NCBI GenBank assembly: GCA_001793095.1
Contig: MGHG01000009.1
Location: 285,849-321,954 of the forward strand
Source of the DNA: Candidatus Woesebacteria bacterium RIFCSPLOWO2_01_FULL_39_23
Lineage (GTDB): Bacteria > Patescibacteriota > Microgenomatia > UBA8517
Length of the DNA stretch: 36,106 nucleotides
Reading direction: 5' to 3'
Under the pieces are notes generated by a model that did no database searches, was not told where the DNA came from, and saw only the letters and a list, made by a program, of their open reading frames with translations. Positions 1 to 36,106 of the stretch are shown here, piece by piece (position 1 is the stretch's first letter; every line of letters starts with the position of its first letter). A program made the translations under genes and the position numbers.

Positions 1-1
1 A

Positions 2-1654
2 TATGGGAATGTCATCAGGCGAATTCACGGTTTTTAATAAGTCCAAATTCGAATTCTCAAAAATCGAGGGGTTGGTAGCATCTTTCTCGGCCGAAGCTAC
101 AACTAACGTACCTTGCTTAGCCAATCTTTCGATCGGTTTTTTAAGTTCTCCAAAATAGTATTTATCACCCAAACTAAACCCATTTAATCCTTCAATTATA
201 TTTACTTGATGAACATCTCCCTTGAATTGTTTTTGAAACTGGTTCATATCATAACCGTAATAAAATAAAAAGCGCGGCAGAGACGGCTCGTAGGTATTAT
301 TGAAAATTATTTTCTGGTAATTACCATCTACGCTTTTTACAAATGCCAAAGTATCTTTATAACCATATTGCCAAAATCGCCAACTAATATTTGGCCAAAT
401 AACAAAATAGCGATGTATAAAATAGAGAACGTTGAAAGCAGCTAAAATTACGAACGCTGTAAATAACAATTTCATTTTGAAATTTTTCAAGGAATTAGCC
501 ATATGTACAAAACCCAATGACGAAAGCAAAACCAAGGGGGGAAGCATGAGCGTAAGCCGCGACGCATGAGTTCCACCGTTTCGAGTCAATGCTGAAGGGA
601 CGGGTGCAAATAAAAGCCACAAAAATATTAATTTGAATTTACTGCTCTCCCCGCTTTTTTTATTAAGTCCGCGAAGTAAAACAAAAATCCCAAGAAGGAG
701 AAGTGGGATATCGAAATAGTACATCTGACCGAATCCTTCGATTGCTTGGCGCATATTTGAGTCACCCCGTGTAAATAAAAAGTTTGTCGAAAATGCACTC
801 ATATAATTTTTAATCACCTTCTCAAAGTAGACCCTATTTTTATTGTAAAATACGCGAGTAATAAATGACCCTGACCAGCGCCTTCCGTCTACAACCTCTT
901 GCATAATCTCATCATGTGATGCAACCTGGATATCCGAAAATCGTTTAGTAGTTTTACCCGAAAAGGTTGAATTTATATAGGGTAGTAAAACGGTAATTCC
1001 GATAATTCCGGCTATAAATAACCTCTTAAGTCCGAATTTTATTACAGCCCCGCGGTAAATTATAAATAATACTATAAAGAAAACCGGAATAAATAGCGCT
1101 GCAATCGCGTAAGTATATATGCCAATCGAGAAAAAGATTACAGATAATAAAAAATAATTAAACCTCCTTAATCCCTTAGCAAAGAATAAAGTACCTAAAA
1201 TGACGAAGGGAAGAATCATCCCTGCGTCATTAGCCTGGCGGCTGAAATTAACATGCCATGGAGAAAACAATAAAAAAAGAGTTGAGATTAAAGCGAGTTT
1301 AGTATCAAATAGTTCTTTAACTAAAAAATATAATGCTATTAGCGTTAAAAGTCCCATTAAAACCGAAGGCATGCGCACTCCCAACCCACCTAAACCGAAT
1401 AGTTTTATAAAAGGAACATCAACATATAGCTGATATGGTAAACGGTATTCGCTGAAAGAATGAAACATCACCGGAAATCTGTTTCCCAAATAATCTTTTC
1501 CTGTTGTTAAAATCGAATAAGCCTGCAAACCAACGTCAATTTCGTCTCCGAAGAGTTCTTTCGGAACACTGTTTATTTGCCATAAACGTAGGAACACTCC
1601 GACAATAAAAAGCGAGATAAAGAGGATGTGCTTCAATCCAAACTTACTCTTCAT
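2..1654 (-). CDS. GT-C (PMT_2/ArnT-like) membrane glycosyltransferase, C-terminus cut by window edge
   Basis: An open frame of 551 codons runs from an ATG at 1654 off the left edge without a stop. The N-terminus has a membrane helix (about residues 9-24), then an acidic motif FGDEID (35-40) in the first outer loop, and SPWHVNFSR (131-139), both typical of the PMT_2/ArnT branch of GT-C transferases, which move a sugar from a polyprenyl-phosphate donor to an acceptor outside the membrane. Many further hydrophobic segments follow, and then a soluble C-terminal part. It lies 223 bp downstream of the Nudix-HAD gene and has its own promoter-like sequence, so it may start a new unit. Substrate cannot be told from sequence. 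The family is fairly sure, the specific activity is not. Confidence 0.85.
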   Translation of the reverse strand, partial: MKSKFGLKHILFISLFIVGVFLRLWQINSVPKELFGDEIDVGLQAYSILTTGKDYLGNRFPVMFHSFSEYRLPYQLYVDVPFIKLFGLGGLGVRMPSVLMGLLTLIALYFLVKELFDTKLALISTLFLLFSPWHVNFSRQANDAGMILPFVILGTLFFAKGLRRFNYFLLSVIFFSIGIYTYAIAALFIPVFFIVLFIIYRGAVIKFGLKRLFIAGIIGITVLLPYINSTFSGKTTKRFSDIQVASHDEIMQEVVDGRRWSGSFITRVFYNKNRVYFEKVIKNYMSAFSTNFLFTRGDSNMRQAIEGFGQMYYFDIPLLLLGIFVLLRGLNKKSGESSKFKLIFLWLLFAPVPSALTRNGGTHASRLTLMLPPLVLLSSLGFVHMANSLKNFKMKLLFTAFVILAAFNVLYFIHRYFVIWPNISWRFWQYGYKDTLAFVKSVDGNYQKIIFNNTYEPSLPRFLFYYGYDMNQFQKQFKGDVHQVNIIEGLNGFSLGDKYYFGELKKPIERLAKQGTLVVASAEKDATNPSIFENSNLDLLKTVNSPDDIPI

Positions 1655-1660
1655 ATTTAT

Positions 1661-1690
1661 ATTGTATTCCAGATCCAACTGTTATAACAA
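1661..1690 (-). promoter_or_regulatory. Predicted promoter of the left-edge GT-C gene, leaderless
   Basis: On the minus strand TTGTTA (1685-1690) and TACAAT (1661-1666) are separated by 18 bp. The -10 ends six bases before the ATG at 1654, so transcription would begin at or next to the start codon, and no SD sequence is present. This is a sequence match only. The rest of 1655-1877 shows a 10-bp direct repeat (ATTTTGTAAA at 1782-1791 and 1797-1806) and no credible gene. Confidence 0.4.
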
Positions 1691-1877
1691 TGTTCGATAA
1701 ACCAAATCATTTAGGAGTTGGGAGACCGGCTTCGAACATGGGGGGATGAAGTTAATTTTTTGGAAATTCAGCAATGCTAGAATTTTGTAAACCATCATTT
1801 TGTAAAAAGCGTATTACCAATAATAAGACATTGTGTATTATTTAGAAATCGAAATTGTTTAGAGTTGGATTCATCTA

Positions 1878-2945
1878 TTAAATACCCTGTTTGATTCCAA
1901 TTTTTGTTAACTCTACTTTTAATTGATTGGCATCTTTAAATACAATTCCGTGAATACCTAAAACTTCAGCTGCTTTGACATTTTCAGCCGAATCGTCAAT
2001 GAAAACAGCATCGGATGCTTTAACGCCAAGTTTCTTAAGAGTTAGCTCATAAATTCTTACGTCCGGTTTTCTAATTCCTACTTCGCTTGAAAGTATTACA
2101 ATTTCAAAAGGAGAATATACGCCTTTTTCACGGTTGACTCTTGCGTGTGGTTCAATAGTATTGGACAGGATGGCAACTTTTATATCATTTGATTTAATAT
2201 CGCTTACAATCTCCATTACCTCTTTTTGAATTTGATATTTTCTTAAAAACTCCCGGCACCATAAAGAATAGCCGGGAACTTTAGCTTTGGATTTTGTATA
2301 GGTAATAAACATTTTCCAAAATTCCTTCTCATCGGTAATTTCGCCAGTGTTGTAAAGAGGAATGAAAATCTTGCATGCTGAAGTATATTGTTTTTCACTT
2401 ATTCCCAGCGTTTTACAAATATCCTTCTTTACTAATTCACCTATAGAAGTATGAAGAACGCCTCCCACATCAAAAATCACTGCGTGAATCATTATTGATC
2501 CCGACAATTCTTGTGCTCTTTTAATTGCCAACTTTAGGAGTTTTTCTTGGCCTGGTAAAAATTTTTTCCCTCCAAATTCTTCAGGTTTTATAAACTTCAT
2601 TTCCTGGCCTTCCTTGCATTTTATTTCTTGTTTTTCGTCATATATTGTCCAATATATATGACGGTTTACTTTTTCCCCATCGCTTCTTAAATAAACTTCA
2701 TTAACGAGACCAAATACTTCTTTCGGTGTATAACCGGTTTCTTCGTAGAGTTCTCTTATTGCTGCAGTTTTAAAATCTTCGCCTTTATCGACATGTCCCG
2801 CTGGGTAGCACCAATAACCCGGATAGAATATACCCGGTTTATTATCCCTATGTTGCATTAAAACTGATCCGTCTTTGCTTACAACAACTATTCCTGCACC
2901 GTGAATCATATTATGAAGTATATATGTTTTGAGGCTAAAATACAT
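1878..2945 (-). CDS. Nudix hydrolase - HAD-like hydrolase fusion protein
   Basis: This is a 355-residue protein with two enzyme domains. Residues 13-148 are a Nudix domain with a perfect Nudix box from G50 to Y72 (G-x5-E-x7-REL-x-EETGY), which binds a metal and cleaves nucleoside-diphosphate-linked substrates. Residues 153-350 are a HAD-superfamily phosphatase-like domain: motif I is FDVGGVL with the nucleophile D159, motif II is LSNT (260-263), motif III is RKPD (292-295), and motif IV is IDDS (316-319). The usual second aspartate of motif I is glycine (G161), as in the DxGxV subgroup, so the general acid is missing or supplied elsewhere. M13 and M152 are alternative starts at the domain boundaries, each followed by IH, so the HAD part might also be made alone. 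It follows asnB by 31 bp. Sugar-nucleotide or phosphosugar housekeeping is a guess. Confidence 0.85.
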   Translation of the reverse strand: MYFSLKTYILHNMIHGAGIVVVSKDGSVLMQHRDNKPGIFYPGYWCYPAGHVDKGEDFKTAAIRELYEETGYTPKEVFGLVNEVYLRSDGEKVNRHIYWTIYDEKQEIKCKEGQEMKFIKPEEFGGKKFLPGQEKLLKLAIKRAQELSGSIMIHAVIFDVGGVLHTSIGELVKKDICKTLGISEKQYTSACKIFIPLYNTGEITDEKEFWKMFITYTKSKAKVPGYSLWCREFLRKYQIQKEVMEIVSDIKSNDIKVAILSNTIEPHARVNREKGVYSPFEIVILSSEVGIRKPDVRIYELTLKKLGVKASDAVFIDDSAENVKAAEVLGIHGIVFKDANQLKVELTKIGIKQGI

Positions 2946-2976
2946 TTAATTAAGCATTAATGTAGTAATGAAGCAT

Positions 2977-4806
2977 CTAACTGTAATTATCCAACCACCC
3001 CGAAAGGATAATTAACTGCCATATGGTACCCGAATTATTTTGTCCGTAATCCTGATGTTCCTTCCAAATTTTTTCGATTTCTTTTCTCTCGACAAATTCA
3101 TCAAGCTTCTTATTTTCGAGGTGGTCTTTTGCAAATTTTTTAAGATCCCCTCTTAACCATTTTTCCAGAGGCAAACCAAACCCCTTTTTCGGTCTTTTGG
3201 CTATCTGGGGTAAATTTTTTTCAAGAAGTCCCCGAAGTTGGATTTTCGTTTTTAGTAAAGTGACATGCGGATTCCTGGTCGTGAATGCATAATTGATAAC
3301 GTCGTTATCTAAATACGGCACTCTGGTCTCAAGTGAGTTAAACATCGAAGCCCTGTCAGTTTTAACCAAAAAATCATCCGGCAGGTATGTCTGAAAGTCA
3401 ATTAGCTGGCCGATATTAACACCCGGTTTTTCCGTTATCAAACTTTTTGTCCAATTTCTGTCCGGATTTTGTCCCAAATTTTTATCACCAAGGAAAAACG
3501 TTCTCATCCAATATAAATGCCTGTCGGGATTTTTTAGTTTCAATCCCCTTAAAACAATTTCTCCCAGTTTCTTTTTCGGATAATCTTTAAAAGACAAAGG
3601 GATCTTATTTATCAAAGATTCGGGAATTATTCCCAAGATATTTTTAAGCTTATCCGGATTGATTAAGCGGACCGAATCAAAATATTTAGCCATTAAATGT
3701 GCCTGATAAGTTGGGTAGCCTCCGAACAATTCGTCTCCCCCGTCGCCTGATAAAACAACTTTGACATATTTCGCTGCTAATTTACTGACTTTATAAGTTG
3801 GAACTAACGAAGCATCGGCCAAAGGTTCATCTAAATATTTAATTAACTGGTTAAATATCGGAACAACATCTTTGACTGAAAATTCCTCACTGTGATGATC
3901 TGTGCCGATAATCTTAGCAACATAATATGCACTTTCACTTTCATCAAATCCCGGCTCTTTGAAACCAATTGAAAATGATTTTAATTTTTTACGCTTCGCA
4001 ACATAATATGAAATAAGGCTCGAATCCAACCCGCCGCTTAAGAACACACCGACGGGAACGTCGGCCATCAATTGGCTTTTAACGGCATTGTCCAACAATT
4101 CGGATAATGAATTATTATTTTCCTTAACTGTATCCGTAAGGCCAAAATAGCTTGTTGTTGTTGCTCCTCTTTTCGAGAAAGACAATATATTTCCGGGTAA
4201 TAATTTTTTTATTCCTGAATACATTGAATAATCATGCGGCAAAAAGCCAAAATACAAATAATTACTCATCGCATCAAGATTAATACTCTTATGAAATGAG
4301 GGGTGGCAAAGAATCGTTTTCGGCTCCGAACCGAATACTAAAAGGTTTTTACTCTCATAAAAATATAAAGGTTTAATTCCCACACGATCTCTTCCGAGCA
4401 ATAATTTTCTTTGTTTCTCATCCCAAAGCGCAAAAGCAAACATTCCGTTTAACTTTTTGACCAGATCGAGTCCATACTCTTCGTAACCGTGAACCAAAAC
4501 CTCTGTGTCGCTTTTGGTCTTAAATATATGGCCATTTTTCTGCAGTTTTAATTTTAATTCTTTATAATTATAAATTTCTCCGTTATATACGACCGTAATC
4601 GTCCCATCTTCATTTTTAATAGGCTGATCCCCCGTCTTAAGGTCAATAATGCTAAGTCTTCTTATACCCAGCCCGGCGATGTAATTTTCACTTATAAATT
4701 TTCCCGATGAATCGGGACCGCGGTACACAATCGAATCCGTCATTTTCTTTATTAATGACGGGTCTGTTTCTGAAGTAAAATCAACAAATCCAGCTATTCC
4801 ACACAT
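2977..4806 (-). CDS. asnB: Asparagine synthetase (glutamine-hydrolysing)
   Basis: A full-length 609-residue class II glutamine amidotransferase of the AsnB family. It starts MCGIAGF, so Cys2 becomes the N-terminal nucleophile that releases ammonia from glutamine. YRGPDSSG (28-35) and the YNGEIYN region (74-80) belong to the same N-terminal domain. The C-terminal synthetase domain carries the ATP pyrophosphatase loop SGGLDSS (257-263) and the LSGDGGDELFGG segment. The general reaction is aspartate to asparagine with ATP. AsnB-type proteins are frequent in polysaccharide clusters, where they may amidate a sugar acid or aminoacyl group instead, and the neighbours here are a methyltransferase and a lipid-linked glycosyltransferase. 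The gap to the upstream gene is 19 bp, so they are probably cotranscribed. The family is certain, the physiological substrate is open. Confidence 0.95.
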   Translation of the reverse strand: MCGIAGFVDFTSETDPSLIKKMTDSIVYRGPDSSGKFISENYIAGLGIRRLSIIDLKTGDQPIKNEDGTITVVYNGEIYNYKELKLKLQKNGHIFKTKSDTEVLVHGYEEYGLDLVKKLNGMFAFALWDEKQRKLLLGRDRVGIKPLYFYESKNLLVFGSEPKTILCHPSFHKSINLDAMSNYLYFGFLPHDYSMYSGIKKLLPGNILSFSKRGATTTSYFGLTDTVKENNNSLSELLDNAVKSQLMADVPVGVFLSGGLDSSLISYYVAKRKKLKSFSIGFKEPGFDESESAYYVAKIIGTDHHSEEFSVKDVVPIFNQLIKYLDEPLADASLVPTYKVSKLAAKYVKVVLSGDGGDELFGGYPTYQAHLMAKYFDSVRLINPDKLKNILGIIPESLINKIPLSFKDYPKKKLGEIVLRGLKLKNPDRHLYWMRTFFLGDKNLGQNPDRNWTKSLITEKPGVNIGQLIDFQTYLPDDFLVKTDRASMFNSLETRVPYLDNDVINYAFTTRNPHVTLLKTKIQLRGLLEKNLPQIAKRPKKGFGLPLEKWLRGDLKKFAKDHLENKKLDEFVERKEIEKIWKEHQDYGQNNSGTIWQLIILSGWLDNYS

Positions 4807-4825
4807 AAATTATTGAGGCATTGAA

Positions 4826-5776
4826 TCATTCCTTTATCACATCTTTTATTTCGTATATCGGCTTTTTCTGCGACTCAAAATAAGTACGCACCTGTAACTC
4901 GGCCATTAGACCCATCAATATAAATTGAACGCCGAGTAGGCCGAAAAATATCGCTATCATAAAAAACGGATCATTATGGATATAAACTCCCAAGAATAAT
5001 TTCTTATAAAGAGAGGCCAATAAAGTTAAGCTTCCGATAATTAAACTTCCAAAACCAAATGAGCCAAAAATATATGCAGGTCTTGTTCCGTATGAGCTTA
5101 AAAACTTTACTGTGATAAGGTCGATCATGGTTTTTACTATCCGCTTATATCCGTACTTAGATTTACCTTTAAAGCGATTTCTATGACTGACAACTATTTC
5201 TCCGACTTTTGCTCCTTTTAAATAAATCAAAACCGGCATTACTCTATGTAACTCGCCATATAATTGCAAATTAGTAACAAACTCTTTTTTTACTACTCTA
5301 GCCGAACAACCTACGTCGTGGTACGGATAGTCAAAGATTTTATTAATCAACAAGTTGGCAAGTCTTGATAATAAACTTCTGAGAGTAGCGTCTTTTCTGT
5401 CTTTGCGCCAACCGAATACAGCATCAAAGCCTTCGTCTAATTTCTCTAAAAATCTGGGGATATCATTTGGGTCGTTTTGTAAATCAGCATCAAGAAAAGA
5501 AATTAATTTACCGCCTGAATTATCTATACCAGCAGATATAGCTGCCGTTTGTCCCAAATTCTTAATGAACCTTATAAGAGTAAAAGATACCTTATTTACC
5601 TTACTCTTTTCTATTTCCTTTTTTATTGTATCGTAAGAAGAATCCGTAGAACCGTCGTCGATATAAATTACCTCGCTGGTAATATTAAGTTTACCGAGAA
5701 CTCTCGTCAATTCATCATTAAGCTGAACCAAATTCTCTTCTTCGTTTATAAAAGGAATTATCACCGATAAATCCAT
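4826..5776 (-). CDS. GtrB/DPM1-like polyprenyl-phosphate glycosyltransferase (GT2) with two membrane helices
   Basis: 316 residues. The N-terminal GT-A domain has IDDGSTD (39-45) and the metal-binding DAD (96-98) followed by LQNDP, a signature of dolichyl- or polyprenyl-phosphate sugar synthases. Two hydrophobic helices (about 235-257 and 270-295) anchor the C-terminus, as in GtrB and ArnC. These enzymes transfer a sugar from a nucleotide donor to polyprenyl phosphate on the inner face of the membrane. That product is the usual donor for GT-C enzymes, of which this window holds nine, so this gene plausibly feeds them. It sits 19 bp from genes on both sides, within the methyltransferase-asnB unit. 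Which sugar is used is not visible. Confidence 0.9.
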   Translation of the reverse strand: MDLSVIIPFINEEENLVQLNDELTRVLGKLNITSEVIYIDDGSTDSSYDTIKKEIEKSKVNKVSFTLIRFIKNLGQTAAISAGIDNSGGKLISFLDADLQNDPNDIPRFLEKLDEGFDAVFGWRKDRKDATLRSLLSRLANLLINKIFDYPYHDVGCSARVVKKEFVTNLQLYGELHRVMPVLIYLKGAKVGEIVVSHRNRFKGKSKYGYKRIVKTMIDLITVKFLSSYGTRPAYIFGSFGFGSLIIGSLTLLASLYKKLFLGVYIHNDPFFMIAIFFGLLGVQFILMGLMAELQVRTYFESQKKPIYEIKDVIKE

Positions 5777-5795
5777 ATGACTATGCTAATTATAC

Positions 5796-6554
5796 TCAAT
5801 TTTTAACCAAAACTGCAGCCACTGATATTCCGAGAGGGTAGTTAATATATTTCATGCCATTAATTTCCGTGATAAAAATTTTTTTCAATAAAGAATTTAT
5901 TTTTGAAGACTTTGCAATATTTAAATTAATTGAATTATCATAACTGCTCAAATAGTTTAAAGACTTTAATCGGCTCAAAATTCTTATTGCAATGATGGGC
6001 GGGCTGAACAAGAAATTAAAATAGCTAACAAAGTGCACCTTCAAATCAGCATGTCGTGCCAACATGCGTATGCGTCTCCTGGTGTAGCGCCTCTGATGTC
6101 CCTGATGTATGTCATAGTTTGACCATATAAAGCTGAGTGCAGGCGCAGTGATAATAACACTACCGCCTTTTTTTAATACCCTTTTGGCTTCAGTTATACA
6201 TTTCTGATCATCTTGAACATGTTCCAAGACATCCAAAAATAGTACAGCGTCAAAAAAACTGTCTTTAAATGGCAGTTTGGTTGCACTTGCTAAGGTAACA
6301 TTTTTATGTAACCTGGATTTTACATATTTTATTGCTTTAGCTGAGCTATCAATTCCGTACAATTGTGCTTTAGGATATAACTTGTGCAAAAATGTCATTG
6401 TTTCTCCTGTTCCGCACCCTATATCCAGTATTTTTTCGTATTTTTTCCCCACGAGTAACATTTTTAACAGCTGACGTCTGCCTTCCCACCACCAATGGAC
6501 AGTCTCAACTGATTCAATCTTTTCGAGTAAGTGATCATCCATACTTTTTGTCAT
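5796..6554 (-). CDS. Class I SAM-dependent methyltransferase
   Basis: 252 residues of the Methyltransf_11-like class. Motif I is ILDIGCGTG (42-50), an acidic residue after strand beta-2 is in GIDSS (67-71), and LFLDVLEHV (105-113) is the motif IV region with the EH pair common in methyltransferases acting on small molecules or glycans. The C-terminal half is more hydrophobic. It is the first gene of a unit with the GT2 and asnB genes and is preceded by a predicted extended -10 promoter, so glycan or lipid-carrier methylation is plausible but inferred. The ATG at 6554 is used. M5 (ATG at 6542) is a possible alternative. No SD sequence is seen at either. Confidence 0.85.
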   Translation of the reverse strand: MTKSMDDHLLEKIESVETVHWWWEGRRQLLKMLLVGKKYEKILDIGCGTGETMTFLHKLYPKAQLYGIDSSAKAIKYVKSRLHKNVTLASATKLPFKDSFFDAVLFLDVLEHVQDDQKCITEAKRVLKKGGSVIITAPALSFIWSNYDIHQGHQRRYTRRRIRMLARHADLKVHFVSYFNFLFSPPIIAIRILSRLKSLNYLSSYDNSINLNIAKSSKINSLLKKIFITEINGMKYINYPLGISVAAVLVKN

Positions 6555-6566
6555 ATATTTAAAGAA

Positions 6567-6575
6567 ATTATAGCA
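6567..6575 (-). promoter_or_regulatory. Extended -10 promoter (TGCTATAAT) for the methyltransferase unit
   Basis: The minus strand reads TGCTATAAT, a perfect TGnTATAAT extended -10 box, 12 bases before the ATG at 6554. Initiation about seven bases downstream leaves a leader of only a few bases. No convincing -35 box is seen, as expected for extended -10 promoters. It lies directly after a terminator-like hairpin, which fits a unit boundary. Confidence 0.55.
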
Positions 6576-6583
6576 ATTTCGAG

Positions 6584-6608
6584 AAAACTCCGGGCTATCA
6601 GCCCGGAG
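6584..6608 (-). terminator. Probable intrinsic terminator of the large glycan operon
   Basis: Arms of nine bases (6588-6596 and 6600-6608, GC-rich, loop of three) form a strong hairpin. On the minus strand it is followed by TTTTCTC. It lies 126 bp beyond the stop of the last glycan gene, and just before the extended -10 box of the next unit. The U-run is short, so efficiency is uncertain. Confidence 0.55.
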
Positions 6609-6628
6609 ATGAATCGAACTTGATATGT

Positions 6629-6700
6629 CGTCCTCCTTTAGAGGGAAACCGCCGAGTCAGACTCGGCGGAGGACGTCATAGGAAGCAGCAATAAATTGCT
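6629..6700. repeat. Cluster of palindromes, REP-like
   Basis: Between two genes lie an inner hairpin with nine-base arms (6649-6657 and 6661-6669, arm CCGCCGAGT, loop CAG), an overlapping outer pairing of CGTCCTCC (6629-6636) with GGAGGACG (6668-6675), and a third hairpin AGCAAT-AA-ATTGCT (6687-6700). CCGAGTCAGA of the inner hairpin recurs at 28329-28338 inside a GT-C gene, which suggests a dispersed element family. No protein is encoded here. Confidence 0.5.
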
Positions 6701-6733
6701 CTCACCGACTTGCAATATCATCCCAAAATGGAA

Positions 6734-8119
6734 CTAAGTTGAAAAGATCCAGTTTGCTTCATTATAAAAAAATACTTCTTTATATGATAGAAAGAACGCC
6801 ATAAGCAGGAGAAAAATTAATAGAATTCGGTTAACAAAAGCCGCTTTTTTCCAATTCAAAAGTGTTAATATAGTAAAACCAAAAATCACAATAGTAACCA
6901 ATCTAAAAATACTTGCATACTGCCTAAATCCCTCTATGCCTAATAATCGGTGCATACTTGTCCCAAAGGGAAGCAAAAATAACATATATCCTACAAGTAG
7001 ATTAGCCTTTTTATAAATCGTGATTAACATCCATGCTAGCGACAGAGATAATAATGGATAAAAGGGATATCTATACCAACCATAAGACTCTCCTCCGAAT
7101 ATCATAAATATAAAAAAATAAGCTGCGACAGCTGAAAAAATAACCTTAACTAATAGATTTTTATACACACCCCTTATTACGAGCACGAATATTGAAAGCC
7201 ACCCAGCCAAAATCCAGCCATCAGTAAACGTTCTCTGGCTCATAATTTTTGAGGATGCAACGGCCTGATAAAATATTTCTGCACCAGCACCGAGAAGCCG
7301 CCCTGAATTCATTTCAAAAACTCGAATAAACATATTAAGATCAAATAAGGCGCCATATAAAACAAAAATCACAAGGGGGGCAATAATTGCAATTATTACA
7401 GGTTTTATTAAAGTTAAATCAAACTTCTTTTTCTCCAAAAATACTAAAAGTAAGAGAGAGATTGGAATAGCCAAAGCTGATAACTTAAAAAGTATTGAAA
7501 CACCCGAGACCGAACATGCTAAATACCAAAATTTAATCTGCTTTAACTTAAAATATAAAACTGAAAAAATCAGGCTTATTAAAAATAGCGGAATATAACC
7601 ATTCTCCGCTAATGCTAATCTTTGTGATATCGCTATTAGCGGACTGAAAGCATATATTGCCGAGGCTAATAGTCCAAGCTTACGCTTATGCACCAGAGTT
7701 CCTAAAATAAATACCAGAAGGATATTAATTATTGCCAAGATAATCATGGGTCTTCTTAAAATCAAAACTGAGGCAGAGGCAAAGTCTCGAACTCCTTCAA
7801 AATATGCATAACCGCCTACTAATAAACCAAAAAGCGGAGGGTGGTCAAACCAAGGCTTATCAATAGGAAAAGGAACTCTATTGGGATCTTTATCAAAAAC
7901 CCTATCGACATTTATCTTTTGATAATCGTGGACATAAGGAGGAACACCTGACCAAGCGATTGGATATTTATCTTTAACTAAACTTATTCCCAACCACCCG
8001 AAGCTGTATTCATCCGCATTTTCTCCAGGAAAAGGAACCTCAGCATATGAAAACTTCCGCATATTTAACCCTAAAAAGACTATCATCATCAAAGAAATAT
8101 ATATTATTAAATTTTTCAT
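6734..8119 (-). CDS. GT-C (PMT_2/GT39-like) membrane glycosyltransferase
   Basis: 461 residues from the ATG at 8119, which makes an ATGA overlap with the stop of the preceding GT2 gene. A longer frame to 8146 exists but would overlap that gene by 31 bases. After a first membrane helix (4-18) comes the outer-loop acidic motif GENADEYSF (32-40), then FDHPPLFGL (91-99), matching the DE and HPP motifs of ArnT/PMT-type transferases. Roughly ten more membrane helices follow. It lacks the long soluble C-terminal domain of some relatives. Predicted to use a polyprenyl-phosphate sugar on the outer face of the membrane. It is the last gene of the main cluster, before the palindrome region and terminator. 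Confidence 0.8.
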   Translation of the reverse strand: MKNLIIYISLMMIVFLGLNMRKFSYAEVPFPGENADEYSFGWLGISLVKDKYPIAWSGVPPYVHDYQKINVDRVFDKDPNRVPFPIDKPWFDHPPLFGLLVGGYAYFEGVRDFASASVLILRRPMIILAIINILLVFILGTLVHKRKLGLLASAIYAFSPLIAISQRLALAENGYIPLFLISLIFSVLYFKLKQIKFWYLACSVSGVSILFKLSALAIPISLLLLVFLEKKKFDLTLIKPVIIAIIAPLVIFVLYGALFDLNMFIRVFEMNSGRLLGAGAEIFYQAVASSKIMSQRTFTDGWILAGWLSIFVLVIRGVYKNLLVKVIFSAVAAYFFIFMIFGGESYGWYRYPFYPLLSLSLAWMLITIYKKANLLVGYMLFLLPFGTSMHRLLGIEGFRQYASIFRLVTIVIFGFTILTLLNWKKAAFVNRILLIFLLLMAFFLSYKEVFFYNEANWIFST

Positions 8120-9000
8120 GCTTGTTTTAATTTCTGACCGGACCAAATAATAAAATTAAAGATATAGTGCCTTATTATTCCATGATAAATTTTACTTGAG
8201 GGAATAAGTCTCTTCCACTGATCTTTTAGGGCAGCAAGACTTTTTCCGCTTACTCCATGATAATGGATTACCTCCGAATCAGGTAGATAATAAACTTTTA
8301 AACCAGCGTTTTTAATTCTTCTGCAATAATCAATATCTTCGTAATAAATAAAAAATCTCTCATCTAGTAAACCAACTAACGATATAGCTTGCGGCGTGAT
8401 TAAAAAAGCAGCCATAACGGCTGCTTCCACCTCAACGGGCGTTGGCTGCGAAGATACGGGTGAATATTTATCTAAAATTCCTTGTTCTTTTAACCAATAT
8501 TGTCTAATCGCCCTTCCAATTGTCGGAAATCTAAAAATTGAACCTTGGACGGATCGATCAAAATTTACTAGTTTAGGTACAACAGCACCGGCATCCGGGG
8601 TATGAGAGGCAAAATTTAAGAGTTTTTCGATTTCGGCCTTTTCAACCAATGTGTCTGAATTGAGTAATAGTATATATTTTCCCCGTGCGACTTTAAGTCC
8701 TTGATTATTCGCCTTCGCAAAACCAAAGTTAGTTTGATTCTTTATCAATCTTAATGGTGCTGTACGCGAATTTATACGAACTTGCGCTATACCGTTCTCA
8801 TTTTTTATTGAAATCTTATGTGACGCTTTTGCGAATTGTTGCAATAATTCTTCTATAGCTTCGACTGAGCCATCGGTTGACGCGTTATCTACGACAATAA
8901 TTTCATACTTATTGCCTAGATTTGAATTTATAATTGATTTAATACAGTTGAGTGTAATTTTTGAGGTATTATAACTGACAAGAATAATCGATAATTCCAT
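8116..9000 (-). CDS. GT2 glycosyltransferase, rhamnosyltransferase-like
   Basis: 294 residues from the ATG at 9000. The longer frame to 9072 begins inside the previous gene and adds a lysine-rich tail before the conserved MELSIILVSYN start, so the shorter start is preferred. VVDNASTD (36-43), NFGFAKANN (91-99), LLNSDT (112-117) and a YYEDIDYC segment near the C-terminus are the standard motifs of WbbL/rhamnosyltransferase-type GT2 enzymes. Residues about 60-85, before NFGFAKANN, form an extra segment longer than usual for the family. The enzyme is cytoplasmic and probably extends a lipid-linked oligosaccharide. It is translationally coupled to the GT-C gene downstream. Confidence 0.88.
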   Translation of the reverse strand: MELSIILVSYNTSKITLNCIKSIINSNLGNKYEIIVVDNASTDGSVEAIEELLQQFAKASHKISIKNENGIAQVRINSRTAPLRLIKNQTNFGFAKANNQGLKVARGKYILLLNSDTLVEKAEIEKLLNFASHTPDAGAVVPKLVNFDRSVQGSIFRFPTIGRAIRQYWLKEQGILDKYSPVSSQPTPVEVEAAVMAAFLITPQAISLVGLLDERFFIYYEDIDYCRRIKNAGLKVYYLPDSEVIHYHGVSGKSLAALKDQWKRLIPSSKIYHGIIRHYIFNFIIWSGQKLKQA

Positions 9001-9001
9001 G

Positions 9002-9901
9002 TTAATCCGTAAATTTCGCAAATATCGCTTCATCAGACACCTTGCCTTCTTTCTTTTCTTTTTTCCTTGCATGTTTAATATCCTTAATTTTAAGAAGTGC
9101 CAGAATTACTATCCTTGCATAACCCGGGTGTTTCCTTAATCTTGCAATTACCCCTCTGATATGTTTTCTAAACAAATTACCGGATATTAAATCTTTCCAA
9201 ATAAAAACCAGCTGGTTCGTTTCCTGCATAGTCGTCAGCTGTCTTTTGGAAAAACGCACCCCCGTAACGGATTCATGTTTATGAAACACCAACGACCGTG
9301 GTTCCCATAACAATAAAAATCCCCGTTTGTGGGCACGATACGACAGATCGACGTCTTCCCAGTAAAATTTAAATAATTTTTCATCGAAACCCCCAAGCGC
9401 TATCCACATAGATCTCCTAAACACACCACTACCCCCACTTATCCAAAACGTCTCATGTGCCGAACCTCTCTCGGGTGCCGGACTATGGACTATATAACCT
9501 TCCTTGAAAATACCTTTTGCCCACGAGTAGCCCCCTTCGTGAAGCGACACTCCAAAAACTTTAGCATCGTTAAAATGTGGCAGTACATAAACCAAAAAAT
9601 TTAAACTTACCTCCACATCACTATTAAGAAGTGCAACTATATTGCCCTTAGACATTCTGACTCCGGTATTAACGGCAGAGGAAAATCCGCGATTTACTGT
9701 ATGCTTAATTATCTTAACCTGCGGGAATTTTTTTTTAATAAAAGCAGTACTACTGTCCGTTGAGGCATCGTCGACAATAATAATTTCACTTATCCCATTT
9801 TCCTTATTTTCGGCGGATTTAATTACCGACGATAAATTCTTCTTAAGAAGCTCTAGTCCGTTATAATTTGGTATAACTACCGTTACATTAAGGTTGGTCA
9901 T
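9002..9901 (-). CDS. GT2 glycosyltransferase, rhamnosyltransferase-like
   Basis: 299 residues. IVDDASTDS (42-50), NRGFSSAVN (70-78), LLNSDVEV (91-98) and FYWEDVDLSYRA near residue 190 mark a family 2 transferase close to the WbbL group: the NSD aspartate binds metal and nucleotide, and the ED motif contains the likely catalytic base. The C-terminal 40 residues are very basic and may touch the membrane surface. It is packed one base upstream of the next GT2 gene and eight bases after the GT-C gene, clearly in one operon. The sugar and acceptor are not predictable. Confidence 0.88.
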   Translation of the reverse strand: MTNLNVTVVIPNYNGLELLKKNLSSVIKSAENKENGISEIIIVDDASTDSSTAFIKKKFPQVKIIKHTVNRGFSSAVNTGVRMSKGNIVALLNSDVEVSLNFLVYVLPHFNDAKVFGVSLHEGGYSWAKGIFKEGYIVHSPAPERGSAHETFWISGGSGVFRRSMWIALGGFDEKLFKFYWEDVDLSYRAHKRGFLLLWEPRSLVFHKHESVTGVRFSKRQLTTMQETNQLVFIWKDLISGNLFRKHIRGVIARLRKHPGYARIVILALLKIKDIKHARKKEKKEGKVSDEAIFAKFTD

Positions 9902-9909
9902 ATATTAGT

Positions 9910-11424
9910 TCATCTCCTAAGAATTCTTTTTTGGACAAGAATATTCCCAAATTCCTTTTGTACCACTAAATCAGAGGTTGTGTTTTCTTCCCCATTACCT
10001 AAACCTAGATATTGTCGCGGGATGCCGTCCAAGGGTTCAATAATGTAAAAATGGACATTAGTGTCACCCGTACCACGAACTAAATTATCTCCAGGTTGGC
10101 CAATTTGATCCCTACCGGTATAACTCGGAACATACCCGTACTTTCCCTTTCCATACCAGTTATATAAATACGACCAGAGCGTGTTTACAAATAAAGGAGA
10201 TGTTAAATTATTAAAGCTAAAAGACTTGCCGTTTGCGTCAAAATAAGTATAGTCGACCACCTCTAATTCTTTTGAAAGTATTAAATCCTTTTGGATAGCA
10301 AAATTAGTCTGACCGTGAAGATTTTCCTGAACTATTTTTACCGAGTTTGCTATAAAAATAAAGGACAGAATATAAATTAATATCTTCGTTTTATTCCTAA
10401 ACGATTCCCAAAGAAAAATACCAATAAATGCACTTACTCCAACCACCATCCCGGCCGTGATATGTGGGGTAGATGATCCACCAAAAGGCAATGCAATAAT
10501 ATGGGCTAAGATATATGACGACAAAAAAGGCTCCCAAGAAAGAAGATCACGGCCCTTTATCCATTTATTCAAAACCAATATTAAAATAGCCAGTCCGATC
10601 AATCCGCCAAAAACTAAGTTTAACGGGAATAGAGTATAAGCAAAAATCTTACCCAACTGATTTAAATAGATTACGAAAAAATCACCGAGAGCTTTTTGGG
10701 AAGTTGTAACATCCTGGCTGGTAAACAAATAGAATAGCCCCCTAATGCCCTTAAGGCCGAATTTAATTTCAACAAGAAGCATTGGGGAGACTGCTATAAA
10801 TAACGTGATAAAAAAGCATATAACTTCTTTAATTTTTATTCGTTTTTTACATATAAAAAGCCATAGAAATACGGGGGCCAAATGGTAAGCAAGAGAAACG
10901 TTTGATTGCACACTCATCCCAAGCCCTAAACCCGTTAACACAGCACCCCACTTCTGTTTTTTTGTTATCCACAAATAAAGTCCAATATAAATTAATGGTA
11001 CAAACCATACCGCCATTGACGGATTAGACAACCAATTTGCATATTGAGTTGCTTCAAAAGAAAAAGCAAAAATTAATGCAGAAATCAGAGCCGGATCTTT
11101 CTTGTTAGTAAGGATGTAAACAAGTCCATATGTTATAAATACTCCCAAAGCATTCAAAAAACTCATTAAGTAAGCAGCATAGACCGGGTTACCGTGTCCG
11201 AATAAATAAGCGGGAGCAATCAAATAGTAATATAAGACTCCATGATACAACCCGGGAACACCGCTAACTGAAGGTCCCAATATTTTGAGATCGCCATTTA
11301 TAATTTCACCTGCAATATATGCATCTCTCGCCTGATCATAACCGAAAGTAATCGCTGCTTTGGGCAAAAAAAGCCAGCGAAGACTGAGCGCTAATAAAAA
11401 TATCAGAAATAATTTCAGCTTCAT
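9910..11424 (-). CDS. GT-C-like multi-membrane glycosyltransferase (DQxRDA/YYY paralogue)
   Basis: 504 residues. A first membrane helix is followed by FGYDQARDAY (27-36) in the first outer loop, then a GVLYYYLIAPAYL segment (62-74), and about ten further helices with a soluble C-terminal part of about 130 residues. The same DQ/DE..RDA plus YYY-APxYL pattern appears in the proteins at 24016-25557, 27102-28790 and, less exactly, 22527-24011, so these are paralogues. By the acidic first-loop motif and topology they belong to the GT-C fold and probably use lipid-linked sugars outside the cell. No characterised member is recognised, so the activity is inferred. Confidence 0.75.
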   Translation of the reverse strand: MKLKLFLIFLLALSLRWLFLPKAAITFGYDQARDAYIAGEIINGDLKILGPSVSGVPGLYHGVLYYYLIAPAYLFGHGNPVYAAYLMSFLNALGVFITYGLVYILTNKKDPALISALIFAFSFEATQYANWLSNPSMAVWFVPLIYIGLYLWITKKQKWGAVLTGLGLGMSVQSNVSLAYHLAPVFLWLFICKKRIKIKEVICFFITLFIAVSPMLLVEIKFGLKGIRGLFYLFTSQDVTTSQKALGDFFVIYLNQLGKIFAYTLFPLNLVFGGLIGLAILILVLNKWIKGRDLLSWEPFLSSYILAHIIALPFGGSSTPHITAGMVVGVSAFIGIFLWESFRNKTKILIYILSFIFIANSVKIVQENLHGQTNFAIQKDLILSKELEVVDYTYFDANGKSFSFNNLTSPLFVNTLWSYLYNWYGKGKYGYVPSYTGRDQIGQPGDNLVRGTGDTNVHFYIIEPLDGIPRQYLGLGNGEENTTSDLVVQKEFGNILVQKRILRR

Positions 11425-11430
11425 GGAACT

Positions 11431-12456
11431 CTATATCATGCTTTCAACTTCACCCTCGAACCTATCATATTCATAAACTTTAGAATCTGATCTTGCCCGA
11501 GAAGAAATACTTCTCATAATACCTTGGTTATTGATTAGTGTCTTGGTTTCATTCAAGAGATCTTTCTCTTTTTTCCACAAATAACCGTTGATACCATCTG
11601 CAACTATTTCCTTATACCCACCTGCGTTGTATACGATAGGTACACATCCCCCTGCCATAGCTTCGACAAGAGAAATTCCAAAATGTTCAACTTTGAGAGG
11701 ATCTTTATTTTCGATAGCGCCATAGCCGACTGCAGACCAAAATATTTTAGATTTACCATATAAGTCTCTCAAACTTTTTAAATCCGGATTTTCAAGCACA
11801 TCTATCGGATAACCCTTGGCCAATTTTCTTAATTTGTTTAAATAATCACCGACTCCTACACCCCCACCGCCGGCAAGCACAAGCTTCCAATCTAAATTTT
11901 CCTTCTTAACTAACTTTTTAAAAAGGGTAATAAGCATATCCTGATTTTTCGCTTGAGTAAGTTGAGAAAATCTACCTACATATAAAATAATATTTTCTTT
12001 TCTTTTTAATTTTATTTTTTCTACATCAACCGGAGGATAAATAACAACACTATTTACACCGTACTCTTCGTCTATAAAACTTTTTGTAAAATAGGAATTG
12101 CAAATAATTTTATCGATTCTATACAACTTCATTTTATTTAAAAGAGATCTTCCGTTTACATTTTTAAACGGAAACTGAAAATGTAAAAAGTTTTTTCTGG
12201 CACGCAGAAGCGGTATACTTCCATCCGATATCCAAAAACATACGTCATAACCGTCGCCCCGACTGCGTTCTTTAGTGAAGTTTATGTTTTTAAGATCCAT
12301 CCCAAACCTTTTTCCGAGTTGTTCTTTAATTGCTTTATCTCTCCATGCAACATCGACGGTATAACCAGAAGCATTTAGCGCTTGGGCAAACGCCATAGTA
12401 TATCTCTCCCCGCCTCCAAGGGTATCTAAGTAAGGATTATGTATTAGAGCTCGCAT
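11431..12456 (-). CDS. GT4-family glycosyltransferase (GT-B fold)
   Basis: 341 residues, without membrane helices. The N-terminal Rossmann half has the acceptor-side GGGERYT (14-20). The C-terminal half has ILYVGRFSQ (157-165), a glycine-rich LAGGGG strand end (194-199), and the retaining-enzyme motif EHFGISLVE (257-265), the E-x7-E of GT4 enzymes that binds the nucleotide sugar. NGYLW near residue 291 also fits the family. It is a cytoplasmic retaining transferase such as a mannosyltransferase (ALG11-like wording of the N-terminus). It is the only GT-B enzyme seen here. It sits six bases before the next gene, and the 7-bp repeat array lies just upstream of its start. Confidence 0.88.
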   Translation of the reverse strand: MRALIHNPYLDTLGGGERYTMAFAQALNASGYTVDVAWRDKAIKEQLGKRFGMDLKNINFTKERSRGDGYDVCFWISDGSIPLLRARKNFLHFQFPFKNVNGRSLLNKMKLYRIDKIICNSYFTKSFIDEEYGVNSVVIYPPVDVEKIKLKRKENIILYVGRFSQLTQAKNQDMLITLFKKLVKKENLDWKLVLAGGGGVGVGDYLNKLRKLAKGYPIDVLENPDLKSLRDLYGKSKIFWSAVGYGAIENKDPLKVEHFGISLVEAMAGGCVPIVYNAGGYKEIVADGINGYLWKKEKDLLNETKTLINNQGIMRSISSRARSDSKVYEYDRFEGEVESMI

Positions 12457-12465
12457 CGTATAAAA

Positions 12466-12507
12466 GTTATACGTGATACGTTATCAGTTATCGGTTGTAC
12501 GTTCCGC
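12466..12507. repeat. Degenerate 7-bp tandem array (six units)
   Basis: On the plus strand six consecutive seven-base units run GTTATAC, GTGATAC, GTTATCA, GTTATCG, GTTGTAC, GTTCCGC. The array spans the end of the GT2 gene (its last residues ERTTDN are encoded by it) and the short gap before the GT4 gene. Units are diverged, so it is probably old. Confidence 0.65.
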
Positions 12508-13278
12508 TTTTATTTGCAATTCCCATAATTTGGCGTACGAAACGAATTTGCTATAAACCTGATAAAGGGCATATATCATACCTTCTATGCCATCCATAAA
12601 ACCTCTATTTTTAATCATTCTTAACCAAAACTCCCTCCACATCGCGCTCAAAAATCTGGAAACATTCATTGACGGATGATGCGCTTCAAACATTAATTTT
12701 GCCTCAATTTCCGACCACATGTTGGTTTTTTCCATCATGGCAGTTAAATTATCGTGTTTCACATGGATAAACGGTGCTTTTACATAACCCAGGTTGCCAT
12801 TGTAAACCGGTTCTTCGTGAAGATCATTTTTATAACCTCTTAAATATCTTTTCCTAAAGAGCCGAATTACGTAATCCGGCCACCAACCACCATATCTCAT
12901 TTCCCGACCTAAAATAATGTTTCTTCTGGGTATAGCATAAGCCACTGCATTTTTACTAACCATCGACCCTTGATTACTTTTGATCAATCCAGATATTTCG
13001 TCCCTAAGTCCAGAAGATACTCTTTCATCTGCATCTACATATAAAACCCAATCTCCACGAGCATGCTTTAAACCTGCATTTCGCCAGTCGCTGAAACTGC
13101 CCTTAGTATAATAAACTATATGTGCGTCATGTTTCCTTGCAATTTCAATAGTTTTATCAGTCGAACCGGTATCAACAACTATTATTTCATCTGCCCAAGA
13201 AACAGATGTAAGACAGTCCCCGATTTTTTTCTCTTCGTTTCGTGCAATAATAATTACACTAAGATTACGATTTCTCAT
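12484..13278 (-). CDS. GT2 glycosyltransferase, WaaE/KdtX-like
   Basis: 264 residues. SVIIIARNEEKKIGDCL (7-23), IVVDTGSTD (33-41), FSDWRNAGL (62-70) and YVDADERV (80-87) match the WaaE/KdtX group of GT2 enzymes, which add glucose or another hexose in the cytoplasm. The group also contains the RLFRK-(x)n-HEE segment seen here in the middle third. The start overlaps the upstream GT2 gene by 14 bases. A very similar enzyme lies at 14229-15128. The last residues come from the heptamer array, so the C-terminal tail may vary between strains. The acceptor is unknown. Confidence 0.87.
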   Translation of the reverse strand: MRNRNLSVIIIARNEEKKIGDCLTSVSWADEIIVVDTGSTDKTIEIARKHDAHIVYYTKGSFSDWRNAGLKHARGDWVLYVDADERVSSGLRDEISGLIKSNQGSMVSKNAVAYAIPRRNIILGREMRYGGWWPDYVIRLFRKRYLRGYKNDLHEEPVYNGNLGYVKAPFIHVKHDNLTAMMEKTNMWSEIEAKLMFEAHHPSMNVSRFLSAMWREFWLRMIKNRGFMDGIEGMIYALYQVYSKFVSYAKLWELQIKAERTTDN

Positions 13279-14215
13279 TTTCCTTCCGGGCCAGCGGCCA
13301 TGACCCCCTTTCTAACTTTCTAAGATAAAAATCGTGTACTCCCGTCCTTTGCCACTTTCTCCCACTTATTGTAAATCTCAAGCTTTCTTTAATAAGCGCA
13401 ATTTTACTCCTCAGGGGTGCATATTTTATGCCGAATAGAAGTCTGTTGCGCGTAATAAAATAGTCATTTAAATCGCCGCCAATTCCCGAACTTTGGGCTA
13501 CTTTATGCCAAATAACAGACGATGGGACATAAAAAACACCGTAACCACTTTTTATTAAACGCATAGATAAATCGGTATCTTCATAATACATAAAATATTT
13601 CTCGTCAAATAAACCTACGTCTTTTAAGACTTTAGCGCGTATGAACATACATGTTCCTGTTGCATAATCGGTTTTTTCCATTGTGTCATATTGTCCCCCA
13701 TCAACTTCATCGACTCCGCGCGTTTTTCCATATACGTTGCCCCAGTCAATCTCACCTCCCGAGTACCATATAACTTTTCCCAAGTCCTCTCTCTTATATC
13801 TTTTTTTGTGAAACTCATATCCTTTTTCAAAATATATTTTCGGTGATGCGGCACCAAAATCGGAATATTTCTCAGCAACATCCACCAGTTTGGCAAGTGA
13901 AGTGGGCGCTAATCTCGTGTCGTTATTCAGTACCATAATATAATCAGCTCCCCTATTCAGCGAATAGGTGATCCCAACGTTATTTCCTCCTGCAAAACCT
14001 AAGTTTTCCTTATTAACTATTAATGTGGAACGTAAATCTTTTTTGAGGTGTTTTTTAATTTTTATTAAAGAGTCTGTAACAGATGCGTTATCAACAACTA
14101 CAATTTCCAAATGGATTTTAGATCGCGGAATGACAAGTTTTTCAATGCTGTCCAGACATGCATTAGTATCATCAGCCCTGTTCCAGTTTAAAACGACGAC
14201 AAATATCTTTAGCAT
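13265..14215 (-). CDS. GT2 glycosyltransferase, rhamnosyltransferase-like
   Basis: 316 residues. VVLNWNRADDTNACLDS (7-23), VDNASV (41-46), NLGFAGGNN (71-79), LNNDT (96-100) and a YYEDTDLSMRL segment around residue 215 form the full motif set of the WbbL-like GT2 family, resembling the enzymes at 8116 and 9002. There are no membrane helices. It ends 14 bases inside the next GT2 gene and starts 13 bases after the preceding one, so it is part of a run of GT2 genes that probably add successive sugars to one lipid-linked chain. A small GGCC-GCT-GGCC hairpin lies in its last codons. Confidence 0.88.
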   Translation of the reverse strand: MLKIFVVVLNWNRADDTNACLDSIEKLVIPRSKIHLEIVVVDNASVTDSLIKIKKHLKKDLRSTLIVNKENLGFAGGNNVGITYSLNRGADYIMVLNNDTRLAPTSLAKLVDVAEKYSDFGAASPKIYFEKGYEFHKKRYKREDLGKVIWYSGGEIDWGNVYGKTRGVDEVDGGQYDTMEKTDYATGTCMFIRAKVLKDVGLFDEKYFMYYEDTDLSMRLIKSGYGVFYVPSSVIWHKVAQSSGIGGDLNDYFITRNRLLFGIKYAPLRSKIALIKESLRFTISGRKWQRTGVHDFYLRKLERGSWPLARKENEKS

Positions 14216-14228
14216 GTAATTTTATAAT

Positions 14229-15128
14229 TTAGGGTAGTCTTAATTTCCTTTTTATTCTTTGTTTCAAACCCCCGACTTCGTGAAGAAGTGTGTCTGCCCG
14301 CCAATAGTGGAGTTCTTTTTCAACTTTTCTAATTTCTTTCATTACTGTCGTTACTCCTATATCTCGCGGCTCAAATTTAAACGCCTGCCACACTTTTAAA
14401 TAAACAACAAATTCAGAAAAACCCTGGAGAATTGACAAAACCAAACCATGTAATCCGTCTTTATAACCCTGGGCTGTAAAATACCTCCTTAAAAATTCAT
14501 GGGATGACTCCTTAAGTAAATCAGTCCACTTAAACTTATGGCCACTTTTGATGATGAATTTAGCTTGGATAGTAGTATATCGATTTAATCTTTCGATATA
14601 CTGCTCGATAGATTGATAATTATGATGAATAATCGCGTTTCCCTCATTAACCTCGAGATCCAATCCCTTTCCGGTTGTTACGGGAATTGAATGGATTATT
14701 TCACTCCAAACAACATGGCCATTTCTGAAAAATCGGATATTAAGATCAGGCCACCAATCGGTGTGCTTAATCCATTTCCCGAAAATGACATTCTTTCTTG
14801 GAACTCTGTAATAGTCAGCTTTAGGTTTTCTCACCAGCTTTTGAAGGATTTTACCCAACCCAGGAGATAATTCTTCGTCTGCGTCTAATATAAATAGCCA
14901 TTCACCTGTTGCTTTCGAGATGGCATAATTTCGGACTGGCTCAACATAATCGGTCCTTGGGTGCATATAAACTTTAGCACCCAGTTTTTTTGCAATGTCA
15001 ACTGTTTTATCGTCAGAATAATTATCTACAACAATTATCTCGTCAGCCAGACCCTTAACAGAAGCAATCGCGCGAGGCAGATTCTTTTCCTCGTTCAGGG
15101 TATTTATAACAACCGATACTTTTCCCAC
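14229..15128 (-). CDS. GT2 glycosyltransferase, WaaE/KdtX-like
   Basis: 299 residues from a GTG at 15128. VVINTLNEEKNLPRAI (6-21), IVVDNYSDD (32-40), VRNYAI (65-70) and ILDADEEL (80-87) place it beside the WaaE/KdtX-like enzyme at 12484, with which it also shares the ADEIIVVD wording and the aromatic WWPD segment before the RFFR motif. The C-terminal third is longer and richly charged, with no membrane helix. It is 48 bp downstream of the GT-C-like gene, the widest gap in this part of the operon. Cytoplasmic sugar transfer to a lipid-linked acceptor is expected. Confidence 0.87.
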   Translation of the reverse strand: MGKVSVVINTLNEEKNLPRAIASVKGLADEIIVVDNYSDDKTVDIAKKLGAKVYMHPRTDYVEPVRNYAISKATGEWLFILDADEELSPGLGKILQKLVRKPKADYYRVPRKNVIFGKWIKHTDWWPDLNIRFFRNGHVVWSEIIHSIPVTTGKGLDLEVNEGNAIIHHNYQSIEQYIERLNRYTTIQAKFIIKSGHKFKWTDLLKESSHEFLRRYFTAQGYKDGLHGLVLSILQGFSEFVVYLKVWQAFKFEPRDIGVTTVMKEIRKVEKELHYWRADTLLHEVGGLKQRIKRKLRLP

Positions 15129-15176
15129 TAACCAATTTTAGCACGAAATTCAGAAAAGAGGGTTGTTTTAACTTTA

Positions 15177-16895
15177 CTAATACTTGTAGATAATTGCTTC
15201 AGAGTTTTCAAATATCTTATTCGGATCAAGGCGTAAATCATTGTACTTTCTCTGCACACTCTTAATAACATATATATAATTAATATTCTTTTTCGCTAAT
15301 AGTTCATTCATGCTGTCGTAAGTCACGTCGGTAAAAAAACGTTCCACCTCAGTCTGTCTGGTCTGCCATGGATACCCTGTTATTTCCAGATTAACTTCAT
15401 CTTCAAGATATGTTACTTTACCTGAAAAGGCTGAAACGTAAGCTGTAGACTCATACAAATAAAGTGGTCTCGGGGGATTATTATTCGCTGCATCAGCCAA
15501 TTTTTTATTAAAAAACTGAGTTAAGACAACTCCATCTTGTTGCTGTGACAGGAAATCCAGAGCTTCCAGTTCTTCTCTTGAAACTTTCGCTGGAGGTCTG
15601 GCAGGTAAATAATTCCTCAGGGTTGCAATTAGTGTTGGAATAGTAAAAGTAAAAATTGTTATTACAACGAGACATCGAACAAAAGGTGAAGATTTTTCCT
15701 GCCATTTACCGATTGTTATACCTGCTAAAATTCCTAACAACACTTGGGCATAGTAAAAAAATTGGATAGTATTCCAGGATGTTCCTGATTGAATAAACAG
15801 CATCGGTATTATAATCCCAAGGAAAATAATTGTTAGCAGGAAAACATCGACGTACTGGTAGTTTTTAGGATTGAAACCGTTTCTTGCCAACCATAGGAAT
15901 CCAAAAATTCTCAGACCTAAGTTACCGACTAAAAATAGAATAAAAGCCGCAAGATATGCAATGGCGCCTTTTAGCCAAACACCTCCAAGCTTGTAATTAA
16001 TAAGCGCCTCGGCGAACCTCGGCCAATAAAATCTTGAAAGATCAGACATCATCGTCTCTAAAAACCAGAATGGTTTCCATATTATTGCGTTTTGAGAGCT
16101 GCCATTTATAGGTGAAAACAATAGAATTGATAAAATTAACACTCCCGCGAACACCTTCAAGAGCAGGAGGCTATTTTTTGTCAGCACATACCACATACTC
16201 GCAACAAATAATGCACCAAGAATTAAGATACCGGCATAAACTTTCACTTGGATAAGACTGCCGAAAAAGAAGGTCGCCAGCATTAAGTATTTTTTGCTAC
16301 GGTTTTCAACTCCCTTTAATAAGATTGTCAGTCCAATAAAAATAAATATTAGGGATAATGCAAAGGGGGGGTTAACCAGTGTGGAAATAGATTGTTGCGA
16401 CCAAAACATACTTTCTCCCTCAAATTGTCTATGCCTTAAGTAGGTTACTAACCACCCCAAACTTCCTGCAAAATAAGTAAAAAAAGTTGCCCAAAAAGCC
16501 TGGTACCTCGATTTACGCCATTCATAAACAAACAGATAAACTCCCACTCCAATCACTAAGGCAAATATCGGAGGAAGAATTTGAAAATACAAATTAACAA
16601 TCGGTATAAAGGTAATCTTATGGAGCGCTGCAAGAATTAAATCGAAACCAAGATGATAATTTTTAATGATCTCACCGGCAAACATAGGCATCTGCCATGA
16701 CCCTCTGGCCAAGCTCCCGGCGAGTGCAATATGCCAGATACCATCATGGCCATTCGGTCCCCAAAAACCAAGACCATTTGAACAACCTCCTCCCCAGCAA
16801 AGACCGCTTTTTACCATCGTTAAAGACCAAGCGACTGACCCAAGAATAATAAGAAAGAAATCCCGCAATTCCAATCTTTGTAGAAGCTTTTTCAT
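15177..16895 (-). CDS. Large multi-membrane protein, GT-C-like
   Basis: 572 residues with an N-terminal membrane helix (12-27), a first outer loop holding CWGGGC (33-38, two cysteines that could form a disulphide) and HDGIWH (50-55), then YHLGFDLILAA (80-90) and about a dozen further hydrophobic stretches, ending with a soluble segment of about 130 residues. The acidic-histidine loop after the first helix and the overall layout fit a GT-C transferase, but the standard DE motif is replaced by HDGxxH and no family is recognised with certainty. Its start forms an ATGA overlap with the flippase stop, so the two are translationally coupled. It may act on units the flippase delivers. Confidence 0.65.
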   Translation of the reverse strand: MKKLLQRLELRDFFLIILGSVAWSLTMVKSGLCWGGGCSNGLGFWGPNGHDGIWHIALAGSLARGSWQMPMFAGEIIKNYHLGFDLILAALHKITFIPIVNLYFQILPPIFALVIGVGVYLFVYEWRKSRYQAFWATFFTYFAGSLGWLVTYLRHRQFEGESMFWSQQSISTLVNPPFALSLIFIFIGLTILLKGVENRSKKYLMLATFFFGSLIQVKVYAGILILGALFVASMWYVLTKNSLLLLKVFAGVLILSILLFSPINGSSQNAIIWKPFWFLETMMSDLSRFYWPRFAEALINYKLGGVWLKGAIAYLAAFILFLVGNLGLRIFGFLWLARNGFNPKNYQYVDVFLLTIIFLGIIIPMLFIQSGTSWNTIQFFYYAQVLLGILAGITIGKWQEKSSPFVRCLVVITIFTFTIPTLIATLRNYLPARPPAKVSREELEALDFLSQQQDGVVLTQFFNKKLADAANNNPPRPLYLYESTAYVSAFSGKVTYLEDEVNLEITGYPWQTRQTEVERFFTDVTYDSMNELLAKKNINYIYVIKSVQRKYNDLRLDPNKIFENSEAIIYKY

Positions 16896-18382
16896 TTATT
16901 GGTAAATATGCCGCTAAAAACTCTTTTTGAGTCTTCTAAAAGAGCTATTCCGACAAGAACATACAGCGATAAGAAATAAATAAAACCACCCAAAAATACC
17001 ATGCCTGCAAAAAGAAAGATATTATAAAAAGGCAATAGATGCCTGACTACCAGAAGTACACCACCCATTACAAGAGAAGACTCAAGAGGTTTTATTACGG
17101 AATCTACTATTGACCACGGAAGAATTCTTTTAACCAAAATAAAGACAACAATAGAACTCGTTGCAATCACTGCATAAGCCAATGAAGCTCCGTTTATCCC
17201 ATAAACGATAGCGGCTGCAGGAACTAAAAGCCAGGTAAGAGATGTCCACATAACCATAAGTTTAAAAGTAGTCTTAATCTTTCCGATCGATGTTAAAAAA
17301 TTGGTTAATTGGGTCGTCGCTGCAGCCCAGAAAGAGCAAATCGATAACAGCATTAAAGGGATAAGTGCCGGTGCCCACTTTTGATATTTCGGTATAACAT
17401 CTAAAAGAGCCGGGAAAAGAATAACTAAACCGACAAGACTCGGAAAAACCAAGGCACAAATAAAAAATATTGACCTCGTAAGCGCCCGCGCCAACTCTTT
17501 AGTGTCGTCCTGCATCCTGGAAAATGCCGGAAAAGTTACTTTTGTCACATTATCCATAAAAAATCTCAGTGGATATTGAGCTAATTTCTGGGCAGTTCCT
17601 AAAATTCCCAGCCCAAACGCCCCGAGAATTTTACCCAGAACTATCGTCATACCATCATCTTTGATTGTTGCTAAAAAGTTATTAAGTTGATATGGTACTC
17701 CAAATCTAAGAAGGGAAGTTAACGAGCCTTTTGATATACCGAATTTAGGTTTCCAGGGTTGAAGAATATAAATAGCAATTACACCTACAACCCCCCGTAA
17801 TAATACCGCATAAGTAAAGCTTGTAATCCCGTACCCTTGCCAGGCAAAAAAGACTACGGAAACATTATAAACAAGATTTTCCAGAACCTGTGGGATGATA
17901 AATTTACCGAACTCAAGTTTCCGCTCGAGTATGATCGACGGAATATTTTTCAGCGATGCTAAGAAAAAGGATATATTGAGAGCATAAAGAAGTCGTATAC
18001 CATCCATCTCCAACGATTGAGTACGTCTGAGCACCGGACTGATCAGGAAAATAATTATCACAATCAAAACTACTAACATCTCCTGTACTGTAAATACTGT
18101 TGTAAAATCTTCCTCATTCGGCTTTTCTCTCTTCTGAATCAAGGCAGCACCCAACCCAATATCCGAAAAATATGATAGAAAATTTATGGTTGCTGAAACA
18201 AGAAGAAAAATGCCAAATTCCTTGGGATCAATAAATAACCAAAGCAACCCTTGAGCGATAAAAGTTATGAAGTTTAATATAAAAGTCCGACCCGTTAAAA
18301 CTGCTATACCCTTAACGGCACGGCTTTTTACAGTTTCAAGATTAATCTCAAAAGTAGGATCTACATGCGACTCTTCTTCCAC
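16892..18382 (-). CDS. Wzx/WzxC-type polysaccharide flippase (MOP superfamily)
   Basis: 496 residues from a GTG at 18382, since no ATG follows near the conserved start. The short charged N-terminus is followed by AVKGIAVLTGRTF and then about 12-14 membrane helices through the whole length, the layout of the oligosaccharide flippase family. GAALIQKREKPNEEDFTTVF after helix 2 is the typical WzxC/TuaB wording. These proteins move undecaprenyl-linked oligosaccharides across the membrane. It is the only flippase in the window and sits centrally among the transferases, overlapping the gene before it by 22 bases and the one after by four. It is the key export step for units built by the GT2 and GT4 enzymes. 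Confidence 0.88.
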   Translation of the reverse strand: MEEESHVDPTFEINLETVKSRAVKGIAVLTGRTFILNFITFIAQGLLWLFIDPKEFGIFLLVSATINFLSYFSDIGLGAALIQKREKPNEEDFTTVFTVQEMLVVLIVIIIFLISPVLRRTQSLEMDGIRLLYALNISFFLASLKNIPSIILERKLEFGKFIIPQVLENLVYNVSVVFFAWQGYGITSFTYAVLLRGVVGVIAIYILQPWKPKFGISKGSLTSLLRFGVPYQLNNFLATIKDDGMTIVLGKILGAFGLGILGTAQKLAQYPLRFFMDNVTKVTFPAFSRMQDDTKELARALTRSIFFICALVFPSLVGLVILFPALLDVIPKYQKWAPALIPLMLLSICSFWAAATTQLTNFLTSIGKIKTTFKLMVMWTSLTWLLVPAAAIVYGINGASLAYAVIATSSIVVFILVKRILPWSIVDSVIKPLESSLVMGGVLLVVRHLLPFYNIFLFAGMVFLGGFIYFLSLYVLVGIALLEDSKRVFSGIFTNK

Positions 18383-20145
18383 GAATTAAATTGTAGCACC
18401 GCACTAAGTAAAAGTAATGTCCAGGAGAATATAGATAATAAATTTGAAAATCTTCTAATGGAAGTATTTTCGAACTTTGCGTATATTGAATGTTCTCCCG
18501 CCGCTAGATTAAACCACATTCTGCCCAGCTTGTCGTTTTTCGGAATAAATTTATCTACCTCCTGACCGTCAACAAAAACTTTCCACCCGGGAAAATCAAA
18601 TACATTAATCCTGATTGTTGCCTCCGAAGCGTTAGAATTAAATTTAATCCAATTTGTACCCTCAACAATATTCGAAAACTCTCCGGTTGCATCAATAAAT
18701 TCAACTGGCTCCATTCTTGCAGACACCGGTGCCATCTCTACGGTTAACGGCAGATAATCAATAATCCCTCCACCCTGCTGAAGTTCCCATGCAGCACCCG
18801 AAAACTTCTCTGAATCAGTTAGACGCCCCATTCTACCGTGTTCCGGTTTAAAATAGTTCCAACTGACAATGACAAGTAATAAAATCAATAAACTTGTAAA
18901 TACCATTCTAAAAGGAGCGTATGCCAAGTTGAGGAGGCTCTTTTTCGAATGAAACAAAGATGGTAATAATCCAGCCACGAACGAAAAAGCGAAAATTGTT
19001 ATCGTCAAAAAACGCCAAGGAAATTGTACATAGCCCAGCACCGGAATTAATTTGTAGACAAATATTGATCGTGTGTGAGTCATAAATGCCGCGAACCAAC
19101 CAACAAGTAACAAGTAACAAGTAACAAGTAACAATCTGTTTCTCTTTATCTTCACTCCGATATCACCAATTTCCTTTATCTCCCTTATTACCCTAAATAT
19201 TATAAATATTCCAACCAGAAGAGATGCTACCCAGAGAACATATCCAATCTGAAAAGACATGCCGTCGTTTGGCCCCCAAATTGAACCTCCATATCCCCAA
19301 AATCTCGAAAATAGAAGTTGTTTCAAACTTACAAAATGAGCCGTGAAATCGAAATAGCCCTGAAGCTGCTCTCTAACGTGGGTATATTTATTTTCAGCTA
19401 TTGCAGGAAGCGTAAAAAAGGCGGCCAGACCCACTGCCCATAATCCTGATATGATAAGATGATAGACTCTCCTCCACTTTCCTTCCATAGAAAGGTGGAT
19501 CATTATCCAAACAAGAAAAAATGGCGTAAATATTAAGACCATTAGATTATGGGAAATAAATAATGCAAAGTATGAAAGTGTCAAACATATTAAGTTAGTT
19601 CTTAATTTTTCTTCCTTTTCAGTTACCAATTTGTAAGAATACAAAAAGATTAACGGGAACCAAACCAATGCCCAACTTTCATTCATCGCACCTCTGACAT
19701 ATACATCAACTGCGTGGTACGGTGCCCAAATATAAAAAATCGCCGAGACCACTCCTCCGAAACGTCCGAAAAACTTCCTAGAGAATAAATACATTGTGAC
19801 TCCCGACAGAATAATCGACAAAGCAAAATTCAACTTTACGGTTGTTACAAACGAAAAGCCTAAAATTCGGAATACCTCTCCTGCCAAATACGGTAACGGC
19901 GGGTAAAAATTAAAAAGCGGGAAACCGTAACCGAAACCCATATCCGGAACCCAGCGACAAGGAATTTGGGTATCTATGAAGCATTTTTCCATTTCAAGCT
20001 GTCTCATCATCTGAAGATCATCATGCATATTAAAATAACCCGGCTGGAAAATAAGCGTTCTTGCCGCCAATATTGCAAATATAATTACCACCAAAAGGGG
20101 AAAGGCTTTTACCACTCTTCTAAGCCTATTAAACATATTTTTCAA
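18361..20145 (-). CDS. PTPS-related/YfhO-like membrane protein, probable GT-C glycosyltransferase
   Basis: 594 residues. The start is a TTG at 20145: it overlaps the upstream stop as TTGA and has GGAG seven bases ahead, whereas the first ATG (20136) lacks a spaced SD. After one helix come MHDDLQMMRQLE and the GYGFPLFNFYPPLPY segment, then about eleven helices and a beta-rich C-terminal domain of about 150 residues (FPGWKVFVDGQEV). This is the pattern of the family named 6-pyruvoyl-tetrahydropterin synthase-related, which is close to YfhO and GT-C enzymes and is not a pterin enzyme. A perfect 7-bp array lies within codons about 338-348 (LLLVTCYLLLV in a membrane helix), so one unit gained or lost would shift the frame. 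Confidence 0.78.
   Translation of the reverse strand: MKNMFNRLRRVVKAFPLLVVIIFAILAARTLIFQPGYFNMHDDLQMMRQLEMEKCFIDTQIPCRWVPDMGFGYGFPLFNFYPPLPYLAGEVFRILGFSFVTTVKLNFALSIILSGVTMYLFSRKFFGRFGGVVSAIFYIWAPYHAVDVYVRGAMNESWALVWFPLIFLYSYKLVTEKEEKLRTNLICLTLSYFALFISHNLMVLIFTPFFLVWIMIHLSMEGKWRRVYHLIISGLWAVGLAAFFTLPAIAENKYTHVREQLQGYFDFTAHFVSLKQLLFSRFWGYGGSIWGPNDGMSFQIGYVLWVASLLVGIFIIFRVIREIKEIGDIGVKIKRNRLLLVTCYLLLVGWFAAFMTHTRSIFVYKLIPVLGYVQFPWRFLTITIFAFSFVAGLLPSLFHSKKSLLNLAYAPFRMVFTSLLILLLVIVSWNYFKPEHGRMGRLTDSEKFSGAAWELQQGGGIIDYLPLTVEMAPVSARMEPVEFIDATGEFSNIVEGTNWIKFNSNASEATIRINVFDFPGWKVFVDGQEVDKFIPKNDKLGRMWFNLAAGEHSIYAKFENTSIRRFSNLLSIFSWTLLLLSAVLQFNSWKKSRM
19102..19134. repeat. Perfect 7-bp tandem repeat inside a membrane glycosyltransferase gene
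   Basis: AACAAGT is repeated four times without error and followed by AACAA (33 bp, 4.7 units). It lies in the coding region of the gene at 18361-20145. Seven is not a multiple of three, so a single unit change shifts the frame. A three-unit change keeps it. Confidence 0.9.
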
Positions 20146-21698
20146 TTTACATCTCCGACTTCAAACAAATACAGAACTTCCTGAGGGCCTTTTAAATTAT
20201 AGTCAGAAGTTCCTGTTGTCCTAAAAGCTTTTGGGTAAGTTGCAAGAAGATTTAAGTTCAGGTCATTATAATCTGCACTTAAGCGTGAATTATTAATCAC
20301 CAAAAACGTCTTGTTTCCGGCTTTTTTCGATTCCACCAAACTTTTCGGTAATGCACTTAAGTTTATGCCTACACCAAGAACTATTATCTTCGGCAGATCA
20401 TTTAAATATATTTGAAGACCGTCGGGGAGAGTTCCGAAATAACCTTCTGTTCCGACCACAATTTGTTGGTTAGGATTTTGCAAGTATTGATTACGGATAT
20501 CCATTGCTACTTCCTTAATTCCATAGCCTGATGTCCATTCTTCCAAGTAACCCGTTCTCTCGGATGTGGGCATCGGAGCTTTTTGTATATTTGTCAAAAG
20601 AAGGAAATCGATCCATAAGGCATGGACTACCAAAATTATCGCTAATGTCTTAAATATTTTTTTATATGCAGCACTAGTTAGAACACTTGCACCAAGTATT
20701 GTAAGAGTCGGAATTATGTAAAGAATATATCTTGCAGTAAAAACTTTGGCATACTCAGCAGAAATTACAAGAGGCACGAAACTCCAAAAGCAAAGCAAAA
20801 GAGTTTCCTTTTTAAATTTTGTGAAATTCAAAATCACCCCAAATATGATAAAGAATATAAATACACTCGGTCCCCAAATCCAAAAATATTCAAACGACCG
20901 GTTTAAAAACGGCAGTAACGGATCAAATGGTCTTTCTAATAAATGAAACACCGGATAAACATAATCATTGTTCCGCAAAGTCAGCATGTGGAAGTTTGGA
21001 CCAAGCCTTTGTATGTTATACATAAAATATGCAAGTAAATAACTTACTGCCAATAAACCCGATGCTTGGATCAAATCCTTAATTCTTACACCTTTTTTAG
21101 AATGCTCAAGAAAGACTAAAGCACTTGGCAATAAAAGTGCAAAGTATAATCCCGGGGATTTTGTAAGTAACGCGCCACCCAGCGCAAAACCTGCGAGCAT
21201 TGCATAATCAAGTCTTTTGTACTTAACCGAAAGCAAACCAAAAATTAATGTCCATATACCGAACATTGACAGCAGTGCATCAGCCAGCGCCATGGAATCA
21301 AAGAATACAGCAAAAGGCATTACAGCATAGATTAATCCCGCAAAAAGCGAAATATTCAAAGAATTAAAAAGTATGTATGAGAGAATTATTACTCCGGTCA
21401 AAGACATCACGCCAGAAAATACCGACACCAATCTGCCAGCAATTAACGGGTCGCCGAACAGCTTGAGGAAAGGAATTATGCTCCAAATAAAAAGGGGTTG
21501 TTTCCCGTCAGATAGGGAAATAAAGCGCAAGCTGGGTTCTGCCTTTGCAACTTGTGCCCATCGGATATATATTGCTTCGTCTCCGAAAACTGGCTGGTTA
21601 TATAACACCACTCTTAAAAAACGAAGTAGTAATGCACTAGCCAAAACACCGGCTGATAATATTATGACTTTCTTCCACTCGCTGCGAATTTTATCCAT
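20142..21698 (-). CDS. GT-C (PMT_2/GT39) membrane glycosyltransferase
   Basis: 518 residues. The helix at about 11-28 leads into VFGDEAIYIRWAQ (37-49), the classic PMT_2 acidic motif, and GKQPLFIW (65-72), the second-loop motif (usually KPPL in ArnT-type enzymes). About ten more helices and a soluble C-terminus of about 130 residues follow. This is the most typical PMT_2 protein of the window, and its expected reaction is transfer of a sugar from polyprenyl phosphate to lipid, glycan or protein on the outer face. It overlaps the next gene by four bases and follows the ALG5-like GT2 gene by 15 bases. That transferase may supply its donor. Confidence 0.85.
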   Translation of the reverse strand: MDKIRSEWKKVIILSAGVLASALLLRFLRVVLYNQPVFGDEAIYIRWAQVAKAEPSLRFISLSDGKQPLFIWSIIPFLKLFGDPLIAGRLVSVFSGVMSLTGVIILSYILFNSLNISLFAGLIYAVMPFAVFFDSMALADALLSMFGIWTLIFGLLSVKYKRLDYAMLAGFALGGALLTKSPGLYFALLLPSALVFLEHSKKGVRIKDLIQASGLLAVSYLLAYFMYNIQRLGPNFHMLTLRNNDYVYPVFHLLERPFDPLLPFLNRSFEYFWIWGPSVFIFFIIFGVILNFTKFKKETLLLCFWSFVPLVISAEYAKVFTARYILYIIPTLTILGASVLTSAAYKKIFKTLAIILVVHALWIDFLLLTNIQKAPMPTSERTGYLEEWTSGYGIKEVAMDIRNQYLQNPNQQIVVGTEGYFGTLPDGLQIYLNDLPKIIVLGVGINLSALPKSLVESKKAGNKTFLVINNSRLSADYNDLNLNLLATYPKAFRTTGTSDYNLKGPQEVLYLFEVGDVN

Positions 21699-21713
21699 AC
21701 ACTGACTTCAGAA

Positions 21714-22478
21714 TTAATTGTATTGGCCTCTCACGTCGTTCAGTTTTACGGTTATAATTTCTCTTAACATATCCCGCGACTCACGAAAATACTTACTAAT
21801 GTAGCCACCCTTGCTCTGACTGATATCTTTATCATCCCATTCTACCGTAACTTCCTTTATTGAAATTCCATTTTTATCTAGAATATGTAAAAATTCTACA
21901 TCCCAAGAACTGACTAACCAACCTTTTGTTTCAATTTTTCTCTTGAAAAAACTCAATCTAGGAAAATATTTTATTAGTGAATTTCTATCAAATAATTTGA
22001 AACCGCACTGCGTATCTTTTATATTACTTAAAAGTAATGCTCGCCTGAGATTCATAAATACCAAAGCCCCCACCCTTCTGTAAAACGGGAACTTCTTCCT
22101 ACCTGTTCCGCGCGAACCAATAACTGCCTTACAACCTTTTTTCACAAAAGGCAGTAATTTAGTAAGCTCATTAATTGGCGTTGATTGGTCCATGTCTGTG
22201 AATAATATCCATAAGCCGTTCGAAGCTTTAACGCCATTCCATAAAGCCATGGGCTTGCCGCCGTGCTCAATTTTCAGTAGCCTAAAATTTTTCCAGTTTT
22301 TGATTTCCCTTTCCACTAATTCAGAACTACCATCCGTACTACCGTCATCTGAAATAATGACCTCCCAAGCAAAATCCTGATCTTTAAGAAAATCCCTTAC
22401 CTCACCAAGTACCCCGCGCTTAATATTGGCATGTTCATTAAAACAGGGAATTATAATAGATAAAAATATTCTCTCCAT
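21714..22478 (-). CDS. ALG5-like polyprenyl-phosphate glycosyltransferase (GT2)
   Basis: 254 residues from the ATG at 22478. A frame from a GTG at 22496 adds six residues encoded by the adjacent 7-bp repeat, so the ATG, directly before the conserved IFLSIIIPCFNE, is preferred. ISDDGSTDGS (42-51), FTDMDQSTPI (93-102) and the diagnostic DTQCGFKLF (155-163) match dolichyl-phosphate beta-glucosyltransferase (ALG5) relatives. There are no clear membrane helices except possibly the segment near 137-150. It should load a sugar onto polyprenyl phosphate in the cytoplasm and so feed the neighbouring GT-C enzymes on both sides. Confidence 0.88.
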   Translation of the reverse strand: MERIFLSIIIPCFNEHANIKRGVLGEVRDFLKDQDFAWEVIISDDGSTDGSSELVEREIKNWKNFRLLKIEHGGKPMALWNGVKASNGLWILFTDMDQSTPINELTKLLPFVKKGCKAVIGSRGTGRKKFPFYRRVGALVFMNLRRALLLSNIKDTQCGFKLFDRNSLIKYFPRLSFFKRKIETKGWLVSSWDVEFLHILDKNGISIKEVTVEWDDKDISQSKGGYISKYFRESRDMLREIITVKLNDVRGQYN

Positions 22479-22490
22479 ATCTAAATTTCT

Positions 22491-22518
22491 TATCACTTAT
22501 CTCGTATCACTTATTTCT
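22491..22518. repeat. Degenerate 7-bp tandem array upstream of the ALG5-like gene
   Basis: Plus-strand units TATCACT, TATCTCG, TATCACT and TATTTCT follow one another in the 48-bp gap between a GT-C stop and the ALG5-like ATG. The last unit extends over the alternative GTG start. A change in copy number would alter spacing in the leader rather than the protein. Confidence 0.6.
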
Positions 22519-22526
22519 CAAGTCCA

Positions 22527-24011
22527 TCAATTTGTAAAACCGAACATCGGATCGGTTAAATTTGAATTCTCTCCCGAACAGCTTATTTCGACACCCTTAT
22601 CAGTATACCTTGAATATTCAGGATAGATTAAGCCTATCGCACCGAAAGTTTTATCAACCGGAAAAAGTTTATCATTTAATGGATATACTATTGTGTATAC
22701 GGGTGCGAGCGAATCGGGTTTATTAACGTGCATATCCTCGACATAGAAAAGGTATCTATATCCTAAATCGTACCCAGGCTTTGTTATATAAGATACTGCT
22801 ACGCATGGATAACCGTGTATAAGTGAGTCTTTTTTAATTTCAGCAACGATTGCCCTTCGATATGGATAACTCGTCTTATTAAACGGAACCGTAAAAAATT
22901 TATACAAGTTGGCAATTGTGAAAATTAAAAGCGCAACTATGCCTAATATTCTATATTTATGCAAGGACAGTAAATGAGATGTACCTAATGCAAAAACTGC
23001 TATCCAAACCACCATCATACCATTCAAGTAATATTCTGAGACAATTTTCGAATAAAAAGTGAAAAAAGTAATGTAAATTACAAGCCAAAAAATAAAAATA
23101 AGTCCCAATTTCTTGGAAATTACTTTTTTAATAATTAATAACCTCAAACATAAGACCAGAGCGACTAACACATATATATAGTCAACATACTTAATATTAC
23201 CCATTAATAACCCATAGGCATTCTTTGAAGTCAAATAAATGACCCTTTGAAATTTAGGGAAACCGCTTATTATATCGTGTTGGTCAGATGTCAGGGACGA
23301 TAGAATCCCTTTAACTTGATTAAAATTATGCCTAAACTCAAAAGCTATTAACGGAAGCGATGTTATAAAAATAATAACCAAGCCTGTTACAAGTGTTGTT
23401 ACATCGATTTTCTTTCTCGATACATAGAGTGATATCGGAATAAGCGGGGCTAAGAGTATCAGTGAAAAATTCAAATGCCAAATCAAAGCCAACAGAATTC
23501 CTAAAACAATAAAGCCTTGCTTCTGTTTCCCTTTCAAAAGCAAGTTGATACCGAATAAATACCAGACGCTCCAAGTGATAACCGGGGTAGTGGGTACAAC
23601 CTGCCTATCATTATAAATTGTATAGTAAGAAACAGCATATATTAAAGTTGTAATCAAGCCGACACTCCGGTTAAACATCTTTGTAAATACGAAATAAACA
23701 CTGAGCAAGCTAAAAAGAGAGAGTATCGTTATAAATATGACACCCGAGAGCGGATGCATATTAAATAGATAATAAAAAGGTACTAAAAGATAGTAGTATA
23801 AAGGTCCAATAAATACTCCCTGCGTCGAAGTCTCCTGACCAATAAGCCTTAGATGTTTATTAACCAAAACATCTTTGACAAACCACGATGCCAAATCCTG
23901 GTCGTGTTCGAACATAAAATATTCTCCAACCTTATATATTCTGAGGAAAAATGCCACAAGAATAATAATTATGAGAATTCTGTTTTTTTTGATGTATTTA
24001 ATAATGTCCAT
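22527..24011 (-). CDS. GT-C-like multi-membrane glycosyltransferase (diverged DQ/YYY paralogue)
   Basis: 494 residues from the ATG at 24011, four bases after the upstream stop. A longer frame to 24068 would start inside that gene. After a helix (11-23) comes FEHDQDLASW (34-43), then FIGPLYYYLLVPFYY (67-81), the same layout as the proteins at 24016 and 27102 but with DQDLA in place of DQGRDA. Around ten helices and a soluble C-terminus of about 110 residues follow. It is probably a product of tandem duplication with the adjacent gene. It is predicted to use lipid-linked sugar at the outer face, and the divergence of the acidic motif suggests a different acceptor or donor. Confidence 0.75.
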   Translation of the reverse strand: MDIIKYIKKNRILIIIILVAFFLRIYKVGEYFMFEHDQDLASWFVKDVLVNKHLRLIGQETSTQGVFIGPLYYYLLVPFYYLFNMHPLSGVIFITILSLFSLLSVYFVFTKMFNRSVGLITTLIYAVSYYTIYNDRQVVPTTPVITWSVWYLFGINLLLKGKQKQGFIVLGILLALIWHLNFSLILLAPLIPISLYVSRKKIDVTTLVTGLVIIFITSLPLIAFEFRHNFNQVKGILSSLTSDQHDIISGFPKFQRVIYLTSKNAYGLLMGNIKYVDYIYVLVALVLCLRLLIIKKVISKKLGLIFIFWLVIYITFFTFYSKIVSEYYLNGMMVVWIAVFALGTSHLLSLHKYRILGIVALLIFTIANLYKFFTVPFNKTSYPYRRAIVAEIKKDSLIHGYPCVAVSYITKPGYDLGYRYLFYVEDMHVNKPDSLAPVYTIVYPLNDKLFPVDKTFGAIGLIYPEYSRYTDKGVEISCSGENSNLTDPMFGFTN

Positions 24012-24015
24012 ATTA

Positions 24016-25557
24016 TTATTGAATTCTTTTTCTTCTTTGTACGGTAATACCGCCATACTTTCCTTCATCCTGTACTACACCTATTTTTTCCTGTCGTAAT
24101 AACCATGTCTCCAGGCGTTCAGGATTCGGAGGATCTGATTCATAGAGCGTATATAGGAGGGGGGTTTGATAATCAACTTTTCCGCACATACTTTCCCCAC
24201 ATATTTTAGTACCCTGCCACAAAATTAAATAATCATAAGCGTATGGAATAACGGGCGGGACATAAATATCAACGTTAAAATTACCTTTACCGGCAGCATT
24301 ATTAAAAATCCAGTCAACCGCCTTGACTTGATTAGCAAAGCTAATATCGGTCTGTCCTTGCAGCTGGTCTGTTAACCGATTTTTTATTAATATACCATTG
24401 GCATTAAGAAACGTTACAAAAAATATAATGACTGATATTTTACCTATATTTGTTCTCCACAGTTCAGCCATACCTATCGAGAATATCGCGACAAAGGGTA
24501 AATAATAACCGCTCATATAATAGTCGTAAAGATGTCCGAAGTTACCCTGGAAAAAGGTTACAAAAAAAACCGGCGTTAGAAGAAAAATCATAAAAAGCCC
24601 GGTTAATCCTTTTTTCAAAAACCCTCTTCTGACAACGAGAGAGGAAAATACCAAAATAATGAAAGTTAAGGATAATAAACTGCCCTTTGGATATAGTTTG
24701 CTGCTGATTACCGTCCAAAAATATTTAATTTTTTCTTCAAGAATGAATCCACTAATGCCCCTAAAAGCCTTTTCTTCAAAAAATAGTTTTTGTAAATTAC
24801 TGAACAATATATTGTCATGCCGAAAATTAAAAATAATTTGCGGGAGAAGGGTTGCGAAAAATAAAGACAGTGCAATTAATAATGTTCTACTTGGTAAACT
24901 TTTCTTTTGCCATATAATAAACACCACCATCACGGGCAGATAAAAAATCGCACTGGCAGATTCGAATTGTAGGGACAGTCCAAGCATTAACAAGGCCAAC
25001 ACCCACCATGTACTATCTACCTTCTTACTTTTTCCTCTAACAATTTTCCACAAAGCAAGTAAAAACAAAACGCTGGTTAAAAATATCGGATTTGGGTTAG
25101 AGAGCCACTGGTTAACTATAATAATATAGTACGAGCAGGAAGCTATAATAACCGCAATTAATCCGGCACCCCTACTGTGCATGTCGTAAACGGTTACAAA
25201 AAGCATAAATATTGCAAAGACCGATAAAAGTGCTAAAAAAACGACCGGATAAACTGGGTTTCCTCCACCTATTAAATACAAGGGGGCTATAAGGTAATAG
25301 TACATAGGTCCGAGAAATATACCGGCCAGACCCGTTACCGGCCCGATCAAAAAGAATTTTCCTTCGTGCCAGAGTTTCCAAATAATAAGGGCGTCTCTAC
25401 CCTGGTCATACCAAAATCCTAATAAATCCCCAACTCGATATACACGGACAAATAAAGCAAGAAAAAGGATAGAAGTAAGTAGTAGGTAGTAAGCAGTATG
25501 TGGTTGTATTTCGTGTTTCCACAACTTTTTAATGAAAATTTCGATACTCTTAATCAT
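24016..25557 (-). CDS. GT-C-like multi-membrane glycosyltransferase (DQGRDA/YYY paralogue)
   Basis: 513 residues. Helix 1 (about 24-39) is followed by FWYDQGRDALII (48-59), IGPVTGLAGIFLG (71-83) and PMYYYLIAPLYL (84-95), near identical in pattern to the protein at 9910. About ten helices and a C-terminal domain follow, which ends in the same style as the 9910 protein (IGVVQ..KYGGITVQRR). Codons about 19-28 (PHTAYYLLLT), at the edge of helix 1, are written by a degenerate 7-bp array. It ends four bases before the start of its tandem neighbour and starts 11 bases after the Nudix gene. No functionally characterised relative is recognised. Confidence 0.77.
   Translation of the reverse strand: MIKSIEIFIKKLWKHEIQPHTAYYLLLTSILFLALFVRVYRVGDLLGFWYDQGRDALIIWKLWHEGKFFLIGPVTGLAGIFLGPMYYYLIAPLYLIGGGNPVYPVVFLALLSVFAIFMLFVTVYDMHSRGAGLIAVIIASCSYYIIIVNQWLSNPNPIFLTSVLFLLALWKIVRGKSKKVDSTWWVLALLMLGLSLQFESASAIFYLPVMVVFIIWQKKSLPSRTLLIALSLFFATLLPQIIFNFRHDNILFSNLQKLFFEEKAFRGISGFILEEKIKYFWTVISSKLYPKGSLLSLTFIILVFSSLVVRRGFLKKGLTGLFMIFLLTPVFFVTFFQGNFGHLYDYYMSGYYLPFVAIFSIGMAELWRTNIGKISVIIFFVTFLNANGILIKNRLTDQLQGQTDISFANQVKAVDWIFNNAAGKGNFNVDIYVPPVIPYAYDYLILWQGTKICGESMCGKVDYQTPLLYTLYESDPPNPERLETWLLRQEKIGVVQDEGKYGGITVQRRKRIQ
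25474..25501. repeat. Degenerate 7-bp tandem array inside a GT-C gene
   Basis: Plus-strand units AGTAAGT, AGTAGGT, AGTAAGC and AGTATGT are contiguous near the 5' end of the gene at 24016-25557. Because they are near the start codon, an indel of one unit would cut the protein very early. Confidence 0.6.
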
Positions 25558-25568
25558 TAGAAATTATT

Positions 25569-26012
25569 TTACCTTAAAATTTGGAGAAGTTTATTTACTC
25601 TTACTTTAAAATAATCGGGGAGCTTGCTAAAATTCTTTAATTCTTCCTTCGTAAACCACCTTACTTCATCCTGATCTTCCAAAGGTTTAGCGACACCATC
25701 TTTCCATTTACATAAAAACGACAAACCTATTACATGATGGCCGGAAACTCGATAAAACCCTTCATCGCAAATCAGAACTATATCATCCTCAATGTTCAAA
25801 CCAACCTCTTCCAGCACTTCTTTTTTCAGTGTTTTAACTATAATTCCCTCCCCCTCGTCCATATCCACATTACCTCCGGGGACAGACCAAATTCCGGGAG
25901 CTTGTGGGTCATCTTTACTTCTCTTTGCTAATAGCACTTTTCCGTCTTTAATAATAAAAGCAAAAACCGCAACAATATGGGTACTAATATCAGTTTCTTT
26001 GGTTTTTAACAT
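25569..26012 (-). CDS. Nudix hydrolase
   Basis: 147 residues covering one Nudix domain. The beta strands HIVAVFAFII and VLLAKRS precede WSVPGGNVD and the Nudix helix KKEVLEEVGL. The box is atypical: R of REUxEExGU is K, and the glycine-rich loop and the stretch before the helix carry extra residues (GGNVDMDEGEG) compared with G-x5-E-x7. The metal-binding EE pair is present. Such proteins hydrolyse nucleotide derivatives, often NTPs, sugar nucleotides or NADH-type substrates, and substrate cannot be read from sequence. It is three bases after the PHP gene and 11 before a GT-C gene, so it is cotranscribed with them. A sugar-nucleotide clean-up role is speculation. Confidence 0.85.
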   Translation of the reverse strand: MLKTKETDISTHIVAVFAFIIKDGKVLLAKRSKDDPQAPGIWSVPGGNVDMDEGEGIIVKTLKKEVLEEVGLNIEDDIVLICDEGFYRVSGHHVIGLSFLCKWKDGVAKPLEDQDEVRWFTKEELKNFSKLPDYFKVRVNKLLQILR

Positions 26013-26015
26013 TAT

Positions 26016-27041
26016 TCAAATTAATATTGCATTCTTATTTTTAAAAGAACTCCAAGTTACATCTACTTCAGACTTGCTTATGATTTTTTCTGCTAAGCCA
26101 GCAGTCATTTTTGCATACCATTCGTCTTTTGAAAAATCTTCAAAATGTTCTTTTGTGTGCGCATCTACGCCACCACCCTCAACCTTGTTGTATTTTCTTA
26201 CTAAACTTTTAAGAATCTTTCTTTCTTTAATTAATTCATCGCGAATGTCATCATAAAAACCAAAGACTGTTTCAACTCCGTCTAATCTATTTTCTTTTAA
26301 CAATTTCTCCATTTGCATAGCACCGAACTTTTTTATTTCAGTAAACCAATGGGCGAATAAGGCTACTCCACCTGAATTTCTAATTATTTTTACACAAGTA
26401 TCAAGATCTATTCTGTAACCGTAATCGACGTAAACACCCTTAATATAGGAATCGTCGCTTAGAAAAAGCACATAAGGATATTGGGATTCCCCTTGTTCCA
26501 TCATTAAATCATATTGTTCTTTAACTTTTCCGTCATTTTCCGCATCTGCTTTCATCTTCTTTCTTAAACTTTCCATAACTTCTTTATTTTTAGCTTTCAG
26601 ATTCAATGCCTGGACGATATGCGGTCTTCCAACGGCTTCTCCGCCTGAAACTTTTAAACAATCGGCAGCAGATATATCAAATCCTAAACCAGTAAGGTTT
26701 TTTACCATTTTTCTCATTCTTTCATCACGGGCTTTTTGTGCATAATAACAATGATCTTTTAAGTCTTTATTAAAGGGATTGACAAACAACCCAATAACAT
26801 GCGGACTAAAATTAATACTGCTATTTTTTGGAGGACCCGACGAAATTTCTATACCAACAATCCACTTTGTTCTACTTTTTGTATTTCGAAGCATGTTCAT
26901 TGTCTTGTCGCTTGGTAAACTATCATGATCGGTGAAAGCTACAACGCCAATATTATTTTTTTCACATGTCGTTAAGACCTCTCTATAAGTCAATAAACCA
27001 TCTGACGTTGTTGTATGTGCATGCAAAGTTTGATATTTCAT
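26016..27041 (-). CDS. PHP-domain phosphoesterase, TrpH/YciV-like
   Basis: 341 residues. LHAHTTTSDG (6-15) and AFTDHDSL (35-42) are the first two PHP metal-binding motifs. GIEIS (63-67), HVIG (81-84) and GRPHIVQAL (138-146) follow in the order seen in the TrpH/YciV group, whose characterised members act on nucleotide 3',5'-bisphosphates or RNA 5' ends. FAHWF and GVDAHT supply the last histidines. About 80 residues between the PHP halves and the C-terminus are charged and not recognised. It lies between GT-C genes and forms a pair with the Nudix gene, which suggests a shared nucleotide-related job, but this is inferred. The ATG is preceded by two AGGAACT-type heptamers that could serve as SD. 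Confidence 0.82.
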   Translation of the reverse strand: MKYQTLHAHTTTSDGLLTYREVLTTCEKNNIGVVAFTDHDSLPSDKTMNMLRNTKSRTKWIVGIEISSGPPKNSSINFSPHVIGLFVNPFNKDLKDHCYYAQKARDERMRKMVKNLTGLGFDISAADCLKVSGGEAVGRPHIVQALNLKAKNKEVMESLRKKMKADAENDGKVKEQYDLMMEQGESQYPYVLFLSDDSYIKGVYVDYGYRIDLDTCVKIIRNSGGVALFAHWFTEIKKFGAMQMEKLLKENRLDGVETVFGFYDDIRDELIKERKILKSLVRKYNKVEGGGVDAHTKEHFEDFSKDEWYAKMTAGLAEKIISKSEVDVTWSSFKNKNAILI

Positions 27042-27054
27042 AGTTCCTAGTTCC
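27041..27054. repeat. Two 7-bp units abutting the PHP gene start
   Basis: TAGTTCC occurs twice in tandem on the plus strand. On the coding strand this places two AGGAACT copies directly before the PHP ATG, each with AGGA that could act as an SD at different spacing. This is a small array but it decides the ribosome binding region. Confidence 0.45.
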
Positions 27055-27068
27055 TATTATTGCACCTT

Positions 27069-27093
27069 AGAGGTGAAATAGGTTCACACCTCT
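27069..27093. repeat. Inverted repeat between GT-C and PHP genes
   Basis: AGAGGTG (27069-27075) pairs with CACCTCT (27087-27093) across an 11-base loop, and flanking ACC/GGT could extend the stem. On the coding strand no U-run follows, so it is not a standard terminator for the GT-C gene. On the plus strand it is followed by TATTTTTTATTT. Confidence 0.45.
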
Positions 27094-27101
27094 GGTATTT
27101 T

Positions 27102-28790
27102 TTATTTAGAATGCACCAGTTTGTATACAATGACGCCTACTGTATCCCATTGACCCTCAACTTTACTCCAACCGAAATTGGCAACTTCAGTTTTAGAATT
27201 ATGGGTAGGATCGCATTTTACCTCCGGCAATTCGCAAACAACAAACAGTTGACTTTTTACTGTTTCGGGTTTTTGAGCATCGATGTCCATCACCTTAGCG
27301 CCATGTTTCTCCAGAAAATATTGATATCCGTCCTCATAATTTTGCTGAGCTATAACTGCAAGGTTAAACTCCTGACCTCCTGCTTTCTCATCAATTAATT
27401 TTGCAACCTCGATCGCTCTCCACATTTGAGCATTGGGCGGATATCTTAGAGGGTTATTCAATAAATTAACAACAACCAATAAACAAAAGCCGGACGTCAC
27501 AAGGATTTTTCCATCATAGCCAAATTTATCCCAGATTTTTTGTGATATCGCGCCAACTAATATAAATAGTGCTGGAAAAATAAAACCGAAATAATGATCG
27601 TATATATGTTGTTTATAAAGGCTTAAACCGACAATGCCGAAGAAAATCCAAATAGATACAAGGACAACACCGCTTAAGAAATTTTTTTTACCGGCGAAAA
27701 CCTGACCGAGCTTCTTATTATTAAATGCCAAATAAAATACAGTCGAAATTAGAAGCGTAAAGGCAGTTATTCTACCGGCAAGTTCGTTTCCGCCGGCAAC
27801 CAACCGAGCAACGTAGTCGTCTTTAAATATCGGCCAAAGATTGGGGACTGACTTCCAGGGTTTTATCGAAATAGTAGTTTCCCTCTGACTGAAAAAAGTT
27901 CTTATCGCAGAAAAATTTCGCCATCCATGTCGGGCATCAAATACTATTAATGGTGACATGAGGAGTAAAAACAAACCTAAACCAATTAGTGAATATTTTA
28001 GAAAATCTCGACTTGGTGATAGGTGATAGGTGATAGGTGATGGGTTAAGAGAAAGTAAAGTCAAAATCCAGAAAATACAGATTACAGGAGCCAATAATAG
28101 TCCGAGGTAATGAGATTGAAGTACAAACGCAAAAGCAATTCCCATGACTACCAGCCACTTAAAATTAAAATATTTCCACGTCTGCCATATTGCATAAATA
28201 CAAAGTAAAGAAAAGAAAGGCATAATATTAGGGTTCCAAGATGACCTGGAGTAATTAATGACTACCGGGGAAATTGCGTACAAACCAGCAGCAATAAGAG
28301 CTCCATTATGAACACTATGTTCACCTCTCCGAGTCAGAGACTCTCCAGAGTCAGCGACTTGCAAGGTCTCACCTTTAAAGGTAAAGAGTTCATGGGTAAC
28401 AAACCAGACAAAAAAAATAGTTACTACTCCAAGTAAAGCTATCATTACGGCTGGTCCGACCGGCGAAAAGTTGGCTAATAATAACGCCGGTGCTATCATG
28501 TAGTAATAAAGCGGCCCTAAATACATATTGCCGATCGAAGTACCGGGACCCACAAGTATCGGGTCGAAATTTACAAGAAGACGTCTCACAACAATCGCGT
28601 CCCTACCTTCATCTCCCAAAAATGTCATGTACTCACTTATCCTGTAAAGTCGAAAAAATGCCCCCACAAGAAGTATTAGTCCAAGAAGCATCGCTTCCTT
28701 CTTATTATTTTTTATCCACCCCATCATACTTACTGCATAATTCATAGAACTTGTTTCAAAACTCGCCTTGCAAGCTCGTTTTGAGAGCAT
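27102..28790 (-). CDS. GT-C-like multi-membrane glycosyltransferase (DEGRDA/YYY paralogue) with repeat-derived segments
   Basis: 562 residues from the ATG at 28790. M16 (28745) is an alternative and may be the native start, as residues 1-15 come from a quasi-palindromic repeat. Helix 1 (about 34-47) leads to FLGDEGRDAI (57-66) and YLGPLYYYMIAPALL (90-104), the signature shared with the proteins at 9910, 22527 and 24016. Around ten more helices follow. Two oddities stand out: residues about 140-160 (ETLQVADSGESLTRRGEHS) are a polar insert written by palindromic DNA, and residues about 250-259 (NPSPITYHLS) are written by a perfect 7-bp array. Both lie in loops between helices. The predicted activity is outer-face sugar transfer from a lipid donor. 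Confidence 0.78.
   Translation of the reverse strand: MLSKRACKASFETSSMNYAVSMMGWIKNNKKEAMLLGLILLVGAFFRLYRISEYMTFLGDEGRDAIVVRRLLVNFDPILVGPGTSIGNMYLGPLYYYMIAPALLLANFSPVGPAVMIALLGVVTIFFVWFVTHELFTFKGETLQVADSGESLTRRGEHSVHNGALIAAGLYAISPVVINYSRSSWNPNIMPFFSLLCIYAIWQTWKYFNFKWLVVMGIAFAFVLQSHYLGLLLAPVICIFWILTLLSLNPSPITYHLSPSRDFLKYSLIGLGLFLLLMSPLIVFDARHGWRNFSAIRTFFSQRETTISIKPWKSVPNLWPIFKDDYVARLVAGGNELAGRITAFTLLISTVFYLAFNNKKLGQVFAGKKNFLSGVVLVSIWIFFGIVGLSLYKQHIYDHYFGFIFPALFILVGAISQKIWDKFGYDGKILVTSGFCLLVVVNLLNNPLRYPPNAQMWRAIEVAKLIDEKAGGQEFNLAVIAQQNYEDGYQYFLEKHGAKVMDIDAQKPETVKSQLFVVCELPEVKCDPTHNSKTEVANFGWSKVEGQWDTVGVIVYKLVHSK
28015..28041. repeat. Perfect 7-bp tandem repeat inside a GT-C gene
   Basis: GGTGAT is followed by three perfect AGGTGAT units (27 bp, 3.9 units) within the gene at 27102-28790. 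Gain or loss of one unit would shift the frame about 250 codons from the start, cutting off more than half the protein. Confidence 0.85.
28331..28382. repeat. Palindromic REP-like segment inside coding sequence
   Basis: Within 52 bp lie GAGTC-AGA-GACTC (28331-28343), GACTCT-CC-AGAGTC (28339-28352), a partial palindrome around GACTTGCAAGGTC, and ACCTTTAAAGGT (28371-28382). CCGAGTCAGA at its left side also occurs in the palindromes at 6652-6661, and CGACTTGCAA also near 6706-6715. It is translated in frame as a polar loop of the GT-C protein. Confidence 0.5.
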
Positions 28791-28801
28791 ACACTAAGTT
28801 A

Positions 28802-28828
28802 TATGAACTGATTTCAAACCAGTTCATA
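28802..28828. repeat. Inverted repeat between GT2 and GT-C genes
   Basis: TATGAACTG (28802-28810) pairs perfectly with CAGTTCATA (28820-28828), loop nine. Part of it, GAACTGATTTCAAAC, is echoed 58 bp away as GAACTTGTTTCAAAAC at 28747-28762, beside another quasi-palindrome that encodes the first residues of the GT-C gene. There is no U-run, so it is not a standard terminator. Confidence 0.5.
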
Positions 28829-28835
28829 ATTCTAA

Positions 28836-29576
28836 TTATCTTCTAAGTTGCCACCAAAGTTTTCCCAAATCGACAATACTTTTCGTAATTACCTTTAAAT
28901 CGGCACCTGTTTGGTGACCGAACTTCCGCGGATAATGATGCACTCCCACTTCGGCGAATTTATAACCTTTTCTTTGAGCTTTGGTCAGCATTTCAATTTG
29001 AGTAACTTTTTCTTCCCCGACTAACGGCTGAACAGAATCAAAGACCTGCTTTCTTATTAACTTAAATCCACAGGAATAATCTGTAACTTTTAAACCAAGA
29101 AGAATTCTCGGAAGTAATTTCGACCATACAAATGTATACAACCGTCTTACGATAGAATCTGCTCGCCTCATACGTATTCCCAACACCAAGTCCGCTCCGG
29201 TTTTTTTTTGTTTTCTGATAAAATTTTCAACCTCGAAAAAATCAAATTGATCATCAGAATCCATAAAAGCAACCCATTTATATTTAGCAGCGCTGTAGCC
29301 TGACTTTAACGCTCCACCATAACCTCGATTCGGTTTATGGTGAATTACTCGGACATTAAGCTTATACTTTTTGACTAGACTGTCCGCTAGCTGAGGAGTT
29401 TTATCGCTGGAGCCATCCTCGACAATAATTATTTCCCATTTATCGGCAATATTAGTTAATATTTTCCTTACCTTTTCAACGACAATCGTAATATTTTTTT
29501 CCTCGTTATACGTCGGTAAAAATACAGAAAGTTCATCAATTAATTTTGCCATTTCATCTTGAAGTCTAGCATACAT
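28836..29576 (-). CDS. DPM/ALG5-like polyprenyl-phosphate glycosyltransferase (GT2)
   Basis: 246 residues. LSVFLPTYNEEKNI (16-29), IVEDGSSDKT (51-60), NRGYGGALKSGY (83-94), FMDSDDQFDF (104-113) and DYSCGFKLI (166-174) are the motif set of dolichyl-phosphate mannose/glucose synthase relatives without a membrane anchor. It would load sugar on polyprenyl phosphate in the cytoplasm for the GT-C enzyme encoded next. It is the first gene after the ATP synthase operon, with a 251-bp gap holding a 34-bp palindrome. The ATG at 29576 has no good SD. M9 (ATG at 29552) is a plausible alternative. AAGGAGGT at 29610-29617 is too far upstream for either and instead faces a seven-codon frame. Confidence 0.88.
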   Translation of the reverse strand: MYARLQDEMAKLIDELSVFLPTYNEEKNITIVVEKVRKILTNIADKWEIIIVEDGSSDKTPQLADSLVKKYKLNVRVIHHKPNRGYGGALKSGYSAAKYKWVAFMDSDDQFDFFEVENFIRKQKKTGADLVLGIRMRRADSIVRRLYTFVWSKLLPRILLGLKVTDYSCGFKLIRKQVFDSVQPLVGEEKVTQIEMLTKAQRKGYKFAEVGVHHYPRKFGHQTGADLKVITKSIVDLGKLWWQLRR

Positions 29577-29827
29577 CCGCTCTGTTATTCCACGATTTCC
29601 ACTAACATTACCTCCTTGTAACAGTGTAACGTTACACTGTTACAAGGTACCTAAAAACTTACTGGTGCTTGTTGACACAACCCAAATAAAAGACGGGCGC
29701 TGAGATAGTAAACCACGCAAAAGATTGCCAGCTGAGATTTTATACAAAGAGTTTAGTTAATGGGGAAAAATACAATGAACCAGAAATACAGATTCCTCGA
29801 ACAGCAGACGAAGCTGTAAAAATAATA
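29577..29827. other. Intergenic region between ATP synthase and glycan operons
   Basis: 251 bp without a credible gene. It holds the 34-bp palindrome, a strong SD sequence on the minus strand (AAGGAGGT) ahead of a seven-codon open frame ending in TAA about a dozen bases before the GT2 start, and a weak hairpin ACAGC/GCTGT after atpC. No U-rich terminator for atpC and no good promoter were seen, so readthrough from the atp operon is possible. Confidence 0.5.
29614..29647. repeat. 34-bp perfect palindrome
   Basis: The arm CCTTGTAACAGTGTAAC (29614-29630) is followed at once by its exact complement (29631-29647) with no spacer. On the minus strand the 3' end of the palindrome runs into AAGGAGGT, so a folded RNA or a bound dimeric protein could control that ribosome binding site. 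It could also be an operator for a dimeric repressor. Confidence 0.85.
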
Positions 29828-30241
29828 CTAAAACACTTTTTTTCTTCTGCGCCTCGCTATACTAATATCAACCAAACTCCGCCTTAATTGATATAAAGCA
29901 GCAGTCCTTTCAACCCCTTTAATGCCCTTTGCCAATAGGTCTTCAGCTTTCTTTTTGGCTTCAACGGCCTTCTGTTCGGAGATGTAATCCCCCATTGCAA
30001 CATCTTCAATCAAAAGCCTGCCTCGGCCTTCTGAAAATTCAAAAATGCCTTTTCCAATTGCTAAACTCAGTGTTCCTTTAGGCGTCATTGCAACCACCTC
30101 GCCTACTGACAATGGAGTAACAAACGGCATATGCCGAGCCAAAATAGTCATGTCACCTTCCACTCCGGGAACTGTAACACTCGTAACATCACCGCTATAT
30201 ATTGCACCCTTCAGACTTACTATATCTATGTGGAAGTTCAT
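29828..30241 (-). CDS. atpC: ATP synthase F1 subunit epsilon
   Basis: 137 residues, normal for the family. The N-terminal beta-sandwich includes VPGVEGDMTILARHMPFVT (24-42), the standard motif, and the C-terminal part is a helical hairpin rich in K, A and R (about 88-137), which in other bacteria can block rotation. Epsilon sits with gamma on the central stalk and touches the c-ring. It is the last gene of the operon, 12 bases after atpD, which is the usual position. The C-terminus is unusually basic (RRRRKK). Confidence 0.95.
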   Translation of the reverse strand: MNFHIDIVSLKGAIYSGDVTSVTVPGVEGDMTILARHMPFVTPLSVGEVVAMTPKGTLSLAIGKGIFEFSEGRGRLLIEDVAMGDYISEQKAVEAKKKAEDLLAKGIKGVERTAALYQLRRSLVDISIARRRRKKVF

Positions 30242-30253
30242 CTTGAATTGGAA

Positions 30254-32520
<2,267 letters not shown>

Positions 32521-32543
<23 letters not shown>

Positions 32544-34014
32544 CCTCTTCCCTTTCTAACTTATGTGTTTTAACAAATTTTTTCTTAAAATCTGAAATTA
32601 CCCCACTTAGTTGCCCTTCTAAATCCGCATCCAATTCACTCTTTTTAGCTAACTCTTTAAGTAAATACCGATGATTACCTCTTTCCAAGTAATCTAAGAA
32701 GTCTTTCTCAAATTCAGAAATAAACTCTACCGGGATATCATCCAAGTTTCCGGAAGTCGCCAAATAAATTACCACTATTTGACTTTCAACACTCATGGGT
32801 GAAAATTGGTCCTGTTTCAATATTTCAATAATTCTCTTACCACGTTCGATTTTTTCTCTGGTCGCCACATCCAAATCTGTTGCAAATTGGGCGAATGTCG
32901 CCAATTCGTAGTATTGTGATAGGTCGAGTCTCAAGCGGCCTGCAACTTTCTTCATCAACTTGACTTGAGCTGCTCCGCCAATTCTTGAAACAGATAATCC
33001 AACATTCAAAGCTGGCCTAATACCAGCAAAAAACAAATCAGGTTCAAGGTAAATCTGACCATCAGTAATTGAAATTACATTTGTTGGAATATAAGCAGCA
33101 ACATCCTGAGCCTGTGTCTCAATAATCGGAAGAGCGGTGAGGGAGCCCCCACCATTTGCGGCTGATAACTGACACGCACGTTCCAATAAGCGTGCGTGCA
33201 AATAAAAAACGTCACCCGGATAAGCTTCGCGCCCCGATGGTCTTTTCAAAAGAAGTGAAATTTCTCTATAAGCCCAGGCATGCTTGGTTAAATCATCATA
33301 AACCACCAAGGCGTGCTTGCCCTTGTGCATAAAATACTCTCCAATAGTGCAGCCTGCATATGGGGCTAAATAGCGCATGGCAGAAGAACTTGAAGCGCTA
33401 GCAGCAACTATAATCGTGTTTTGCAAAACACCATACTCTTCAAGTTTCTTAGCCATTTCGGCTAGTTTTGATTGCTTTTGACCTATAGAAACATATACGC
33501 TCACCACGGCAGTTTCTTTCTGATTGATAATCGTGTCAATTGCTATGGCAGTTTTGCCAGTTTGCCTGTCACCTATGATCAACTCTCTTTGTCCTCTACC
33601 TATGGGAATCATGGCGTCTATAGCTTTTATGCCAGTCTGCAAAGGTGTGTCTACAGGCTTTCTTTCAACAATACCCGGAGCAATCTTTTCAATGGGCAAA
33701 TAATTTCTTTTAGAAAAAGTTTTTCCTCCATCGATAGGTTCGCCCAACGGATCCACAACCCTACCCAGCATGTCCTCGCTTATACCTATTTCTAATAACC
33801 TTCCGGTTGTTTTAGCTATATCACCAAGTTTAAGTCTCTCATAATCGCCCAAGATAACAACACCAACCCTTTCCTCTTCAAGGTTTAACACTAACCCGGT
33901 AATGTTATTTCCAAAATCTATTTGCTCGCCATACATCACGTCCCCGAGACCAGTTAACCATGCAATACCATCGGCGAGAGATATAATTTCACCTTGGTGC
34001 TCAGAATTCTTCAT
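32521..34014 (-). CDS. atpA: ATP synthase F1 subunit alpha, lacking the N-terminal delta-binding helix
   Basis: 497 residues. Walker A is GDRQTGKT (148-155), and the [28 protein letters not shown] and [10 protein letters not shown]-like segments are standard, so the nucleotide and beta-contact parts are intact. The N-terminus is short: G8 of [12 protein letters not shown] aligns with G29 of E. coli alpha, and Walker A is shifted by the same 21 positions. The missing 21 residues are the helix that binds delta in E. coli. The ATG overlaps the atpF stop as ATGA, where atpH normally lies. No upstream in-frame start was found. See the finding on loss of delta. Confidence 0.97.
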
Positions 34015-34373
34015 TTTGCTTTTTTGTCTCTTTCTATTTGCGCTCTTGTTCCGGAGAGAATTTCCTTAGCTTGATTGTTGGCTTTATCAAGTATTTTCTT
34101 CCTTTCAGCCTCTGCGTCTCTTTTCGCAGCTAAAATCAAATCACGCTTTTCATTTTGAGCATTAGTTAATATTTCCTTTTCCCTTTTCTTCAAATCCGAC
34201 AGTGCTCTATCAACTTCAACGCTCTTTTTTTCAATTTCAGCCAGCTCTTTTTGGCGATTCGCCATAGTAGTAAGAATCGGTTTATAAAGAACTTTTCTCA
34301 AAATGATAAGTAAGAGAACAAAATTAATAATTTGTACCGCAATTAATAGTGGGTCTATTCCAAGTTTTTCCAT
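34011..34373 (-). CDS. atpF: ATP synthase F0 subunit b, C-terminally short
   Basis: 120 residues, against about 156 in E. coli. One membrane helix (about 9-27) is followed by the conserved [14 protein letters not shown] region and a charged coiled coil full of E, K, A and R up to the stop. By alignment the end ([10 protein letters not shown]) matches about residue 117 of E. coli b, so the last 35-40 residues, which bind delta, are absent. The stop overlaps the atpA ATG (ATGA). The b dimer is the peripheral stalk that holds F1 still. AAGG ten bases before the ATG is a weak SD. Confidence 0.95.
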
Positions 34374-34406
34374 ATGCTCAACCTTATGAACTTAATGCAT
34401 CTATCA

Positions 34407-34625
34407 TTAAACAAATTTAATTATGAGAGCAATAACCAGTGCATAAATAGCAATGGCCTCGGCAAAGGCAATTGATAAAATCAAGGTGGTTGTAACCTGA
34501 TTACCAGCCTCAGGATTCCTACCAATAGCTTCCAGAGCGCCTTTACCAATCAAGCCGACTCCAATTCCTGGTCCTATCATTCCCAGTCCTATTGCAAGTG
34601 CTGTTGCTAAATCTTTAAGTTCCAA
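34407..34625 (-). CDS. atpE: ATP synthase F0 subunit c, proton type
   Basis: 72 residues forming the usual two-helix hairpin with polar loop RNPEA (36-40). The ion-binding carboxylate is E56 in FAEAIAIY. The sodium-type ligands are missing: V23 replaces the glutamine of GPGIGQG, and A57 replaces the serine after the glutamate, so proton coupling is predicted. The start is a TTG at 34623-34625, supported by GGAGG with nine bases spacing. It lies inside the end of the GIY-YIG gene (11-base overlap), so its ribosome binding site is within that gene. Confidence 0.96.
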   Translation of the reverse strand: MELKDLATALAIGLGMIGPGIGVGLIGKGALEAIGRNPEAGNQVTTTLILSIAFAEAIAIYALVIALIIKFV

Positions 34626-34911
34626 ATTTATACACCTCCTCCCGCACCAAATTTGCTAAAGAAAGACTTCCAGTGATTCGTTTCTTTAGTTCATTGAGTG
34701 CCTGTCCATAATTCTTTAATCTATGTTCACGTATTTTTGCGTCTTCTTTAGATTTGTACATCTCACAATATACTACAATCCAAGGACCTTTGTTCTTGGT
34801 AGAGTAACTTTTATTTGTATTATGTGCACCAAGCCTTTTTTCTAGATTATTTGTATAACCTATGTAAAGCTCCTTGGTCTTAAGACTAACTAATAGGTAT
34901 ACATAATACAT
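34615..34911 (-). CDS. GIY-YIG domain protein inserted in the atp operon
   Basis: 98 residues. YVY (3-5) and YIG (16-18) form the name-giving pair, with R26 in LEKRLGAH, H30, and E62 in AKIREHRLKNYG as the expected catalytic and metal residues, so it looks active. It belongs to the small free-standing UPF0213/YhbQ-like group, whose characterised members cut DNA weakly or at branched structures. It lies between atpB and atpE, where no such gene is usual, and is bracketed by a 19-bp inverted repeat. Its last residues (LVREEVYKFGT) are written over the atpE ribosome binding site. It may be a mobile or homing-like insertion that settled without breaking the operon. Confidence 0.92.
   Translation of the reverse strand: MYYVYLLVSLKTKELYIGYTNNLEKRLGAHNTNKSYSTKNKGPWIVVYCEMYKSKEDAKIREHRLKNYGQALNELKKRITGSLSLANLVREEVYKFGT
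34640..34658. repeat. Right copy of the 19-bp inverted repeat flanking the GIY-YIG gene
   Basis: The coding-strand sequence is TAGCAAATTTGGTGCGGGA. It is complementary to the copy at 34911-34929 at 18 of 19 positions. It lies in the last codons of the GIY-YIG gene and abuts the GGAGG of atpE. Confidence 0.85.
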
Positions 34912-34929
34912 AGCAAAATTGGTGCGGGA
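34911..34929. repeat. Left copy of the 19-bp inverted repeat flanking the GIY-YIG gene
   Basis: The coding-strand sequence is TCCCGCACCAATTTTGCTA. It lies between the atpB stop and the GIY-YIG start codon, whose first base it includes. Pairing with the other copy would put the whole gene in the loop of a long stem in RNA. Confidence 0.85.
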
Positions 34930-34937
34930 TCCCTCTC

Positions 34938-35684
34938 TTATTCATGACTCTCTTCTGTTGCAATCACCACAAAAATAGTTGTCAGCATCGTGAATACTAG
35001 CGCCTGTATAAATCCAACGAAAACCTCGAGTATAAGGAAAGGCACAGGCACCAGAATTGGAATAAGGAAAATCATAACAGATAGCAAAACTTCCCCGGCA
35101 AAAATATTCCCAAAAAGCCTGAATGAAAAAGACAAAATCTTCGCGAACTCAGAAACTAACTCAAGAACTCCTACAAAAAACTTAATCGGATTTTTTAGAT
35201 TTATAAACTTCGACATATAAGTTCTAAACCCAAGGGTTTTAATACTCAAATATTGGGTAACACTAACCGAAATTAAAGCCAAGGCGAAGGTTGTATTAAG
35301 ATCGGCATTTGGTCCGCGCAGTATTGGTATCAAGGACTTATCATGCCCCCCATTTTCGTAAAAGCCAATAGAGCCTACACCGGGCAGCAAACCTATCCAG
35401 TTGCCGAAGATAATAAACAAAAAGAATGTCATCAATAAGGGAAAGATTATTTCAGTCCTATCTCCGGCAATATTTTTAAAAAACATATAAGCCTTCTCGA
35501 CGATCATTTCAACTGCGATATATAACTTTGACCTTTTTTTACTATCACCACCCGCTTTGACAAATAGAGCAACCGTTATTAAAAAAACCATGACAATCAG
35601 GCTGGTCAAAAGCGAATTGGTAATTTTAACAGGCCCAAGATGTGCAATAATCTCTGGCGCTACAGTAATGTGTAAACTTTTCAT
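34938..35684 (-). CDS. atpB: ATP synthase F0 subunit a
   Basis: 248 residues with five to six membrane helices. The essential arginine is R189 in SFSFRLFGNIFAGE, facing the c-ring, and the C-terminal GFIQALVFTMLTTIFV helix has the conserved Q residue. FGNWIGLLPG (93-102) is also typical. Subunit a forms the two proton half-channels. It is placed second in the operon after atpZ, 17 bases away, as usual. It is followed by the GIY-YIG insertion rather than directly by atpE. Confidence 0.97.
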   Translation of the reverse strand: MKSLHITVAPEIIAHLGPVKITNSLLTSLIVMVFLITVALFVKAGGDSKKRSKLYIAVEMIVEKAYMFFKNIAGDRTEIIFPLLMTFFLFIIFGNWIGLLPGVGSIGFYENGGHDKSLIPILRGPNADLNTTFALALISVSVTQYLSIKTLGFRTYMSKFINLKNPIKFFVGVLELVSEFAKILSFSFRLFGNIFAGEVLLSVMIFLIPILVPVPFLILEVFVGFIQALVFTMLTTIFVVIATEESHE

Positions 35685-35701
35685 TTAACTATTTTTTCAA
35701 C

Positions 35702-35950
35702 CTAAAGCTGATCGTCCTTTGGACGAAGATTGCTTAGTACTTTTTTTACCTGATAGGCAAATGCAGCAATTCCAAAGCCAACGCCTAAAATAATAAACAA
35801 AGGCATCGTACCAAACTTTTTATCCAAGAAAACCCCGAGCACCAAAAAGATGACTGGGAAAAAAACAAAGATGATACTTAAACTGCTTGCCTCACCAAAG
35901 GCGGACAGCAATTTTCCGTAATCTGGTTTTATGTTCTTTCTTTTTTCCAT
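35702..35950 (-). CDS. atpZ: AtpZ/AtpI-family protein (ATPase_gene1)
   Basis: 82 residues with two membrane helices (about 24-43 and 49-67) joined by the short loop LDKKFGTMP, the pattern of the small AtpZ/AtpI proteins placed first in many atp operons. They are thought to help c-ring assembly or magnesium/calcium supply. The N-terminus is basic. The ATG at 35950 directly follows the U-run of a terminator-like hairpin, leaving no room for an SD, so expression seems to depend on readthrough of that hairpin. Confidence 0.85.
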   Translation of the reverse strand: MEKRKNIKPDYGKLLSAFGEASSLSIIFVFFPVIFLVLGVFLDKKFGTMPLFIILGVGFGIAAFAYQVKKVLSNLRPKDDQL

Positions 35951-35983
35951 AAAAAAACAAAATTCTCACCCAAGGGGTGAGAA
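35951..35983 (-). terminator. Terminator hairpin abutting the atp operon start, possible attenuator
   Basis: Arms of nine bases (TTCTCACCC and GGGTGAGAA on the coding strand, loop of three) at 35963-35983 are followed by TTTTGTTTTTTT up to the atpZ ATG. This is the best intrinsic terminator in the window. It either ends the upstream gene's transcript or attenuates the atp operon. Confidence 0.75.
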
Positions 35984-35989
35984 AAGCAT
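35966..35989 (-). CDS. Possible leader peptide MLFSPLG within the attenuator
   Basis: A seven-codon frame starts at an ATG just before the terminator hairpin and its TGA lies in the 3' arm. A ribosome translating it would cover the stem. There is no good SD ahead of it, and such short frames arise by chance, so this is weak. Confidence 0.25.
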   Translation of the reverse strand: MLFSPLG

Positions 35990-36005
35990 TTCAACTTTTC
36001 AAACA

Positions 36006-36034
36006 ATTCTAACTTGGGAGTCGTAAATAGTCAA
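36006..36034 (-). promoter_or_regulatory. Predicted sigma70-type promoter of the atp operon
   Basis: TTGACT (36029-36034) and TAGAAT (36006-36011) on the minus strand are separated by 17 bp, close to consensus. Initiation would give a leader of about 50 bases ending in the terminator hairpin. The promoter overlaps the end of the upstream gene: TAG of the -10 box is that gene's stop codon. Confidence 0.55.
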
Positions 36035-36106
36035 TGAAGTGTGCTGGACGACCACATCGGTGACACTTTAAATCTTTGGGTAGCATACGCAATTGGTGTC
36101 TGGTAA
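36009..36106 (-). CDS. C-terminal end of an unidentified protein with possible zinc knuckle
   Basis: The frame enters from the right edge and ends at a TAG (36009-36011), giving 31 full codons. It contains CHRCGRPAHF, with C-x2-C and a nearby histidine that could bind zinc. The tail ends DYLRLPS. An ATG exists inside (MLPKDLK), so the protein may also be a short one starting here, but the open frame continues to the edge. The family is not recognised. The stop lies within the predicted atp promoter. Confidence 0.5.
   Translation of the reverse strand, partial: TRHQLRMLPKDLKCHRCGRPAHFIDYLRLPS

Follow-up and report, generated by a model that had tools for sequence, protein, structure and literature searches.

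Introduction

Is a perfect seven-base repeat in the middle of a membrane-protein gene of Candidatus Woesebacteria an on/off switch maintained by selection, or is it one outcome of a mutation process that keeps generating such repeats at places where they are tolerated? The question is raised by positions 19102-19134 of the window, by which we mean the whole stretch of 36,106 nucleotides analysed here, which forms the end of contig C9. The first-pass annotation had interpreted this tract as a candidate phase-variation switch. Patescibacteria are thought to live fixed to other cells, a way of life in which surface glycans are important. In the open-access literature that was searched, phase variation in Patescibacteria was hardly described, and tandem repeats of Woesebacteria were absent.

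The heptanucleotide array and its host gene

Positions 19102-19134 read AACAAGTAACAAGTAACAAGTAACAAGTAACAA, that is, four perfect AACAAGT units followed by five further bases (AACAA), or (AACAAGT)4.71; the coding strand carries TTGTTAC units, and the coordinates of this and all other arrays are given without strand. Tandem Repeats Finder scored the array at 100% matches and found no stronger tandem array in the window, in agreement with the composition first annotated. The genome (1.126 Mb, 99% complete) has no second AACAAGT array. Because 33 bp is much less than an ordinary short read, collapse of the array during assembly is unlikely. In frame, the array encodes LLLVTCYLLLV, residues 338-348 of 594, and AlphaFold places these residues in helix 337-354, of which the array makes up the N-terminal two thirds; both the peptide and the mid-gene position in a membrane helix had been read correctly at first pass.

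The host gene (18361-20145, minus strand; the actual start is possibly an ATG three codons in) encodes a polytopic membrane protein of 594 residues, for which Pfam and AlphaFold suggest a PTPS-related/YfhO-like glycosyltransferase of the GT-C type. Its match to Pfam PF10131 (PTPS_related; E 5e-6, 25.6 bits) falls just under the curated cut-off of 26.4, and among 25 homologues searched at E<=0.001, PF10131 was found in 13 and YfhO (PF09586) in 4. The AlphaFold model has a mean pLDDT of 85, with confidence blocks of about 78-96 in helix 337-354, and its nearest structures are AftA, OST STT3, AglB and PglB (E 7e-5 to 1e-3, with a TM-score of only about 0.4). On this modelling, the protein is predicted to be a glycosyltransferase of GT-C fold. 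A Wzx/MOP-type polysaccharide flippase gene (16892-18382, minus strand) lies directly downstream, a PMT_2 GT-C glycosyltransferase gene (20142-21698, minus strand) lies directly upstream with a 4-base overlap, and the glycan locus also contains a GT2 glycosyltransferase; given this fold and these neighbours, the host gene likely acts in surface-glycan assembly. An imperfect heptamer array (22489-22514) is also present near the 5' end of the GT2 gene. The nearest relatives compared were Candidatus Woesebacteria and similar Microgenomates, with host-protein identity of 60% at best.

Gain or loss of units has clear consequences for the reading frame. Computed products at -1, -2, +1 and +2 units are 352, 407, 414 and 359 residues long, respectively, and lose the rear portion of the membrane domain and the entire C-terminal beta domain, whereas changes of -3 and +3 units keep the frame and give 587 and 601 residues. 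The annotated rule that one unit shifts the frame and three units preserve it is thus borne out by computation.

Period-7 arrays in the genome and its relatives

The array belongs to a class. Our sample of the own genome covered 368 kb, about a third of the total, and whole-genome pattern searches were added. Among unit lengths of 1-13 in this sample, perfect arrays of at least 20 bp occur for length 7 only, and perfect arrays with at least 13 extra matches number five at period 7 and none at periods 1-6 or 8-13. Period 14, a multiple of 7, also stands out among short units. Shuffled sequence yields essentially no period-7 arrays of at least 13 extra matches, and Markov controls (400 kb) contained zero such perfect runs; the tract at 19102-19134 has 26. 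The five units of the own genome (AACAAGT, GGTGATA, AGTTATT, TTGAAAA and TGGAAAT) are unrelated to one another. Relatives show the same preference for period 7, both within and between genes. A 50-kb stretch of Escherichia coli, a small and GC-rich yardstick and thus a weak control, had no period-7 run of at least 11.

Several other features of these genomes were observed. Homopolymer runs of at least 10 are depleted in the own-genome sample (none, vs about 30 expected), period-16 runs are frequent as well (7 in the 368 kb), and a stretch of about 6 kb in one relative (L122 5550-11736, genome G058) is packed with about 10 intergenic heptamer arrays. The MutS_V domain (PF00488) has no match in the own genome (G000) and is found in one of 19 genomes (the own genome and 18 relatives), vs 11 of 14 controls. 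Seven-base loops are poorly handled by MutS-type repair anyway, and so the scarcity of MutS_V is regarded as background only.

Recurrence of arrays at the same helix

To follow the site across the family, we used 125 distinct homologous open reading frames and scored as an array any perfect heptamer run with at least 10 extra matches. Eleven arrays were found, eight of them within profile columns 309-330, a span of about 20 codons that corresponds to the helix of the window's array. All are in frame, and their units differ (TTGTTAC, TTTTATG, ACTTTTT, ACTACAT, TTTTTTC, TTCAAAT, TTCTGGT and GTCAATT). This diversity makes a function tied to one unit sequence, such as a binding site or a mobile element, unlikely. 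At the same threshold, codon permutation predicts 0.75 arrays in these columns, vs the eight observed, and other periods from 4 to 12 contribute 0-1.

It was also considered whether the helix is struck merely through a composition rich in seeds for slippage. This explanation was rejected: in array-free homologues, just 7-13% of chance period-7 seeds fall at columns 309-330. When all homologues were permuted, the site yielded 0.75 and the rest of the protein 0.35, but the input included the array-bearing sequences. Few parts of the protein vary in sequence as much as this helix, although its length is nearly invariant, and other variable stretches of the host protein show no comparable concentration of arrays, so that tolerance and seeds explain the concentration only partly. 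Under a null combining variability with chance seeds, a rough hand estimate gives P of about 0.005-0.01, which hints at additional selection.

OFF alleles were sought among the 125 homologues, about eight of which carry arrays at the site, and none was found; the incomplete matches reflect contig ends or larger proteins, with no break at the array site.

Gene classes that carry the arrays

We surveyed 1.06 Mb of genes from the own genome and its relatives. Nine intragenic arrays as strong as the five of the own-genome sample were found, eight of them in genes of the GT-C/O-antigen-ligase type (PTPS/YfhO-like, PMT_2 and Wzy_C), which make up 14% of the coding sequence (P about 1e-6); with the window left out, six of seven remain in this class (P about 5e-5). 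By contrast, none lay in the remaining polytopic membrane genes, 150 kb in all (P 0.004 in an approximate Fisher test). Some of the sampled stretches had been picked near glycan loci, and the comparison was therefore made per base of gene class. Four array genes were moved out of the class of other membrane genes by Pfam, and members of the same families were then recruited regardless of arrays, as a guard against bias. The ninth array (AGGACAA x4.3; L069 1483-1512, relative G017) lies within a class I tRNA-synthetase gene, an essential gene, and hence heptamer arrays are not all switches. Between genes, arrays are at least as dense (79 per Mb, although about five of the seven lie in one stretch), and intragenic arrays are not longer than intergenic ones.

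Within the window, a second heptamer array (GGTGATA x3.9; 28015-28041, imperfect to 28045) encodes ITYHLSP in an inter-helix loop of a gene for a 562-residue PMT_2/Agl23-like GT-C glycosyltransferase (27102-28790, minus strand). The length of this loop varies among homologues, two of which (L140 and L153) carry heptamer-like tracts of other units at the matching loop. The equal length of homologues, which speaks against a net insertion of the helix array at 19102-19134, does not apply to the loop array. An imperfect heptamer array at 25474-25498 lies near codons 19-28 of a further PMT_2 gene (24016-25557, minus strand).

Preservation and turnover between related species

Two relatives of one genus, G008 and G061, allow the fate of individual arrays to be followed. 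Their orthologues of one array-bearing homologue of the host gene carry an ACTTTTT array of 34 bp with identical unit and unit number; 207 of 548 codons differ (38%), and the array with its border provides the only 12-codon windows free of differences. The array has been either homogenised or preserved. No difference in unit number was observed at the helix site, for which this is the one same-genus pair that could be compared, and the fixed number could mean that the arrays are rather stable.

Elsewhere in the same two genomes, units have changed. Just past the start codon, PMT_2 orthologues carry AATTNNN units in G008 and AACAGTC units in G061, both in frame. A Wzy_C gene of the O-antigen-ligase type has four heptamer sites (L138 16023-18149 in G008; L205 in G061), and at three of the four sites the heptamer-like tracts have different units in the two species. 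In these sequences, position and period are retained and the units exchanged. Replacement is likewise seen between genes, which points to turnover as a property of the mutation process.

Comparison with known repeat systems

Intragenic heptamers that govern surface factors have been described in other bacteria. neuO of E. coli K1 carries at its 5' end the heptanucleotide AAGACTC in 3-53 copies, most often 20; its switching has been measured, and 66% of genomes are OFF (PMC13001214). The present array resembles it as a seven-base array in the coding sequence of a probable surface-glycan enzyme, in which the number of units modulo three sets the frame, and differs in lying mid-gene with 4.7 copies and with units that vary among homologues, where neuO has a single unit. 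In Haemophilus influenzae, a frame-shifting intragenic (AATTTTG)14 was reported in hmw1a of one strain (PMC2651432), and heptanucleotide arrays of hmw1A and hmw2A are found mostly in promoters, with 13-38 units in the cited genomes (PMC2651432, PMC8262952). There, too, heptanucleotide slippage governs a surface factor, but that factor is a protein adhesin, whereas the host gene here probably encodes a glycan enzyme. The argument that such repeats act as switches elsewhere, on which the first-pass annotation drew, has precedents in neuO and hmw1a, although 4.7 units is short beside the usual neuO array.

Heptameric repeats are over-represented in Xanthomonas, Nostoc and other bacteria, with polymerase slippage proposed as the cause (PMC4692102), and TAACTGA repeats occur in Beggiatoaceae (PMC4679880). 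Those systems share with ours the prominence of period 7 and positions partly conserved between related species; they differ in having one dominant unit and mainly intergenic sites, whereas units in the Woesebacteria-like genomes are unrelated and glycan genes are struck. In the Patescibacteria (CPR) themselves, Gracilibacterium BD1-5 has a hypervariable PTD repeat gene for an extracellular protein (PMC6851277). This is likewise a repeat locus in a surface-related gene, but its nine-base repeat stays in frame and provides no frame switch.

Slippage, selection and their rivals

The account we favour, with slightly better than even confidence, is that the array at 19102-19134 is a heptanucleotide microsatellite generated by slippage and turned over at a tolerated site, which may serve as a potential phase switch. 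In Woesebacteria-like Patescibacteria, period-7 arrays would keep arising, with changing unit sequence, at a few sequence-tolerant positions: between genes, in N-terminal tails, in loops, and in one variable GT-C transmembrane helix. Polymerase slippage, which we infer from the tandem form, the period and the turnover, would add or remove whole 7-base units. In the host gene, an overall gain or loss of one or two units would then shift the frame and truncate the enzyme near its middle, a potentially reversible off-switch. Since the allele observed is functional and as long as its repeat-free homologues, most cells of the population are presumably ON. It counts against this slippage account that hydrophobic coding alone does not explain why other membrane proteins lack arrays. 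The strongest competitor, to which we give a substantial but lesser chance, is a contingency locus like neuO in E. coli K1, in which selection would maintain a hypermutable helix because some cells then lack the enzyme and display another surface glycan. Consistent with it are the setting in a surface-glycan locus, the truncation by one- and two-unit changes, the clustering in glycan membrane genes and not in other membrane genes, the repeated striking of one helix with varied units (which fits selection on repetitiveness rather than on sequence), the perfect array kept between G008 and G061 despite their codon divergence, and the arrays that, as in neuO, stand immediately past a start codon (PMC13001214). 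However, every array-bearing homologue is ON, very different from the proportion of OFF genomes in neuO (PMC13001214); the unit number is fixed in G008/G061; the arrays have only 3-5 units; arrays of this kind are also found outside genes and within the tRNA-synthetase gene, where an OFF state would make no sense; and those inside genes are no longer than those outside. The first proposal of a switch therefore holds in so far as the array is non-random, frame-shifting and located in a likely surface-glycan gene, and is weakened by the uniformly ON alleles and the constant unit number. On/off switching through 19102-19134 is plausible from the sequence. An extension to the whole genome, in which period-7 arrays are selected at fixed positions of GT-C/O-antigen-ligase genes, with replaceable units and reversible surface variation as the outcome, is a tentative idea to which we attach a little less weight again.

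The remaining explanations fare considerably worse. Steps of three units might tune the enzyme by altering the helix by seven residues without a frameshift, as the in-frame three-unit products would permit and as the second array, in its loop of varying length, might suggest; yet the helix is near-constant in length across homologues, array-bearing ones included, so that the tolerance of three-unit variants annotated earlier is doubtful and length tuning improbable. For the same site, a net insertion of the array into the helix was ruled out, as homologues without the repeat are equally long there. Finally, a T-rich hydrophobic helix might by chance have been written in repeating codons, and the residues LLLVxxxLLLV are indeed in part common to relatives, L004 and L014 among them. 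Against this, permutations of codons that preserve the protein gave a mean of 0.15 runs with at least 13 extra matches at the site, vs 5 observed over the 125 homologues, and other short periods lack comparable arrays. Chance or low-complexity coding was rejected as the origin on these permutations and the Markov shuffles, and it is the least probable of the readings.

Implications

The over-representation of heptamers in bacteria and the proposal of polymerase slippage are already known (PMC4692102). New here are the bacterial group in which the arrays occur, their clustering in GT-C genes, and the way in which place and period are conserved but the unit is not. Arrays that keep their position and period but not their unit would allow the mutation process to be told apart from selection, and this class of arrays would bear on why seven is a favoured slippage length in bacteria.
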